A stretch of DNA of 64,000 bases from the NCBI RefSeq assembly GCF_006716065.1, contig NZ_VFOL01000001.1, positions 620,001 through 684,000 on the forward strand, read 5' to 3'. A model generated the notes under the pieces. That model searched no databases and was not told where the DNA came from. It saw nothing but the letters and a program-made list of their open reading frames with translations. The stretch is from Salinispora arenicola (GTDB taxonomy: Bacteria; Actinomycetota; Actinomycetes; Mycobacteriales; Micromonosporaceae). This document shows, one piece after another, positions 1 to 64,000 of this stretch. Made by a program: the position numbers and the translations under genes. Each line of letters begins with the position of its first letter. Positions within the stretch are counted from its first letter, which is position 1.

Positions 1-390
1 GCCGGTGCTGAGCAGGATCAGCCCGAACAGCATCGACACGACCACGGTCGACATCGAGAAGCTGAGAAAGTTGGCTGAGGTCTGTAGTACCGACATCATC
101 AGGATCCCGGTCACCAGGAAGACGACGCCGGCGGTCAGATTCATGTAGTGGCCGAGGTTGCCCCGCCGGGAGGCCCCCACCAGGAGGAACGCACCAAAGA
201 CGACCGAGACCAGCGCGAACGCGAGGTTGGTGCGCAGGCCAAGAACCCAGGCTCCGCCGCGGTCGAAGAGTGGGTCGCCCAGCGTCCGCGCCGTGCCCCA
301 GACACCGAAGACCAGGATGTAGAGACCGATCAGCCCGGCGAGGACCCGGTAGATCGGCCGCGCCGGATGGTTCAGCGGGATGTGCGCCAT
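1..390 (-). CDS. DUF4383 membrane protein, C-terminus cut by the window edge
   Basis: The reading frame is open from the ATG at 390 to base 1, giving 130 codons with no stop, so only the N-terminal part is present. It begins MAHIPLNHPARPIYR, nearly the same as the downstream paralogue at 536-991 (MAHTPVNHPARPIYR). It then shows about four hydrophobic segments, which is the DUF4383 layout. RBS-like GGAGGTGT lies just before the ATG. DUF4383 proteins are small actinobacterial membrane proteins of unknown function. The two genes look like a tandem duplication. Nothing here indicates a substrate or partner. Confidence 0.8.
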   Translation of the reverse strand, partial: MAHIPLNHPARPIYRVLAGLIGLYILVFGVWGTARTLGDPLFDRGGAWVLGLRTNLAFALVSVVFGAFLLVGASRRGNLGHYMNLTAGVVFLVTGILMMSVLQTSANFLSFSMSTVVVSMLFGLILLSTG

Positions 391-477
391 GACACCTCCG
401 ACGGATCGACGACAGCCAGGGGCCATTGTCACCCGGGCGGGTGCCGCGCGTACGGCGAATCGGCCGCTAGCCGGAAA

Positions 478-523
478 GCCACGGGCCGCCGCGTCCCGAC
501 GGTCGGGGGCGGCGGCCCGTGGC
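478..523 (-). terminator. Strong hairpin downstream of the second DUF4383 gene
   Basis: A perfect 15-bp inverted repeat has arms at 478-492 and 509-523. The loop itself can extend the stem through CCCGA/TCGGG. It lies 13 bp beyond the stop of the gene at 536-991, and there is no U-tract, as is usual in actinomycetes. It would separate the two DUF4383 genes transcriptionally. Confidence 0.7.
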
Positions 524-535
524 CACGACCGGAGG

Positions 536-991
536 TCAGAGCACCAGTCGGGCCTTCTGCCAGGCGTCCTGCTCCGCATCGGTGCCGACTTTGCCGTACA
601 TCCCGACCATGAGTAGGACCAGACCGACCACCATCACCACGACGACGGTGGCGACGCTGAAGTTGAAGATGTTCGCCTCGGTGCGGATGAAGGCGAGGCC
701 GGCGAGGCCGAGGGCGAGGCCGCCGTACCCCAGCCCCTGATTGATCAACACGTCGACGTTACGGCCGATCGCCGTACCGGCCAGCACGGCGCCGCCAAGC
801 AGCACGCTGAGCAACGAGAAGCCGAGGTTCGTACCCTGACCGAGTACCGCGGTGTCGTCCTGGGCCAGCACGTCGTCGCCAGCGCTCGCGATGAGACCAA
901 GCACGCCGAAGGCGACCAGGTACAGGCCGGTGAGCCCGCCGATCGCCCGGTAGATCGGCCGCGCGGGGTGGTTCACGGGGGTGTGGGCCAT
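536..991 (-). CDS. DUF4383 membrane protein (tandem paralogue)
   Basis: This 151-residue protein starts MAHTPVNHPARPIYR at the ATG at 991. It has four predicted membrane helices, at about residues 17-37, 52-75, 83-103 and 108-130. The C-terminus is short and charged (GTDAEQDAWQKARLVL). Earlier in-frame starts exist up to 1066, but the conserved MAH...NHPARPIYR start matches the neighbour. The function is unknown in the family. It is separated from its paralogue by a strong hairpin at 478-523, so the pair is probably not a single transcript. Confidence 0.82.
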   Translation of the reverse strand: MAHTPVNHPARPIYRAIGGLTGLYLVAFGVLGLIASAGDDVLAQDDTAVLGQGTNLGFSLLSVLLGGAVLAGTAIGRNVDVLINQGLGYGGLALGLAGLAFIRTEANIFNFSVATVVVVMVVGLVLLMVGMYGKVGTDAEQDAWQKARLVL

Positions 992-1212
992 GGCTGCGTC
1001 TCCAACAAACGTCGCGGTGAGGGTCGGCGCCGATTGTCGCGCACGTGTCGGTGTGACGCCGCACACGGTCGTGACGACGCCGCCGGGACGTGGCGGCCGA
1101 CGTGGCGGCCGTGGATGCCTACGGTGTCGGCTCGCCCTGGTCGGTCACCGCCGCCGCGGCGGACCGGCGCTGTCGCCACACCTGCGGCAGCCGGGCTGTC
1201 GGCCTGCCGGTG

Positions 1213-3009
<1,797 letters not shown>

Positions 3010-3112
3010 TGCACCTCCCATGGTCAGGGCGCCCCGGCACCGGATCGGCACGTGGGGACGCCCGAGGCCAAGGGTACGCGGGCACCCAGCCAGCTACCGG
3101 CTCCGGGGATGG

Positions 3113-4060
3113 TCAACCAACCCGGGCCCCGGCAACCGGGCCGCGCGCGGTGCGCGCCTGTCGGCACACGTCGAGGGCGCTCAACTCACCGGCTACGCGC
3201 TCTGCGTCGGCCGCGTTGGCGGCGAGGAACACGCAGGTCGGCCCGGAGCCGGAGACGATGCCCGCGAGCGCACCCGCCGCCTCGCCCGCCTTCAGGGTGG
3301 CGGCCAGGGACGGCCGCAGGGCAAGCGCGGCATCCTGGAGATCGTTGCCGAGGACCCCGGCGAGCACCCGGGGGTCCCGCTGCCGGAGGGCGGCCAGCAG
3401 GGCGTCGCTACTGCCGAGCGGCGCACTGGCGGCGCCGGCGTCCCGGAGCCGATCGAGTTCCCGGTATGCGACCGGCGTGGACAGGCCCCCGTCGGCGACC
3501 GCGACAACCCAGTGCCATACGGTCGGCCGGGCCAGTACCGGGCTGACCGCCTCCCCTCGGCCGGTGCCCAGCGCGGTGCCACCGTGGATCAGAAACGGCA
3601 CGTCGGAGCCGAGGTCGGCGGCGATCCCCGCCAGTTCGTCGCGGGACAGCCCGGTTCCCCAGAGTGCGTCGCAGGCGACCAGCGCGGCGGCGGCGTCGGC
3701 GCTGCCGCCGGCCAGCCCACCGGCCAGGGGGATCTGCTTGCGCAGGTGCAGCCGGGCATACGGAGGCACCCCGGCGTGTGCGGCGAGGGCGCGGGCTGCG
3801 CGGATGACCAGGTTGGAGTCGTCCAGGGCCAGCTCACCGGCCCCCTCACCCTCCATCGTCAGGGCAAGGGTGTCGCCCCTGCGGGCGGTCAGTTCGTCGT
3901 GGATGGAGATCGCGTGATAGACGGTGTTCAACTCGTGATAACCGTCGGGGCGCAGTGGTCCCACCCCGAGATGCAGATTGATCTTGGCGGGCACCCGTAC
4001 ACGGAACGGCCCACTGACGCCTCGCGGTTCATCGCCATCGGGTCTCCATGCCTCGGTCAC
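3113..4060 (-). CDS. ispE: 4-diphosphocytidyl-2-C-methyl-D-erythritol kinase
   Basis: IspE phosphorylates CDP-methylerythritol with ATP in the non-mevalonate isoprenoid pathway in the cytosol. The 315-residue protein carries the GHMP-kinase signatures PAKINLHLGVG near residue 25, PLAGGLAGGSADAAAAL near residue 110 and SGSGPTCVF near residue 270. The start is a GTG at 4060, giving VTEAWRPDGDEP. The short N-terminal extension before the first motif means a later start cannot be excluded. It lies about 100 bp downstream of rsmA on the same strand. rsmA-ispE adjacency is a common actinobacterial arrangement and supports the call. Confidence 0.93.
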   Translation of the reverse strand: MTEAWRPDGDEPRGVSGPFRVRVPAKINLHLGVGPLRPDGYHELNTVYHAISIHDELTARRGDTLALTMEGEGAGELALDDSNLVIRAARALAAHAGVPPYARLHLRKQIPLAGGLAGGSADAAAALVACDALWGTGLSRDELAGIAADLGSDVPFLIHGGTALGTGRGEAVSPVLARPTVWHWVVAVADGGLSTPVAYRELDRLRDAGAASAPLGSSDALLAALRQRDPRVLAGVLGNDLQDAALALRPSLAATLKAGEAAGALAGIVSGSGPTCVFLAANAADAERVAGELSALDVCRQARTARGPVAGARVG

Positions 4061-4161
4061 GGCGTGGTGTCCCGGACCGGTTCCAGACTCCCCGTCCCGG
4101 GCGCTACCGGCGGGGACAGCGGCATGGTCGTTCGTATCTCCTCGGCGGGCACGGCGTCAGC

Positions 4162-5031
4162 CTACTGCCCGTCCCGGGTGATGGCCGGGGCCGACGCGGC
4201 GATGGCGGCGAACTGCTCGACGGTGAGTGACTCCCCACGGGCTCCCGGATCCACTCCGGCCGCGGTGAGTACCGCGGCGGCCCGGTCACCGCCGCCGGCC
4301 CAGCCCGCCAGGGCCGCGCGAAGGGTCTTGCGGCGCTGGGCGAACGCGGCGTCCACGACCGCGAAGACCCGGCTCCGGGAGCCACCGGCGCCCGGCGGCT
4401 CCCGGCGGGTGAAGGCGACCAGTCCGGAGTCGACGTTCGGCACCGGCCAGAACACGTTCGGCGGGACCCTCCCGGCCGCGCGAACTCGGGCATACCAGGC
4501 AAGTTTGACCGAAGGTACACCGTACACGCGGGAGCCGGGACCGGCGACGAGCCGATCGGCGACCTCCTTCTGCACCATGACCAGGCCGTGCCGCAGCGTG
4601 GGCAGTTCGGCGAGCAGGTGCAGCACCACCGGCACCGCGACGTTGTACGGCAGGTTGGCGACCAACGCGGTCGGCGCGGGATCGGCGAGCTGCCCGGCGG
4701 TGACCCGGAGCGCGTCGGCCCGGTGCACGGAGAGCCGCGCGGCAGCGGGGCCGGCGTGCCGGATCGCGGTCTCCGGTAGCGCGGCAGCGAGGACGGGGTC
4801 GATCTCGACGGCGTGCACGTGCGCGGCGACCGGCAGCAATGCGAGGGTGAGCGAGCCGAGGCCCGGCCCGACCTCCAGCACCACGTCGTTCGAGGCCAGA
4901 CCGGCGGTGGTGACGATCCGCCGTACCGTGTTGGGGTCGTGCACGAAGTTCTGGCCGAGCCGCTTGGTGGGAGCCACGCCGAGGCGGGCGGCGAGGTCCC
5001 GGATCTCCGCCGGGCCGAGGAGACCGGTCAC
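4162..5031 (-). CDS. rsmA: 16S rRNA dimethyladenosine transferase
   Basis: RsmA (KsgA) dimethylates two adjacent adenines near the 3' end of 16S rRNA, using SAM, late in 30S assembly. The 289-residue protein contains [13 protein letters not shown], the SAM motif [13 protein letters not shown] and the catalytic NLPYN. Its C-terminal helical region carries [12 protein letters not shown]. The GTG at 5031 ([14 protein letters not shown]) fits the family length. It stands in a tatD-rsmA-ispE run, but a hairpin at 5061-5090 separates it from tatD, so it probably has its own promoter or depends on read-through. Confidence 0.94.
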
Positions 5032-5060
5032 GCCCGCAAGCGTAGGTGGGTGCCGCGGTA

Positions 5061-5090
5061 CGCCGGGCAGGGGCCTGCCCCTGCCCGGCG
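5061..5090 (-). terminator. Hairpin between the tatD gene and rsmA
   Basis: A perfect 14-bp GC-rich inverted repeat has arms at 5061-5074 and 5077-5090. The loop effectively opens to about six bases. It begins 20 bp past the tatD stop and precedes the rsmA start at 5031. Confidence 0.6.
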
Positions 5091-5110
5091 TCAGCCCGCC
5101 AGCCCCGCCG

Positions 5111-6040
5111 TCACCAGGGGCCGAACGCACGTTCGCCGGTACGGGAGATGGCCTCGCACAGCTCGTCCAGGTAAATCCCGGTGCTGGCGGCCAGCGCGCG
5201 GACGGTGAGCGGGATCAGGTACGACGCGTTGGGCCGACCCCGATACGGCACAGGGGTGAGATAGGGCGCGTCCGTCTCCACGAGGAGCTGACCGGGCGGG
5301 GTCACGGCAGCAGCCTCCCGCAGCGCCGCGGCGCTGCTGAAGGTGACGGTGCCGGCGAAGCTGAGCAGGTAGCCGCGGCGCACGCACGCGCGGGCGAACT
5401 CGGCGTCGCCGGAAAAGCAGTGCATCACCACAGTCTCCGGAGCGCCCTCGTCGTCCAGGATCCGCAACACGTCGTCGTGCGCCTCGCGGTCGTGGACGAC
5501 CAGGGTCCGGCCGTACCGCTTGGCGATGTCGATGTGGGCCCGGAAGCTGGCCTCCTGCGCGGCCCTCCCCTCGTCGCCGGTGCGGTAGAAGTCCATGCCG
5601 GTCTCGCCGACGCCGCGCACCCGGTCCTGGCCGGCGAGCGTCTCGACGACGCGCAGCGCCTCGTCCAGATCCGTCAACCGGGGCGCCTCGTTGGGGTGCA
5701 GCGCGACGGTGGCGACGACCGCCGGGCACCGCCGGGCCACCTCCGCCCCCCACCGGGACGAGTCGACGTCGACCCCCACCTGCACCAACCGGTCCACGCC
5801 GACGTCCGCAGCTGCCTCGACCACCGCACGGACCGGCTCGGCGACCGTGCCGTCGGCCGCCCACGACTGCGGAGCCGGTGACCCCGCGGTGCGTCGCGGG
5901 GGAACCCCGGCCTCACTGATCGTGATGTCGAGGTGGGTGTGGCTGTCCAGCACCGGTCGGGGCAGCGGCTCGGGCGCGGCCGGGAACTCCCCGGCCCGCC
6001 GGGCCGCGCGCTGCCTGCGGGATTCGGTCTGCTCGGTCAT
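5111..6040 (-). CDS. TatD family metal-dependent DNase
   Basis: This is a 309-residue TIM-barrel hydrolase. The metal ligands and active-site stretches are visible: DSHTHLD near residue 30, GETGMDFYR near residue 150, [10 protein letters not shown] near residue 220 and [14 protein letters not shown] near residue 270. TatD enzymes are 3'-5' exonucleases or deoxyribonucleases linked to DNA repair and degradation. The ATG at 6040 gives [15 protein letters not shown], a basic leader before the barrel. In-frame starts up to 6154 would only add low-complexity sequence. In many actinomycetes this gene sits beside metG and rsmA, as here, although the symporter pair intervenes. Confidence 0.9.
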
Positions 6041-6104
6041 CGGCGCAAGCATCACACATCGGCTACGGCACCCGTCCGCTACCCGGTGTTCACGCTGGCA
6101 GCCG

Positions 6105-7769
6105 CTACCCGACGTTCGTTCCAGCCACCGGCTCCGCGGCCGGGTCGGCGCCACGGCGGTCGCCTGGGGTCACCCGCGGGTCCCCCTCGTCGGCGAAGTA
6201 GTCGTCCGGGCTGGTCCCGTCGCCGTCGTCGGATACCTTCGCGGTCCGTAGCACCAGTGTCAGCACCGTCGCGACCACCAGGTTGGCCAGCACCGCCACG
6301 AATCCGGCGTAGATGGTCATCGTGGTGTCGAGGCCAAACCTCTCCAGCGGGAACGCGGAGCCACCGAAGTGACTCCGGGTCGGGCTGGACACCTGGTAGA
6401 GCATCCACATCCCCAGGGACATGCCAACTGCCCAGCCGGCGATCAGCGCGCCGCGGTGGAACCAGCGGGTGTAGAGGCCGAGGGCCACCGCCGGCAGCGT
6501 CTGCAGGATGATCACGCCGCCGATCAGCTGGAGATCGATGGAGAACTGCGGGTCGAGGAAGACGATGCAGGCTACTGCGCCGATCTTCACCACCAACGAG
6601 GTGAGCTTGGAGACATTCGCCTCCTGGGCCGGGGTGGCGTCCCGCCGCAGGTACTCCTTGTAGATGTTGCGGGTGAACAGATTCGCTGCCGCGATCGACA
6701 TGATCGCCGCCGGCACCAGCGCCCCGATGCCGATGGCCGCGTACGCGACTCCGGTGAACCAGCTCGGGAACTGCTGGTCGAAGAGCACCGGAACGATGGT
6801 GTTGTTGTCCACCGTGCCCTCGGTCGCCCCGGGTAGCGGCTGCACGTCGGCTGCGATCGCCATGAAGCCGAGCAGCGCGATGAGCCCGAGCAGCACACTG
6901 TAGGCGGGCAACGCCGACATGTTCCGCTTGATGACGTCCCGGTTCCGGCTGGCCAGTACACCAGTGATGCTGTGCGGGTACAGGAAGAGCGCCAGCGCCG
7001 AACCGAAGGCGAGGGTGACGTACTGGACCTGGTTGTTGGCGTTGAGCAGAATCCCGTCGTTGGGGCTCGGTGATGCCTCGAACTTCGCGTCGGCAGCGTC
7101 GAAGATCTCCCCCCAGCCCCCCAGCTTGTACGGCAGGTACAGCACCGCCGCCAGGATCACCACGTAGATCAGGGTGTCCTTGACGAAGGCGATCAGCGCC
7201 GGCGCACGCAGCCCGGACTGGTACGTGTACGCCGCCAGGATCGCGAACGCGATGATGATGGGCAGGTGCCGGGCCAGGCTGCTCTCCCCGGTCATGCCCA
7301 TGGCCTTGAGTACCGCCTCGATGCCGACGAGTTGCAGCGCGATGTACGGCATCGTGGCCACGATGCCGGTAATCGCCACGAGCAGCGCGAGGACCGGCGA
7401 GTCGAACCGGCTACGGACGAAGTCCGCCGGGGTGACGAAGCCGTGCCGGTGTGACACCGACCAGAGTCGACAGAGCACCAGGAAGACCATCGGGTAGATG
7501 ACGACGGTGTACGGCACCGCGAAGAAGCCCATCGCACCGGCTCCGAATACCAGCGCCGGCACCGCCACGAAGGTGTACGCGGTGTACAGGTCGCCGCCGA
7601 TCAGGAACCAGGTGATCCAGCCGCCGAAGTTGCGCCCGCCCAGCCCCCACTCGTCGAGGTGGGCCATGTCCTTCGGCGCACGCCAGCGGGACGCGATGAA
7701 TCCCATGACGCTTACCAGCAGAAAGAGCGCGGTGAAGATGCTGATCTCGGTGACGTGGTCACGCCACAT
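6105..7769 (-). CDS. Sodium:solute symporter, monocarboxylate (MctP) type
   Basis: This 554-residue integral membrane protein has about 13 hydrophobic helices and belongs to the SSS family. The conserved N-terminal stretch GGRNFGGWITWFLIGGDLYT and the RFDSPVLALLVA region are visible. The closest functional type I recognise is the MctP monocarboxylate permease (acetate, propionate, lactate, pyruvate). That pairs with a small DUF3311 protein, as here. The C-terminal tail is acidic and cytosolic. Its ATG overlaps the stop of the DUF3311 gene by one base (TGATG), so the two are translationally coupled. The substrate is inferred, not proven. Confidence 0.85.
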   Translation of the reverse strand: MWRDHVTEISIFTALFLLVSVMGFIASRWRAPKDMAHLDEWGLGGRNFGGWITWFLIGGDLYTAYTFVAVPALVFGAGAMGFFAVPYTVVIYPMVFLVLCRLWSVSHRHGFVTPADFVRSRFDSPVLALLVAITGIVATMPYIALQLVGIEAVLKAMGMTGESSLARHLPIIIAFAILAAYTYQSGLRAPALIAFVKDTLIYVVILAAVLYLPYKLGGWGEIFDAADAKFEASPSPNDGILLNANNQVQYVTLAFGSALALFLYPHSITGVLASRNRDVIKRNMSALPAYSVLLGLIALLGFMAIAADVQPLPGATEGTVDNNTIVPVLFDQQFPSWFTGVAYAAIGIGALVPAAIMSIAAANLFTRNIYKEYLRRDATPAQEANVSKLTSLVVKIGAVACIVFLDPQFSIDLQLIGGVIILQTLPAVALGLYTRWFHRGALIAGWAVGMSLGMWMLYQVSSPTRSHFGGSAFPLERFGLDTTMTIYAGFVAVLANLVVATVLTLVLRTAKVSDDGDGTSPDDYFADEGDPRVTPGDRRGADPAAEPVAGTNVG

Positions 7770-8011
7770 CAGCGGTCACCCCGCTTCTTCGTGAGCTGGT
7801 AGACGAGCGTGGTGGCCGCGACGCCGAGCAGGATGTACGCGAGCTGGAGCCAGTAGAAGCGGGGGAAGCCGAAGATCCGGGGCGATTCGGAGTTGTAGAA
7901 CACCGGGATCAACGGCACGACGATCGGCACGAAGAGCAGCCAGTTCCAGGGACTCTTGTCCTTCGCCCGGGTCTTCGCGGCGGCCCGCGTCTCCGGTTCG
8001 GGTGCGGCCAT
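7769..8011 (-). CDS. DUF3311 small membrane protein, symporter partner
   Basis: This 80-residue protein has two hydrophobic helices, at about residues 23-41 and 53-72, and a charged KKRGDR end. The stretch WNWLLFVPIVVPLIPVFYN is typical of DUF3311. The ATG at 8011 has GGAGG seven bases upstream; a GTG two codons earlier is possible. It is the first gene of a two-gene operon with the symporter. In this family the small protein is thought to be an accessory subunit of the permease. That role is taken from family knowledge, not from this sequence. Confidence 0.85.
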   Translation of the reverse strand: MAAPEPETRAAAKTRAKDKSPWNWLLFVPIVVPLIPVFYNSESPRIFGFPRFYWLQLAYILLGVAATTLVYQLTKKRGDR

Positions 8012-8047
8012 CGGCACACCTCCGGTGTGGTTGGGATGTGACGGCCG

Positions 8048-8075
8048 AGGCTACGGTCAGGTGATCACCGTCACC
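8048..8075 (-). promoter_or_regulatory. Candidate promoter with a palindrome in the spacer, DUF3311-symporter operon
   Basis: On the minus strand, TAGCCT (8048-8053) is a possible -10 and GGTGAC (8070-8075) a possible -35, with a 16-bp spacer. The perfect palindrome GGTGATCACC fills 8060-8069 between them. This position suits a repressor site. The promoter is about 35 bp upstream of the start codon. This is inference from pattern only. Confidence 0.35.
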
Positions 8076-8090
8076 TGTCACCTGCGGGTC

Positions 8091-8127
8091 GCTGCGCCGA
8101 GCGGTGGATCTGCTGCGCCGAGCGGTG
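8091..8127. repeat. 16-bp direct repeat
   Basis: GCTGCGCCGAGCGGTG occurs at 8091-8106 and again at 8112-8127, a 21-bp period, in the gap between metG and the DUF3311 gene. It could be a tandem protein-binding site or a chance duplication. Confidence 0.5.
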
Positions 8128-8255
8128 AGGCCACCGGCGTCGAGCGGATCTGTCCCCCAGGACGGACCCGCTCGACCACTCTCGGGCACGGACGAAGACG
8201 ACGCGGGACCACCCGGACGTCACCGCGCAACGACCGGTCGGCGCCCCCCCCCAAC

Positions 8256-10058
8256 TCAACCCGCCAGCCGGGCCAGTTCCTCGTCGACGATCGACGGGTC
8301 GAGTTTGCGGAACACCGGCTTGGGTGGATCGAGGGGACGCCCCACCTCCAACGGCACCGACTCCCACCGCGCCCCGACCGAGTAGTCGCCGGTCAGCACC
8401 GGATAGGCGGGCCCGCCGTCGAGGTCCTCGACCTCCTCGACCACCGGCATCGGCGCGTGCACCCCGGTGCCGCCGAGCAGCTCATGGATCTTCTGCGCGG
8501 AGTGCGGCAGGAACGGGGTGAGCAGGGTGTTCGCGTCACTGACCACCTGGAGGGCGACGTGCAGGATCGTGCCCATCCGCGGCCGGTCCGCCTCACTCTT
8601 CAGCTTCCACGGCGCCTGCTCGGACAGATAGCGGTTGGCCTCGGCGACCACCTTCATGGCCTCGCCGATGGCCTGCTTCTGCCGGTGCCTGCCGATCAGT
8701 TCGCCGACCGCACCGAAGCCAGCCCGGGCCACCGCCAGCAGCGCCTCGTCGGCCTCGGTGAGCCCGGCCGGGTCGACCGGTGGGATCGCGCCGAAGTTCT
8801 TCGCGGCCATGGAGATGGACCGGTTGACCAGGTTGCCCCAACCGGCGACCAACTCGTCGTTGTTGCGTCGGAGAAACTCCGCCCAGGTGAAGTCGGTGTC
8901 GTTGCTCTCCGGCCCGGCGACCGCGATGAAATAGCGCAGCGCGTCGGCGTCGTACCGCTCAAGGAAGTCGCGGACGTAGATCACGACACGACGGGACGAG
9001 GAGAACTTGCGCCCCTCCATGGTCAGGAACTCGCTGGAGACCACCTCGGTGGGCAGGTTCATCCGGCCCAGTTCGCCCGGCTGCCCGTCACGGGAACCTT
9101 CGCCGGAGTAGCCGGCGAGCAACGCCGGCCAGATCACCGAGTGGAAGACGATGTTGTCCTTGCCCATGAAGTAGTAGCCGGGGGCGTCCTTGCCCTGTCC
9201 GTCAGCGGACCACCACCTGCGCCACGCCTCCGGGTCGCCGGAGCGGCGGGCCCACTCGATCGAGGCGGACAGGTAGCCGATCACCGCGTCGAACCACACG
9301 TAGATGCGCTTGTCACCGCGATCCCGCCAGCCCTCGAGCGGAATCGGCACACCCCACTCCAGGTCCCGGGTGATCGCGCGGGGCTGAAGGTCATCCAGCA
9401 GGTTCTTCGAGAACCGCAGCACGTTCGGCCGCCAGCCCTCCCGCGTGTCCAGCCACTGCCGCAGCACTCCGGCGAGCGCCGGCAGGTCGAGGAAGAAGTG
9501 TTCGGTCTCGATGAACTCCGGGGTCTCCCCGTTGATCTTCGACTTCGGGTTTCGCAGGTCGATCGGGTCGAGCTGGTTGCCGCAGCTGTCACACTGGTCG
9601 CCACGGGCACTCTCGTAGCCGCAGATCGGACAGGTGCCCTCGATGTAGCGGTCGGGCAGGGTCCGGCCGGTGGACGGGGAGATGGCCCCCATGGTGGTCT
9701 TCGGCACGATGTAGCCGTTGCGGTACATCCCCTCGAACAGCTCCTGCACCACGGCGTAGTGGTTTCGGGTGGTGGTGCGGGTGAACAGGTCGTAGGAGAG
9801 CCCGAGCCCGTGCAGATCCGCCACGATCACCCGGTTGTACCGGTCGGCCAGTTCGCGCGGGGTGACCCCCTCCGCGTCGGCCTGCACCTGGATGGGCGTG
9901 CCGTGTTCGTCGGTGCCGGAGACCATGAGCACGTCGTGGCCGGTCATGCGCATGTACCGGGCGAAGACGTCGGAGGGAACGCCGAAGCCGGAGACATGGC
10001 CGATGTGGCGCGGGCCGTTGGCATAAGGCCAGGCAACCGCCGCAAGAACGTGACTCAT
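8256..10058 (-). CDS. metG: Methionyl-tRNA synthetase
   Basis: This 600-residue class I synthetase charges tRNA-Met for initiation and elongation. HIGH is present ([12 protein letters not shown] near residue 17). The KMSKS loop appears as KFSSSR, a variant seen in actinobacteria. A zinc knuckle, [18 protein letters not shown], follows near residue 140. The tRNA-binding helical domain ends at DEELARLAG, with no C-terminal EMAP/Trbp111 domain. The ATG at 10058 ([15 protein letters not shown]) is the family start. The gene is single-copy in this window and transcribed away from rsmI. Confidence 0.96.
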
Positions 10059-10192
10059 GACCAGCAAGCCTAGTGACCCGGACGGCAGGGTCGCGAACCA
10101 ATAGGCTCCTCCGAGTCGCACTGGTCCACACCGGGGTCGGAGCGGGGCCCAGCCGACCGACGACGGTGCGGCGGGCACGTTCTCCCGCCGGC

Positions 10193-11059
10193 TCAGCGGT
10201 GGACGATGTCGTAGACCTCGCGGCGGCGCAGCCCGTACTCGACGGAGACCTCGGTCACCGCGTCCCGGCGGGACCGACCGGTCGCCTCCCGCGCGGCGAC
10301 CGCCGCCCGCAGCGCCTCGTCATCGGGCCGCTGCGCGGCCGGGGCCGACGCACCGGCCACCACCAGCGTGATCTCGCCGCGCGGTTTCTCCGCGACGGCA
10401 AAGCTCGCCAACTCGCCGAGCGGACGCCGGAGCACCTGTTCGTAGGTCTTGGTCAACTCGCGGCACAGCGCCGCCGGCCGGTCCGCGCCGAACGCGTCGG
10501 CCAGGTCGGCCAGGGCCGCGACGACCCGGTGCGGCGACTCGAAGAAGACCAGCGTGCGCTCCTCGGTGGCGAGCGCGTTCAGCCGGGCGCGACGCGGACC
10601 CGACGTGCGGGGCAGGAAGCCCTCGAAGCAGAACCGGTCGCTGGCCAGTCCGGAGAGCGCCAGTGCGGTGGTGACCGCGCTGGGGCCGGGGGCGGCGGTG
10701 ACCGGCACTCCGGCGTCCAGCGCCGCCCGGACCAGCCGATAGCCGGGGTCGGAGACGCTGGGCATGCCACCGTCGGTGACCAGGGCGACGCCCAGGCCGG
10801 CACGGAGCGCCTCGACGAGCTCCGGCGTACGACGCTCCTCGTTGCCCTCGAAATACGAGACGATCCGTCCGGAAACGGTCACCTCGAGATCCCGGGTCAA
10901 ACGGGCTAGTCGCCGGGTGTCCTCGGCTGCCACCAGGTCAACCGTGGCGAGCACCTCTCGGAGCCGGACGGAGGCGTCGGCCGGGTTCCCGAGTGGTGCG
11001 CCGAGCAACACCAGGCGTCCGAGATCGGACTTCGCATCCACGAGCGGACGCTCCTTCAT
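10193..11059 (-). CDS. rsmI: 16S rRNA (cytidine-2'-O)-methyltransferase
   Basis: RsmI methylates the 2'-O of C1402 of 16S rRNA at the decoding centre. The 288-residue protein belongs to the tetrapyrrole-methylase fold: [15 protein letters not shown] near the start, [27 protein letters not shown], and [14 protein letters not shown]. The C-terminal helical region carries [11 protein letters not shown]. The ATG at 11059 ([14 protein letters not shown]) is preferred over upstream in-frame starts, which would run into the divergent promoter region. It is divergent from the mannosyltransferase at 11126, an arrangement common in actinomycetes. Confidence 0.92.
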
Positions 11060-11113
11060 CGACGTGTATTGGTCTTCTTGGGGCGGTGGACACCGGCGCC
11101 CACCTTCGCAGCC

Positions 11114-11119
11114 TACGAT
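11114..11119 (+). promoter_or_regulatory. Candidate -10 of a leaderless promoter for the mannosyltransferase
   Basis: TACGAT ends six bases before the GTG at 11126, and no Shine-Dalgarno sequence precedes that GTG. This geometry places transcription start at or next to the start codon, as for leaderless actinobacterial mRNAs. Confidence 0.45.
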
Positions 11120-11125
11120 CACGGG

Positions 11126-12808
11126 GTGACCCAGGCGTCAGCAGCGCACCCCGCCGACCAAGCCGGGCCCGAGCAGCCCGAGCCCGCGGACCGGGACTCG
11201 TCCCTCGGCAGGGGTGTCCCCGGCGTCGTCCGCCGCCGCCTGGCCGCCGTCGACAGTCGGTTCGACAGGTGGTCCTGGCTGGCCACCGGAGTGATCGTCG
11301 CGATCGCGGCGATCCTGCGTTTCGTCAACCTCGCCCACCCGGCTGGCAAGATCTTCGACGAGGTCTACTACGCCCGGGACGCCTGGGGGCTGGTTGACCG
11401 GGGTGTCGAGTGGAACTACGAGGATGGCGGCCCGTCGTACGTGGTCCACCCGCCGCTGGGCAAGTGGCTCATCGGGCTCGGTGAGTGGGCCTTCGGGTAC
11501 AGCGACACCGAACACGGCGTCTCGGCCGCCGGGCACCTGTTCACCACGAGCCCCGAGGTCGGCTGGCGATTCTCCGCGGCCCTCGTCGGCTCGCTGTCCG
11601 TGCTTCTCCTGGTCCGGATCGCGCGTCGACTGTTCCGCTCCACCGTGCTCGGCTGCGCCGCGGGCCTGCTGCTCGCCCTGGATGGCTTCCACCTGGTGCT
11701 GTCCCGTACCGCACTGCTCGACATCTTCCTGCTCTTCTTCGTGCTGGCTACGTTCGGCGCGCTGGTTCTGGACCGGGACGCCCGGCGGCGCCGCTGGGCG
11801 AGTGCCCTCGCGACCGGGCTGGATCCAGGCCGCCCCGGGCCCGCCGGCCGACCGGTCGGTGGGTGGCGGACCTGGCCGTGGTGGCGGCTGGCCGCCGGGG
11901 TCCTGTTCGGCTGCGCCTGCGCGGTCAAATGGAACGCGCTGTACTTCCTCCCGGCATTCGTGCTGCTGGTGGTGTTCTGGGAGGTCGGCGCCCGCCGCTC
12001 CGCCGGGGTACGCCGGCCGTGGCGACGCACCCTGCTCGACGAGGTGCCCTGGCTGGCGCTGGCCGGGGTGCTGGTGGTGGTCACCTACATCGCCGCCTGG
12101 TCCGGCTGGCTGCTGGGCGACGAAGGGTACTACCGGGTGGTCGACGAGCAGCGATGGCCGAGTGCCCCGTTGAGCGACACTCCCGTCATCGGGGCGCTAC
12201 AGAACCTCATCGAGTACCACCGAGCCGCCTACAACTTCCACGCGCAACTCGACGACCCCCACACATACCAATCCTGGCCCTGGCAGTGGCTGCTGCTGGG
12301 GAGACCGGTCGCCTTCCACTGGTCTGCTGAGGGCCCCTGCGGCGCGGTGAGCTGTGCCACCGAGGTGCTGCTGTTGGGCACACCGCTGCTCTGGTGGTCG
12401 TTCCTACCAGCCCTGGTCGCGCTCGCCTGGCTGGGCCTGGCGCGGCGGGACTGGCGAGCCGGGACGATCCTGCTCTGTGTGGCGGCCGGGCTGCTGCCCT
12501 GGTTCTGGTACGCGCTGGACAGCGGCCGAACCATGTTCTCCTTCTACACGGCCCCGTCACTGCCGTTCCTGGTGCTCGCCGTGACCTACGTGCTGGGTGT
12601 GATCATCGGGCCATCGCCGTCGACCGCGGCGGACACCGCGCCGGCGACCGGCGACCGGGATCGACGGCTCGTCGGAGCCGTCATCGCCGGAGCGTACGTC
12701 CTACTGGTGGCGTTCAACTTCGCCTACTTCTATCCGATCTTCGTCGGCGAGGCCATCCCGTACGACAGCTGGTCCAACCGCATGTGGCTGGACGGCCGCT
12801 GGATCTGA
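11126..12808 (+). CDS. Polyprenol-phosphate-mannose:protein mannosyltransferase (PMT, GT39)
   Basis: This 560-residue protein has about ten membrane helices and transfers mannose from polyprenyl-phosphate-mannose to exported proteins at the membrane. The first external loop carries the acidic catalytic motif (GKIFDEVYYARDAW near residue 75). DGFHLVLSRTALLDIFLL follows near residue 190. The C-terminus has PYDSWSNRMWLDGRWI, typical of actinobacterial Pmt. The GTG at 11126 gives VTQASAAHPADQ and a cytosolic N-terminus of about 50 residues. It is monocistronic: divergent from rsmI and followed by two hairpins. Acceptor proteins are unknown. Confidence 0.9.
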   Translation: MTQASAAHPADQAGPEQPEPADRDSSLGRGVPGVVRRRLAAVDSRFDRWSWLATGVIVAIAAILRFVNLAHPAGKIFDEVYYARDAWGLVDRGVEWNYEDGGPSYVVHPPLGKWLIGLGEWAFGYSDTEHGVSAAGHLFTTSPEVGWRFSAALVGSLSVLLLVRIARRLFRSTVLGCAAGLLLALDGFHLVLSRTALLDIFLLFFVLATFGALVLDRDARRRRWASALATGLDPGRPGPAGRPVGGWRTWPWWRLAAGVLFGCACAVKWNALYFLPAFVLLVVFWEVGARRSAGVRRPWRRTLLDEVPWLALAGVLVVVTYIAAWSGWLLGDEGYYRVVDEQRWPSAPLSDTPVIGALQNLIEYHRAAYNFHAQLDDPHTYQSWPWQWLLLGRPVAFHWSAEGPCGAVSCATEVLLLGTPLLWWSFLPALVALAWLGLARRDWRAGTILLCVAAGLLPWFWYALDSGRTMFSFYTAPSLPFLVLAVTYVLGVIIGPSPSTAADTAPATGDRDRRLVGAVIAGAYVLLVAFNFAYFYPIFVGEAIPYDSWSNRMWLDGRWI

Positions 12809-12844
12809 TCGGCTCCGCCCGGAGGCTGCCACCCGAGCTACGGG

Positions 12845-12877
12845 AAGGGCCCGCACGCAGCGCGCGTGCGGGCCCTT
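12845..12877 (+). terminator. Terminator hairpin after the mannosyltransferase
   Basis: A perfect 14-bp inverted repeat AAGGGCCCGCACGC / GCGTGCGGGCCCTT has a 5-nt loop and is followed by T. It begins 36 bp after the stop codon. The AA/TT ends make it look rho-independent in both directions. Confidence 0.85.
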
Positions 12878-12888
12878 TACACGTAGAA

Positions 12889-12936
12889 GCGCGCCCCGAT
12901 CGCCTGCCACGGGGGAAGCGGGCGATTGGGGCGCGC
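12889..12936. terminator. Second hairpin directly after the first
   Basis: A 16-bp stem has arms at 12889-12904 and 12921-12936, with one mismatch that would be a G-U pair in RNA on one strand. A 16-nt loop separates them. The hairpin insulates the NRPS-like locus downstream from the upstream transcript. Confidence 0.6.
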
Positions 12937-13166
12937 AGCCAAAGCTTAACCAGGTTATAGCGACGGCACAACTGGCCAGGGTGGGTCAGATTCACGACGG
13001 TCGCCACGCCGGAAGGTCGTTGCGGTCGAGGGTGGTGTCCTTCCACCTGACACGCTCGATCACGGTGCCACACCGCCACCACCACCGACGCCAGCTTGAC
13101 CCGGACCGCCGGGCTGTAGGCGGGATCTCGCGGCGAAGTGGACCTGCCACCGTCACCCGGTTGCGG

Positions 13167-13172
13167 TACGTT
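13167..13172 (+). promoter_or_regulatory. Candidate -10 for the 26-codon ORF and PPTase
   Basis: TACGTT ends eight bases before the ATG at 13181. No Shine-Dalgarno is visible before that ATG, which suits a leaderless start. No convincing -35 is present. Confidence 0.35.
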
Positions 13173-13180
13173 GGGCAGCC

Positions 13181-13261
13181 ATGGCCGTCACCGAGCAGAC
13201 TGTGGACCACACCGCGCGGACGTACCGCCGGTGGAACCTCGCCGGGGTGTTCGATGCGTGA
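13181..13261 (+). CDS. 26-residue ORF overlapping the PPTase start
   Basis: The ORF runs from ATG 13181 to TGA 13261 and encodes a peptide that starts MAVTEQTVDHTARTYRRWN and ends in LAGVFDA. Its stop overlaps the PPTase start (ATGCGTGA), so ribosomes finishing this ORF would be placed on the PPTase start. A candidate leaderless -10 lies just upstream. I do not recognise the peptide. It may be a real microprotein or simply a translational-coupling leader. No signal peptide, Cys residues or RiPP-type core is evident. Confidence 0.45.
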   Translation: MAVTEQTVDHTARTYRRWNLAGVFDA

Positions 13262-13910
13262 TCTGCTGCCTCCCTCCGTCGCGGTCGCGGTCGCGGAACT
13301 TCCCGACTGGGAGGGCGCCCTGCTGCCGGAGGAGCAGGCGGGTCTCAGCGATCAGGCCGTGGCCAGCCGGCGCCGGGACTTCACCGCTGGTCGCGTCTGC
13401 GCACGCCGCGCCATCTCCGCGCTCGGCCGACCGCCAGTCGCCGTCCCCACCGCCGCCAACCGCGCGCCGATCTGGCCGACCGGAGTGGTCGGGGCGATCA
13501 CCCACACCCACGGCTACTGCGCCGCCGCGGCGGCCAACGCCGACGAGGTTCGGTCGGTCGGCCTCGACGCCGAGCAGCACAAGCAGTTGAGCCCGGGGGT
13601 ACTCCGGATGATCTGCCTGCCCGAGGAGGAGGCGCTGCTGCGGCGACTGCCCGCCGGCACCTTCTGGCCGACCGTGGTGTTCAGCGCGAAGGAGACGATC
13701 TACAAGGTCTGGCATCCGATCGTCGGTACCTGGTTGGACTTCCACGACGCGGTCGTGACGCTCGACCCGCAGGCCGGTCGTTTCACCGCACGGATCGCCC
13801 CCGCCCGGGTCGACGCCGCTCCGGTTGACGACCCACCGGCAGTGGTGTCTGGCTGGTTCTCCGTTGACGGCGGCCTTGTGCGCACCGCGGCGGTGCTGCT
13901 TCCGGCATGA
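13254..13910 (+). CDS. 4'-phosphopantetheinyl transferase (Sfp/EntD type)
   Basis: The enzyme moves phosphopantetheine from CoA to the Ser of carrier proteins, activating PKS, NRPS or similar systems. The 218-residue protein shows SVGLDAEQHKQL (Mg-binding Asp and Glu) near residue 102 and FSAKETIYKVWHP (catalytic FSAKE...K) near residue 143, plus GRVCARRAI upstream. The ATG at 13254 overlaps the preceding 26-codon ORF by 8 nt. Longer in-frame starts reach back into non-conserved sequence. The neighbouring adenylation enzyme has no carrier domain, so its target is elsewhere or not yet seen. It could be the organism's general secondary-metabolism PPTase. Confidence 0.9.
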   Translation: MRDLLPPSVAVAVAELPDWEGALLPEEQAGLSDQAVASRRRDFTAGRVCARRAISALGRPPVAVPTAANRAPIWPTGVVGAITHTHGYCAAAAANADEVRSVGLDAEQHKQLSPGVLRMICLPEEEALLRRLPAGTFWPTVVFSAKETIYKVWHPIVGTWLDFHDAVVTLDPQAGRFTARIAPARVDAAPVDDPPAVVSGWFSVDGGLVRTAAVLLPA

Positions 13911-14169
13911 CGGTCACGCCCACCCTGAGGCGTGACGTCGACACCCTGCACACTCGCCGCGCACCCTGCGCTGAGCGGCTGCTGCCGCTCCCGGGTGTCT
14001 CACCAGCATGCGCGACCACAGACCACAGACCACGAAACATATAAATATTACCATTCACTTACACAAATGCTGAAAAGGCTGATCCTTCCGGTTCGGTCCG
14101 CTTCTCTGGACGTGGCGACCTTGCGCTGTCGCCGTCGGTCTGGCACCCCACACCAGGAAGTAGGACCCC
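13911..14169. other. AT-rich intergenic leader before the adenylation gene
   Basis: Bases 14030-14080 drop sharply in GC (AACATATAAATATTACC) inside otherwise GC-rich DNA. This suggests a promoter or protein-binding region. No clear -10/-35 pair with good spacing can be chosen, and no ORF is supported here. Confidence 0.4.
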
Positions 14170-15840
14170 ATGCAGCGCACCTCGACCACCACGACGGCAG
14201 AGACCACCACGTCGACGCGAGCCACCGGCCGTACGAACCTGCCCGCTTCGCCTTACCCCATCCACCCGCCGGAGCCACTGGCAACATTGTCGCCCCGTGA
14301 CCGCGCGTTGTTCGTACGCTTCGGTTACGGGCCCACCGAATCCGTCGCCCACACTCACATCCACCACGCCTTCGAGTACTGGGCTACCGTCACTCCGGAG
14401 GCCGTGGCCGTCGAGGACGGCGACGAGACCATCACCTATCGTGAGCTCGACCAGCGAGCCGATCAGTTGGCGGCCCGGCTCGCCGCATCGGGTGTCCGTC
14501 CCGGCGACCGGGTCGCGTTGTTCGTCCGACGGTCCATCCCGATGGTGGTCGGCCTGCTCGCGGCCCTGAAGGCCGGTGCGGCCTACGTTCCGCAACACGT
14601 CGACACGGTGCCCCCGGCCCAGCTGCAGCACGTCATACACACCGCCGACACCCGTGTGATCATGACGCTCGCCGCCACGGCGGACCGCATCCCGGTGCCG
14701 GACGGCCACGTCGTGATCACGCTTGACGACCTGGGAAAGACGGAGCCAACCGATCTCATCGCCGGCCGTTTCACCCCGGCGACGCCGCTCCCGCCCGACA
14801 GCCCCTGCTACGTGCTGTTCACATCCGGCAGCACCGGCCGACCCAACGGGGTCGTCGTGACACACCGCAACATCTGCAACATCCTGCTGACCTCGCCGGG
14901 CAACCTCGGCATCCAGCCGGGCTGGAAGGTCGGCCAGATTCTCAACATCGCCTTCGACATGGCCAGCTGGGAGATCCTGGGTGCTCTCAGCCACGGCGCC
15001 ACGCTGGTCATCCGTGGCTCGGACATCGTCGAGACGATGTCCCGCGTCGACGTCATCATCGCGACCCCCACCGTATTGAGCCGCACTGACCCAGACCGGT
15101 GTCAGCGAGTCAAGGTCGTGGCGGTCGCCGGCGAACCCTGCCCCCGGGCCCTCGCGGACGCCTGGTCCGCGGTCTGCGCCTTCTACAACGCCTGCGGTCC
15201 GACCGAAACCACGATCGTCAACACGATGAGTCGGCACCGCCCGACCGCGGAGCGACTCACCATCGGCCGACCGACACCCAACAACACCGTGTATGTGCTC
15301 GACGCTGACCTTCGCCCGTGCCCAATCGGCACCGTCGGTGAGATGTGGGCCGGCGGTGACTGCGTCTCGGCGGGCTACCTCAGCAATGCCCGGCTCACCG
15401 CCGAGCGGTACGCCCTCGACCCGTTCCTGGGGCACGGTCGCCTCATGTTCCGCACCCGTGACCTGGGGCGTTGGACTCCCGACGGCGAGTTGGAACACTT
15501 CGGACGGACCGACGACCAGGTCAAGGTCCGTGGTTTCCGGGTGGAGCTGGACTCGGTGTCCGCGATCCTGGAGGCCGTACCGGGCTGCACCCGGGCGGCG
15601 ACCATCAAGCTCGACGACCGCAGCCTCGTCTCGTTCGTGGCCCCCGCGGAGGTGGACCCGGACCTCGCCCGGATGGCCGTGTCCGAGGCGCTGCCGTACT
15701 ACTGCGTCCCCGAGACCGTGCACACCCTGCCGGAGCTTCCCACGACCAGCCGAGGAAAGATCGACAAGCTGGCACTCCGCCGCCTCGTCACCCGCCAGGA
15801 CCAGCTCGTCACCAGCCAGGAGCAGGGGGCGACGCGATGA
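14170..15840 (+). CDS. Stand-alone NRPS-like adenylation enzyme
   Basis: This 556-residue AMP-forming enzyme is of the amino-acid-adenylation type. Core motifs are A3 LFTSGSTGRPNGVVVTH (Asn where Lys is usual), A4 FDMASWE with the Asp that often binds an alpha-amino group, A5 NACGPTETT, A7/A8 RTRDLGRW and GRTDDQVKVRGFRVEL, and A10 Lys in SRGKIDK. There is no condensation, thiolation or thioesterase domain: the protein ends about 20 residues after A10. The N-terminal 25 residues are Thr-rich. Its stop overlaps the ATG of the next gene (ATGA), so the two products are probably made in equal amounts and may act as a complex. The substrate cannot be named from sequence alone. Confidence 0.87.
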   Translation: MQRTSTTTTAETTTSTRATGRTNLPASPYPIHPPEPLATLSPRDRALFVRFGYGPTESVAHTHIHHAFEYWATVTPEAVAVEDGDETITYRELDQRADQLAARLAASGVRPGDRVALFVRRSIPMVVGLLAALKAGAAYVPQHVDTVPPAQLQHVIHTADTRVIMTLAATADRIPVPDGHVVITLDDLGKTEPTDLIAGRFTPATPLPPDSPCYVLFTSGSTGRPNGVVVTHRNICNILLTSPGNLGIQPGWKVGQILNIAFDMASWEILGALSHGATLVIRGSDIVETMSRVDVIIATPTVLSRTDPDRCQRVKVVAVAGEPCPRALADAWSAVCAFYNACGPTETTIVNTMSRHRPTAERLTIGRPTPNNTVYVLDADLRPCPIGTVGEMWAGGDCVSAGYLSNARLTAERYALDPFLGHGRLMFRTRDLGRWTPDGELEHFGRTDDQVKVRGFRVELDSVSAILEAVPGCTRAATIKLDDRSLVSFVAPAEVDPDLARMAVSEALPYYCVPETVHTLPELPTTSRGKIDKLALRRLVTRQDQLVTSQEQGATR

Positions 15841-17219
15841 CCACGGCACCGCTGATCGCTGCACCGCCGGCACCTGGCGGTCCTGAATCGTCACGGTCCG
15901 GCCGGAGCGACGAACTGCCGCCGCGACTTCCGCTGCCTCGGCGGATCTTCACACACCCGGCACTGATGCACCACCACCGGCTGGCCGCGGTGGTGCTGGT
16001 CGCGAACCTCGGCATCGGCTGGTACGGGCTCGGCGCCGCCGGGTGGTCAACCGCCGACCTGCCGACCTCCCAGCTCGCCGGCCTGACCCTGGCCAACTTC
16101 ACCCTCGCCGTCGTCGTTCGGCAGCAGTACGTCATCAACCTGTTCTTCTGGCTGGCCACCCGGGCCCCAACGAGTTGGCCCCTACGCATCAGGCGGACGC
16201 TCGGAAAGGTCTACCACTTCGGTGGCCTGCACGTCGGGGGCACGATCGCCGGGACCCTGTGGTTCCTCGCCTTCACCGCGACCGCCACCGTCGAGTCGGT
16301 CCGATCCGACTCGGGCACGCCCGCGACTCTGGTGGTGGCCTACCTGTTGGTCGCTCTGCTGCTCACCGTGTGCGGCACCGCCCTGCCACCGGTACGCGCC
16401 CGACACCACGACCTGTTCGAGCGGGTCCACCGCTTCGGCGGGTGGCTGGCCCTGGCGTTGTTCTGGACGCTGACGATCCTGATGATCACCGCCGAGCCGG
16501 GTTCCCGACCACTCGGCACCGCGCTACTGACCGAGGTCAGCATCTGGGCGCTCACCCTGATGACGCTCAGCGTCGCCCTGCCGTGGCTACGGCTCAGGAA
16601 GGTACCCGTGGCCATCGCACGGCCGTCCACGCACGTCGCGCTGGTCCAGCTCCACCGACGCAGAGTTCCCTTTCCCGGGTCGTCCACCGCGGTCAGTCGT
16701 CGCCCGCTGCTGGAGTGGCACTCGTTCGCCAACGTTCCCGCACCGGGGCAACGATGCTTCCGCATCACCATCTCCCGCGCGGGCGACTGGACCGGCGCCG
16801 TCATCGACGACCCCCCGTCCCAGCTGTGGGTCAAGGGCATCACCACCGCCGGGGTGGCCAACATCGAAACCCTCTTCACCAAGGTGGTGTACGTCGCCAC
16901 CGGCAGCGGGATCGGGCCGGTGCTGCCCCACCTGCTGGCTGACGACGTCCCCTCCCATCTGGTCTGGGCGGTCCGCAGCCCCCGAACAACCTACGGCGAC
17001 GGGTTGATCGACGAGATCCTCACCGCCCGCCCGAGCGCCACGATCTGGGACACCGCCACCGACGGCAAGCCCGACATGGTGGCCCTGGCGTACCGCGCCT
17101 ACCGCGAACACGGCGCCGAGGCCGTCATCTGCATCTCCAACAAGAAGCTGACCTGGCAGGTCGTCCACGGGCTGGAGCAGCGAGGCATCCCCGCCTACGG
17201 CGCCATCTGGGACTCCTGA
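15837..17219 (+). CDS. Ferric-reductase-like membrane flavoprotein
   Basis: This 460-residue protein has about six membrane helices in residues 40-255, then a soluble ferredoxin-reductase-like part. Helical segments carry paired His motifs, [11 protein letters not shown] and [11 protein letters not shown], suited to b-haem ligation. The NAD(P)-binding motif [17 protein letters not shown] lies near residue 345. WHSF near residue 285 sits where the RxYS flavin motif is expected. The end, [16 protein letters not shown], looks conserved rather than random. From memory, some fungal NRPS-like proteins fuse an adenylation domain to a similar membrane reductase; here the two are separate, overlapping genes. 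Electron acceptor and product are unknown. Confidence 0.75.
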
Positions 17220-17236
17220 CCGACAGGGAGAACACC

Positions 17237-18001
17237 GTGAATCTCATCGTGGAGCGGACCGACCGCGTCCTGACCGTACGACTGAACCGGCCCGCCGCCC
17301 GCAACGCCCTCAACACCGAACTGATGACCGACCTGCTGGCCACGCTGCAACCCCTGGACAACGACCCGGGCATCGGATGCTTCGTCATCACCGGCACCGA
17401 CCAGTACTTCGCGGCGGGTGCCGACATCCGGGAGATGGCGGCGAAGTCGGCCGCGGACGTGGTGGCCGAGGACTTCTTCGCCGGCTGGGAGGCGTTCACC
17501 GCACTACGTACGCCCACTGTCGCGGCCGTCGCCGGCTACGCTCTCGGCGGCGGCTGTGAACTGGCCATGATGTGCGACATCATCGTTGCCGCCGACACAG
17601 CTCACTTCGGGCAGCCGGAGATCACGCTCGGCGTGATTCCCGGCATTGGTGGCACGCAACGGCTGACCCGACTCGTGGGCAAGGCCAAGGCCATGGACCT
17701 GATCCTGACCGGTCGGCTGATGGACGCCGAGGAGGCCGAACGCAGCGGCTTGGTCTCCCGGGTCGTCCCGGCTGACCGGCTGATGGCGGAGGCGTGGGCC
17801 GTGGCCCGGACGGTGGCCGGGTATGGCAGGGCGGCCACCAGGGCCGCCTGCGAGGCGATCGACCGAGCTTTGGAGACCAGCCTGCGCGAGGGTGTCCTCT
17901 TCGAGCGGCGCAGCTTCCAGTCCTTGTTCGCCACCGCCGACCAGCAGGAGGGAATGCGGGCCTTCCTCGACAGACGCGCGCCACGGTTCACCGGTCGGTA
18001 G
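17237..18001 (+). CDS. Enoyl-CoA hydratase/isomerase (crotonase family)
   Basis: This 254-residue crotonase-fold protein has an oxyanion hole FAAGADI near residue 57 and [11 protein letters not shown] near residue 103. The first catalytic Glu is in [16 protein letters not shown]. At the second catalytic position the residue is Asp ([12 protein letters not shown]), a substitution common in bacterial members. The GTG at 17237 is preceded by AGGGAGAA. It follows the reductase gene by 17 bp on the same strand and ends the three-gene unit, converging on nuoN. It could be a general beta-oxidation enzyme, but the tight spacing suggests a role in the same pathway. Confidence 0.88.
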
Positions 18002-18042
18002 AGCCCGACCCGCTGGCCCCGGTGGCCTGGCACTCCGGCCCG

Positions 18043-19443
18043 CTACCCGCCGGCGGTACGCCACACCAGACCGGCGGCGACACCAACGACGAGGCTGAGT
18101 GAGGCCGACCCGACGGCCACCGTCACACTCCATCGCCCTGGGCGGTCGGGCGGGGCGACCGCCCAGGGCTGATAGAGAGGAACCAGCCACCGCAGGTAGT
18201 AGAAGAGGCTGAGGACGGAGTTGGCGAACACGACGGCCGCCAGCCAGGCGAATCCGCCGTCCCAGGCGGCGCTCGCGGTGGTGAATTTCCCGACGAAAAC
18301 CGCCGTAGGAGGGGTACCGACCAGACCGAGCAGCGCCACGACCAGGGCGGCGGACAGCCACGGCGAGGTCGCCGCGACCCCGCGCCAGGACGTGAGTTCG
18401 CGGTGCCGCGGCAGTGCGGCGGTTACCGCGAACGCGGCGACGTTGGTGACCGTGTAACCGGCGAGGTAGACCAGCAGCGACGGCTGGGCGAGGTCGCTAC
18501 GTCCGGTGGCCACGATGGGTACCAGCAGGTAGCCGACCTGGCTGACCGTCGACCAGCCCAGGAGCCGCCGCACGTCGGTCTGCCAGTACGCGGCGAGATT
18601 ACCCAGCAGCATGGACGCCACGGCCAGGGCGGCCACCACGGCCGGCCATTCCGACCCTTCGGGCAGGACACCCGCCAGCCGGTGGACCGCGATCAACGCA
18701 CCGATCTTGGGTACGGTGGTGAGGAAGGTCGCCGCCGTGACCATGGAGCCCTGTGCCGCGTCGGGAATCCAGAAGTGGGCGGGCACTCCCCCGGCTTTGA
18801 ACATGAGACCACCGATGACTGCGACGGCAGCGGCGGTGACCACGGCCCGCGGCGCGTCAGGCAGTCGAGCGGCGAGTTCGGTGTAGGTCGTGGTGCCGGT
18901 GACCCCGGACAGCAGCGTGACACCGAGCAGGAGCAGGATTCCGAACAGGGCACCGAGGAGATAGGTCTTCAGCATCGCCTCGGTGGCACTGCCGGTACCC
19001 ACCAGTCCGATGAGCGCATACAGGGGAATGCTGGCCAGCAGGAAGCCGACTACCAGCGCGAGCAGGTCGGTGGCGCCGGCGAGCAGCACCGCCCCGGCGG
19101 TGGCGAACAGCAGCAGTGCGTAGGCGTCGCTCTCCCGGGCGGCTCCGGCGATCTCCTCACCGGCGAGGGCGAGGACGAGGAGGCTGCCGACGGCGGCGAG
19201 GATCCGGGCGACACCGGTGGCGGTGTCGACCGCATAGGAGTCATCGAAGGCGGTGTTGGCGGGATAGGACATCGCGATCGCGGCGGCAATGATCACCGCG
19301 AGGCAGACGGCGGCGGCGACGACGCGCAGGATCCACTGTCGGTGGCGGGGGGTGAACGACCCGCCGACCAGGACGACGAGTGCACCGCCGGCGAAAAGCA
19401 TCTCCGGTAGCAGCAGGTGCGCCCGCATCATCTCCGACGCCAC
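18043..19443 (-). CDS. nuoN: Complex-I-like membrane subunit N
   Basis: This 466-residue antiporter-like subunit has about 14 helices. Hallmarks include FKAGGVPAHFWIPDAAQGS (broken-helix Lys region) and TDVRRLLGWSTVSQVGYLL. It is the last gene of an eight-gene operon without NADH-binding or iron-sulfur subunits. The start is either GTG 19443, four bases after the nuoM stop, or one of two adjacent ATGs at 19428-19431. The longer one is given. In complex I this subunit is one of three proton-translocating modules. Confidence 0.88.
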   Translation of the reverse strand: MASEMMRAHLLLPEMLFAGGALVVLVGGSFTPRHRQWILRVVAAAVCLAVIIAAAIAMSYPANTAFDDSYAVDTATGVARILAAVGSLLVLALAGEEIAGAARESDAYALLLFATAGAVLLAGATDLLALVVGFLLASIPLYALIGLVGTGSATEAMLKTYLLGALFGILLLLGVTLLSGVTGTTTYTELAARLPDAPRAVVTAAAVAVIGGLMFKAGGVPAHFWIPDAAQGSMVTAATFLTTVPKIGALIAVHRLAGVLPEGSEWPAVVAALAVASMLLGNLAAYWQTDVRRLLGWSTVSQVGYLLVPIVATGRSDLAQPSLLVYLAGYTVTNVAAFAVTAALPRHRELTSWRGVAATSPWLSAALVVALLGLVGTPPTAVFVGKFTTASAAWDGGFAWLAAVVFANSVLSLFYYLRWLVPLYQPWAVAPPDRPGRWSVTVAVGSASLSLVVGVAAGLVWRTAGG

Positions 19444-19447
19444 CGGG

Positions 19448-20938
19448 TCACCGGCCGAGCAGGTCGACGAAGGTACGGGCGGCGGGTTCGACGAGGTCGA
19501 GCAGAGGACGCGGCAACACACCGATGAACAGGGACAACGCCAGCAGTGGCCCAATCGACCACACCTCGCTGGCACGGAGGTCGCCGAAGCCCGTCGAGTG
19601 TCCGGCAGTGGGGCCGGTCAGCAACGCCTGCCCAGCGCGGAGGAACAGCGCGGCCGTGACGAGGATGCCGAGCAGGGCCACCGCCGTCACCGGCGCGGTG
19701 GCGATGCTGCCGGCGAAGATCTGGAACTCGGCGATGAAGCCGGAGAAGGCCGGCAGACCGAGGGAGGCGAACGCGCCGACGGCGAAGAACCCGGCGAACA
19801 CCGGCGCGGGGGCGGCGAGACCACCGTAGGCGTGCAGGTCGTAACTGCCGGCACGCTCGTACACGACCCCGGCGAGCAGGAACAGCGCAGCGGTGATCAG
19901 GCCGTGACTGACCATCTGGGTGACCGCGCCGGTCACCGCGACCGCCCGGGGTCCGGCGGTGTCGACGCTGACCAGACCGGCGACGCCCACGGCGAGAACG
20001 ACATAGCCCATGTGGTTGATCGACGTGTAGGCGATCATTCGCTTGAGGTTGGTCTGAGCCAGTGCGACCAGGGCACCGTACAGAACCGACACGACACCGA
20101 CGGCGATGATGACCCACGCCCAACCCCGCCATGCCTGTGGCAGCATCGGCGCGGCGATACGCACGAACCCGTACGTACCCATCTTCAGCAGCACCGCGGC
20201 CAGGACCGCGGACCCGACGGCGGGAGCATCCGTGTGCGCCGGCGGCAGCCAGGTGTGAAACGGCACGGTGGGGGTCTTCACCGCCAGGCCGAGCAGGATC
20301 GCGGCGAGCACCAGCCCCCCGGCCAGGGGCCGTCCCGCAAGGGGGTTGTCAGCGGTGAGGGTGGGCATGTCGAAGGTATGCGGATCGGCTGCGGCGAACA
20401 GGCCGATGAAGCCGGTGAGCAGCGCCAGGGAGCCGAGGAAGGTGTAGAGGAAGAACTTCAACGCCGACCGACCCCGGTCACCGTGGCCCCAGCCTGCTAT
20501 CACCACGTACATGCCGACGATGGACAGGTCAAAGAAGACGAAGAAGAGAATCAGGTCGGCTGCGGCGAACAACCCGAGACTCACGCATTGCAGGAACAGG
20601 AACAGCGACGCCTGTACGCGGGGGCGGTGCCGCTCCCGCAACGCGTACAGGGCGCAGGCGAGGAAGACCACCGTGGTCATCGCCATCAGGGGCAGGGAGA
20701 GCCCGTCCACACCCAGGTGGTAGCTGCTGCCCACGCCCGGGATCCACGCCGCCCGTTCGGCGAAGGCCAGCTGGCCGGGCGGCGGAGTCTCGTAGCCCGC
20801 CCAGACCACGCCGACCAGCACCAGGTCGAGCGCCGCCACGCCCACCCAGACCCACCGCGCGGCGGCGTTGCCCAGACGCGGGACGGCGGCCAGTACCACC
20901 GCGGCGAGCAGTGGCAGAAAGATGATCACACTGAGCAT
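19448..20938 (-). CDS. nuoM: Complex-I-like membrane subunit M
   Basis: This 496-residue antiporter-like subunit has about 14 helices. TPTVPFHTWLPPAHTDAP and LAQTNLKRMIAYTSINHMGY are the conserved NuoM stretches. The helix Glu typical of NuoM lies in the early region, although I cannot place it exactly. The ATG at 20938 (MLSVIIFLPLLAAVVL) begins four bases after the nuoL stop. It is most likely a proton- or cation-translocating module. Confidence 0.9.
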   Translation of the reverse strand: MLSVIIFLPLLAAVVLAAVPRLGNAAARWVWVGVAALDLVLVGVVWAGYETPPPGQLAFAERAAWIPGVGSSYHLGVDGLSLPLMAMTTVVFLACALYALRERHRPRVQASLFLFLQCVSLGLFAAADLILFFVFFDLSIVGMYVVIAGWGHGDRGRSALKFFLYTFLGSLALLTGFIGLFAAADPHTFDMPTLTADNPLAGRPLAGGLVLAAILLGLAVKTPTVPFHTWLPPAHTDAPAVGSAVLAAVLLKMGTYGFVRIAAPMLPQAWRGWAWVIIAVGVVSVLYGALVALAQTNLKRMIAYTSINHMGYVVLAVGVAGLVSVDTAGPRAVAVTGAVTQMVSHGLITAALFLLAGVVYERAGSYDLHAYGGLAAPAPVFAGFFAVGAFASLGLPAFSGFIAEFQIFAGSIATAPVTAVALLGILVTAALFLRAGQALLTGPTAGHSTGFGDLRASEVWSIGPLLALSLFIGVLPRPLLDLVEPAARTFVDLLGR

Positions 20939-20942
20939 CGGG

Positions 20943-22808
20943 CTACCCCAGCACCACGAGAACGACGACACCGACGACGAGCACCACCACGGCCTGCAGG
21001 TAGTACTGGTGCAGTTGCCCGGTCTGTGGCCGCCGCGCGAGGTGACCCAGCCGACGCAGCCCGGCGGCGACAAGCTCCACCACCCGGTCGATCCGACGGT
21101 CGTCGACCCGACCGGCCCGCGTGGCCAGGGCGGTGGTGGCGGCCGCCGCCCGCTCGACACCCCGGTCCACCACCCGGTCGTCGAACCGAGCTGCCGCCTG
21201 ACCGGCTGCCATGGCCGGACGCGCCACCAGCATTCGGGCGGCATGTCGAAGGTCCAGCCATCCCCGCGCCCACCCCGGTTCCGGCGCCCGCCACCGCCAC
21301 ACGAGGAACAGGACCACCAGGGCGATCAACGCCGACGCGCCCAGTTCCCGCACCGGAACCGGCAGGTAGCCGCCGGGCTGACCGACAGCACGGGCAACCA
21401 CCGCGCCGACCGGTGGCAGGGCCAGCAACCCGGCGCACGCCGCCGCGACGGCCAGCACCACCAGCGGCATCCGCCCGGCCAACGGAATCCGGCCGGTACC
21501 GCGCTCCTCCTCGTCCCGGTACGCGTCCACCGCTGCTTGTTCGTCGACGGGAACCCGCCGCCAGAGCACGACGAGTGCCTTTCCCGCGTAGGCGGCGGAG
21601 AGCGCCGCCGCCGCGAGGCCAACGGCGTACAGCACCGGCGACTGTTCACGCACAGGAGCGAGGACGGCATCCTTGGTCGCCCACAGTGACAGCGGTGCGA
21701 TCCCGGCCAGCGCGAGCAGCCCGATGCTGGCCGACGAGCCGACCAGCAACCACCGCCGGGCCACCCCGGCCAGGCCGGGGAGCTGTTTGGTGCCCAGCGC
21801 GGCGAGCCACGCCCCGGCGGCAAGGAACAGCAGTGCCTTGACCGCGGCGTGTGCCACCAGATGCGTGGCGCCGCCCGCCACCGCACCAGCCCCGGCTGCC
21901 AAGACCACGAACCCGAGCTGCGCGCAGGTGGAGGCCGCGAGGAGTTGCTTGAGGTCGCGCTGGGCCAGTGCGACCGCGCCGAGCAGCAGCGCCGTCAGTC
22001 CGCCGACCCACATGGCCGCGGGCCCGGCCCAGTCGGTTGCTGCCAGCAGCGGCTGTGTCCGCAGCAGCAGGTAGCCGCCCATCGCCACCATCGCCGCGGA
22101 GTGCAACAGCGCGCTGACCGGGCTCGGGCCGACCATCGCACTCGACAGCCAGAAGGAGAACGGTAGCTGTGCGGCCTTGCCCAGCGCCGCGACCAGCACC
22201 CCTGCCGCCATGACGTGCCGCCACCCCGGGCTGCTGGCGGCGAGGTCGGACAAGGCCAGTCCCGCACCACCGGCCAGGGCCGCCCCGGCGGCCACATACA
22301 ACCCAAGGTCCGCAGTACGGGTGGTGACAAACGCGGTCAGCCCCGCCGAGACTCGCGCCCCGTCCTGCCACCGGAACCCGATCAACGCGTACGACGCCGC
22401 GCCCATCAGCTCCCAGGCGAACAGCAACGTCGGCAGGGTGCCCGCCGTGACGGTCAGCGCGGCCGAGGCGGCGAACAACAACATCAGGCCGTGAAACCGT
22501 GCTGCTGGGGTGAGTGCCTCGCCGACGGCGGCCACCAAGACCAACAGTGTCACCACCATCACCGTCGGCAGGACCAGCGCAGCCAGCCCGTCAACGGCCA
22601 GCACGAAGTCCGCACCCGCCACGAACGGCACCGCCACCGCCGGCCGGGCGACGGCGACCAGCACCGACAGCATCACGGCCGTGGTCGCGGCCGCCAGCGC
22701 GAACCGTACGGCGACCCGATCCCCCGGCCGGGCGACGACCAGCACTGCTCCGGCGGTGGCCGGCAGGCCGACCACACCCCACAACGCCACCGCCTCGAGC
22801 GTGGTCAT
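20943..22808 (-). CDS. nuoL: Complex-I-like membrane subunit L
   Basis: This 621-residue subunit has about 16 helices and the long C-terminal extension expected for the lateral helix. GKAAQLPFSFWLSSAMVGPSP, QRDLKQLLAASTCAQLGF and HLVAHAAVKALLFLAAG match NuoL positions. The tail at residues 480-621 includes an Arg-rich amphipathic stretch (RRLGHLARRPQTGQL) before the last helix. The ATG at 22808 overlaps the nuoK stop (ATGA). Confidence 0.9.
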   Translation of the reverse strand: MTTLEAVALWGVVGLPATAGAVLVVARPGDRVAVRFALAAATTAVMLSVLVAVARPAVAVPFVAGADFVLAVDGLAALVLPTVMVVTLLVLVAAVGEALTPAARFHGLMLLFAASAALTVTAGTLPTLLFAWELMGAASYALIGFRWQDGARVSAGLTAFVTTRTADLGLYVAAGAALAGGAGLALSDLAASSPGWRHVMAAGVLVAALGKAAQLPFSFWLSSAMVGPSPVSALLHSAAMVAMGGYLLLRTQPLLAATDWAGPAAMWVGGLTALLLGAVALAQRDLKQLLAASTCAQLGFVVLAAGAGAVAGGATHLVAHAAVKALLFLAAGAWLAALGTKQLPGLAGVARRWLLVGSSASIGLLALAGIAPLSLWATKDAVLAPVREQSPVLYAVGLAAAALSAAYAGKALVVLWRRVPVDEQAAVDAYRDEEERGTGRIPLAGRMPLVVLAVAAACAGLLALPPVGAVVARAVGQPGGYLPVPVRELGASALIALVVLFLVWRWRAPEPGWARGWLDLRHAARMLVARPAMAAGQAAARFDDRVVDRGVERAAAATTALATRAGRVDDRRIDRVVELVAAGLRRLGHLARRPQTGQLHQYYLQAVVVLVVGVVVLVVLG

Positions 22809-23107
22809 CCGGACAGGTCCGAGGCCGCGTCGGTCAGGTCCGACCGCCGTATCCGGTGCAGTTGCGTGACCACGGCGAAGCCCATTGCCATCTCGACAGT
22901 CATCGCCACGATGACGACCAGCAGCAGCACCTGACCGGACGGATCGGGGGCACAGAACCACCACAGCCCGGCCGCGGCCAGGATCACACCGTTGAGCATC
23001 AGCTCCAGGCCCATCATCACCATCACCACGGCCTGTTGCGACAGGGCACCGTACAGGCCGACGGCGACCAGCGCTGCGGCCACCAGCAGAACAGTCCGTA
23101 CCGTCAT
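22805..23107 (-). CDS. nuoK: Complex-I-like membrane subunit K
   Basis: This 100-residue protein has three helices. The second holds Glu in MMGLELMLNGV and the third holds Glu in VAMTVEMAMGFAVV. These match the two buried Glu residues of NuoK needed for coupling. The start overlaps the nuoJ stop and the stop overlaps nuoL (both ATGA), giving strict translational coupling. Confidence 0.92.
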   Translation of the reverse strand: MTVRTVLLVAAALVAVGLYGALSQQAVVMVMMGLELMLNGVILAAAGLWWFCAPDPSGQVLLLVVIVAMTVEMAMGFAVVTQLHRIRRSDLTDAASDLSG

Positions 23108-23667
23108 CGCCCCACCCCTCCCGGCTGCGGATCGGCCGCGGGTCGGCGACGAAGGTCGTCCCCGAACCGGTCGTAGCGGGTGCGGTGTGCGGCCAGTACG
23201 ACACCACCGACGATGGTGACCGCCATGACCACGCCCACGGCAGCCATGGTCAACATCTTCGGACCCATCAACTCGGTGCCGAGCGCGGCGGTGACGTCGT
23301 CGGGCGGGCTGCCGCGACGACTGGGCCACGGTGCGAACAGTGCCCCGGCAGCCAGGAGCACAAAGACCCCGACCGACACCGGTAGGGCGTGGCGGGTGCC
23401 GTGGACCATGTTCATCGACATCAGCGCCGGATTCATCCCCATGAACATGTTCATGTACACAGCCATGATCGCCATTTCCATCACCATCATCAGGATGATC
23501 AACACACCCACGTATCGCTGCTGCAGCAACATCACCTGCAGACCGACGACGATGAACGACACCGCCAGGGAGTAGCTGGCGCGGGCCATCGAGTCGACGA
23601 CGAACACAGCGGCCCCGGCAAGTACCGCGACGACCGCGAGGGCCCAGAAGACGACGTGCGTGACCAT
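23104..23667 (-). CDS. nuoJ: Complex-I-like membrane subunit J
   Basis: This 187-residue protein has five hydrophobic segments. Helix 3 is unusually Met-rich (IILMMVMEMAIMAVYMNMFMGMNP), where NuoJ normally has a Tyr-containing pi-bulge helix. The 20-residue C-terminal tail is charged. It lies four bases after nuoH. The family assignment rests on position and helix pattern more than on strict sequence identity. Confidence 0.82.
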   Translation of the reverse strand: MVTHVVFWALAVVAVLAGAAVFVVDSMARASYSLAVSFIVVGLQVMLLQQRYVGVLIILMMVMEMAIMAVYMNMFMGMNPALMSMNMVHGTRHALPVSVGVFVLLAAGALFAPWPSRRGSPPDDVTAALGTELMGPKMLTMAAVGVVMAVTIVGGVVLAAHRTRYDRFGDDLRRRPAADPQPGGVGR

Positions 23668-23670
23668 GCC

Positions 23671-24600
23671 TCAGCTCCCGATCACGAGGACGGCGACGAG
23701 GAGGTCCTGCGCCAGCACCGCCGGCAGCAGCACCAGCCAGCCCACCTCCATGAACACGTCCGGACGCAGTGCGGGTACCCGGCGGCGCAGCCACACCAGC
23801 AGCGCCAGCAGCACCGAGGCCTTCACCAACACCCAGGCCCAGGCGGGCAGCAGCGGCCCGGCACCGCCGCCCAGGAACATCGGTACGGCGAAGGCCGCCC
23901 CCGCCGCCAGTAGCGCGTAGCGGCCGGCCAGGAACAACAGCCGATCCACGCCGGACAGCTCCACGGTCACCCCACCTGCCACATCGTCACCGAGCGCTGG
24001 TGAGAACGGCCCCCACACCGCCATGGCCACCACGCCGAGGCAGTAGACGACGAAGGCCACCGGCATCCACACCACGAACCACAGGCCCTGCTGCGCGGCA
24101 GCGACCTCCCCCACTCGCAAGCTCGACGCCGCAACCGCGGGCGCCACCAGGGCGAACATCAGCGGCAGCTCGTACGCCAACCCGTGCGCCAGGAACCGGT
24201 AGCCACCGACGAGCGAGTACGCGGAGTTGGCACCCCACCCGGCCAGCCACACGAAGGCCCAGGCCAGGACATCGAGCGCGTTGACCCAGACCACCCCGAC
24301 GTCCAGGTCGAACAGGGTCCACCGCCCGAGCGGCACCACCGTGACGATCATCAGCGCCATCACGAGCAGCCCCGCCCCGCCGACCCGCCACAGCAGGCGG
24401 TCCGCGGCGACCGTGGTCCGACGCCGCTGCCGCAGCAACCGCGCCACCTCACCCACCGGCCGCACCATCGCGGATCTGGCGCCGGTCGCCCGCCCAGCCA
24501 GGGTGCCGTCGAGTAGCGCCGCAGCAACCGCGAGAGTCCCCAGCAGCCCTGCCGCGACCGGCGCCCAGCCACCGGACACCGCCACCGGTGTATCAGCCAT
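23671..24600 (-). CDS. nuoH: Complex-I-like membrane subunit H
   Basis: This 309-residue protein has about eight helices. In complex I, NuoH forms the quinone channel and joins the peripheral arm to the membrane arm. WGANSAYSLVGGYRFLAHGLAYELPLM corresponds to the conserved channel region and keeps the Glu in YELPL. The C-terminal RPDVFMEVGWLVLLP replaces the usual D-x-L-M...W-K-x-L-L-P and lacks its Lys. The ATG at 24600 overlaps the end of the upstream gene by 8 nt. An intact NuoH without a visible quinone-reducing partner is odd. Confidence 0.85.
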   Translation of the reverse strand: MADTPVAVSGGWAPVAAGLLGTLAVAAALLDGTLAGRATGARSAMVRPVGEVARLLRQRRRTTVAADRLLWRVGGAGLLVMALMIVTVVPLGRWTLFDLDVGVVWVNALDVLAWAFVWLAGWGANSAYSLVGGYRFLAHGLAYELPLMFALVAPAVAASSLRVGEVAAAQQGLWFVVWMPVAFVVYCLGVVAMAVWGPFSPALGDDVAGGVTVELSGVDRLLFLAGRYALLAAGAAFAVPMFLGGGAGPLLPAWAWVLVKASVLLALLVWLRRRVPALRPDVFMEVGWLVLLPAVLAQDLLVAVLVIGS

Positions 24601-25741
24601 CGGACACCGCACCCAGCACATCGATGTCGAGGCTGGCCACGATGAGCCGTGCGGTGGCCACATCCCACCCGGACACCACGCTGGCCACCGCCTCCGGGGA
24701 TGTGACCGGCAGGGCCGTGACGGCGCCGGTTCCACCGCTGACCGCGCGGTCCGCCCGGTCGAGCATGCCGTCGAGCCGATCCCATACGTCACCGGCGAGT
24801 TCCGGGGCAAGCCGCAGCCGGGTGAGTTCGCCAGGGCCGAGCGGTCCCACCCGTCGCAGCGACAGGCGCAGCAGCCGTGATCGGCGGAGCTGACGCCTCA
24901 GCCGCACCAACTCGGTGACCGCAGCCGACCGCTTGTCAGCGAGCAGCAGATCACGGACGACGCGGGCCCGTCCGGCTGCGTCCGACCAGCCCGCCAACGC
25001 CAGCACTCGGGCCACGTTGTCGCAGCGTTGGGCGGCGAACTCTCCGGCGTCCGGCCCAGCCTTGCTGGTCCTGTGGCCACCGGCCGCGTGACCGCGCTGC
25101 GCAGCGTCGACGACGTACGCCTGCGCCTCGCCGATGACGTCGCCATGCAGGTGACAGCGCAGGACCAGACCGGTCGGCCAGGCCGGCAACACCGGACCGA
25201 GCCGCACGTGCAGCACGTCCATCTCGAGCCCGTCCCGATCCTCGCCGCCATGGGCCAGGGCGATGCCTCCGCCCGGGGGAGACTGGGCCGCGCCGGTGTC
25301 GGTGCCGGCATGCTGAGCTGCCGGATGGTCGCCGTGCGGTGCTGCCGGATGATCGTCGTGCCGGGCTGGCGGGCGATCGCCGTCGTCGGTCCCATGCCCG
25401 GCACGGGCGCTACTGTCCGCCTCTTGACGCACCGTGCTTCGTAGCGCGGCCTCGGCGTGCTCCAGGGCCGCGGCCGCCCGATCGGGCGACGCGACGTCGA
25501 TCCGGGCACGTGGTCCCGGGAATTGGTCCCACAGGCTTGCCAGTGCCCGCGTCAGCTCGGGTCCGGTCGATCCGCATACGGCCAGGATGTCGGCGTCCGC
25601 TGGCGACACTGCCAGGTGCCACCCCCGGGCACTTGTGAGCCGCTCGACGGCGACGCGGGTCAGCCAGTGCCCGGCCGCCTCGACGACCAACACGTGGGCC
25701 TGCCGGACGGCCAGCCGCGCCAGCACGTCACTCACACCCAT
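24593..25741 (-). CDS. Diverged NuoB/NuoD-like fusion protein
   Basis: This 382-residue protein sits where nuoB-nuoD would be. Residues 15-110 resemble NuoB in pattern (VSPADADILAVCGSTGP, then SLWDQFPGPRARIDVASPD), but the Cys residues that bind cluster N2 are missing. Residues 130-190 are a His/Asp/Pro-rich insert (HDDHPAAPHGDHPAAQHAG). Residues 195-380 resemble a shortened NuoD or hydrogenase large subunit, ending VSGWDVATARLIVASLDIDV. The ATG at 25741 overlaps nuoA by 10 nt. I infer a structural cap or alternative docking subunit without redox centres. Similarity is by eye and needs structure comparison. Confidence 0.6.
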   Translation of the reverse strand: MGVSDVLARLAVRQAHVLVVEAAGHWLTRVAVERLTSARGWHLAVSPADADILAVCGSTGPELTRALASLWDQFPGPRARIDVASPDRAAAALEHAEAALRSTVRQEADSSARAGHGTDDGDRPPARHDDHPAAPHGDHPAAQHAGTDTGAAQSPPGGGIALAHGGEDRDGLEMDVLHVRLGPVLPAWPTGLVLRCHLHGDVIGEAQAYVVDAAQRGHAAGGHRTSKAGPDAGEFAAQRCDNVARVLALAGWSDAAGRARVVRDLLLADKRSAAVTELVRLRRQLRRSRLLRLSLRRVGPLGPGELTRLRLAPELAGDVWDRLDGMLDRADRAVSGGTGAVTALPVTSPEAVASVVSGWDVATARLIVASLDIDVLGAVSDG

Positions 25742-26076
25742 CGCAGGGCGCCCTCCCGCCAGGCCCACACCACCGCGGCGAGCACACCCGCCAGGAAGAC
25801 GAACATCTCCACCACGGCGGTGGCCCCCAGCTCGGCGACGACCACCGACCACGGATACATGAACAGCATCTCCACGTCGAACGCCAGGAACAGCAGCGTC
25901 GCCAGGTACCACCGCACGTGGTACCGGGACAGGGCGTGTTCCTCGGGTCTCCAGCCAGACTGGAACGGCAGCACCAGCAGCGGCTCCCGAGCGACCACCA
26001 CCGCGCGGTGCACCAGGTAGCAGCCCGCCACGACCACCACGGCGACCAGCGCCATACCCGCCGCCCCTGCGTACAT
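25732..26076 (-). CDS. nuoA: Complex-I-like membrane subunit A
   Basis: This 114-residue protein has three helices. The loop and second helix PFQSGWRPEEHALSRYHVRW and FLAFDVEMLFMYPWSVV match NuoA, including the FDVE...YPW motif. The usual Cys in the first loop is replaced (PFQSGW). It is the first gene of the operon, whose promoter should lie in 26077-26366, shared with the divergent phoD. Confidence 0.9.
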   Translation of the reverse strand: MYAGAAGMALVAVVVVAGCYLVHRAVVVAREPLLVLPFQSGWRPEEHALSRYHVRWYLATLLFLAFDVEMLFMYPWSVVVAELGATAVVEMFVFLAGVLAAVVWAWREGALRWV

Positions 26077-26305
26077 CGCGCGTCACCCACCCTGCCGCGC
26101 CTGACAAGGGGCGCAGAACCACATTAGGCAGCAAAATGCCCTTTTGCCCGATCAGCCGGTTTCCTCACCCGTTCAGGTCGGTTATGGACTGGGGCTACTC
26201 GAACGGGAGAGGGGACCGTCGCACCAGCTCGCGAAGGTCGCGCACACGACTGTCGACCGATAGGGATCAGTTCGGACATGACCGGGCGGGATTGTTCGTG
26301 AGAAT

Positions 26306-26317
26306 TGTTCGCGAACA
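26306..26317. promoter_or_regulatory. Perfect 12-bp palindrome between nuoA and phoD
   Basis: TGTTCGCGAACA lies 50 bp upstream of the phoD start. A partial copy of the left half (ATTGTTCGTGAG) sits just before it. It is a plausible dimeric repressor or activator site in the divergent promoter region. A second small inverted repeat, GCAAAA...TTTTGC, lies at 26131-26147. Confidence 0.4.
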
Positions 26318-26366
26318 CTGTGGCCAGTGGTAGCGAACCAAACGCACACTCCGGTACACATAGACT

Positions 26367-27992
26367 ATGCTGAATTCACTTGATCGCCGCACCCTACTCC
26401 GCGTGGCTGGCGCGTCAGCCGGCACCGCCGTCCTCGCCAGCGCGACCGTCGCCGGGGCCAGCCCCGCCCAAGCTGCCAGCGGCGCGTTCCGACATGGTGT
26501 CGCCTCCGGCGACCCCCTACCCGACGGGATCCTGCTCTGGACCCGGCTGACCCCGACCGAACAGGCCCAGCCCGGCTCCGGCCTCGGCCCCGAGGCGCAG
26601 GTGTCCTGGCAGGTGTCCGCCAACCCGGACTTCACGGCGTTGATGGCGCAGGGGACGATTCTCACCGGGCCCGTGCGGGACCACACCGTCCGCGTCGAGG
26701 TCACCGGGCTGGAGCCGGCCACCACGTACTGGTACCGCTTCGGCTACGAAGGCGGGTGGTCCACCACCGGACGCACGATGACCGCGCCGGACGTGGACGC
26801 CGAAATTGATCGACTGCGAATGGGAGTGGTCTCCTGCTCGAACTGGGAAGGCGGCTACTTCTCGGCCTACCGGTACCTGGCCGAACGTGGCGACCTGAAC
26901 CTCGTCGTACACCTTGGCGACTACCTCTACGAATACGGCACCGGAGAACTCGGCACCGGGGGCAAGGTCATCCGTCCGGTCAGTCCACCGCACGAGACGC
27001 TCACCCTGACCGACTACCGCATCCGGCACGCCACCTACAAGACCGACCCGGACCTACAGGCCCTACACGCCGCGCTGCCCTGGGCGATCACCTGGGACGA
27101 TCACGAGGTCGCCAACAACCAGTGGTCCGGGGGCGCGGAGAACCACACCCCGGGCAGCGAGGGCGATTTCGCGGCCCGGCTGGCCGCGGCGCGCCAGGCG
27201 TACCTGGAATGGATGCCCGTACGCGCGGGAGTGGACGGGGCGATCTACCGCCGACTCCGCTTCGGTCGGCTCGCCGACCTCTCCATGCTGGACCTACGGA
27301 CGTACCGGTCAAAGCAAAACTGGGGCGATGTCGACGAACCGGACCGGACGATCACCGGCGACGACCAGATGACCTGGCTGAAGAGCGGCCTGGCCGCCTC
27401 CGACGCGCGGTGGAAGCTGGTCGGCAGCTCCGTGATGATCTCCCGCCTCGACGTCGGTACGCTGCCGGCCTGGCTGCTCGGCCCGCTGGCCAAGCTGCTG
27501 GGCATACCGCAGAACGGCATCGTGATCAACACCGACCAATGGGATGGCTACAACGCCGACCGCAACGAGCTGGTCGACCATCTACGCGCCACCGACACCC
27601 GCGACGTCGTCTTCCTCACCGGGGACATCCACACCTCGTGGGCCAACGAACTGACGACGAAAGCCACTGGTCCGTGGTCACCGGCCGCGGCCGAGTTCGT
27701 GGTGCCATCGGTCACCACCGACAACGTGGACGACTTCCTGCGACTCTCGCCCGACAACGTGGTCAGCAAGCTCGGTGCGACGTTGATCCGTGCGACCAAC
27801 CCGCACGTGCGCTGGACCGAGTTGGACGGGCACGGCTACGGGGTCCTGGAGGTGACCCCCGCATCGTGCCGAATGGACTGGTACCACCTGGCCGATCGGA
27901 CCAAGCCGACGACATCAAGCGAGTGGGTTGCCAGCTGGTCGGTCAGTGCGGGGTCGGCGAAGCTGCGCGAGGAAAGCTCACCACTGCCCTAA
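26367..27992 (+). CDS. phoD: PhoD-family alkaline phosphatase/phosphodiesterase, Tat-exported
   Basis: This 541-residue protein has a twin-arginine signal (LDRRTLLRVAG, Arg 7-8) ending near ASPAQAAS at residue 38. An N-terminal fibronectin-like domain precedes the metallophosphatase domain. Metal ligands are visible in VVHLGDYLYEYG, WDDHEVANN, LTGDIHTSW and GHGYGVLEV. PhoD enzymes release phosphate from phosphodiesters and monoesters outside the cell, using Ca and Fe, and are usually induced by phosphate starvation. No convincing PHO box can be assigned upstream. The gene stands alone, divergent from the nuo operon. Confidence 0.9.
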   Translation: MLNSLDRRTLLRVAGASAGTAVLASATVAGASPAQAASGAFRHGVASGDPLPDGILLWTRLTPTEQAQPGSGLGPEAQVSWQVSANPDFTALMAQGTILTGPVRDHTVRVEVTGLEPATTYWYRFGYEGGWSTTGRTMTAPDVDAEIDRLRMGVVSCSNWEGGYFSAYRYLAERGDLNLVVHLGDYLYEYGTGELGTGGKVIRPVSPPHETLTLTDYRIRHATYKTDPDLQALHAALPWAITWDDHEVANNQWSGGAENHTPGSEGDFAARLAAARQAYLEWMPVRAGVDGAIYRRLRFGRLADLSMLDLRTYRSKQNWGDVDEPDRTITGDDQMTWLKSGLAASDARWKLVGSSVMISRLDVGTLPAWLLGPLAKLLGIPQNGIVINTDQWDGYNADRNELVDHLRATDTRDVVFLTGDIHTSWANELTTKATGPWSPAAAEFVVPSVTTDNVDDFLRLSPDNVVSKLGATLIRATNPHVRWTELDGHGYGVLEVTPASCRMDWYHLADRTKPTTSSEWVASWSVSAGSAKLREESSPLP

Positions 27993-28162
27993 CTGGATCA
28001 TCATGGTGGCGGTCAATGTTACCCGATCGAAACATAACACCACTAGCGATTCCGATCACGCTCATGTCACATTGACTTAGCTCAATAGATACTCCGCGAT
28101 CCCCACCACCGCCAGGCCCGAGACCAGCGCGCCTTGGGCCACCTGGATCGAAGGAATCCCCC

Positions 28163-28831
28163 ATGAGACGCTTCATCCGCACCGCCATCGTCGCCACACT
28201 GGTAGCCACAGCGTCACTGGTCGCCCCGTCGTCCGCAGCCGCCGCGGCCCGAAACCCCGTCGTCTTCGTCCACGGACTGAGCAGCTCTGCCAGTACCTGG
28301 AACGCCTGGATCGGCAAGTTCAAGGCGGACGGCTACCAGAGCTCCGAGCTCCACACCTGGTCCTACGACTGGAAACAGTCCAACGCGACCACCGCCGCGA
28401 AACTACAGACCAAGGTGCAGGAGGTACTCGCCGCGACCGGCGCCACCAAGGTCGACATCGTTGCCCACTCCATGGGAGCGCTCAGCTCCCGCTGGTACAT
28501 AAAGAACTACGGTGGGACGGCCACCGTGGACGACTTCGTTTCCGTGGCCGGCGTCAACCATGGAACCGATGTCGCCGTATTCTGCTCCTTTTACAAATCA
28601 TGCAGGGAAATGCTATTGGGCAGCAGCTTTCTCGACTCCCTGAACTCCGGAGACGAGACCCCCGGAAGCCTAAGCTACGCCACCCTCTGGTCCACCTGCG
28701 ATGCACTGATCAACCCCGACAGTTCAGCAAAACTCGATGGTGCGGTAAACACCTCCGTGGGCTGCAAGGGCCACACTGACATGAACGACGACTCCAGTAA
28801 CTACACGAAGGTCCGGGACTTCATCGCCTGA
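28163..28831 (+). CDS. Secreted triacylglycerol lipase/esterase
   Basis: This 222-residue alpha/beta hydrolase has a Sec signal peptide (basic MRRFIR, hydrophobic core, cleavage near SSAAAAA). The nucleophile motif AHSMG places the Ser near residue 103, FVHGLSSS is the oxyanion strand and GHTDMNDD holds the likely catalytic His. Four Cys in the mature part (CSFYKSC, STCDA, VGCKGH) suggest two disulfides, as in actinomycete class I lipases. AAGGAATCCCCC lies before the ATG. The coding sequence has lower GC at its 3' end than its neighbours. Substrate chain length cannot be told. Confidence 0.88.
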
Positions 28832-28845
28832 ACAGCGTCCGGGCG

Positions 28846-28863
28846 GGCGAACCACAGTTCGCC
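28846..28863 (+). terminator. Hairpin after the lipase gene
   Basis: A perfect 7-bp stem GGCGAAC / GTTCGCC with a 4-nt loop begins 15 bp after the lipase stop. Confidence 0.5.
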
Positions 28864-28900
28864 GGGCACACGGCGGCCCTCAGCCAAGAGCTATCGCAAC

Positions 28901-28946
28901 CAGCCAGGGGCGAGTTCTCGATCATCCGAGGACCCGCCCCTGGCTG
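28901..28946. terminator. Bidirectional hairpin between the lipase and the Liv operon
   Basis: Perfect 12-bp arms CAGCCAGGGGCG (28901-28912) and CGCCCCTGGCTG (28935-28946) flank a 22-nt loop. The hairpin lies between converging transcripts. Confidence 0.6.
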
Positions 28947-29031
28947 CTGTTCAACTCTGCCCTCGCCGTGACCTGACTGCTCGCCTCACCGGTGCGTGGC
29001 AGCATCAGTATCGACGAGTACCCGACGGAAC

Positions 29032-29052
29032 GGGGGCCGGAACCCGGCCCCC
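29032..29052 (-). terminator. Terminator hairpin of the Liv-type operon
   Basis: A perfect 9-bp stem GGGGGCCGG / CCGGCCCCC with a 3-nt loop lies about 40 bp past the stop of the fused ATPase gene. Confidence 0.7.
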
Positions 29053-29093
29053 GCGCCCCGGTAGCTCTCACCCGGTCGGTCATGACTGCGGAA

Positions 29094-30611
29094 TCATCGG
29101 GTCGGGGCGGCGGTCGGAACGGTGAGCAGGTCATGCAGCTCGGTGGGGTACTCACGGATGTCGGCCGTTGCGACGTGGCGGACGATTCGGGCGCGGTCCA
29201 AGACCGCGATGTCGTGTGCGACCTGGCAGGCCAGGGCAAGGTTCTGCTCCGCGAGCAAAACAGCGGTACCGGCGGCGGCGAGGCCGGTGACCATCGTTGC
29301 GAGCTGGCCGACGACGGCGGGGGCGAGCCCTTCGGAGGGCTCGTCGAGCAGCAGCACATCGGGGTTGGTAAGCAACGCACGGGCCAGGGCGAGCATCTGC
29401 TGCTCTCCCCCGGAGAGCTGGTGCGGGCGATGACGGCGCCGCTGCGCCAGCGCGGGGAACAGGTCGAGGACGTGACGGGCATCAACCGCCCCGGACCGGG
29501 TCGAGCGCGGTCGAGGCAGGGTGAGGTGTTCGTCGACGGTGAGTCCGGCGAACAGGCGGCGCCCCTGCGGGACGATGCCGAGGCCGGCGTGGGCGCGGCG
29601 GCGGGCGTCACACCCGGTCAAGGACTGCCCATGCAGGAGGACATCGGTGCCAGGTTCGGTGGGGTGCAGACCGGCGATGGCGTTGAGCAGGGTGGACTTG
29701 CCCGCACCGTTGCGACCGACGACTGCGGTCACTCGCCCGGCTCGCACGTCGAGGGTGATATCGGTGAGCATGGGCGCACCGGTGTAGCCCGCACGCAGGT
29801 TGCGCACACGGAGGACGGGTGTGCCCACCACGGTGGTGGTGGTCGAGTTGTCCGGGACGCCGCCCGACGCAGGGCCGGTGGAGGTGTCCACGCCGAGGTA
29901 CACACGTCGCACGTCGGGGTGCTCACGAATCGCGGTGGGAGCCCCGGTGGCGACGTGCTGACCATGGTGCAGGACCGTCACGGTGTCAGCCACGGCGGCG
30001 ACGAAGTCGAGGTTGTGATCGACCAGCAGCACGGTGATCTCGCCGGACAGCGCACGGATCAGCTGGGCCAGCCCGCTGACCTCATCGGTGGCGAGGCCGG
30101 CGGTGGGCTCGTCGAGCAGCAGCAGCCGAGGCTGAGCGGCGAGGGCGACAGCGATCTCGAGGCGGCGCTGGTCGCCGTAGGCAAGCCGTGCGGCAGGCTG
30201 GTCGGCGTGCGCGGTGAGGCCGACCTGGTCCAGCGCGGTGTGGGCGGCCGTCACCGCGGACGGCCGCGTCCGTAACGCCGAAAGGCGCTGCCCGGGGACG
30301 GCGAACAGTACATTCTGTATGGCGGTGAGTGGACCGGCGAGCGCGGGATGCTGCCAGGTGCGGGCAATACCAGCGCGGGCACGGCGGTGGGCGGGCCAAC
30401 GATGAACGTCCTCGCCGGCGAAGTGGATCCGGCCCGAGGTGGGGCGCAGGGTGCCAGCAACGAGGTGCAGCAGGGTGGACTTGCCGGCACCGTTCGGGCC
30501 GATGATCGCGTGCCGGGCCCCCGGGCGGAGCTCAACGCTGACCTCGTCGACTGCTCGACGGGCGCCGTAGGAGTGGCTGACGGCCGCGAGGCGTAGTAGC
30601 GCGGTGGTCAC
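29094..30611 (-). CDS. Fused LivG-LivF ABC transporter ATPase
   Basis: This single 505-residue polypeptide holds both ATPases of a branched-chain-amino-acid-type transporter. Domain 1 has GPNGAGKST near residue 38, AYGDQRRLEIAVAL and LLLDEPTAG, a LivG pattern. Domain 2 has GRNGAGKST near residue 300, LSGGEQQMLALARAL and LLLDEPSEGLAP, a LivF pattern. A linker of about 20 residues joins them. The GTG at 30611 overlaps the livM stop (GTGA). In most liv systems the two ATPases are separate genes, so fusion fixes their pairing. The substrate may be an amino acid, urea or another small polar solute. Confidence 0.9.
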   Translation of the reverse strand: MTTALLRLAAVSHSYGARRAVDEVSVELRPGARHAIIGPNGAGKSTLLHLVAGTLRPTSGRIHFAGEDVHRWPAHRRARAGIARTWQHPALAGPLTAIQNVLFAVPGQRLSALRTRPSAVTAAHTALDQVGLTAHADQPAARLAYGDQRRLEIAVALAAQPRLLLLDEPTAGLATDEVSGLAQLIRALSGEITVLLVDHNLDFVAAVADTVTVLHHGQHVATGAPTAIREHPDVRRVYLGVDTSTGPASGGVPDNSTTTTVVGTPVLRVRNLRAGYTGAPMLTDITLDVRAGRVTAVVGRNGAGKSTLLNAIAGLHPTEPGTDVLLHGQSLTGCDARRRAHAGLGIVPQGRRLFAGLTVDEHLTLPRPRSTRSGAVDARHVLDLFPALAQRRRHRPHQLSGGEQQMLALARALLTNPDVLLLDEPSEGLAPAVVGQLATMVTGLAAAGTAVLLAEQNLALACQVAHDIAVLDRARIVRHVATADIREYPTELHDLLTVPTAAPTR

Positions 30612-31594
30612 GTCCGCCTCCCGGAGAGTCGGAGGGTGAGGCCGGCCAGGCGCCGCCGGGGAAGGTAGGCCAGCAGCAGGAAGCACAGACCGAGCAGGGT
30701 GGGGCCGTGGCCGCCGAGCAGCCCGCTGGCCCAGTCCCGGGCCGCGACGAGGAGGAACGCTCCGGCACAGGCACCGGTCATGCTGCCCGATCCGATGAGC
30801 GCAGCGGCCAACGCGAGGGCGGAGACGCCCATCGCGGCGTCAGCGGGTGAGACGTAGCGGGTCACCGCGATGACCAACGCACCGGACGCGCCAGCGATGC
30901 CCCCGGCGATCGTGTAGGCGGCGAGCAGTAGACGACCGGTGTGGTGCCCCGCCGCCTGCACCCGGGGTTCGTGGGCGGCGATACCGCGCAGGAGCAGAGC
31001 GAACCGGGTCCTGACGAGGACCGCCACGGCGGCACCGACGACCAGAGTGCAGGCCAGCACGTACAGGTACACCCAGCCCGGCCGGACCATCGCCGGCAGG
31101 CCGGGCAGTGCGACGACGGGCGCGATGTGGATACCCTCGCTGCCCCCGGGGGCCCACTGGTTGGCGGCAGCGTGGACAAGCTCGCCCAGGCCAAAGGTCA
31201 CCATAAGGAAGGTGATGCCCCGGGCCCGCACGGCGAGCCAGCCGGTGAGCACGGCGGCGATCGCCCCGGCCGCGGTGGCCGCGAGCAGTTGGACCGGGCC
31301 AAGGCTGGTCACCGTCGCGACACTCGCGGCGGTATAGGCGCCGACGAGCAGATAGGCGGCCTGCCCCAACGGCGACAGTCCAGCCCAACCCACCAGCAGC
31401 TGGGCACTCATCGCGAGTACGGCCATGACCAGTGCGGTCGCGGCGAGTGCGATCACGTACCCGTTGACCAGCCACGGCAACGCCACGGCCGCCGCCAGGC
31501 CCAGGGAACCGAGGGTGGGCATACCCCAGGAGGGCGGCCGAAGCGGCCCGCGCCCCGGGGTGCCAGTAGCCGCGGGAGTCAGAGTGGTGCTCAC
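30608..31594 (-). CDS. LivM-type ABC permease
   Basis: This 328-residue permease has about nine helices. GITFLMVTFGLGELVHAAAN matches the LivM stretch, and the cytosolic EAA-like loop lies around RFALLLRGIAAHEPRVQAAG. The GTG at 31594 overlaps the livH stop and the stop overlaps the ATPase start (both GTGA). It pairs with the LivH-type permease to form the membrane channel. Confidence 0.9.
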   Translation of the reverse strand: MSTTLTPAATGTPGRGPLRPPSWGMPTLGSLGLAAAVALPWLVNGYVIALAATALVMAVLAMSAQLLVGWAGLSPLGQAAYLLVGAYTAASVATVTSLGPVQLLAATAAGAIAAVLTGWLAVRARGITFLMVTFGLGELVHAAANQWAPGGSEGIHIAPVVALPGLPAMVRPGWVYLYVLACTLVVGAAVAVLVRTRFALLLRGIAAHEPRVQAAGHHTGRLLLAAYTIAGGIAGASGALVIAVTRYVSPADAAMGVSALALAAALIGSGSMTGACAGAFLLVAARDWASGLLGGHGPTLLGLCFLLLAYLPRRRLAGLTLRLSGRRT

Positions 31595-32469
31595 GCGGGC
31601 TGTCCCGGGATCGTAGTGCGCTGCCGGACGGTGAGCGCGGCGAGCATGGCCGCGGCGAGGATGAATGCGGCGGCGCCAGGGGCGATCGCGACGCCGAGGG
31701 TGAGGGTCTGTCCAACGCCGAGCGCGGCGAGCAGGGCGCCCCGAATGCTACCGAGGCCACCGACGACACAGACGATCAGCGAGTACACCAGTACGGTGGT
31801 GTCCACCCCGGGAGACGGCCCGATAACCGGTGCACCCAGCACCCCGGCGGTCACGGCGAGGACTGCCCCGCCGACCAACACGCCAGCACGCACGGCACCC
31901 GTACGCAGCCCGGTGGCGGCGGCCATACCCGGATCGGCGACCACCGCGCGTACGATCGCCCCGGCACGGGAGCGTTCGACGAGCCAGAACAGTCCCACCA
32001 CCACCACGAGGCCGATCGCAATGAACAGCAGCCGGTAGATCGGGTACTGGTAGTCGCCCAGGCTCACCGAGCCGGCGACAGCCCGGGGCGGGTCGACCGA
32101 GCGCGGTTCGGCGCCGAACACCCTGCTGAACTGGTCGGCGGCGATGTAGGCGATGCCGAGGGTGGCCAGTACCTGATCCAGCGGCCGATCGACGAGGGGG
32201 CGCACCACGACGGCGAGACCCACCCCGCCGAGGGTGCCCAACACCACGGCGACGGCCAGCGCGAGGGCGAGGCCACCCCAGCCGCCGTCGGCAAGGTGCC
32301 AGGCGAGGTAGGCACCGGCAAGGTAGAGGGTGCCGTGGGCCAACGAGAACACCCCGGCCACGCCGACGATCAGCGTGAGGCCCGCGGCGATGGTGAACAG
32401 CAGCAGCCCGTACGCGACACCGTCCAACGCGGTGATCGTGTAGGGGCCGACCAGCACGTTCAGGCCCAC
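31591..32469 (-). CDS. LivH-type ABC permease
   Basis: This 292-residue permease has about eight helices. Key stretches are GVAYGLLLFTIAAGLTLIVG, FSLAHGTLYLAGAYLAW and VVGGLGSIRGALLAALGVG, all classic LivH. The GTG at 32469 has GGGAGGC upstream. It lies 31 bp after the methyltransferase gene on the same strand. Confidence 0.9.
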   Translation of the reverse strand: MGLNVLVGPYTITALDGVAYGLLLFTIAAGLTLIVGVAGVFSLAHGTLYLAGAYLAWHLADGGWGGLALALAVAVVLGTLGGVGLAVVVRPLVDRPLDQVLATLGIAYIAADQFSRVFGAEPRSVDPPRAVAGSVSLGDYQYPIYRLLFIAIGLVVVVGLFWLVERSRAGAIVRAVVADPGMAAATGLRTGAVRAGVLVGGAVLAVTAGVLGAPVIGPSPGVDTTVLVYSLIVCVVGGLGSIRGALLAALGVGQTLTLGVAIAPGAAAFILAAAMLAALTVRQRTTIPGQPA

Positions 32470-32500
32470 GGCACTGCCTCCCTTCCCGGCTGCGTGTGGG

Positions 32501-33298
32501 TCAGGCCGGGCTGGGGCGGCGACCGACGGTGGTGTGCATCAGATATCCCGACAGAACCAGATCCGGGTCCATCAGCACCTGCCGCAGTTCGGCCAGTTCC
32601 TCCCGGGACATGCCGACGCCGAGTAGCTCGGACTCGCGCTGGATCGAGTTGGACCGGTGCAGCAGGCAGATGCCGGTGCCGCCACGCCACGAACGCGACT
32701 CGATGTGGCTTTCGACGTCCGCCAGGCCGATGCTCATCATCGCCTCCGGCGCGCGCTTGGCCCAGCCCATGTCCGCCCCACGTGACTCACCGAAGGACAT
32801 CAGGGCGTCCTGGAACCTCTCGAACAGCTCGGTGGCGCGGGGGCTGGGGCTGCGGCGGACCATGTCCCGCCACGTGCAGTCCCAGTCCGCCACCACGACC
32901 ACCCCACCCGGGGCGAGTGCCTGCGCCAGCTGAGCCAGGACCTGCTCCCGTTCGGGCAGGTGCATCAGCACCAGCCGCGCCACCACGGCCTGCTGCGACC
33001 CGTCCAGCGCCAAGGTCCGGACGTCCCCGGTCCGCACGGTCACGTTGGGGCCGGCCGGGATATGTCGGGGGTCCAGGTCCACCGCGGTGACGTGCCCGTC
33101 CGGAGCGACCTGGTCGGAGAGCCAGGTGGTCAGCGTGCCCGCCCCCGCACCGATGTCGGTGACGTTCCAGCCCGGCTGCAAGCCGGCGTCGGTCAGGATC
33201 CGGCGGGTACCGGAGTCGAGGATCTCGCCGAGGAACCGCAACTGGTTGGCGGCTTCGTCGGTGGCGTTGTCAAACATGTACCCGGTGGTCGCGGTCAT
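32501..33298 (-). CDS. Class I SAM-dependent methyltransferase in the transporter operon
   Basis: This 265-residue methyltransferase has motif I VTDIGAGAGTLTTWL near residue 45, the acidic VDLDPRH and LAPGGVVVVADWD. No membrane segment or substrate-specific motif is recognised. The ATG at 33298 (MTATTGYMFDNATDE) has GGAGAG nine bases upstream. It lies 17 bp after the solute-binding protein gene and 31 bp before livH, inside the operon. Such an enzyme is not part of ordinary liv systems. It may modify the imported solute, but nothing in the sequence identifies the target. Confidence 0.8.
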   Translation of the reverse strand: MTATTGYMFDNATDEAANQLRFLGEILDSGTRRILTDAGLQPGWNVTDIGAGAGTLTTWLSDQVAPDGHVTAVDLDPRHIPAGPNVTVRTGDVRTLALDGSQQAVVARLVLMHLPEREQVLAQLAQALAPGGVVVVADWDCTWRDMVRRSPSPRATELFERFQDALMSFGESRGADMGWAKRAPEAMMSIGLADVESHIESRSWRGGTGICLLHRSNSIQRESELLGVGMSREELAELRQVLMDPDLVLSGYLMHTTVGRRPSPA

Positions 33299-33315
33299 CG
33301 CGTCGATCTCTCCGT

Positions 33316-34587
33316 TCAGGAGCCGAGAGTGGTCAGTGTCTGCACGGTGCGGTTGACCCACACCTGTCCGTCCTGGGCGACCTCGCGCAGGTAGTAGGCC
33401 TGCACCGGGGTATGGTTCACCGGCCCGAACTGCCAGGCCCCCCGGGGTGAGTCGATCGACCCGACCCGCGACAACGCCGCCGTCAGCGACTGCGAGGTCA
33501 GCTCACCGCTCTCCGCGGCCGGGGCGGACTGGCCGTCCGACGTAGCCGCCGGCGCGTTCGGGTGGGCGAGCGCTTCGGCGATGGCCTTGTCCAGTACGAG
33601 CGCTGCGTCCCACGCGCACACGTGGTAGAGATTGGGCAGCTTTCCATCGTTGGCCGCCGCGAATCGACGTACAAAGTCCCGGTTCGCGGCGTTATCCAGG
33701 GTGGTGGAGTAGTTCAACGCCGTATAGATGCCCTTGGCCTGTTCGCCGAGCGCCGTCAACGAGGGGCCTTCGGTAAGAAAGCCCGAAGCGTACAGCGGCG
33801 TGGTGATGCCGTACTGCCGGTACTGCTTGACGAACTCGACGGCGCTGGTGCCGGCGTAGAAGGTGTAAACTGCGGCCGCACCAGAATCCTTGATCTTCGT
33901 CAGGTACGGAGAGAACTCGGTTGTCGGGGCTGGCGCCCACGGCGTCCACGTCGGCTCCTCACCCGGGTTGGCGAGCTTTCCGCCGGCTCTCCGGAACGCG
34001 TCGACAAACCCGCCGATCTGGTCGTGCCCCCCGATGTAGTCCGGGCCGATGACCCACACCCGGCCCTCGCCCACCTCCTGACGCAGATAGTCAGCGATCG
34101 ACGCACCGGTCTCCTGACTCAACCACGACGTCGACCACAGGTAGGTCGGGTCATCCACGGTCGACGGCCGTCCGCCGATGCCGATCAGGGGTACCCCGGA
34201 CTCCTTCAACAGCGGGTACACCGTCTGCACCGTGTCCGCGGTCGCCCCGCCCACCAGGGCGAGGACCTTGTCCTGCTCGATCAGTTTGCGCGCCGACGCG
34301 AGGGCGGTGGCCTTACCGTCGCCCTCGTCGGCCTCGATCACCCGCACCGGCCGACCGCCCAGCTCACCACCCAGCTTTTCCAGCGCCAGCCGCCACCCGG
34401 CGGCCTGGTCGTCGCCGATCGCCTTGTAGGGGCCGGACTTCGGCACGATCAGACCGATGCTGATCTCCTCACCGCTGTTGTCCGAGCCGCCGAGGCTGGA
34501 CCCGGTGCATGCGGTGACGGCCATCAGCAGAGCGGCGGCGATCACCAGTCGCCACCGAGACCGACCCGTGGTCTGTTGGGGAGTCAC
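33316..34587 (-). CDS. Lipoprotein solute-binding protein, Liv/amide family
   Basis: This 423-residue periplasmic-type binding protein is anchored as a lipoprotein. The signal peptide ends in the lipobox MAVTAC with Cys27, followed by a Ser/Gly-rich linker. The two-lobed domain has ISIGLIVPKSGPYKAIGDDQ and VLALVGGATADTVQTVYPLL, as in LivJ-type receptors. The GTG at 34587 follows AAAGGAC. A longer ORF to 34896 reads through non-conserved sequence into the roadblock gene. It should capture the solute for the permeases downstream. A role as ligand receptor for the sensor kinase upstream is possible. Confidence 0.9.
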   Translation of the reverse strand: MTPQQTTGRSRWRLVIAAALLMAVTACTGSSLGGSDNSGEEISIGLIVPKSGPYKAIGDDQAAGWRLALEKLGGELGGRPVRVIEADEGDGKATALASARKLIEQDKVLALVGGATADTVQTVYPLLKESGVPLIGIGGRPSTVDDPTYLWSTSWLSQETGASIADYLRQEVGEGRVWVIGPDYIGGHDQIGGFVDAFRRAGGKLANPGEEPTWTPWAPAPTTEFSPYLTKIKDSGAAAVYTFYAGTSAVEFVKQYRQYGITTPLYASGFLTEGPSLTALGEQAKGIYTALNYSTTLDNAANRDFVRRFAAANDGKLPNLYHVCAWDAALVLDKAIAEALAHPNAPAATSDGQSAPAAESGELTSQSLTAALSRVGSIDSPRGAWQFGPVNHTPVQAYYLREVAQDGQVWVNRTVQTLTTLGS

Positions 34588-34738
34588 AGAGATCGCAGTC
34601 CTTTCGTCGAAGTGTGCTTCCAAGGAGGGCGGGAGGTGGTGGGTGGCAAGGTCGATCACGCTGGTATCCGGCCCGAGCTGGTCACCACCGCGTGGACAGG
34701 CCCCGCGAACACCGGCATGGGTCAGCCGCCGGCACGAC

Positions 34739-35149
34739 TCAGCCAGCCACGCGCGGCCCCGGCTTGACCTGCTCACCGATTCGCGCCGCGAGCGCTGCCA
34801 ACTCGTAGGCGACCAGAGACGGATCGCAGCCGGTGCCGGCCAGGGCCGCCAGCGAGGACCCGTCGGGCACCTGCTGCACGACGAGGATTCCGTCACGCAT
34901 CATCAGCAACTGGAACTGCACACCGCCGGTCTCCAGCAGGTCGGTCGCACCTCGGGCCAGGCTGACCAGACCGGAGACGATCGCGGCGAGGTGGTCGCCC
35001 CGGTCCTCCTCCAGACCTTCGGTGCTGGCCAGAAGCAGACCATCGGCAGAAACCGCGACCACGTGCGCCACGGCTGGGATCTGCTTGGCCAAACCGTTGA
35101 GCACTGTCGACAGCTGTGGATCTCGAGGCATACCGCTTGTAACGCTCAT
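34739..35149 (-). CDS. Roadblock/LC7 domain protein (conservon CvnB type)
   Basis: This 136-residue roadblock fold begins LNGLAKQIPAVAHVVAVSADGLLLAST, the standard opening of actinobacterial conservon B proteins. These proteins act with a membrane sensor kinase, a DUF742 protein and a small GTPase. Its ATG overlaps the kinase stop by one base (TGATG). No DUF742 or GTPase gene follows: the next gene is the solute-binding protein after 151 bp. The conservon is therefore cut to two members here. Confidence 0.92.
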   Translation of the reverse strand: MSVTSGMPRDPQLSTVLNGLAKQIPAVAHVVAVSADGLLLASTEGLEEDRGDHLAAIVSGLVSLARGATDLLETGGVQFQLLMMRDGILVVQQVPDGSSLAALAGTGCDPSLVAYELAALAARIGEQVKPGPRVAG

Positions 35150-37680
35150 CAGCGTTCTCCTGTCGAGAGGGGAGGGGTGACAGATGCGGCCCGCAGACCG
35201 CGCATTGTGCCGGCTACCTGCGCTCTGATCGCCTCAGGATCAATCGACGCGGTGTACTCGGAGTCGGTGGACTGACTCGGCAGGGCACCTGCCACCTGCG
35301 CCTGCCGACGACGCCGAGGTAGCCCGGAGGCCGTAAGCCCGTCAGCGGTCAATTCCCCGGCGACCACTGGGTCCTGCCATCCGGCGTCGGCTGCGGTTCG
35401 GGGCCCTCCGTCGTCACTGCCCTGCGGCCACAACCGCGGCGACCGGGCCGCGCCCTCACGATTTTCCGGCGAACCGGTCTGGGCCGCGGGCGACGGGAGC
35501 GCGCGTCGCGCGGAGGGCACACGTGGCAACTCAACCGTCGCGTCCGCCCCCGGCGATGGCACCACCGTCGGAGACGGGCGGGTCGGGCCGGTCCAGCCGA
35601 CGCCCGGCGTCGACGAAGCAGCGGACGGTGTCGGCCCAGGCGGTAGTTCCGCCGGCGGCGACGAAGCCGGCCGGGTCCAGCGTTGGACCTGGCTGGGCAC
35701 GGCAATAATCTCCCGCACGCGCACGCGGGTCACGTATTCGGCCGGTACGGTCACCTCGGCGGTGACACCGGCGGGCTCGTTCCTGTGCAGGCAGGTACGT
35801 ACCCCGAACTCGTGCGCCAGGCGGGAAATCACGACCAGGCCCATCTGGTCGGTGATCGCGACGTCCACCTCCGGATTCGTCAGTAGCTGGTTGGCCCGCT
35901 CCAACTGCTCAGGGCGCAGCCCGATCCCGGTATCCGCGACCAGGATCTGCACGTCCCGGCCAGACCACACTGCGGAGACCCGAACCGGGTCCGCGGAGAA
36001 CCGGGTCGCGTTGTCCAACAACTCCGCGAGGATCGACTTGACCCCGTCAGCCGCGCGGGAGTCGATCTCGACCTCAACCAGCCGGTCCACGGTGACCCGT
36101 GCAAAGCCCTCGGTTTCCGACAACGCCGCGTTCACCAGGTCTCCGAGTTCGACTGGCTGACGCCGCGATTGCCCCGGGCCGCCGCCGGCCACGATCAACA
36201 GGTTCGTGCCGTACCGCCGTAGGCGAGTGGCCTGCTGGTCAGCGGCAAAGACTCGGGCCAGCCGGTCCGGGTCCTCCTCATCACGCTCAAGATTGTCGAT
36301 GCTGCCCAGTAGTTGCTCGGTCAGTGCCTGCACTCGACGCCCGATCGATGTGATCATGGCGCTCACCAGCGCACGTCCACGCGCCTGATCCGCTGTCGCG
36401 TCCACCGCCGAGCGCAACACCAGGTTGAACGCATGGGCGACCCGGCCCACCTCGTCCCGGCCCACAACCGGTACGGAGACCGTGCCAGAATCCTCGGCCA
36501 ACCGCTGTGCCGCCGCAGGGTCCGTAGCCGCTCGCAGCCGCCCGACCAACCCCGGCAGTTCCACGTCCGCAACCCGTCGCGCGCCCTGCTCCAACAGGGA
36601 GAGTTGAGCGACCAGTGATCGTGCCACCCGCAACGCCGTGAGCACGGCGAGGGCCAGCATCACCGTCAGCACCACGGCCTGCACCACCGCCGCCCGAACC
36701 TGTTCCATCCACAAGTCGTCGGCGGTAGCTCCGATGTCGCGATTCACCACCGCCTGCACCTGAGCCAGCAGGTCCGTCCGAGCGGTCATCACCCGGCTCC
36801 ACTGCTCGGCACCGCCCGGCAGCCGTACCGGCTCGTACACCCCGGTACCCGACACCACCCCGTCAAATCGCACCGCTGCCAGCACGTCCGGGCCGGTCAT
36901 CGTCCGACCCAGTAGCGACTGCCACGATGACCGCGCCAGGACAGCGAACTCGCGCAGTGCCTCGTCCTGACTCGCCCGCGCGGCAACGACCTCAGCGTGC
37001 AGCGCCGGCGTCAGCCGTTGTGCCGCCACCGCCTGCAACACCGCCACCTGATGCTGGCCGACCGCCTCACGGGCCCGGGACAACGCCGCCGACGCTCGCA
37101 TCTCGTCCGCGAGCAGCGGGGTGACCCCGCTTTGCGCCATCGCGGGCAGCAGATCGTCCAGGTCGGCGACAACCCCTCGATAGCCGAAAGCAACCGCGGA
37201 CAGCGACACCAGCCCGTCGCCACGCACCCGCTGCCGTTGCGCTCCCACGTCCACCAGGCCCGCGCCCACCCTGGTCAGCACCGCACGTACGGATGCCGGC
37301 AGGTCGTCGAGCTGGTCACGCTGCTGGTGAAACCGCGCTACCGCCCGGTCCGTCTCCTGGACCGCGCGCTCGAAGTCCGCAGCGGTGACCTTCGTGCCCG
37401 GTAGCAACAGGCCCACGGCGGCGATGCGCTCGACCTGCAACCGCTGGGTCAGCTCGGCGGCAGCGACGCTCGCACTGAACATATTCCCGGAGCGTTGCGC
37501 AGCCCCAGCCTCTCCGATCGAGGACCAGAGCCCGAACCCCGTCGAAAGCACCGCTGCCAGTGCTGTCGGCACCACAATCAGCGCCGCCTTGACCCGGACT
37601 GGCATGTCCGCCAACCGTCGTGCTCCCACTGCGGAGCCCTGCCTCGTGGTCCTGTCCAAGCCCACCATCCCTGTGGTCAA
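35149..37680 (-). CDS. Conservon-type membrane sensor kinase with NIT domain
   Basis: This 843-residue protein has TM1 at about 30-52 and an extracellular NIT (nitrate/nitrite-sensing) helical domain at about 55-330. TM2 lies at about 335-355, followed by HAMP, a dimerisation helix region at 430-510 and a HATPase domain at 530-650. The N box ELLDNATRFS, G1 VADTGIGL and QMGLVVISRLA are intact. Where conservon kinases usually read LDHLATR, this protein reads AADQQATRLRR, so the expected His is Gln. The C-terminal 180 residues are Pro-rich and disordered. It is the first gene of the run that continues into the transporter. Confidence 0.88.
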   Translation of the reverse strand: MTTGMVGLDRTTRQGSAVGARRLADMPVRVKAALIVVPTALAAVLSTGFGLWSSIGEAGAAQRSGNMFSASVAAAELTQRLQVERIAAVGLLLPGTKVTAADFERAVQETDRAVARFHQQRDQLDDLPASVRAVLTRVGAGLVDVGAQRQRVRGDGLVSLSAVAFGYRGVVADLDDLLPAMAQSGVTPLLADEMRASAALSRAREAVGQHQVAVLQAVAAQRLTPALHAEVVAARASQDEALREFAVLARSSWQSLLGRTMTGPDVLAAVRFDGVVSGTGVYEPVRLPGGAEQWSRVMTARTDLLAQVQAVVNRDIGATADDLWMEQVRAAVVQAVVLTVMLALAVLTALRVARSLVAQLSLLEQGARRVADVELPGLVGRLRAATDPAAAQRLAEDSGTVSVPVVGRDEVGRVAHAFNLVLRSAVDATADQARGRALVSAMITSIGRRVQALTEQLLGSIDNLERDEEDPDRLARVFAADQQATRLRRYGTNLLIVAGGGPGQSRRQPVELGDLVNAALSETEGFARVTVDRLVEVEIDSRAADGVKSILAELLDNATRFSADPVRVSAVWSGRDVQILVADTGIGLRPEQLERANQLLTNPEVDVAITDQMGLVVISRLAHEFGVRTCLHRNEPAGVTAEVTVPAEYVTRVRVREIIAVPSQVQRWTRPASSPPAELPPGPTPSAASSTPGVGWTGPTRPSPTVVPSPGADATVELPRVPSARRALPSPAAQTGSPENREGAARSPRLWPQGSDDGGPRTAADAGWQDPVVAGELTADGLTASGLPRRRRQAQVAGALPSQSTDSEYTASIDPEAIRAQVAGTMRGLRAASVTPPLSTGER

Positions 37681-38189
37681 ACCGCTGGTTCGGGCCGCAA
37701 GCAGCTGGGGGACGACTCACACCAAGCCCCGTGCATGGGCCGCGGCGAAGGCCAACCCCAGCCCTTTCGCATGAGCGACGCCAGCCGCAGGCACAGCCGT
37801 TTCCATGAAGCTCCCTCAGGGCCGAGCCTCCTGGACGGAGACATCCGACCCGGCATGGTGAGGTGAAACCCCAGGTAGCAGACCGCCTCGCCAAGCAGGC
37901 GACTAGCCGCTCAGCGACTATCGATACCGTCGCTGGTTCATTAGACGCGGGGCATGCCCAAAAATCAACCACCAAACTACGGACCCGGGACCGACTACTT
38001 GGTCCGGGGAAAGGCTCAATTGAACAGCTGATAAGTAGGGCCGTTCGATGCTATGTCGATGAGTACGGATATCACGATGAGTGAGGTCCATTGGGTACAG
38101 GCGCGCAGGTCTAATCTGCCAGATCGGGCACGGCCCGCGCGTGGCATATCGTGGGGCAGCGGAAAACGTAGGCAGTCCGTTAGCCTTGA
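37681..38189. other. Intergenic region with lowered GC, no gene supported
   Basis: Upstream of the kinase gene and before the DUF2397 relic. Bases 37960-38050 are AT-richer than average (for example CAATTGAACAGCTGATAAG). It should hold the kinase operon promoter, but I cannot pick boxes with confidence. Confidence 0.4.
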
Positions 38190-38610
38190 CGATTTGCGTG
38201 TAACGGCGGCGCTGCCGCTGCCGACGACTACCTCGCGATCATGCGTCTGTTCGCCGAGACGCTGCTGACAGACTTGTCGGCGGAGGAGATCGTCACGCAG
38301 CTCGCCGAGCCGGAGCTGCTGCTCAATCCGGAAAACGTGGAGAGCCGCTGTCGGAAACTCGTCAAATGGGGCGACCTGGTCCGGTCGACCCGCGAGACTC
38401 GGGGGCCGACGGTTGCCCTTACCGTCGGCCCGGTCGCGGTACCAGGTGTCCAAGCTGGGCGGCCAGTTCATCGAGAAGCCGAGGAGTTCCTCCGGCGGTG
38501 GACAGCGCACGTGTGGTGGCGCGGAGCTACTGGCCCCGATCGTCCACAGTCTCGATCAGATCGTGGTGCAGGTGGGCCAGAAAGTGGTCAACGGGCCTCG
38601 ATCCCGATCT
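38190..38610 (+). pseudogene. Frameshifted relic of a DUF2397 (TIGR02677, Wadjet JetA-like) gene
   Basis: Homologous pieces appear in order but in different frames. YLAIMRLFAETLLTDLSAEE and KLVKWGDLVRSTRETR are in the frame of the ATG at 38241. SRYQVSKLGGQF is in the +1 frame near 38430. HREAEEFLRR is back in the first frame near 38470. DSARVVARS is in a third frame near 38500, and ELLAPIVHSLDQIVVQV is in the +1 frame near 38525. Read together they follow the N-terminal DUF2397 pattern. At least four shifts are needed and the C-terminal part is absent. DUF2397 is a core protein of a Wadjet-type plasmid-defence set; the partner genes are not seen here. Assignment is from memory of the family. 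Confidence 0.55.
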
Positions 38611-38911
38611 TGCCGTGGCTATCACCGCGGCCGGTGGTTACCACACCGTGGGATCCTGGCCCGGTGGCAGCGATGTCGGCCCGTGGACTGGCGATACAAA
38701 GGAGTCGTTACCTCCCGACCTGCCAATGGACGCCGACACCGACAGCAGAACGCCCACTTCGGGGATCTTGAGAGCACGACTTCCCCCTGGCGCCGGGCAC
38801 CCAAGGGCAGTGATGTGAGCAGGGCTTCCAGGACGACAGTGTCGACCCGCTCACCAACCGGCGGGCATTCCTCGGGCAGAGCCCCCGGGGCGAGCCCCGA
38901 AGCGTTTCACC
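38611..38911. other. No gene supported
   Basis: This stretch has open frames but no recognisable motif or RBS. It may be further decayed sequence from the DUF2397 region. Confidence 0.35.
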
Positions 38912-39253
38912 TCAGGGTTGCACCCCTGGCGCGGAGCCGAGCATGACCGCAGCCATGCCACACCAGGCGAGGAAGACCACTCCGTAGAGGGCGGTGAAGA
39001 TCCAACCAACCACGACACCGGCGGTGGCCAGCTCAACCCCGCGTTCGCCGGTCTGGGCGATCTGGCCCTTGGCCTTACTGCCAAAGTAGATGCCCAACGG
39101 GGGGAACACCATCGCGCCAAAGACCAGCGCGAGGATCGCATAAGTGTTGAATGGCGCTGGGTACGCATAGGGCGGATAGGGCGGATACGGCGGGTGGCCC
39201 GGCACCGGGTTCATCGCCGGTGGGGGTTGCTGAGTCGGCGGTTGGTCTGTCAT
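38912..39253 (-). CDS. DUF4190 small membrane protein
   Basis: This 113-residue protein has a Pro/Tyr-rich cytosolic N-terminus (PPYPPYPPYAYP) and two helices, at about 40-62 and 78-102. Between them is FGSKAKGQIAQTGERGVELA. That helix-loop-helix with a short basic loop is the DUF4190 pattern. The ATG at 39253 follows GGAGGG. Two relatives lie at 61912-62376 and 63454-63999. The function is unknown in the family. Confidence 0.82.
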   Translation of the reverse strand: MTDQPPTQQPPPAMNPVPGHPPYPPYPPYAYPAPFNTYAILALVFGAMVFPPLGIYFGSKAKGQIAQTGERGVELATAGVVVGWIFTALYGVVFLAWCGMAAVMLGSAPGVQP

Positions 39254-39731
39254 GTTGCCCTCCGAAGGGTGGCAGAGAGTTTGTGTGCGAAGGAACGTGC
39301 GCAACCGGCCCGCCAGGTTACCTTTCCTTGTCACGGCCACGACATCGCCGTCGCCGCGGCCCGCCGCCGAACACGGCCGACCGCCGAGCATGAGCGGGAA
39401 CCTACGGGAACGTCAGCAGAAGGGCGGCAGAGGGCAATCCTCCTGAATTGGCGAGTTCGTCAGCCTGGGCTCCTCATGCAAGGGACGTACTGTCGTGACG
39501 AGCCTGGACGTACGGCGCCGGGCATGGTGGGCACGAACGTGCGGCGCAGCGTGTGGGATGCACTTTTGGCAGCCGGATGCCGGCCGTGCCGGTGAGGGGC
39601 ATGAGCCCGGCGGTGGCGGCGTGCCGATCCAGCCGCCGAGTGAGAGCGCTAGTCAAGATCAGCACGCTGGCGCTCGTCGACGGCCCGAGTGGATCAACAG
39701 TCAAGGTGCGGACCGGTTCTACCGTGAGGAG
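39254..39731. other. 478-bp gap, no gene supported
   Basis: Open frames exist on both strands, but none shows an RBS, known motif or consistent codon pattern. It may carry remnants, but nothing can be named. Confidence 0.35.
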
Positions 39732-40013
39732 ATGCAGTGGCACTTCCTGCTCCCTGGTGTCGGGCTCGTGACAGGTATCGCGGTTCTGATCTTCAAGCAC
39801 CGGCGTCGTCGGCCACAGAGCGTGGAGGAGAAGGCGGCTGCCGCTCGGGCCGCCATGCGTTCGATACGTCGCAGTTCGCCGCACCCTGGTCGTGATGCCT
39901 TCGAGCGGGGCCGGGGTATTCCCGACCGGCATTCCGCTGCGATCGCCGAAAACGCAGCCTATGGCGACGCGGCAAACTTCGATTCGGGCGGTGGCGGAGG
40001 GGGAACGGACTGA
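39732..40013 (+). CDS. Hypothetical single-pass membrane protein
   Basis: This 93-residue ORF starts MQWHFLLPGVGLVTGIAVLI with one helix at about 5-21. A basic HRRRRP stop-transfer follows, then a soluble tail ending in a Gly run (NFDSGGGGGGTD). The start is uncertain: GTGAGGAG directly abuts the ATG, and the frame is open upstream. I recognise no family. It stands alone on the plus strand. Confidence 0.5.
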   Translation: MQWHFLLPGVGLVTGIAVLIFKHRRRRPQSVEEKAAAARAAMRSIRRSSPHPGRDAFERGRGIPDRHSAAIAENAAYGDAANFDSGGGGGGTD

Positions 40014-40085
40014 TGACGTTCCCCGGGTTTCTCGGAGCCGTGTTGGTTGGCGTCAGGCAACCGACAGGGTGACCGGGTGGGACTC

Positions 40086-40409
40086 TCACCCGCTTGGGTT
40101 GGGGCTTCCGGGCTGGGTTGGCCTGCTGAGGTGCATCTCGGTTCGGTTCGGCTGGCATGGTTGCTGTACTTCGCTGCTGTACCTCCGGTATGCGTCTGGT
40201 CCAGCCGATAAAGCGGTGGTGTAGCGCGCCGGCCGGTGTCCGGGCATGTCCTCGGCGGCTTGGACAAGGTAGGAGCCAAGGTAGAGCGCCAGCGACACCG
40301 GAGCGCCGGCAAACTGCGCCCGCAACTCCTGCTTCCGCGTGGGACAGGGCCAGGGCAGGCCGCAGCCTCCGCAGTTCCAGACGGGCTGGACCGGGCCGTG
40401 GGCGGTCAC
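40086..40409 (-). CDS. Small Cys-motif protein, third gene of a three-gene operon
   Basis: This 107-residue protein opens VTAHGPVQPVWNCGGCGLPWPCPTR. It carries CxxC plus a third Cys and a helical stretch, LYLGSYLVQAAEDMPG. Related small proteins are common next to XRE regulators in actinomycetes and are often mislabelled flavin reductase. The GTG at 40409 overlaps the upstream stop (GTGA), which fixes the start. Longer in-frame starts reach back into the preceding gene. Zinc binding is inferred from the Cys spacing. Confidence 0.65.
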   Translation of the reverse strand: MTAHGPVQPVWNCGGCGLPWPCPTRKQELRAQFAGAPVSLALYLGSYLVQAAEDMPGHRPARYTTALSAGPDAYRRYSSEVQQPCQPNRTEMHLSRPTQPGSPNPSG

Positions 40410-40585
40410 CGCACACCGCCGAGAAACCGGGCGACGCTCGCCCGGGCCTGTCGGCTGGTAGCCCATTCCACCTGCCAACACGGGTACGGGACAAGGCGTG
40501 ACCACCACGCGCGACAGCCGGTGCACAGGCCGTCCGCCCCTGGACGATGCGCGAGTAGGATCCGTCGCTCGGCGTCGTCGGTCAC
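40406..40585 (-). CDS. 59-residue Cys-motif protein, second gene of the operon
   Basis: The GTG at 40585 overlaps the upstream gene's stop (GTGA), and the stop overlaps the next start in the same way. The protein contains GLCTGCRAWWSRL and VPYPCWQVEWA. A TTG at 40645 would also be in frame but lies inside the upstream gene. No family function is known to me; a small zinc-binding protein is likely. Confidence 0.65.
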   Translation of the reverse strand: MTDDAERRILLAHRPGADGLCTGCRAWWSRLVPYPCWQVEWATSRQARASVARFLGGVR

Positions 40586-40788
40586 TGCTCTTCCTTGGCC
40601 GGCCAGTGCCTGCGGTTGATCGGGATGCGGTGTCGGTTCCGACAAGGCAGATCAGCCCCGCAACGGCACAACCACCTCAATTTGCGCCACGACCATGCCG
40701 GTCGGTGTCGTCGTACCAGGGTCATCGCGACGGCGATCAGATACTGGTCGTAGGACACTCGTCGCCCCGGTGATGTCCTGTCCCGCAT
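40582..40788 (-). CDS. 68-residue Cys/Arg-rich protein, first gene of the operon
   Basis: The ATG at 40788 (MRDRTSPGRRVSYDQYLIAV) has GGAGGG seven bases upstream. The C-terminal half is WLCRCGADLPCRNRHRIPIN, with three close Cys residues. It is divergent from the broken XRE regulator at 40990, with about 200 bp between the two starts. It is coupled to the next gene by a GTGA overlap. Function unknown. Confidence 0.65.
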   Translation of the reverse strand: MRDRTSPGRRVSYDQYLIAVAMTLVRRHRPAWSWRKLRWLCRCGADLPCRNRHRIPINRRHWPAKEEQ

Positions 40789-40959
40789 TGCTGGCTCCCT
40801 CCGCCGGGCAGCACCCCATGTCCAACCCCGAGCCACGGGACCGGACCTGGAACGTTCGGTAACTGCGACGCTACGATCACAACGACGGCGGTGGGACTCA
40901 CCCGTAGTACGAGTGAGCAGGCCACATGCCCGTCAGAGCGTTGGTTTCACGGCGGAAAC

Positions 40960-40976
40960 GTTGACCACCGGTCAAC
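40960..40976. promoter_or_regulatory. Palindromic operator candidate before the XRE gene
   Basis: GTTGACC-ACC-GGTCAAC is a perfect 7-bp inverted repeat with a 3-bp spacer, just upstream of the regulator's RBS (GGAGGG at 40977-40982). Its position suits autoregulation by the XRE protein, and possibly control of the divergent operon. Confidence 0.5.
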
Positions 40977-40989
40977 GGAGGGATGACGC

Positions 40990-42113
40990 ATGGCAGGTCG
41001 CGGACGATCAGCACCACGACGCGGCGAGGTAGCCGGCTACCTTCTCAAGCTGATCCGGGAGTCCATCCGCTGACGCAGGAGCAACTCGCCGCCGACCTGG
41101 GCGTGGACCGTGTGACCGTGCAGAGCTGGGAGTCCGGACGACGGCCACTTGCGGCGGTACCGCTCGGACAGGCAATCGCCGTCCGGCGCAGACTCGGACG
41201 GCTCGGAGCAAACCCGACCCTTCTCGCCGCACTCGACGACGCCGCCGAGGCAGACCTCATCCTCGCAGCGGTCCTCAACCAGCAGGTGGACCGCAGCGAC
41301 ATCGCCGAACAGCCGCTCGGCTGGTCCGTACTCACCCACCGGCTGACCGACCTGATCCTCTGGGCTGTTCTCGGGCAGACACCGACCTTCGCCAGCGGGC
41401 TATCCGTCACCCTTGCCCGGCGAGGTCCGGTGGCCTCGGGCCCGGCCCTGCCCACCGACGAGTGACGCTTGTTCTTCGCCCGGCTTCACGTGCTCGCCGA
41501 ACGCGCAGCCGCCAAACGCGACCCGAACGTTCTGCTGCACCGGCAAGCCTGCTTCCTCGCGGGCATGGACCCCACCAGGACAGCGACGGCATGGCTCGCT
41601 CAGACCACCCGCGCCCGCCGGGCGATCACGTTCCGCACCTGGTCACCGCTGTGGCCCGACGCCCGTTCCGTCGTCACGTCCCTGGCCAACCAAGGCGACC
41701 CGGAACCGTTGCGGGACTTCCTCGCCCACGCACATCCGGACGATGCCTGCCAGCGAGCAGCCCTGAGCTACTCGGCCTACTGGGTCGGGGAGATTCCATA
41801 CCGCCAGTGCGACGACTCCTTTATGCCCGCGCCGCTCGCAGACTGGCACGGCTCGGTTCTCTTCCGTCACCTGGTCCAGCGCCTCAACCCAACGCACCCC
41901 TTTATCGACCTTAACATCCACAACATCTGGGCGCTGCTAGCCGTGCGACGCGGCCTCACACTCGGCAATCCCGCCGAGGGCCGTACGCTCCTCGATCGCA
42001 GCATCCGAATCCTGGACAGCGACCGCATCTGTCCACAATCCCGACAGGAACTTGCCGCTATCGTCTACAGCCTGCGCGCAGACGGAATCACCGGCACAGG
42101 GACGGACAGATGA
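40990..42113 (+). pseudogene. XRE-family regulator broken by a frameshift and a nonsense codon
   Basis: The true start is ATG 40990 ([19 protein letters not shown]), with GGAGGG seven bases upstream. That frame stops at 41071, just where the HTH begins. The next residues, LTQEQLAADLGVDRVTVQSWE, continue in the frame beginning CTG at 41070, so one C appears lost (CGCCTG became CGCTG). The second part then meets an in-frame TGA at 41463 (PTDE, stop, RLFFARLH), where a CGA Arg would restore the protein. Downstream the frame stays open to 42113, with an intact helical effector domain. Without the two lesions it would be a regulator of about 375 residues. Sequencing error, recent decay or split-gene expression are alternatives. 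Confidence 0.75.
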
Positions 42114-42685
42114 ACGACGACCACGACGCCGACGCAGCCATGAGCTTCATCTTCGAAGCCGGCGTCCTTAAACGCGCCGCCCGCACCGGCTGGTGGTTCG
42201 TCACACAGCCCGAATCCATCGCCGACCACTCGTTCCGCACTGCACTGATCGGAATGATGCTCGCTGCCATGGAAGGCGCCGACCCGGCCCGGGTGTCGAT
42301 GCTGTGCGTCCTGCACGACACCCAGGAAACCCGGATCACCGACATCCCACACATCGCCAAGCGCTACCTGACCACGGCACCCAACACCACCGTCACCGCC
42401 GACCAGGTCGCCGCCTGCCCACCAGCCGTCGCCGACCTCATCACCGCCGCCGTCACCGAGTACGAAGCGGGCGAGACACCAGAGGCCATCGTCGCCCGCG
42501 ACGCCGACAAACTGGAATGCCTCGTCCAAGCCGTCGAATACCGCCACCAGGGCATCAACAACGTCCAGCGCTGGATCGACAGCTCACGCACGGCACTCAA
42601 AACCACCAGCGCCCACCGCCTCGCCGATGCCGCCCTCAACGGACAACCCCTCGCCTGGCTCACCCCTCCCCCACCACCGGAGTAA
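42110..42685 (+). CDS. HD-domain phosphohydrolase (YfbR/HDDC2-like)
   Basis: This 191-residue protein has the HD ligands ESIADHSFRTALIG (first His), LCVLHDTQETR (HD) and ARDADKLECLVQAVEY (last Asp). This is the pattern of 5'-deoxynucleotidases and related metal-dependent phosphohydrolases. The start overlaps the stop of the XRE gene (ATGA), so in an intact ancestor the two were translationally coupled. With the regulator broken, its expression may be reduced. The substrate is inferred from the family only. Confidence 0.85.
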   Translation: MNDDHDADAAMSFIFEAGVLKRAARTGWWFVTQPESIADHSFRTALIGMMLAAMEGADPARVSMLCVLHDTQETRITDIPHIAKRYLTTAPNTTVTADQVAACPPAVADLITAAVTEYEAGETPEAIVARDADKLECLVQAVEYRHQGINNVQRWIDSSRTALKTTSAHRLADAALNGQPLAWLTPPPPPE

Positions 42686-42871
42686 GCCCCGAGGTGCCCG
42701 GCACTGACCCACCACCGAGGCGTATCATTCAGGCCAGTTGACCCCTCGCTTGCAAGCTCTGTACAGGGCGTCCGGGCTCGTTCCCTGGTCAGCCCCGACT
42801 TTCACCGCTGCTGGCGGCAGCCGCCGTCCAATGGGGGTGCGCCAGCGATCCTCGGACCAGCCCTGACCGCA

Positions 42872-42907
42872 CCAGCCGATGGCCTTGCTTTACAGACCAT
42901 CGGCTGG
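42872..42907 (+). terminator. Hairpin after the HD-domain gene
   Basis: A perfect 11-bp stem CCAGCCGATGG / CCATCGGCTGG has a 14-nt loop and lies in the 327-bp gap after the HD gene. The rest of 42686-43012 shows no gene. Confidence 0.5.
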
Positions 42908-43012
42908 CCAGTCACTATCACCCCGCACCTTCTGACCCAGGGCACTGCCGGCCATGGCCCTTTACCAACGCCTTCAGTTCCGTCATGGACTGACGGCCTC
43001 TAGAGGTGGAGC

Positions 43013-43441
43013 ATGTACTTGACAGTCATCATCGTGGTGCTGGTGGCCATTGCGGGGTTGGCTGCAATAATCTGGGTTGCCAACTGGCCCTTCAATACCT
43101 CGTGGGAGAAACACCTCACCGCCGAGCCACAACGGATCAACGCCGCGCACAACCGGCGTCATCACCGCGCGGTGGCGCGCGTCATCTCTTCCGGTCTTGC
43201 CGTCATGTTCGGAGTTACGTCGGTGAGCCTTTTGTCAGGCCCGAAAGTCATCCGTCGCGGCGGTAGTTATGGGCGTCTGTTCGGTTATGTGCGCCGGTGT
43301 GTTCGGTGCCCTGTTCAGGAGGGGGCGCAGGCTGCGGCCTTCGACACGGCAATGAGCTCTTTGACTGAGAGCAGCACCACGCTTTATCCATCCTGTAGCG
43401 ACCAGCTTGCCATCCCGTCTGCCGTCGACCCGCCCTCCTAG
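43013..43441 (+). CDS. Hypothetical single-pass membrane protein
   Basis: The ATG at 43013 follows GGTGGAGC. The first 30 residues (MYLTVIIVVLVAIAGLAAII) form one membrane helix, followed by a basic region. Residues after about 75 lose any regular pattern, so the true gene may be shorter or frameshifted. No family is recognised. Confidence 0.4.
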   Translation: MYLTVIIVVLVAIAGLAAIIWVANWPFNTSWEKHLTAEPQRINAAHNRRHHRAVARVISSGLAVMFGVTSVSLLSGPKVIRRGGSYGRLFGYVRRCVRCPVQEGAQAAAFDTAMSSLTESSTTLYPSCSDQLAIPSAVDPPS

Positions 43442-43696
43442 GGAGCGGGCCTTCGCCCCTTCGCCCGCCCGCCACGCCAAGACGGCCTGGACAGTTCGTG
43501 CGGACGCTGGCGGGTCGGGTGGTGGTCTGCTGGGCCCGCCCGGGTCGGTGGCTGGCGGATGGCCCCGCGCCGGCCACCAAACCGCACTCAAGCGCCTCGG
43601 CGATCAGTTCGACACCTGAGCGCCGCTGCTGTCCTTCACTGCTGTACAAGGTCGGAAAAGGCCGTTCCGACGGGCGCGAACAGCATTGAACTGGGG

Positions 43697-43770
43697 TGGA
43701 GCTGAGGGGATTTGAACCCCTGACCCCCTCGATGCGAACGAGGTGCGCTACCGGTCTGCGCCACAGCCCC
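43697..43770 (-). tRNA. tRNA-Ala, anticodon CGC
   Basis: The minus-strand cloverleaf has acceptor GGGGCTG paired with CAGCTCC (one G-U) and discriminator A. The anticodon arm is CCTCG-TTCGCAT-CGAGG, giving CGC, and the T arm is GGGGT-TCAAATC-CCC. CCA is not encoded. The 3' end faces the accessory stretch at 38-43.6 kb. Confidence 0.93.
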
Positions 43771-43934
43771 TCCACCGGCGTACCGGTGTCGGACCCACCC
43801 GGCGTTCACCGAGCGGGCCGGCGACAAGGCTAACAGGTTGCCGACCTCCCCGCGAACCACCCCCGACACGGCGAGGGGTCAGGTCGAGCGGGATGGGAGG
43901 CCCGGGTCAGGTCGGGGTGGGATGGCATCCGAGG

Positions 43935-44777
43935 TCAGGCCGAGTGGGTGCCGCGGCCGGACTGGTACGGACGCCCGCGGAGGCCGCCCGCACGACGATA
44001 GGAGACCGTTCCGCCGTTCGCCGCCGCAGGCAGGTCCGCCGGCCGGTCCAGGCCCATCGCGGTACGGCGTACCGACTCCCGCTGGGCCGCCAGGCGGCGC
44101 TGCGCTTCGCGGCGGGCCGCTGCCCGGCGGGCCTGTTCACGCCGCACCTCGGCTTGGCGCACGGCGAGCCAGGCAGCCTCGCGGGCTCGGGCACGCCGGC
44201 GACGTTGGTCGGCGAGGGCACGGGACCGCAGGTATATGACGTACACCACCAGCAGGGTGCCGGTGACCGCGAAGCCGATCCAGAATCCGGGGCCGACGAA
44301 CAGCACACCGACCAGTTCAACGGCGTTGAGCAGGAACAGGGCGGCGAGCACCCGACGCCGCCGGTAGACGGCTGGGGCATGTGGGCGGCGGCGCGGCGGG
44401 GGGCGGCGAGGGCTGTCGACCGGGCGTCCACCTGTCCGGCGTCGCCGGCTGGCGTTCGCCGGAACCGCACGGAGTCGGTCCGATCGGCGGGACTTCGGGG
44501 CCGGCGGCTCGGCGACAGGGGCGACAGCGCCGGCGGACGATCCGCCTTCGCTCAAGGTGACCACGAGCGAGCGCGGCGGATTCAGTGGCCGGCGACCTGG
44601 GACAGTGCGTCGCCGCCGACGGCGCTGGAGCACCCGCGCCGTCGACTTCGCCCGCTCCGCCGCCAGCCGCTCGGTCGCGTCGTACCGGCGGACCAGGGCC
44701 GGTGCCAGGGCGAGCAGGCCGGCAGCGGCGAGGACGGCGAGGAGCACCGAGGTCGGCACCCTCACCCCTCCCGTCAC
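43935..44777 (-). CDS. sepX: SepX/GlpR membrane protein of the division machinery
   Basis: This 280-residue protein has one helix at residues 6-28, a long Arg-rich linker, two closely spaced helices at about 143-185 and a C-terminal Arg/Ala-rich helical tail. From the literature I recall SepX in Streptomyces and its corynebacterial counterpart GlpR, a membrane receptor for the gephyrin-like protein Glp that links to FtsZ. The same neighbours are present here: rimJ-type acetyltransferase, glp and galU on the same strand. The call rests on synteny and topology, since the sequence is low in complexity. Confidence 0.72.
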   Translation of the reverse strand: MTGGVRVPTSVLLAVLAAAGLLALAPALVRRYDATERLAAERAKSTARVLQRRRRRRTVPGRRPLNPPRSLVVTLSEGGSSAGAVAPVAEPPAPKSRRSDRLRAVPANASRRRRTGGRPVDSPRRPPPRRRPHAPAVYRRRRVLAALFLLNAVELVGVLFVGPGFWIGFAVTGTLLVVYVIYLRSRALADQRRRRARAREAAWLAVRQAEVRREQARRAAARREAQRRLAAQRESVRRTAMGLDRPADLPAAANGGTVSYRRAGGLRGRPYQSGRGTHSA

Positions 44778-44942
44778 CAGATTCGGGCAACCGCGGACCA
44801 GCCGCAGGATCTTTCACAATTCGGCCTGAGGCCGAAGATCATACGGACGGCTTTGCGTTGCCGCAGCTTGCAGTTACCTGAGGTTACGGGCGCAGATGCC
44901 GGGATGATGCCACGCCGCGCCGATCGCGACCGGAGGGACGCT

Positions 44943-45590
44943 TCAGCCGGTCGCCGCCCGCAACCGGTACCAACGGGCCAGCAGACCCCCCTCGGCTGCG
45001 ACGTCCTCGCTGGTCAACGCGTACCCGATGTGGTCGCGCCAGGCACCGTCGATGTGCATGTAGCGCACGTGGTACGCCTCTTCGCGGAAGCCCAACTTCT
45101 CCATCACCCGGCGCGACGGTCGGTTCTCCGGACGGACACTGACCTCGATCCGATGCAGCCCGCCCGGCCCGAACGCGTGGTCCACGGCCAAGGCGACGGC
45201 GGTCGGGATGACACCCTGCCCGGCCGTCCGGGAGTCCACCCAGTAGCCGACACAGCCCGAGCAGAACGCCTGGCGCACGATGCTGCCGACGTTGAGATGC
45301 CCGACCAGCCGCTCCCGGCCGCCCTCACGGAGGCAGACCGCGAAGGGCATGCTCTCGCCGGTACGGGCCGAACGTCGCTGGTCCCGGTACACCCAGCGGA
45401 AGGCATCAAGTGAGTTCAGTTCGGCCCAGGCGCCGTGCGGAGTCGACTCCCAGGGCGCGAGCCAAGCCTCATTGGCCCGACGTACCTCGGACCACGCCAC
45501 CGCGTCCGAACGCCGGTAGGGCCGCAACAGCACCGGACCGTCCGCCAACACCACCGGCCAGCCCGCCGTACGGCGCCCCAGAAGGTTCAC
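44943..45590 (-). CDS. rimJ: GNAT acetyltransferase, RimJ type
   Basis: This 215-residue N-acetyltransferase has the acetyl-CoA loop in DSRTAGQGVIPTAVALAVDHAF and the C-terminal ENRPSRRVMEKLGFREE. RimJ-type enzymes acetylate the N-termini of ribosomal or other proteins, but this copy belongs to the glp-sepX cluster and its target is unknown. It starts 43 bp after glp on the same strand. Confidence 0.85.
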   Translation of the reverse strand: MNLLGRRTAGWPVVLADGPVLLRPYRRSDAVAWSEVRRANEAWLAPWESTPHGAWAELNSLDAFRWVYRDQRRSARTGESMPFAVCLREGGRERLVGHLNVGSIVRQAFCSGCVGYWVDSRTAGQGVIPTAVALAVDHAFGPGGLHRIEVSVRPENRPSRRVMEKLGFREEAYHVRYMHIDGAWRDHIGYALTSEDVAAEGGLLARWYRLRAATG

Positions 45591-45633
45591 TCGGCTGATC
45601 CTCCGCCCGTGGCACCGGCCAGGGCAAGCGCCC

Positions 45634-46944
45634 TCACCGACGTCGGTCCAGCAGCAAGACGTCCACGGTGGAACCGGCCGCGGCGGTCGTCACTCGCTCA
45701 CCGAGCACCAGCAGCCCGTTCGCCTCGGCCAGCCCGGACAGCGCCAACGGCCCACCACGCAGCGGCTGGACCGTGTAGCCTCCGCCGCGCCGTTCGGCGA
45801 CGTGCGCGGGGCGGAACTCACGCAATCCCCCGGGCGAGGAGATCGTCTCCAGCAGATGCGCCCGGACCCCAGGGCGAAAGACCGGCTCCGCCCCGGCCAA
45901 CAGGTTAATCACCGGCCGGGCCAACACCTCGAAACCGATCAGCGCCGCGCCCGGATCGCCGGGTAGGCAGACCACCGGCACCTCCTCCGGGCCAACCGTG
46001 CCGAAGCCGAGCGCGGTGCCGGGGTAGAGCGCCACCTCAGTGAAGGTCACCGGCCCGGTCCGGTTCCCCTCGCGGCGGGACAGAATCCGCCGGACCATGT
46101 CGCCCGGCCCGGTGCCGGTGCCGCCAGTAGTGATAATCAGGTCGGCCCGCGGGGTCTGGTCCTCCAGCAACCCGCGCAGTCCCTCCGGGTCGTCATCACA
46201 GATTCCCACCCGATAGGCGAGGGCGCCCACCTCGGCCGCCGCGGCGGTCAACCCGTGCGAGTTCACGTCCACCACCTGGCCAGGTTGGCTACCCCGGCCG
46301 ACCTCGACGAGTTCGTCACCGGTCGCCACGATGACCACGCGAGGGCTGGGCCGGACAACCACATGCCCGATTCCGGTGGCGGCAAGCACTGCTACCAGCG
46401 CCGGTGAGACGTACGTGCCGGCCCGGGCCAGCAGAGTGCCGGCCGGTATCTCCTCGCCAACCTTCCGGACGCTGTACCCCCGTTTCGGTGTTCGGTGAAT
46501 CTCCACCGCGGCCATGCCCTGATCGGTCCACTCGACGGGAACCACCACGTCCGCGCCGATCGGCAACGGCGCCCCGGCGGCCACCGAGAAGCAGGCCCCG
46601 GGGGCGAGGCGGACCGGACGCCAACTCGCGGCGCCCAGGTCACCGACGACGTTGAGCCGGACCACCCGCCCGCCCGGCGAACCGGCCTGGGCCGGAGGGT
46701 AGCCGCCCCGGCCGCCGCCGGCGATGTCCTCCCAGCACGCCGCGTACCCGTCTACGGCCGCTTGGTCGAAGGCCGGGAAGGAGTGCGTCGCGACGACATC
46801 CTCGGCGAGGACGTTGCCATACGCCTGGGTGAGGTCGAGGTCGAGCGGAGGCAGCGCGCGTAACCTGCGCAGCACACTGCCCAGGTAGTCGGCGAGCGGC
46901 GTCAACTCGTTCACGGCCGCCTCGGCGTCGGCCGTCGGCGTCAT
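45634..46944 (-). CDS. glp: Gephyrin-like MoeA-family protein, division factor Glp
   Basis: This 436-residue MoeA-fold protein has an N-terminal substrate domain, TTGGTGTGPGDMVRRIL in the MPT-binding domain, IVATGDELVEVGRGSQPG and a C-terminal beta domain. MoeA normally inserts molybdenum into molybdopterin. In actinobacteria the copy between galU and sepX is, from published work as I recall it, Glp, an FtsZ-binding protein. A molybdopterin role is the alternative. The ATG at 46944 overlaps the galU stop (ATGA). Confidence 0.82.
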   Translation of the reverse strand: MTPTADAEAAVNELTPLADYLGSVLRRLRALPPLDLDLTQAYGNVLAEDVVATHSFPAFDQAAVDGYAACWEDIAGGGRGGYPPAQAGSPGGRVVRLNVVGDLGAASWRPVRLAPGACFSVAAGAPLPIGADVVVPVEWTDQGMAAVEIHRTPKRGYSVRKVGEEIPAGTLLARAGTYVSPALVAVLAATGIGHVVVRPSPRVVIVATGDELVEVGRGSQPGQVVDVNSHGLTAAAAEVGALAYRVGICDDDPEGLRGLLEDQTPRADLIITTGGTGTGPGDMVRRILSRREGNRTGPVTFTEVALYPGTALGFGTVGPEEVPVVCLPGDPGAALIGFEVLARPVINLLAGAEPVFRPGVRAHLLETISSPGGLREFRPAHVAERRGGGYTVQPLRGGPLALSGLAEANGLLVLGERVTTAAAGSTVDVLLLDRRR

Positions 46945-47897
46945 GTACTCGGACCACCCGGCTCGTCCGCGTTGACGAACTCGGCGAGCCACTTACGGAA
47001 CTCGGCGCCGAGATCGTCACGCTCGGCGGCAATCTGTACGACGGTCTGGAGATAGCCCAACGGCATGCCGGTGTCGTACCGGGTACCGCGGTAGACGATG
47101 GCGTGCACCGGCACCCCCTCGGTACGGAGGATCTCCATCGCGTCGGTCAGTTGGATCTCCCCACCGCTGCCCGGCTCGGTTCGGTGGATAGCGTTGAAGA
47201 TGCGGCCGGGCAGCACGTAGCGGCCCAACACGGCGAGGTTGCTCGGAGCGTCCTCCGGCTTCGGCTTCTCCACCATGCCGGTCACCCGGACCACGTCGGC
47301 GATGTCGGCGAACTCCGGCTCGGCCGGCGCCACCGAGGCGATGCCGTAGCGGGTGGTCTCGGCGGGGTCGACCTCGAAAAATGCCAGCACGACCCCGCCC
47401 GTACGGGCCTGCAGCTCCAACATTGCCGGCAGCAGTGGCTCGGTCGGCTTCACGAACTCGTCACCGAGCAGCACAGCGAAGGGCTGCTCACCGACGTGTG
47501 ACTCGGCGCAGCCGACGGCATGCCCAAGACCGAGTTGTTCGGGCTGCCGGCAGGAGTAGATGGCGGCCAGGTCCTCGGTCTGCTTGACGGCGGCTAGCAG
47601 GTCAGGCTTCTTCGCCAGCCGCTCTTCCAGGTCAGGGCGACGATCGAAGTGGTCGATCATCGAGGTCTTGCCCCGCCCGGTGACCAACAGGATGTCGGTG
47701 ATCCCGGCCTGCGTTGCCTCCTCGACGATGTACTGCAACACCGGCCGATCGACCACCGGGAGCAGTTCCTTGGGTACCGCCTTGGTGGCGGGCAGGAAGC
47801 GGGTGGCGAGCCCGGCGGCCGGGATCACGGCCTTGACCGCGCGGTGCCCGCCAGTCGTTGTGGCCGTCGATGAGGGGTTCGCTGAGTGCTCCGACAT
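46941..47897 (-). CDS. galU: UTP-glucose-1-phosphate uridylyltransferase
   Basis: GalU makes UDP-glucose for cell-envelope glycans and trehalose. The 318-residue nucleotidyltransferase opens with KAVIPAAGLATRFLPATKAV and PKELLPVVDRPVLQYIVEEA. FAVLLGDEFV and GSGGEIQLTDAM follow. It starts 9 bp after the cyclase stop and overlaps glp, so a shared transcript with the diguanylate cyclase is likely. Confidence 0.95.
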   Translation of the reverse strand: MSEHSANPSSTATTTGGHRAVKAVIPAAGLATRFLPATKAVPKELLPVVDRPVLQYIVEEATQAGITDILLVTGRGKTSMIDHFDRRPDLEERLAKKPDLLAAVKQTEDLAAIYSCRQPEQLGLGHAVGCAESHVGEQPFAVLLGDEFVKPTEPLLPAMLELQARTGGVVLAFFEVDPAETTRYGIASVAPAEPEFADIADVVRVTGMVEKPKPEDAPSNLAVLGRYVLPGRIFNAIHRTEPGSGGEIQLTDAMEILRTEGVPVHAIVYRGTRYDTGMPLGYLQTVVQIAAERDDLGAEFRKWLAEFVNADEPGGPST

Positions 47898-47906
47898 GTC
47901 GCGAGA

Positions 47907-50135
47907 CTATCGGCCACGGCTCTGCCGTGGCGGGTGAGGACCGGAAGTCGGGCCGTCGGGCGCGGCCGTCCCAGAGCCCTGTAGGGGATCGGTCTCCGGT
48001 CCGTTCCCGCGGGTCGCACGTGGTCCATCCGGTGCCTCACGCCGCGCGCCGGCTCGGGGCAGCCCCTCCGCCGAGCCGGCCGACACCGGGAGTTCCAGCG
48101 CGGGTGTGGCGGCCCCGGCCATCCCGGCGATCCGCCAGGTGTCCCGCCCGCTGGCCTTCGCCGCGTACAACGCCTCGTCCGCGGCGTCGAGCACTTCCTG
48201 TCCCGTGCCGCCATGGTCGGGGTGGACGGCGACACCGATGGAGACGGTCACCGGCACCAGGACCGGCTCACCCAACCCACCGACGGCGATCGGGGTGCCC
48301 CGTACCGCCGCACCGAGCCGTCCGGCGACGATGGCCGCTCCCAGGGCGTCGGTCTCCGGTAGCAGCACGACGAACTCCTCGCCTCCCTGCCGGAAGGCGA
48401 GGTCGACCTCACGGATCTCGCCACGAATTCGGCGGGCGAACTCGACCAGCACCAGGTCCCCGGCGGTGTGCCCGTGGGTGTCGTTGATGTGCTTGAAGCG
48501 ATCAAGGTCTAGGACGAGGACGCTGAGCATTCGACCGAAGCGGGTTGCCCGCTCCACCTCACGGCGAAGTGACTGGCGTAGGTAGCGGTAGTTCCAGAGA
48601 CCGGTGAGCGGGTCGGTCAGGGACAGTCGCTGGGCTTCCTCGTGCACCCGTACGTTGTCCACCGCCACCGCGGCGTGCCCAGCGAAGGTGCGCAGCGTGA
48701 CCAGATCGTCGTCGTCGAAGTCGTCCCCACCGAGCCGGTCGTAGAGGGCGAGTACGCCGAACGTTGCCGGTGCGGTGCCGTCCGGCGGACCACCCGGGCG
48801 GGCAGCCGGGCCGTCGCCCCGCGCGGCACCGACGTCGCGTGGGGCCGCGAAGGGCACCGCGACGTACGTCCGGCAACGGGGCTCCCCCGGTGGTACCCCG
48901 GACGGTTCCACCCGACCACGGCGCGACTCGCCGCTGACCGTGACCGCGCCGACCAGATCGCCCAGCGGTACCCGAATCGGCCCGCTCCCGGAGGCTGGCG
49001 CTTCGATCCCTTCGGTGGCCTGAGCGACCAGCTGCCCTCCTGGCTCGACGAGCAGCACCGCCCCGGCCCGGGCACCGGTCGCGGCGATCGCGCTGTGCAG
49101 GATGAGCCGCAGGATGCGCTGCAGGTCATGCGTGCTGGCCAGGGTGTCCCCAAGCACCGCCAGGTGCCCGCGCAGCTGGTCCCGGCTACTGGTCAACGCC
49201 GTGACGTAGGTGCCGGTCTCCCGGGTCATCCGGTTGAACGCATCGGCCAGCCGCCCAACCTCGTCCCGGCTACGCACCGGCACCCGCGCCGTCAGGTCGC
49301 CGCGAGCCACCCGATCAACCGCCTTCACCAGTTCGACCAGCGGCCGGGTGGTGACCCGGGCCAGCCGCCCGGCGACGATCACCGCCAGCAGGGTGACCAA
49401 CAGCACCGCGGCGACCAGGACGGCGTAGAGGCCGGGAGGCCGGTCGCTGGGGACGGACAACACCAGCGGCAGGGGCTGTCCGTCTGACGGGCCGACCCGG
49501 CGCACGTACCGACCGTCGGCGGTGCCCACCACCCGCTCACCATCCAACCCGCCAGCGGCGGCGAGCACGGCCTCGTGTACTCCCGCCGGCTCGGTGGTAT
49601 GCCGTGGCCGGCTGGCCGCGTCCGGGCCACCCAGCAGGGTGACGGCCGCCCCGGTGACCCCCGCCAGCCGTGCCATGAACGCCGGGTCGACCGGCTGCGC
49701 GGTGGTGACCGTGCCCTGTGGGACGCCAGTGGCGTCCCACAGATCCACCCGGACGGCCAACGCGCCCGGCGCAACGTCGACCGGGGTACGTGCCGAGCAG
49801 TCCCGCCAGGGGGCGGTGGGCGACTGACCGGTGGCGTGGGTAACCTTCCCGGCAACATCGGTAACCCGCACGGCGGCGGCCAGCCCTCGACCGACTACCT
49901 GACCGGCGACGGCCGCCCGGTCGTCGGCGAGGGCCACCGCGTCCGCGGCGGCCCTCAGCTGTTGGCAGAGTGCGTCGACCGAGGCTCGGACGGCGGTCGC
50001 GGCGACCGCGAGCCGCTCGGTGGACCGGCTGCGATCGACGGCGGCCACGGCCGATCCCACGAAGTACGCTCCGACCAGCACCGGGCCGAGCACCACCGTG
50101 AGAAGGGCTGTGGTTAGGCGTGCCCGTAGTGTCAC
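47907..50135 (-). CDS. Membrane diguanylate cyclase with HAMP, GAF and GGDEF
   Basis: This 742-residue protein has TM1 at about 8-30, an extracellular sensor region, TM2 at about 235-258 and HAMP (GRLARVTTRPLVELV). A GAF domain at about 325-480 is followed by GGDEF at about 505-660. The active site reads GGEEF, and the inhibitory I-site RxxD (REVD) lies five residues before it, so it should make c-di-GMP and be feedback-inhibited. No EAL domain is present. The last 80 residues are low-complexity. It is directly upstream of galU (9 bp), unusual for a cyclase. The signal is unknown. Confidence 0.9.
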   Translation of the reverse strand: MTLRARLTTALLTVVLGPVLVGAYFVGSAVAAVDRSRSTERLAVAATAVRASVDALCQQLRAAADAVALADDRAAVAGQVVGRGLAAAVRVTDVAGKVTHATGQSPTAPWRDCSARTPVDVAPGALAVRVDLWDATGVPQGTVTTAQPVDPAFMARLAGVTGAAVTLLGGPDAASRPRHTTEPAGVHEAVLAAAGGLDGERVVGTADGRYVRRVGPSDGQPLPLVLSVPSDRPPGLYAVLVAAVLLVTLLAVIVAGRLARVTTRPLVELVKAVDRVARGDLTARVPVRSRDEVGRLADAFNRMTRETGTYVTALTSSRDQLRGHLAVLGDTLASTHDLQRILRLILHSAIAATGARAGAVLLVEPGGQLVAQATEGIEAPASGSGPIRVPLGDLVGAVTVSGESRRGRVEPSGVPPGEPRCRTYVAVPFAAPRDVGAARGDGPAARPGGPPDGTAPATFGVLALYDRLGGDDFDDDDLVTLRTFAGHAAVAVDNVRVHEEAQRLSLTDPLTGLWNYRYLRQSLRREVERATRFGRMLSVLVLDLDRFKHINDTHGHTAGDLVLVEFARRIRGEIREVDLAFRQGGEEFVVLLPETDALGAAIVAGRLGAAVRGTPIAVGGLGEPVLVPVTVSIGVAVHPDHGGTGQEVLDAADEALYAAKASGRDTWRIAGMAGAATPALELPVSAGSAEGLPRAGARREAPDGPRATRGNGPETDPLQGSGTAAPDGPTSGPHPPRQSRGR

Positions 50136-50246
50136 TCGGTCCCCCCGGGACTTCGCCGGCCGATGCTAGCGATGCTGACACAGAGTCACACCAGATGAGC
50201 CTTGCGTCAGGAGTGTTGCGTGCCCGATTTATCTGAGGGAGCGGAA

Positions 50247-50849
50247 GTGACCCGCGGTGCGAAGCTGGCGACACGTACTGCGGTACTCGCCCGACGTCGA
50301 CGGCTGACCGACGCGCAACGGGCCGACGCCGCCCGGCTCGTCCAGGCCGGCCTGGTCGCCCTGGTACGCCGGCTGCGTCCCCGCCGGATGACGGCGTACC
50401 TGCCGGTGGCCACCGAGCCGGGTGGCCCCGACCTGCCGGTGGCGCTGCACGCCGCGCTGCCGGTGGGGGCTGAACTGCTGCTGCCGGTGCTCCGGGCCGA
50501 CCTCGACCTGGATTGGGCGCCCTGGACCGGGCCCGACGACCTGGTGGCCTCCGGGCGGGGAATGCGGGAGCCGACCTGGCCCCCGCTGGGCAAGAGTGCC
50601 GTGGCAGCGGCCGACCTGGTGGTGTTGCCGGCGGTGGCGGTGGACCGGCGCGGTGTACGGCTGGGTCGGGGCGGCGGCTCGTACGACCGGGCGCTCGCCC
50701 GGGTTCCCGCGACCACCCTGACCGTGGTGCCGCTACACGAGGGCGAGCTGGTCGACGTGCTTCCGCGGGAGCCGCACGACCGCCCGGTCCGGGCTGTGAT
50801 CACCCCGGCGGAGGGCCTGCGTAGGCTGGACGGTGTCGCACCGGGCTGA
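50247..50849 (+). CDS. 5-formyltetrahydrofolate cyclo-ligase
   Basis: This 200-residue enzyme converts 5-formyl-THF to 5,10-methenyl-THF using ATP. RLGRGGGSYDRALA is the conserved active-site loop and the basic N-terminus RTAVLARRRRLTDAQR matches the family. The GTG at 50247 follows GAGGGAGCGGAA. A longer start to 50202 adds unrelated residues. It is divergent from the diguanylate cyclase. Its place next to galU and fmdB is a common actinobacterial order. Confidence 0.9.
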   Translation: MTRGAKLATRTAVLARRRRLTDAQRADAARLVQAGLVALVRRLRPRRMTAYLPVATEPGGPDLPVALHAALPVGAELLLPVLRADLDLDWAPWTGPDDLVASGRGMREPTWPPLGKSAVAAADLVVLPAVAVDRRGVRLGRGGGSYDRALARVPATTLTVVPLHEGELVDVLPREPHDRPVRAVITPAEGLRRLDGVAPG

Positions 50850-50961
50850 ACGCGCCGGTGTCGCGCCCCACACGTCCGCTGGACGAATCCGGGGCGATGA
50901 CGCACCATTGGCACTCGAAGATGTCGAGTGCCAACCAACCGTGCCAGTTCCGGAGGAGAAC

Positions 50962-51357
50962 GTGCCCACGTACCAGTACGCCTGCACCGCGTGCGGCCAC
51001 CAGCTCGAGGCGGTGCAGTCTTTCACCGACGAGCCGCTGACCGAGTGCCCGACTTGTGCGGGGCGGTTGCGGAAGCTGTTCAACTCCGTCGGCATCGTGT
51101 TCAAGGGTTCGGGCTTCTACCGCACCGACTCCCGCACCGACTCGGACTCCGGCAGCGCTGCCGGCAAGCCCGCCGCGAGCAACGGATCCGGTTCGTCGAG
51201 CGACTCGACCTCGAACGACTCGACGTCGAGTAGCTCGACCTCGACCAGCTCCACGTCGAACGGTTCCGCCTCGAGCAGCACGACCTCGAAGAGCACAGGC
51301 GCCTCCTCCGCGTCGTCGGGCGGCACGAAGACCCCAGCCGCCAGCAGCACCAACTGA
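50962..51357 (+). CDS. FmdB-family zinc-ribbon protein with Ser/Thr-rich tail
   Basis: The first 45 residues are a zinc ribbon (YACTACGHQLEAVQSF, CPTCAGRLRKLFNSV), followed by GIVFKGSGFYRTDSR, typical of FmdB. The remaining 80 residues are almost only Ser, Thr, Asn, Gly and Ala. The GTG at 50962 follows GGAGGAGAAC. FmdB proteins are putative regulators, with no proven role here. The tail is much longer and simpler than usual. Confidence 0.85.
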   Translation: MPTYQYACTACGHQLEAVQSFTDEPLTECPTCAGRLRKLFNSVGIVFKGSGFYRTDSRTDSDSGSAAGKPAASNGSGSSSDSTSNDSTSSSSTSTSSTSNGSASSSTTSKSTGASSASSGGTKTPAASSTN

Positions 51358-51367
51358 GCCTGGTGTG

Positions 51368-51385
51368 GGCCGGTGTCGTCCGGCC
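51368..51385 (+). terminator. Small hairpin after the FmdB gene
   Basis: A 6-bp stem GGCCGG / CCGGCC with a 6-nt loop begins 11 bp after the stop codon. Confidence 0.4.
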
Positions 51386-51473
51386 ACCGGCGTCGTTTTA
51401 GCGCGATCATGGGCAGCCCTTGTCGTGCGCTGACGCCCAGCGGCGGTCATCGCGCCCAGATCAGGCCGAACGT

Positions 51474-51683
51474 TCAGCCCCAGTGCGGTGGACGCTGCTC
51501 GAGCAGCCAGGCGTCGTTACCGCCGAAGTGTTCGCCCCAGCCCCGGTCGGTATCGTCGACAGTCTGCTCCGGCAGCACCGACCGGCCGTCGTCGCTGCGG
51601 TCAACCGGTCGGTCGTCGTCGCTGCGGTCAACCGGTCGGTCGTCGTCGCTCACGCGGGCCGTCCCCGGTTCCTCGGTGCTCAC
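51474..51683 (-). CDS. Small acidic protein with internal tandem repeat
   Basis: This 69-residue protein starts at GTG 51683 (VSTEEPGTARVSDDDRP). It carries DDDRPVDRS twice plus a partial third copy, and ends GGNDAWLLEQRPPHWG. Proteins ending in RPPHWG with an acidic repeat region are common and uncharacterised in this group of actinomycetes (from memory). It is divergent from the gene at 51757. Function unknown. Confidence 0.7.
   Translation of the reverse strand: MSTEEPGTARVSDDDRPVDRSDDDRPVDRSDDGRSVLPEQTVDDTDRGWGEHFGGNDAWLLEQRPPHWG
51581..51652. repeat. 27-bp in-frame tandem repeat
   Basis: About two and a half copies of a 27-bp unit (ACCGGTCGGTCGTCGTCGCT...), the first with a 4-bp deletion, lie inside the gene at 51474-51683. 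Each full unit adds nine residues, so length variation would keep the frame. Confidence 0.75.
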
Positions 51684-51756
51684 GAACGGTAACCCTAGCT
51701 CAGCACGCCCGCTACCGGACAACACGGCTGGCCGCCCGTTGGTAGCGTCGGACGAC

Positions 51757-52086
51757 GTGACAACTCCCGGCCCTTCCGCGGACGACGACTACTGGCGGCG
51801 CCCCGCGGCCGGTGGTCCGCCCGGCGCGCCTGATCGGACCGACGCCCCGTCGCCAGCGCCGAACGGCGGCTACGCCGGTCCGCCGCCGACCACCCCGCCG
51901 CCCGCCAACTGGAGTCCGCCGCTACACGTCCAGCCGCCGCCACCTCGACAACTACCGGGGCAGGACATGACGGCACTGGACCTTGCCGAGCAACGGGCGC
52001 AACGCGTCACCTGGACCGCCGGCGCGATCGCCGCCGTGGTTTTGCTGGCCCTCAGCTGCGCGTTGTGCGTCCGGCTGGTCCGCTGA
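51757..52086 (+). CDS. Pro-rich single-pass membrane protein
   Basis: This 109-residue protein has a Pro/Gly/Ala-rich N-terminal 75 residues (YAGPPPTTPPPANWSPP), a basic stretch and one C-terminal helix (AGAIAAVVLLALSCALCVRL). The GTG at 51757 is chosen because upstream residues belong to the divergent gene region. A tail-anchored topology is suggested. Function unknown. Confidence 0.65.
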   Translation: MTTPGPSADDDYWRRPAAGGPPGAPDRTDAPSPAPNGGYAGPPPTTPPPANWSPPLHVQPPPPRQLPGQDMTALDLAEQRAQRVTWTAGAIAAVVLLALSCALCVRLVR

Positions 52087-52089
52087 GGG

Positions 52090-52572
52090 TCAGAGGGTGT
52101 TACCCCAGACGGCCTCCGCGCCGGTGTGCCCGGTGAGAGTGACGTAGACGAGGCTGACGACAGCGAGCACCACTACCGCCACCGACAGCACGTGGTTCAC
52201 CCACCGCGGCGGCGTCGGCACGCGCGGATGACCACTGGTCACCACAAGTAGTCCGGCCGCGGCGATGGCCAGCGGCAGCACGTACCAGAAGGTCAGCTCG
52301 CCGTACCGGGAATGTTCGGAGATCTGATCGACGATCGGCCCCTGCAACCCTCGGGCGATGAACACGTCGGTCAACTCCTCGCCGGACTGCACCGCGACCC
52401 ACGCGGTGACCGGCGCCGTCACCGCCAGCAGGACGAGTGCCCAGTCGAGGCGGGACCTGAACCGGGGCAGTACGACGTAGGCGATCGACACCAGTGCGAG
52501 CAACGGCACGAGGACGACGACCGCGTGCACCACGAGCACGTGGGCGGGCAACCCCATGATCTCCTTGAACAT
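52090..52572 (-). CDS. DUF2231 membrane protein
   Basis: This 160-residue protein has four helices and opens MFKEIMGLPAHVLVVHAVVV. The HxxxxH-like pair of His in the first helix is typical of DUF2231. The ATG at 52572 follows GGAGGTACCG. Some relatives are associated with haem or cytochrome systems, but no partner is visible. It converges with the gene at 51757. Confidence 0.82.
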   Translation of the reverse strand: MFKEIMGLPAHVLVVHAVVVLVPLLALVSIAYVVLPRFRSRLDWALVLLAVTAPVTAWVAVQSGEELTDVFIARGLQGPIVDQISEHSRYGELTFWYVLPLAIAAAGLLVVTSGHPRVPTPPRWVNHVLSVAVVVLAVVSLVYVTLTGHTGAEAVWGNTL

Positions 52573-52783
52573 CGGTACCTCCGGTGAATGCGATCACGGG
52601 AGGGCCAGCCTACGGTGCACCCGGCCAACCCGCCCAGGTCTTACCAGAGCGACACGCATTTGTGCTCGGCGCGGTTCATCCACGCCTTGCGCAGCCTCCG
52701 TCCAGCGCTCGTTCGGCCAGTGTCACCTCGGAGTGAGCTGGCTTCCGGTTGTCGCTCGGGGCCCCACGTGCTGTCATTGGCGC

Positions 52784-53212
52784 ATGTCCAGTGGTGAGGA
52801 GTTGCTCCGGTCGAAAGGCCTGCGGGTGACCCGGCCACGCCTTGCTGTCCTCGACGTGCTCGCCGCCGGTGGCCACCTGGATGTCGACGAGATCGCCCGT
52901 CGAGTCCGGGAGCGCCTCGACTCGGTCTCCACCCAGGCTGTCTACGATGTGCTCGGCGCACTGTCGCGGGCTGGGCTGTCCCGCCGGATCGAGACCGCCG
53001 GCAGTCCCGCCCGCTACGAGGCCCGCGTCGGCGACAACCACCACCACGTGGTCTGCCGGGGCTGCGGCGATATCGCCGACGTGGACTGTGCCGTCGGCGA
53101 CGCTCCCTGCCTCGACCCGAACACCACCCACGGATTCGAGGTGGACGAGGCCGACGTGACCTTCTGGGGGCTCTGCCCCCAGTGCCGGGCGCGCCGCAGG
53201 GCCGACGACTGA
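52784..53212 (+). CDS. Fur-family metal-dependent repressor
   Basis: This 142-residue protein has an N-terminal winged helix (LRVTRPRLAVLDVLA, QAVYDVLGALSRAGL) and a C-terminal dimer domain with DNHHHVVCRGCGDI. A second Cys pair, LCPQC, forms the structural zinc site. The length and the early KGLRVTRPR suit FurA/CatR types, often next to katG. No catalase gene is here. The ATG at 52784 is used. The regulon is unknown. Confidence 0.9.
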   Translation: MSSGEELLRSKGLRVTRPRLAVLDVLAAGGHLDVDEIARRVRERLDSVSTQAVYDVLGALSRAGLSRRIETAGSPARYEARVGDNHHHVVCRGCGDIADVDCAVGDAPCLDPNTTHGFEVDEADVTFWGLCPQCRARRRADD

Positions 53213-53363
53213 CGCGAACCGGAAGTCCGAGCAGATCCTGGGAGCCGAAGCGACGGTGGTACGCCCGCCCGGTCGGAGCCCCGCCCGGTCGCCGCCAAGG
53301 CACCCGTCCGATCAGCCTCCGTCACGGGTGTGGGCTGCGGTGACCTGTTCGTCGGCCACCCGG

Positions 53364-54272
53364 TCAGCCGCCGTCGGCCACCCGGTCGAGGGCGGCCCAC
53401 GGCTCCTTCCCCGGCGTCTGCGCACCGGCCGGGCAGGTACGCCGGTAGTCGCACCAGCCGCAGCGCGGCCCCGGGGCAGTGGGAAATGCCTGATCCGGAT
53501 CGCCGCCGTCGGCAACCGACCGTTCCGCGGCCATGATGTCCCGAGCGGTCTCCTCCGCCCGGGAAACCTGCCGCGTGAGCGACTGCGGGCTGTGCTCGTG
53601 CGCAGCGATCGTCCCGGTCGGCAGGTGGTGTAGCTCCACCCGGCGACACGGTTTACGGAAGACCCGCTCCGCCGCGTAGGCGTAGAGGGCCAGCGCCTGC
53701 GAGCCGCGCGCGTCGTCGGTGTCCAGACCAGCCCGCCCGGTCTTGTAGTCCACGATGGCGAGCTCCGCCCCGGCCGGACCGGGCCGGGAGTCGATCCGGT
53801 CGGCACGGCCGTTGAACGCCAGCACCCCAGTCTTCACCGCGACCACCCGCTCCACACCCAGCGGTTCGGTCTCCGGGTCGAGCGTCGCCACATACGACTC
53901 GAGCCAGCCGAGCGCCCGGCGGAACGCGGCCCGCTCCTGCTCGGGATCCCGGTAGCCGTCGCGCACCCAGGTGCCCTTCAGAAGGGTCGCCAACGCCGCC
54001 GACCGCCGCCGGTCAACGGGCAGCGCGTACCAGTTCTTCAGGGCGGTGTGAACGCTTGCCCCCAGCGAGTTGTGCGCCCACGGCGGTCCCTTCGGTGGAG
54101 CGGGACGGTCGACATAGGAGTAGCGGTAGCGCCGTGGACAGTCCGCGTAGGCCCCGAGCCGGCTGGGAGTGCACACGAAAAGCCGCTCCGGCATGCCCTC
54201 GAAGCCGAGTTGTTCGGGTTCGGCGGCGCGGGGCCTGGGCGGGGAGGTGGAAGGTCGGCCGGCTCGTCGCAC
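53364..54272 (-). CDS. RecB-like PD-(D/E)XK nuclease with 4Fe-4S cysteines
   Basis: This 302-residue nuclease has an N-terminal Cys in PSRLGAYADCPRRYRYSY, catalytic residues in GRADRID and IVDYKTG, and a C-terminal CGWCDYRRTC. Together these give the four Cys of a Cas4/AddB-type cluster. The gene stands alone, with no CRISPR array or AddA partner near. The GTG at 54272 gives a Pro/Arg-rich leader; a later start at MPERLFVCTPSR is possible. Confidence 0.85.
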   Translation of the reverse strand: MRRAGRPSTSPPRPRAAEPEQLGFEGMPERLFVCTPSRLGAYADCPRRYRYSYVDRPAPPKGPPWAHNSLGASVHTALKNWYALPVDRRRSAALATLLKGTWVRDGYRDPEQERAAFRRALGWLESYVATLDPETEPLGVERVVAVKTGVLAFNGRADRIDSRPGPAGAELAIVDYKTGRAGLDTDDARGSQALALYAYAAERVFRKPCRRVELHHLPTGTIAAHEHSPQSLTRQVSRAEETARDIMAAERSVADGGDPDQAFPTAPGPRCGWCDYRRTCPAGAQTPGKEPWAALDRVADGG

Positions 54273-54304
54273 ACCGCGATCCTGCCATCCGCCCCCGACA
54301 GGGG

Positions 54305-54919
54305 TCAGCCCCCGGCCGTGTACTGGTGGACGAAAGCGGCCACCGCGTCGGCGATCAGCTGTACCGCGATTGCCGCCAGCAGCAGTCCGGCAATCCGGGT
54401 CAGCACCTCGATACCGCCCGGACGCAGGACTTTCACGATCCCGCCGGAGAAGCGAAGCACCACCCACACGGCGAGCAGCACGGCGAGGATGGCGGCTGCG
54501 ATCGCGGTCACATCTGCCGCTCCGTCGGCCTGCTGCATGAAGAGCATCGTGGCCACAATCGCTCCGGGGCCGGCGAGCAGCGGGGTGCCCAGCGGCACCA
54601 GCGCGATGTTCGAGGTGGCCTGCTGGCTGGGGTCGTCCGACTTGCCGGTCAACAGTTCCAGGGCGACCAGCACGAGCAGCAGGCCGCCGGCGGCCTGCAA
54701 CGCGGGCAGGTCCACGTGCAGGTAGTCGAGCAGGGTCGGGCCGGCCACCGCGAAGATGACGATCACCCCGAGCGCCAACGCCACCGCCTGCCAGGCCGCC
54801 CGGTTCCGGTCCCGGGCCGACAGCGGTCCGGTCAACGCCAGGAAGATGGGCATCATGCCCGGCGGGTCGACGATCACGAGCAGGGTTACAAAGACCTCGC
54901 CGAAGAGCTTGACATCCAC
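54305..54919 (-). CDS. MarC family membrane protein
   Basis: This 204-residue protein has six helices. FVTLLVIVDPPGMMPIFLAL and LVPLGTPLLAGPGAI are the twin proline-rich motifs of MarC. These proteins were once linked to multidrug resistance, but the function is unproven. It lies 32 bp upstream of the RecB-like gene on the same strand. Confidence 0.88.
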   Translation of the reverse strand: MDVKLFGEVFVTLLVIVDPPGMMPIFLALTGPLSARDRNRAAWQAVALALGVIVIFAVAGPTLLDYLHVDLPALQAAGGLLLVLVALELLTGKSDDPSQQATSNIALVPLGTPLLAGPGAIVATMLFMQQADGAADVTAIAAAILAVLLAVWVVLRFSGGIVKVLRPGGIEVLTRIAGLLLAAIAVQLIADAVAAFVHQYTAGG

Positions 54920-54959
54920 CGGATCAACCTAGCGGCGTCGTATCGGACGAGAAATCGGA

Positions 54960-55814
54960 TCACCCGGAAGCGACGCTGGTCACGCCGGCGGCGACAATCC
55001 GCTCGTAGGCCGTCACCTCGGTGGTGAACGCGCCCAGCCGGACCGTCTTGTGCGCTCCGTGGAAGTCCGACGAGCCGGTCACCAGCAGATCCAGCTCGCC
55101 AGCGAGCCCTCGTACGTGTGCCCGTTCGGCGGGTGAGTGATCCTCGTGGTCCGCCTCCAGCCCAGCCAGACCGGCCGCGGCAAGGTCCGCGATCAGTTCG
55201 TCGGGAACCACCCGGCCACGTCGGGTGGCCCGTGGGTGGGCGAACACCGGGACACCCCCGGCCGCCCGGACCAGCCGGACCGCCTGGAAGACCTCGATGT
55301 CGTCCTTGGGCAGGCGATACCGCTCGCCCAGCCAGTCCGGGCCGAACGCCTCGCGGGTCGTCGCGACCAGCCCGGCCCGGATGAGGGCCTGGGCGATGTG
55401 CGGCCGGCCGACCGTCCCGCCCCGCGCGCCGGCCAGGATCTCCGACCAGCTCACCTCGATACCGTCGGCTTGGAGCAGTCGGACCGTCCGCTCGCCACGT
55501 ACGGTGCGGGCGTGCCGGACCCGGCTCAGCTCCGCAGCCAGGTCGGGGGCGTCCGGATCGAAGAGGTACGCGAGCAGGTGCAGCGGTACGGCGGGATCCT
55601 CCCCATACCACCGGCAGGACAGCTCCGCGCCACGGACCAGCCGCAGCCCGGCCGGGAGTGCACGAACTGCCGGCTCCCAGCCGGCCGTGGTGTCGTGGTC
55701 GGTGATCGCGACGACGTCCAGACCGGCTGCCCCCGCCGCGTGGACCAGCTCGGCGGGGGTCAGTGTGCCGTCGCTGGCGGTGGAGTGGGTGTGCAGATCG
55801 ATCCGAGTGCTCAC
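54960..55814 (-). CDS. PHP-domain phosphoesterase
   Basis: This 284-residue protein has metal ligands in RIDLHTHSTASDG, AITDHDTTAGW, ADHEDHSPAERA and TGSSDFHGAHK, the four PHP motifs. Related enzymes hydrolyse 3',5'-bisphosphate nucleotides or RNA ends. The GTG at 55814 is used. It precedes marC on the same strand with a 40-bp gap. Confidence 0.87.
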   Translation of the reverse strand: MSTRIDLHTHSTASDGTLTPAELVHAAGAAGLDVVAITDHDTTAGWEPAVRALPAGLRLVRGAELSCRWYGEDPAVPLHLLAYLFDPDAPDLAAELSRVRHARTVRGERTVRLLQADGIEVSWSEILAGARGGTVGRPHIAQALIRAGLVATTREAFGPDWLGERYRLPKDDIEVFQAVRLVRAAGGVPVFAHPRATRRGRVVPDELIADLAAAGLAGLEADHEDHSPAERAHVRGLAGELDLLVTGSSDFHGAHKTVRLGAFTTEVTAYERIVAAGVTSVASG

Positions 55815-55914
55815 CGCCCGACGCTACCGGCTGGGCAGCCGGAACGGATCGCCTGACCCACCGGGCCCGGCCGTTCCCGCAGGGGGCACGGCACGCCGGT
55901 CGTCAGGACGGCGT

Positions 55915-56766
55915 TCAGGCGCCGTCGTCGGCCTTCGCCTCGTCGGCTTCCTTGCCCAGCCGCGCCTCGACCGCCTGCGGCTCGTACATCTCCTCGACGA
56001 CCCGCAGGTAGAGCTCGTTCGGGTTGGGCAGGTTCTTGATCTCACGCAGCGCCTGTTCCTGACCGGCGGACTCGAGGACGAACGTGCCGTAGTTGAGCGC
56101 CCGACCGGCCGGCGTCTGCTCGTACTTCATGTCGGTGACCCGAACCAACGGCATCATCGCCACTCGCCGGGTGATGATGCCGTTGACCACCATCACCCGC
56201 TTGTTGGTCAGGATGAACCGGTCGTACCACCAGTCGGCTACCCGCCATGCCACCCAGCCCATCACGGCGAACCAGAGCAGCACCGCGATGGTGGTCAGAC
56301 CGCCGACATCCCGCCCGGCGAGGAAGCCGGAAAGGTATCCGAGCACGAAGGTGGCGACGATGCCGATGAGCACCGGCGTGGCCAGGTGGATCCAGTGTCG
56401 TTTCCACTCGCCCCGATAGCGCTCGGTGGGGAACAGGTAGCGCGCGACGAGGGAACTGGGCTCGTCCTCGAGCGGCAGCACGCGGCGCGGGGCCATGCCT
56501 GCCGCGTCCGACCGCAGGCCGGCGATCTCGTCCTCGGAGATATGCGGCGGCTGGTAGCCGGCCTCGGGGTCCGGAATCCATGTCCGTCCCGACCTGCTGT
56601 CGCCCGCGAACTCGGGGCCGTCGCCAAGCCCGGACCCGTCGGACGGGGCCGGGCCCTCGAACGGGGCGGAGCCGGGCCCGTCGTCCGGGTCGATGCGGGG
56701 AATCGGCTCCGTGTCGCGTTCCCGGCGCTCCCGGTCGGGATCGTCGGGGTCGAAGGGGCTGCCCAT
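55915..56766 (-). CDS. PH-domain (bPH2/DUF304-like) membrane protein
   Basis: This 283-residue protein has an acidic, Pro-rich N-terminus of about 110 residues and two helices, at about 126-148 and 156-176. A PH-like domain (DRFILTNKRVMVVNGIITRRV, RVTDMKYEQTPAGRALNYGT) follows, then an acidic C-terminal tail. Bacterial PH domains of this type are of unclear role. It overlaps no neighbour; the 52-residue gene at 56773-56931 lies just upstream of its start. Confidence 0.83.
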   Translation of the reverse strand: MGSPFDPDDPDRERRERDTEPIPRIDPDDGPGSAPFEGPAPSDGSGLGDGPEFAGDSRSGRTWIPDPEAGYQPPHISEDEIAGLRSDAAGMAPRRVLPLEDEPSSLVARYLFPTERYRGEWKRHWIHLATPVLIGIVATFVLGYLSGFLAGRDVGGLTTIAVLLWFAVMGWVAWRVADWWYDRFILTNKRVMVVNGIITRRVAMMPLVRVTDMKYEQTPAGRALNYGTFVLESAGQEQALREIKNLPNPNELYLRVVEEMYEPQAVEARLGKEADEAKADDGA

Positions 56767-56772
56767 CGTCGG

Positions 56773-56931
56773 CTAGGCGACGAGGTTGGTGACGAACTCG
56801 CCAAAGCCCTGGGCGATGTCGACGAGGCCGCCACCGAGTGACTTGAAGACGTCGGCCGCCGAGTTTGGCCGGTAGGCGACGAAGAAGATCAGGAATGCGA
56901 TACCGGCCCAGGTGAGGACCTTCTTGACCAT
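56773..56931 (-). CDS. 52-residue single-helix protein
   Basis: The ATG at 56931 follows GAGAGGATGGCCCGCC. The protein MVKKVLTWAGIAFLIFFVAY has one helix, then DVFKSLGGGLVDIAQGFGEF, an amphipathic segment. It ends 6 bp before the PH-domain gene and is probably co-transcribed with it. It resembles conserved small actinobacterial proteins of unknown role. Confidence 0.7.
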   Translation of the reverse strand: MVKKVLTWAGIAFLIFFVAYRPNSAADVFKSLGGGLVDIAQGFGEFVTNLVA

Positions 56932-57353
56932 GGCGGGCCATCCTCTCGCGCGGGCGCCGGGTCCGATTACCGCAGCGACACTCAGAGTATCAGCGTGATG
57001 TCGTACAGTTATTTCTCTGCGTCCGTTCTCCGACATTCCAGGGAACTTGTCAAGCCCACCGGTGAAGGTCCGGAGATGGTGCGCCGTACCTGAGTTCAGG
57101 CGCATCCACTCGGCGAGGGCGTACCGAACGACCCCAGCGAGCAGATGTCCCGCACTCGCCGGCCAGGCTATCGCATGTGGCCACGATCCCCGAGCCTCGG
57201 CGGAGGACGCGCTTCGATCCGTCGGTGAACCCACCCGGCACAGTGGATCGCGATGGACCGACCACCAGCCCTGACCAGGACGGGACGTTGCCGCCGGCGA
57301 CGCACCCGCTCCCGCCCTCGACACGCCCGCTTCCACCCCCTGCCGCATCCACC
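56932..57353. other. 422-bp gap, no gene; likely promoter of the 52-residue/PH genes
   Basis: GC falls around 56985-57050. A consensus -35 TTGACA is present on the minus strand at 57048-57053, but I see no matching -10 at normal spacing. No ORF with motif or RBS is supported. Confidence 0.35.
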
Positions 57354-57977
57354 TCAGTCCGGCGCCGGCCCGCCATACGACCGGATCCAGGCATGCATGG
57401 CGATCCCACTGGCCACACCGGCGTTGATCGAACGGGTCGAACCGTACTGCGCAATCGAGAAGAGTTGGTCGCAGGCCGCCCGGGCGGGGGCGGAGAGTCC
57501 CGGCCCCTCCTGGCCAAAGAGCAACACGCACCGCCGGGGCAACGTGGTCGTCTCCAGCGGTCGGGAGCCAGGAAGATTGTCGATGCCCACCACCGAGAGC
57601 CCGGCACCGGCCGCCCAGGCGACGAAGCCCTCGATCGTCTCGTGGTGCCGGACGTGCTGGTAGCGGTCGGTCACCATCGCGCCACGCCGGTTCCACCGGC
57701 GACGGCCGACAATGTGGACCTCGGCGGCGAGGAACGCGTTGGCGTTGCGGACGACGGTGCCGATGTTCAGGTCGTGTCGCCAGTTCTCGATCGCCACATG
57801 GAACTCGTGCCGCCGCTGGTCCAAGTCCGCGACGACGGCCTCGTGCCGCCAGTAACGGTACCGGTCGACGACGTTGCGGCGGTCACCGTGAGCGAGCAGG
57901 TCTGGGTCGTACCGCGGATCGTCGGGTGGAGCGCCCTGCCACGGCCCGACCCCGACGTCACACTGCTCACCAGTCAC
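57354..57977 (-). CDS. SpoU/TrmH-family RNA 2'-O-methyltransferase
   Basis: This 207-residue protein contains the three SPOUT motifs: NIGTVVRNANAF, LFGQEGPGLS and QYGSTRSINAGVASGIAMHAW. These form the knotted SAM site. The N-terminal 50 residues are His/Arg-rich. The target RNA (tRNA or rRNA) cannot be told. It stands downstream of the gene at 58013 on the same strand. Confidence 0.88.
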   Translation of the reverse strand: MTGEQCDVGVGPWQGAPPDDPRYDPDLLAHGDRRNVVDRYRYWRHEAVVADLDQRRHEFHVAIENWRHDLNIGTVVRNANAFLAAEVHIVGRRRWNRRGAMVTDRYQHVRHHETIEGFVAWAAGAGLSVVGIDNLPGSRPLETTTLPRRCVLLFGQEGPGLSAPARAACDQLFSIAQYGSTRSINAGVASGIAMHAWIRSYGGPAPD

Positions 57978-58012
57978 GGGTTCTACAGGGTACGGCCAGC
58001 CAGGTGAGCCGC

Positions 58013-58543
58013 TCAGCCCAGCCCCAGGGCACCCCCGAGCCGGGCGAGGAACCGGTGGTCCCTCGGTACGGCCCCCGCGTCCTCACCCAACCCGGCCCGG
58101 CACACCCGGGCGGCGACTGACTGCACCCACTGCCGGTAGGCGGCAGAGTCGGCCGGGTCCGCCCGGCGGTCGAGCACCCGGACCGCCGTCCGGACGGCGG
58201 CGAGCAGCTCGGCGGCATCGGCGCGTTCCTCGTTGCGCACGCCTGCCGCACCGTCGCGTCGGCGGTGGTTCGCCGAACTGTCGTGCCGGGCGTAGATCGT
58301 GGCCACCACGGCACGGATCAGGTCGCTGTCGAAGGCCCGACCGGCGGCGACGGCGTCAAGCCCGGCCAGCCCGGCGGCAACCTCCCGCGCCGGCAGCCCC
58401 GGCACTTGCCTGGCGGCGGCGACGATCGTCCAGCCAGGCAGACTGGACAGCAGGTCCCACTCGGCGGCGGAGTAGGTCACGGTGGTCGGTGGTACGGCAG
58501 GGCGGCCGGTAGCAGGCCGCTCTCCGGCTGCGGAGTGGCTCAT
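58013..58543 (-). CDS. Hypothetical soluble protein
   Basis: This 176-residue protein starts MSHSAAGERPATGRP. Its middle is helical (AEWDLLSSLPGWTIVAAARQ, AFDSDLIRAVVATIYARHDS) and it has no membrane segment, Cys residue or known motif. The ATG at 58543 has GGAGGT five bases upstream. A TATA-like sequence lies 30 bp upstream (58572-58577). No family is recognised. Confidence 0.65.
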   Translation of the reverse strand: MSHSAAGERPATGRPAVPPTTVTYSAAEWDLLSSLPGWTIVAAARQVPGLPAREVAAGLAGLDAVAAGRAFDSDLIRAVVATIYARHDSSANHRRRDGAAGVRNEERADAAELLAAVRTAVRVLDRRADPADSAAYRQWVQSVAARVCRAGLGEDAGAVPRDHRFLARLGGALGLG

Positions 58544-58571
58544 GGGAACCTCCGGCGTTAGCATATGCCCC

Positions 58572-58577
58572 GCTATA
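58572..58577 (-). promoter_or_regulatory. Candidate -10 for the gene at 58013-58543
   Basis: TATAGC on the minus strand lies in an AT-richer stretch, about 20 bp before the RBS. An imperfect copy (TATAGG) lies 20 bp further upstream. No clear -35 is seen. Confidence 0.3.
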
Positions 58578-58680
58578 GCCGGAGAGCCCTATAAACGGTA
58601 AGAGCCACGTAAATCCGTAAACGCCCGAAGGACTCACGCCGCGACGGACGCCGCCGTGGACGCCCGCACCGAGAACACGG

Positions 58681-59196
58681 TCAGCGCGGCTCGGGGAAAC
58701 TCGGCCGCTCCGGGTCCACCCCGTCCGGGGCGGCGGCCACGGCGTGCTCCTTCTTCGGCACCATGACCTTGCGCCGGAACACACACACCAGCGTGCCGTC
58801 CTGGTTGTAGCCGCGGGTCTCGACGGCGACCACACCGCGATCCGGCTTCGAGGACGACTCTCGTTTGTCCAGCACCGTGGTCTCGCCATAGATCGTGTCG
58901 CCGTGGAACGTCGGAGCAACGTGGCGCAGGGACTCGATCTCCAGATTCGCGATCGCCTTGCCGCTGACGTCCGGCACCGACATGCCGAGCAGCAGTGAGT
59001 AGACGTAGTTGCCGACCACCACGTTTCGCGTGAACTGGCTCGCCGTCTCGGCGTAGTGCGCGTCCAGGTGGAGCGGGTGGTGGTTCATGGTGAGCAGGCA
59101 GAAGAGGTGGTCGTCGTACTCGGTGACCGTCTTGCCCGGCCAGTGCCGGTAGACCGCGCCAACCTCGAAATCCTCGTAGTAGCGGCCGAACTGCAT
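58681..59196 (-). CDS. MaoC-type enoyl-CoA hydratase, possibly mesaconyl-CoA hydratase
   Basis: This 171-residue hot-dog-fold hydratase opens MQFGRYYEDFEVGAVYRHWP and has LLTMNHHPLHLDAHYAETA as its active-site region. This opening matches MaoC proteins that, from memory, sit with acyl-CoA dehydrogenase and ccr in the ethylmalonyl-CoA pathway of Streptomyces. A compatible acyl-CoA dehydrogenase lies at 60543-61745, but thioredoxin on the opposite strand intervenes and ccr is not in the window. A general hydratase role is the alternative. Confidence 0.78.
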   Translation of the reverse strand: MQFGRYYEDFEVGAVYRHWPGKTVTEYDDHLFCLLTMNHHPLHLDAHYAETASQFTRNVVVGNYVYSLLLGMSVPDVSGKAIANLEIESLRHVAPTFHGDTIYGETTVLDKRESSSKPDRGVVAVETRGYNQDGTLVCVFRRKVMVPKKEHAVAAAPDGVDPERPSFPEPR

Positions 59197-59749
59197 CCTG
59201 GTCCCCCTCCGACGGGCGGTGACGAGTTCGACACAGCATGCCTTACCGATGGTTAAGCCGAGGTGGGGGACGACAGCGGTCGGGAAATGTCACACCGTCA
59301 CTGCCGAGCAGGGGACGCAATGAGCGGCGGGGCCCTCCCCGGCACCCGCCGCCCACGCTTTGATGTGACAGATTCTGCCGCACGAAGGTCACACTCCAAC
59401 AGAGACAGGGATCACAGTTGCCCTTTTGTTACATTACTTAGTGTGACTTTGGTCGAGCTCAAAAGTGATCAAGATAGATGCAAACGCGCCATGTCACGAG
59501 TCAAGTTACCGATACGTAGCCGGGTAACACCAGATTGCGATGGGAACGCTCCCATCACGGGTGGTAACGCAAATGCGACATGCACTTGCGTAGTGCAGGA
59601 ACCGCCAGCAACCGATAGGCTTCGATGGAGCACGCCCGCCGTAACCGAACGGCCGGTGGCGGCGTTTCGGCCATCGGAGGCCGGGGAATTCGACGGGGCG
59701 CACCCTGGTTCGACCAGAGGTAGCTGTTCCACGTGATCGGAGAGATGAG
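59197..59749. promoter_or_regulatory. Long regulatory gap with repeated GTCAC(A) half-sites
   Basis: There is no gene in 553 bp. The core GTCACA or its complement occurs at 59289-59294, 59364-59369, 59388-59393 and 59442-59447. GTCAC recurs at 59493-59497. GC is low around 59400-59490. The region lies between divergent MaoC and thioredoxin genes and looks like a clustered operator. No regulator is assigned. Confidence 0.4.
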
Positions 59750-60112
59750 ATGGCAACCGTTGAGCTGACCACGGCCAACTTCGACGAGGTGACCGGCGGC
59801 AACGGAATCGTGCTGGTCGACTTCTGGGCCGACTGGTGTGGCCCCTGCAAGCGGTTCGCCCCGGTATACGAGCGTTCCTCGCAGAAGCACCAAAACATCG
59901 TCTTTGGCAAGGTCGACACCGAGGCACAGCAGGAACTGGGCGCGAAGTTCGACATCCGCTCCATCCCGACGATCATGGCGATCCGCGACGGAATCATCGT
60001 GTTCGCCCAGCCAGGCGCGCTACCCGAGTCCGCCCTCGAGAACCTGATCGAGCAGGTCGAGGCGCTCGACATGGACGACGTCCGCAAGAAGCTCGCCGAG
60101 CACCGGCACTGA
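59750..60112 (+). CDS. trxA: Thioredoxin
   Basis: This 120-residue thioredoxin has the active site WCGPCK near residue 30, VDFWADWCGP before it, and the cis-Pro in RSIPTIMAI. It reduces protein disulfides in the cytosol. The ATG at 59750 follows GGAGAG. A perfect hairpin at 60212-60256 follows. It is not next to a thioredoxin reductase gene here. Confidence 0.93.
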   Translation: MATVELTTANFDEVTGGNGIVLVDFWADWCGPCKRFAPVYERSSQKHQNIVFGKVDTEAQQELGAKFDIRSIPTIMAIRDGIIVFAQPGALPESALENLIEQVEALDMDDVRKKLAEHRH

Positions 60113-60542
60113 TCCACCCGGCCGAGCCGCTTGCGACCGGTACGCACGTATGTTCGAATACCGGTCATGTAACGGGAGCGCCACTCCGCTCCCCCGGACA
60201 GGCGATCCCAACCGGTCAGCGCCAGCGACACCACCCCTGCCGCTGGCGCTGACCGGCGCAGTCACCCGCCCGCCAGGGTGACCCCGCCCGCCGGCGACGC
60301 CCAGGAAAGCACTCGTGCCACGATGGCCCGCCGCACCCGGTCGACGTGTTCCGCCCGGGCAAGGACGCGGTGGAGGTGGTCCGTTCCGCGGTGACGATCG
60401 GTGCGCCACTCGGCACCCCTCCCCGGCGGCCCGACGGATCGCTGCCACGGCCGGCATCGACGACGTCGAGGACCGGTGCCCGGCCGTCGGACGTGCCGCC
60501 GCCGGCCTGACCCGCCCGTGCCGAACCGTGCTTGGCCCTCGC
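60113..60542. other. Gap between trxA and the acyl-CoA dehydrogenase
   Basis: Apart from the hairpin at 60212-60256, I see no supported gene. Open frames here lack RBS and family motifs. Confidence 0.35.
60212..60256. terminator. Bidirectional terminator hairpin after trxA
   Basis: A perfect 16-bp inverted repeat has arms at 60212-60227 (CCGGTCAGCGCCAGCG) and 60241-60256, with a 13-nt loop. It lies between converging trxA and acyl-CoA dehydrogenase genes. Confidence 0.85.
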
Positions 60543-61745
60543 TCAAGCGTCAAGCCTGTACTCCTTGAGGAGACCACGGGAAATGATGGTCTTCTGGATC
60601 TCCGAGGTGCCCTCGCCGATGAGCAGGAAGGGGGCCTCACGCATCAGGCGTTCGATCTCATACTCCTTCGAGTAGCCGTAGCCACCGTGGATGCGGAACG
60701 CCTCCTGGACGACCTCGGCGCAGTACTCGGAGGCGAGCAGCTTGGCCATGCCCGCCTCGACGTCGTTGCGCTGACCGGCGTCCTTGAGCCGGGCGGCGTT
60801 GACCATGAGCGCGTGTGCCGCCTCGATCTTCGTCCCCATCTCGGCCAGCTTGAACGCCACAGCCTGGTGCTTGGCGAGCGGCTGGCCGAAGGTACGGCGC
60901 TGCTGCGCGTACGCGGCGGCCAGCTCGAAGGCCCGGATCGAGATGCCACAGGCACGGGCCGCCACGTTCACCCGCCCCACCTCGATACCGTCCATCATCT
61001 GGTAGAAGCCGCGACCGACCTGTCCCTCGCCACCGAGCACAGCAGATGCGGGGACGGTCACACCGTCGAGGATCATCTCGGTGGTCTCGACACCCTTGTA
61101 GCCCATTTTTTCGATCTTGGCAGGAATGGTGAGGCCAGGGGCGGTCTCACCGAAGCCGGGCTCCTTCTCCACCAGGAAAGTACTCATGTTCCCGTACACC
61201 GAGTCGGCACCGGTGTCGGTCTTGACCAGGGTGGCGACCACCGACGCGTACGCTCCGTTGGTCAGCCACATCTTCTGGCCGTTGAGTACGAAATCCGCGC
61301 CGTCCCGGACTGCCCGCGACTTGATCGCCGATACGTCCGAGCCGCACTCCGGCTCGGACATCGAGAAGGCCCCGCGCACCTCGCCGGTCGCCATCCGCGG
61401 CAGCAGCCGGGCCCGCTGTTCGACGGAGCCGTGCTGAGAGATCAGATACGCCACGATGAAATGGGTGTTGACGATGCCGGAGATCGACATCCAACCACGG
61501 GACAGCTCCTCGACCACCAACGCGTAGGTCAGCAGGGACTCGCCCAAGCCGCCGTACTCCTCGGCGATGGTCAGTCCGAACAACCCCATCTCGCGCATCC
61601 CGTCGAGGATGTCGGCCGGGTACTCGTCAGCGTGCTCCAACCGCTGCGCATGCGGGATGATCTCTTTGTTCGCAAACTCCCGGACAGTTTCCAGAATCGA
61701 CCGTTGCACGTCAGTAAGGCCGGGTGTCTGGGCGAGTCGAGCCAT
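60543..61745 (-). CDS. Acyl-CoA dehydrogenase
   Basis: This 400-residue flavoenzyme has FSMSEPECGSDVSAIKSR (FAD/substrate loop near residue 130) and KMWLTNGAYASVVATLVK. The catalytic Glu lies in GYGYSKEYEIERLMRE. It matches the short-chain type. The MaoC-like gene at 58681 suggests a joint role, for example methylsuccinyl-CoA dehydrogenase of the ethylmalonyl-CoA pathway, but sequence alone does not fix the substrate. The ATG at 61745 follows CCTCCGGAGGCTGAG. Confidence 0.92.
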   Translation of the reverse strand: MARLAQTPGLTDVQRSILETVREFANKEIIPHAQRLEHADEYPADILDGMREMGLFGLTIAEEYGGLGESLLTYALVVEELSRGWMSISGIVNTHFIVAYLISQHGSVEQRARLLPRMATGEVRGAFSMSEPECGSDVSAIKSRAVRDGADFVLNGQKMWLTNGAYASVVATLVKTDTGADSVYGNMSTFLVEKEPGFGETAPGLTIPAKIEKMGYKGVETTEMILDGVTVPASAVLGGEGQVGRGFYQMMDGIEVGRVNVAARACGISIRAFELAAAYAQQRRTFGQPLAKHQAVAFKLAEMGTKIEAAHALMVNAARLKDAGQRNDVEAGMAKLLASEYCAEVVQEAFRIHGGYGYSKEYEIERLMREAPFLLIGEGTSEIQKTIISRGLLKEYRLDA

Positions 61746-61911
61746 CTCAGCCTCCGGAGGTCTGGCACACTACTCGGTGGTAACCGAACGTCCGGTCAGT
61801 ATCGGTGGCGGGGCCGATGCCGCCAAGGTGACCAGTACCCCAACAGCTGTGAAAAGGTTCACCAGCCGGGGTAGCGTCCGGCAGTAGGGATCCCGGCAGG
61901 AGGAGAAGACC

Positions 61912-62376
61912 GTGAGCCAGCCACCGTCGCCAGGTCCGCCGGATCCCGACCGACCCGCCTCACCATGGGAGCAGCCCACCGCTGGGCCGGAGCCACCATC
62001 CTCGCGCGGGTACGACCCACAACAGCCGCCGGGGCAGGGGCCACCGCAGGACCAGCCCCAGTGGGGACAGCAACCGCAGGGCGACCAACCCCAGTGGGGA
62101 CAGCAGCAGCCCTACCACATGTACGGCCCACCCAGGCGCCCTGCCACGAACGTACTGGCCGTCCTCTCCCTGGTCTTCGCTTTCGTGTTCGCCCCCGCCG
62201 GCATCGTGCTCGGCCACCTGGCCCAGCGGCAGCTGCGCACCAGCGGCGAGGCAGGTGGCCAACTCGCCACCTGGGGCCTGATCCTCAGCTACATCTTCAC
62301 CGCGCTCGGCCTGCTCGCCTGTTGCGGATGGGTGGCCCTGGTCGCCATCGGAGGAAACGACGGCGGCACGTACTGA
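61912..62376 (+). CDS. DUF4190 membrane protein
   Basis: This 154-residue protein has a Gln/Pro/Gly-rich N-terminal 75 residues (containing two QPQWGQQ-like copies) and two helices around 80-105 and 120-145. Between them is GHLAQRQLRTSGEAGGQLAT, the DUF4190 loop. The GTG at 61912 follows GGAGGAGAAGACC. It is the second of three DUF4190 genes in the window. Function unknown. Confidence 0.82.
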   Translation: MSQPPSPGPPDPDRPASPWEQPTAGPEPPSSRGYDPQQPPGQGPPQDQPQWGQQPQGDQPQWGQQQPYHMYGPPRRPATNVLAVLSLVFAFVFAPAGIVLGHLAQRQLRTSGEAGGQLATWGLILSYIFTALGLLACCGWVALVAIGGNDGGTY

Positions 62377-62438
62377 CTGCGGCGCCCAACCCGCACCCTC
62401 GGGGGTGCGGGTGCACTGTCGGCACCCGAGGGCTACGG

Positions 62439-63194
62439 TCAGCGAAACTGCGCCTCGCGCACGCTGTTACCGCCGTCCACCACCAGCATCTGGCCGGTGA
62501 TGTAGGAAGCGGCTGGCGAGCAGAGAAAGGCGATGGCCGCCGCCGCCTCGTCCGGCGTACCTGGCCGTCCAACCGGCGTACCCAGTCCCTGTTTGATCTC
62601 GGCCATCGTCGACGCGGCGGTGTGGATGGTCCCCGGGGCGACCGCATTGACAGTCACCCCGTCGGCGATCATCTCCATCGCCAGCGCCCGGGTCAGCCCG
62701 ACGACGCCAGCCTTGGCCGCCGCGTACGCGGCCTCAGTCGGTAGCGCGTTGACCGGGCCGGCGGTCGCCGCCAGGCTCACGATCCGGCCCCAACCCCGTT
62801 CGGCCATCCCGCCGATGAACGCGCGGCTGCACAGGAAGGCCGTGGTGAGGTTGCGGTCGATCTCACCGCGCCACTCCTCGTAGCTGAGCTGGGCTACCGG
62901 CCGCAGTACCTCCGGGCTCGCCCGGCTCGCCAACCCCGCATTGTTGACCAGGACCTCCACGTCACCGAGTTGCTCGGTGACCGCGTCCGCCAACGCGCCG
63001 ACCTCGGACTCGTCGGTGAGGTCGGCGACGAATCCGGTGACCCCCAGTTCGCTGGCCCGCTCGTGGATACGACGAGTGGTGGAGACGATGGCGACCCGGG
63101 CGCCCAGGTCGGCGAGGCGACGCGCGGTCGCGTACCCGATGCCGTCCGGACTTCCGGCACCGGTCACCAGTGCCACCTTCCCGTCAAGCCGCAT
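62439..63194 (-). CDS. Short-chain dehydrogenase/reductase lacking the usual catalytic Ser
   Basis: This 251-residue SDR has [17 protein letters not shown] for NAD(P) binding, NNAG, YAAAK with the catalytic Tyr and Lys, and the C-terminal [13 protein letters not shown]. Where most SDRs have Ser about 13 residues before the Tyr (for example IVSVASTAG), this reads IVSLAATAG, with Ala then Thr. Activity may be altered or use Thr. The ATG at 63194 ([12 protein letters not shown]) is preferred; upstream in-frame starts add an Arg-rich leader. Confidence 0.88.
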
Positions 63195-63453
63195 GGTGAC
63201 AGGCTCCGGCAGGGACACGGGTTCGTCATACCCGATGGGGCCACCGTCCGGCGTCCGGCTACGGCGGGCCACACCGCGACGACTCGCGTCTCGTCTCGGT
63301 CGGCTACCGGCTCTCGCGTCAATCGCCATGTCAGGATCCTGCCCGGTTGTCCCGGCCCGGGCAACGCGGCACCCGGTGCTGGCTTCCCCGGGTTTGCTCC
63401 GCTGACTACCCTGACGGCTCACCAGTACCCTGATCGAGAGCAGAACAAGCGAC

Positions 63454-63999
63454 ATGAGCTATCCCTCACCGTCCAGTGGCTGGCCGGATCCAACCCGGCC
63501 ACAGGACCCATGGACCAACGACAACAACGAACAAGCGGACCCCGGGCAGCAGTTCCGTCCGCCAACGGATCCCGCCGCTGCCGCGAGCGGCCAGCCGGGC
63601 CCCGCCCAGCCCGCCGGCGATGCCCCCTACCCCCCGACGGGCCCGTACGGTGCAGTGCCGCCAACGGCCTACCCGGCCCCGTACGCGACGAGTGGCTACC
63701 CGCAGCCGGCGTACCCGGGCTACGGCTACCCGCCACGGAGAACGAACAGTTTGGCCATCGCCGCACTGGTGCTGTCGTTGGCCGGGGTCGTGACCTGCAT
63801 CACCGCGCCGGTCGGGGCGATTCTCGGCCACGTGGCCCGGAAGCAGATCCGGGAGAACGGCGAGGACGGCGAGGGAATGGCGAAGGCCGGCATCATCGTC
63901 GGCTGGATCCTGACCGGCCTAACGGTGCTGGCGACCGCCCTCTATCTGGCGGTGATCGCCTATGTTGTCGTCTCCTCCGAGCCGGGCAGCACCATCTGA
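63454..63999 (+). CDS. DUF4190 membrane protein
   Basis: This 181-residue protein has a long Pro/Ala/Tyr-rich N-terminus ([17 protein letters not shown]) of about 100 residues and two helices around 105-130 and 150-175. The loop [20 protein letters not shown] lies between them. The ATG at 63454 is used, and the stop lies one base before the window end. It is the third DUF4190 gene of the window. Function unknown. Confidence 0.85.
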
Positions 64000-64000
64000 C

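Follow-up and report, generated by a model that had tools for sequence, protein, structure and literature searches.

A predicted bacterial cassette of adenylation enzyme, membrane flavoprotein and crotonase in Salinispora arenicola resembles fungal TmpB and TmpL in split form

An NRPS-like adenylation (A) domain is linked to a membrane domain of the TmpA type in several fungal proteins: TmpB of Aspergillus nidulans, ChNPS12, and TmpL of Alternaria brassicicola and A. fumigatus (PMC4804170, PMC2766074, PMC2823734). The fused protein is described as lacking T and C domains, the recombinant FAD/NAD(P) domain of TmpL bound flavin, and fungal control of ROS depends on TmpL (PMC2766074). TmpB is found at the plasma membrane and is required for normal conidiation; its authors propose that it activates and oxidises a hydrophobic amino acid, and they report that A. 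nidulans tmpB mutants are not oxidant-sensitive (PMC4804170). These descriptions give no product or reaction for TmpB or TmpL (PMC4804170, PMC2766074). Bacterial relatives of the A domain have also been described: Bushley and Turgeon reported in 2010 that A domains from two Salinospora species and from Hahella are nested in the ChNPS12 subfamily, called these proteins standalone A domains and suggested that they load in trans (PMC2823734). The same work favoured an origin before the split of bacteria and fungi and asked for more bacterial sampling (PMC2823734).

We analysed a 64-kb stretch of the Salinispora arenicola genome, referred to here as the window; the genome is 5.63 Mb in a single contig. 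An earlier note on this DNA had described a carrier-less adenylation enzyme coupled to a ferric-reductase-like membrane protein, with a PPTase gene upstream and a hydratase gene 17 bp downstream. The gene order, overlap and spacing that it gave agree with the sequence, in which the following features lie:

About 13254-13910, + strand: PPTase gene (PF17837/PF01648)
14170..15840, + strand: A gene, ATG to TGA, encoding a free-standing NRPS-type adenylation enzyme of 556 aa (PF00501, TIGR01733)
15757..15759, + strand: codon of the A10 lysine, K530 of the A protein (K in 81/81 rows)
15837..15840, + strand: ATGA stop/start overlap of the A gene and the membrane protein gene (from the sequence)
15837..17219, + strand: gene for a TmpA-like membrane flavoprotein of 460 aa with a NOX fold, ATG to TGA (predicted fold, motifs)
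16230..16232, + strand: codon of H132, on predicted helix 3 of the membrane protein (alignment, predicted model)
16902..16919, + strand: GSGIGP NAD(P)H-binding motif of the membrane protein (81/81 rows)
17237..18001, + strand: enoyl-CoA hydratase (crotonase) gene, GTG to TAG (PF00378, both catalytic glutamates)

A gap of 259 bp separates the PPTase gene from the A gene, the GTG start of the hydratase lies 17 bp past the membrane protein stop, and the 3' neighbour of the hydratase is an NADH dehydrogenase/antiporter-type gene (PF00361) on the opposite strand. The membrane protein is 86-89% identical to its nearest named relatives, which are from Salinispora. Judged from sequence and predicted fold, the window system is a putative bacterial counterpart of the TmpB/TmpL architecture in which the parts are split. 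As far as the published descriptions of TmpB, TmpL and ChNPS12 go, both sides have an NRPS-type A domain without a T or C domain, and six membrane helices followed by a FAD/NAD(P) domain; unlike in the fungal fused proteins, the A and membrane parts of the window are separate, overlapping genes. The fungal parallel drawn in the earlier note is supported by the literature. The window A gene may be one of the Salinospora A domains of the 2010 study, or an orthologue of one (PMC2823734).

To examine how constant this arrangement is, we scanned genome contigs and found 251 relatives of the membrane protein, of which the nearest 80 were analysed (65 from Actinomycetota, 11 from Bacteroidota, 3 from Chloroflexota and 1 from Pseudomonadota). 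The A gene adjoined the membrane protein gene at all 80 loci and the hydratase gene adjoined at 79; at the sole exception (L050), the contig stops 171 bases past the membrane gene. With start codons assigned by script, the A/membrane junctions were 54 ATGA overlaps, 12 GTGA overlaps, 4 one-base overlaps, 1 other short overlap and 9 fusions. All nine fusions came from Bacteroidota (six Aquimarina, one Splendidivirga and two without a genus), and two Bizionia loci from the same phylum had split A and membrane genes. A predicted one-polypeptide form, which the earlier note did not contain, therefore exists in Bacteroidota, and its length is close to that published for the fungal protein (1005 aa at the Splendidivirga locus L020, 989 aa for TmpB). 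A predicted model of the fused protein had a pTM of 0.53, too low to support domain contact. The hydratase started 9 to 177 bp 3' of the membrane gene (median 25). The distances of the three proteins co-varied across the 80 rows, with Spearman coefficients of 0.92, 0.897 and 0.885, and none of 500 permutations gave values as high. Three extra loci from further searches (L082, L083 and L087) also held all three genes, the A match of the first two being cut by the locus end.

Because these 80 loci are the nearest relatives, linkage of the three genes may weaken in more distant ones. In a genus sample that was unselected for this gene, 19 of 121 genomes carried the membrane protein (own genome counted), with the A gene adjacent in 18 of the 19 and the hydratase adjacent in 17; seven of these carriers are apparently genomes already among the 80. 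The pairing of A enzyme and membrane protein held in related genomes, so the lack of conservation that the earlier note would have counted against its reading was not seen. The membrane protein was present in 3 of 396 Actinomycetota genomes (own counted; four first-look candidates were scored per genome) and, within the class of the L020 genome, in 1 of 198 genomes, which was L020's own. Some relatives stood alone. A membrane protein of 53% identity in genome G700 had no A or hydratase gene within 6 kb, and none lay beside the membrane proteins of a Pantoea plasmid (46%) or two cyanobacterial plasmids (about 33%), these being three of the five plasmid records found. A solo form therefore exists beside the cassette form, like the fungal TmpA of Aspergillus nidulans, which is described as an A-less membrane flavoprotein; the partner of TmpA, AfeA, is a 4CL-like enzyme, in contrast to the NRPS-type A domain of the cassette (PMC4804170). 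Where the genes do occur together, their arrangement marks the A enzyme, membrane protein and hydratase as one predicted unit that is translationally coupled or fused, mostly co-inherited and without a visible carrier.

The A protein matched PF00501 with 249.5 bits and scored 341.3 bits against TIGR01733, above the cut-off of 317.4; Pfam, NCBIfam and a carrier-motif scan found no carrier, condensation or reductase domain in it. In a quick tree with long branches, it fell among six NRPS A domains from the same genome and away from three acyl-CoA ligases, the identities of which were checked with NCBIfam. The grouping with ordinary acyl-CoA ligases that the earlier note would have counted against its reading was not seen, and tblastn identities were 33-37% to the six NRPS A domains and 22-25% to the three CoA ligases. 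By PheA numbering, we take the specificity pocket to be D263, M264, W267, I297, A318, A320, A341, I349, V350 and K530. Six of these ten residues (D263, M264, W267, A320, I349 and K530) were invariant in 81 of 81 alignment rows, two of which (L012 and L026) contain one inner stop each, most likely because tblastn overran the true stop. At the remaining four positions only small or similar residues interchanged across the 81 rows, and G343 was also invariant in all of them. The simple reading of such a near-constant pocket is that the whole family would share one substrate, and D263 suggests that this is an alpha-amino acid. The code D M W I A A A I V K matches no substrate code known to us. K530 is the A10 lysine, with the role of K517 in PheA. 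In fungi, K495 of TmpB has been given the same role as PheA K517, and the D, W, G, I and K of the TmpB pocket are matched by D263, W267, G343, I349 and K530 (PMC4804170); the site of TmpB C307 holds a cysteine in 26 of 81 cassette A rows.

Two core positions of the A protein departed from the NRPS pattern. N226 was invariant at the A3 lysine site, where most NRPS domains of the own genome carry lysine (one, L107, likewise has N), and C342 was invariant at the A5 tyrosine site, where those domains carry tyrosine. Four cysteines, C311, C324, C342 and C512, were invariant in 81/81 rows, and PheA numbering would place two of them near the adenine pocket. The protein also contains a GEP motif, as does the acetate-CoA-ligase paralogue L099.

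The predicted model of the membrane protein showed six long helices and a C-terminal domain of the FAD/NAD(P)H type. Among the families listed in the structure comparison, its whole predicted fold is of the NOX-type/FNR-type, at 10-18% identity to SpNOX (8qta) and NOX2 (8wej). It matched no Pfam or NCBIfam family, including no ferric reductase domain above the cut-off, so the description 'ferric-reductase-like' rests on fold and motifs; the one cyanobacterial relative that we scanned gave sub-threshold matches to NAD_binding_6 and FAD_binding_8. In common with SpNOX and NOX2, the protein has the overall fold and the NAD(P)H motif region, and its EWHSFA segment aligns with EWHPFT of NOX2, an EWHxF FAD segment. 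The GSGIGP motif and a C-terminal tryptophan (W458) were present in 81/81 rows; W458 is an aromatic residue third from the C terminus, as is F397 in SpNOX. The letters GSGIGP are also those reported for fungal TmpL (PMC2766074). The letters of the RLHFD motif of TmpL, which the same paper describes as hypothetical, do not occur in the window protein.

The histidines of the membrane protein set it apart from the canonical enzymes. H132 on helix 3 and H191 and H198 at helix 5 were invariant, distant relatives included. Unlike SpNOX and NOX2, the protein had no second conserved histidine after H132 on helix 3 (the best column reached 10 of 81 rows), and two bis-histidine haems could thus not form. 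The predicted arrangement of histidines, a point missed in the earlier note, is at odds with the usual pair of haems, and we therefore file the protein under the NOX fold and not as a canonical NOX. Together, fold, motifs and conserved pairing back a membrane flavoprotein of the ferric-reductase/NOX type coupled to a carrier-less A enzyme.

The hydratase matched PF00378 with 252.3 bits and scored 387.6 bits against the PRK05862 equivalog, under its curated cut-off of 396. E108 and E128, at the positions of the catalytic glutamates of crotonases, were both E in 80/80 rows. Cassette hydratases were 59-90% identical to that of the window (23-row alignment), and the best of 11 paralogues compared from the own genome reached 48%. 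In 10 of 10 selected carrier genomes the best match was the cassette gene, with the next paralogue at 51% or less. The 23 cassette hydratases formed a clade of their own (SH-aLRT 99) in a tree with 25 paralogues, 10 of them from the 13 other PF00378 places of the own genome and 15 from other genomes, with long branches among the paralogues. These data mark the hydratase, which the earlier note had not counted as a component, as a near-constant and apparently dedicated third part of the cassette. It is not indispensable, since genome G411 has the A and membrane protein genes with no hydratase there (best match elsewhere 49%). The descriptions of the fungal proteins that we consulted mention no dedicated crotonase (PMC2766074, PMC4804170), and this CoA-ester hydratase is a clue that they do not offer.

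We also examined the neighbourhood of the cassette. A scan for one carrier motif, in stop-to-stop frames of at least 60 aa, gave + strand matches inside the cassette at 4 of the 80 loci, which looked chance-like. In the 3 kb flanking each side, where only matches containing a D were considered, there was none; an odd carrier could escape a scan with one motif and this frame length. No conserved carrier gene or motif was found with the cassette, in agreement with the carrier-less reading. The upstream PPTase was rejected as a cassette component. All 41 genus genomes sampled contained a match to it, and 8 of them show the membrane protein: the matches comprised the own gene at 100%, 37 full-length ones at 66-82%, one divided between contigs (G427) and two of lower identity (G426 and G440, 44-46%). 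The PMT mannosyltransferase gene that precedes the PPTase in the window is paired with it in L140, L144 and L148 as well, without an adjacent cassette. Among the 80 loci, the PPTase lies beside the cassette only in the 5 from Salinispora, and five loci of the genus sample (L171-L175) show the same order. A search for recurring neighbours (ORFs of at least 70 aa, 20 of the 80 loci supplying the queries) found other families in at least 8 of the 80: in Bacteroidota, DUF6733 and host-synteny genes (among them polyphosphate kinase, Ppx and MiaE), and, in scattered places, ABC-transporter and MFS proteins of about 30% identity.

We favour, at slightly under an even chance, a reading in which the three genes form one unit: the A enzyme would activate an amino acid, the flavoprotein would modify the acyl group and the crotonase would hydrate or dehydrate a CoA ester. 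The adjacency, overlaps, fusions, correlated distances, hydratase clade and kept pocket all argue for it, as do the lack of a carrier motif in the scan, the NOX fold, the NAD(P) motif and C-terminal W, and the matching pocket and flavin binding of the fungal proteins. At the cost of ATP, the A enzyme would activate a single hydrophobic amino acid that all members have in common, and the acyl-AMP would go to CoA or stay at the membrane, not to a carrier arm. The flavoprotein, trading electrons with NAD(P)H by way of FAD and no more than one haem close to the cytosolic face, would alter the activated acyl group; the crotonase would then hydrate or dehydrate the alpha,beta-unsaturated CoA ester so formed. 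By analogy with the need for TmpB in conidiation, a small amino acid in modified form, used for signalling or as a precursor, is the probable product. Against this reading stand G411 with its missing hydratase, the solo relatives of the membrane protein and the choice of the 80 loci as nearest relatives. For the alpha-amino substrate that D263 suggests, a classical enoyl-CoA hydratase would be an unexpected companion. Given the changes at N226 and C342, activity of the A protein is a prediction from its sequence.

Alternatively, the cassette may be a redox or ROS signalling unit, in which an NADPH oxidase-like enzyme is regulated by an A domain that senses ATP or amino acids, and the crotonase only clears lipid products. 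The predicted NOX fold and the four invariant cysteines, with two presumably near the adenine pocket, are consistent with this, as is the requirement for TmpL in fungal ROS control (PMC2766074). We consider it rather unlikely, because a mere sensor need not keep the A10 lysine and specificity pocket, helix 3 does not carry the second histidine that NOX enzymes with two haems have there, and tmpB mutants of A. nidulans are not oxidant-sensitive (PMC4804170).

It is also possible that the genes encode a catabolic or lipid route, with the A protein as an acyl-CoA ligase, the flavoprotein as a dehydrogenase like that of beta-oxidation and the crotonase hydrating enoyl-CoA. The order of ligase, redox enzyme and hydratase resembles beta-oxidation, the crotonase glutamates are intact in 80/80 rows and the A protein shares its GEP motif with L099. 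Against this, the A protein falls with NRPS A domains and not with the three acyl-CoA ligases, D263 is kept in 81/81 rows, the flavoprotein is of the FNR/NOX type and not of the acyl-CoA dehydrogenase type, and no thiolase or hydroxyacyl-CoA dehydrogenase appeared among the identified recurring neighbour families. This route is accordingly improbable.

The reading of the earlier note, in which the flavoprotein would reduce the activated acid (acyl-AMP or ester) to an aldehyde, appears more doubtful still. Its appeal lies in the NAD(P)H domain with the invariant GSGIGP and C-terminal W, and in a known logic: carboxylic acid reductases combine adenylation with a reductase, and the cassette resembles them and Lys2, the adenylate-forming reductases, in having adenylation with an NAD(P)H enzyme as the next step. 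Unlike Lys2 and carboxylic acid reductases, the cassette has no thioester reductase domain and no carrier motif. Moreover, in NOX-type enzymes electrons leave NAD(P)H one at a time and travel outward by way of FAD; we know of none that reduces acyl-AMP, and this scheme gives the hydratase no role. Equally doubtful is loading of a distant NRPS carrier in trans, with the coupling to the membrane gene only setting expression: Bushley and Turgeon suggested in-trans loading for standalone A domains (PMC2823734), and the own genome holds 50 PF00501 places (several in open frames of more than 1000 aa, and six of the nine compared above the TIGR01733 cut-off) and its own PPTase, but natural fusions at 9 of 80 loci and co-inheritance in four phyla call for an ever-present partner, a part that only the membrane protein fits among the genes seen.

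A further reading is a carrier-free chemistry common to bacteria and fungi. A membrane flavoprotein with one haem or none would directly carry out redox processing of an aminoacyl-adenylate, or of a CoA ester that the A enzyme itself had formed, and a dedicated crotonase would then hydrate it, yielding a small signal; TmpB and TmpL would be fused descendants of this bacterial cassette. We regard this reading as unlikely, if conceivable. The A/TmpA architecture itself is already known. A literature search, largely of papers outside subscription, found no bacterial A/TmpA/hydratase unit, and within the literature searched we did not find in print the bacterial forms, whether split or fused, the hydratase that goes with them, the almost unvarying pocket or the patchy spread over four phyla. 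The cassette thus extends the 2010 account of the Salinispora proteins as standalone A domains (PMC2823734). Two of its parts resemble a fungal membrane protein that affects spore formation; split and fused versions occur in easily handled bacteria, and the cassette makes the question of the TmpB/TmpL product and reaction testable.

Finally, a mobile or viral origin was considered and rejected, as no relatives of the cassette membrane protein were found on viral contigs and one phage-labelled record looks bacterial. That record, of 4949 bases, holds the whole cassette.

Among the 81 aligned A proteins, four cysteines of the Salinispora arenicola enzyme (C311, C324, C342 and C512; gene at window 14170-15840) were invariant (81/81), as was N226, the A3-motif asparagine (81/81). 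It is conceivable that the A domain is redox-sensitive, beside a redox enzyme. The PPTase gene just upstream of the cassette (window 13254-13910) was found genus-wide, and its product is related to PptT, with a score of 171 bits that falls under the model's cut-off of 365. It adjoined the cassette in only five of the 80 loci compared, all five from Salinispora. On the other side, a gene run faces the cassette, and its first gene, the only one for which the match was checked, matches PF00361:

Window 18043-26134, - strand: genes resembling NADH dehydrogenase membrane subunits

Gene content in or beside the cassette varied at two loci or groups of loci:

L177 (G411:C1:3978800-3984600), same-genus genome: A and membrane protein kept, hydratase absent
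L020:12276-13001, L028:12330-13058 and L065:12145-12867, Bacteroidota: DUF6733 gene downstream of the hydratase

At L177, a response-regulator-like gene directly follows the membrane protein. Because this gene sits past the hydratase in the comparison locus L162, the arrangement suggests that the hydratase was lost from L177 through deletion. A recurring-ORF survey of the 80 loci found the DUF6733-type family in 11, with three members identified as DUF6733; this gene is possibly a fourth cassette part in Bacteroidota.

We also found the membrane protein without the cassette, on plasmids:

L084 (NZ_CP104760.1), 9070-10242, Pantoea piersonii plasmid: solo membrane protein, annotated hypothetical
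L085:6475-9075 and L086:8566-11278, plasmids of Calothrix and Fischerella: distant membrane flavoprotein (33%), then HlyD-type membrane fusion protein

The gene after the Pantoea membrane protein is annotated as an AAA family ATPase; its score passes the threshold set for a family of amino-acid transporters. Finally, the full cassette (A, membrane protein and hydratase) was present in a record from human faeces labelled Bacteriophage sp. (L087; MT838715.1, all 4949 bases), which looks like a bacterial contig under the wrong label. There, judged by eye, a sigma-factor-like gene adjoins the cassette.
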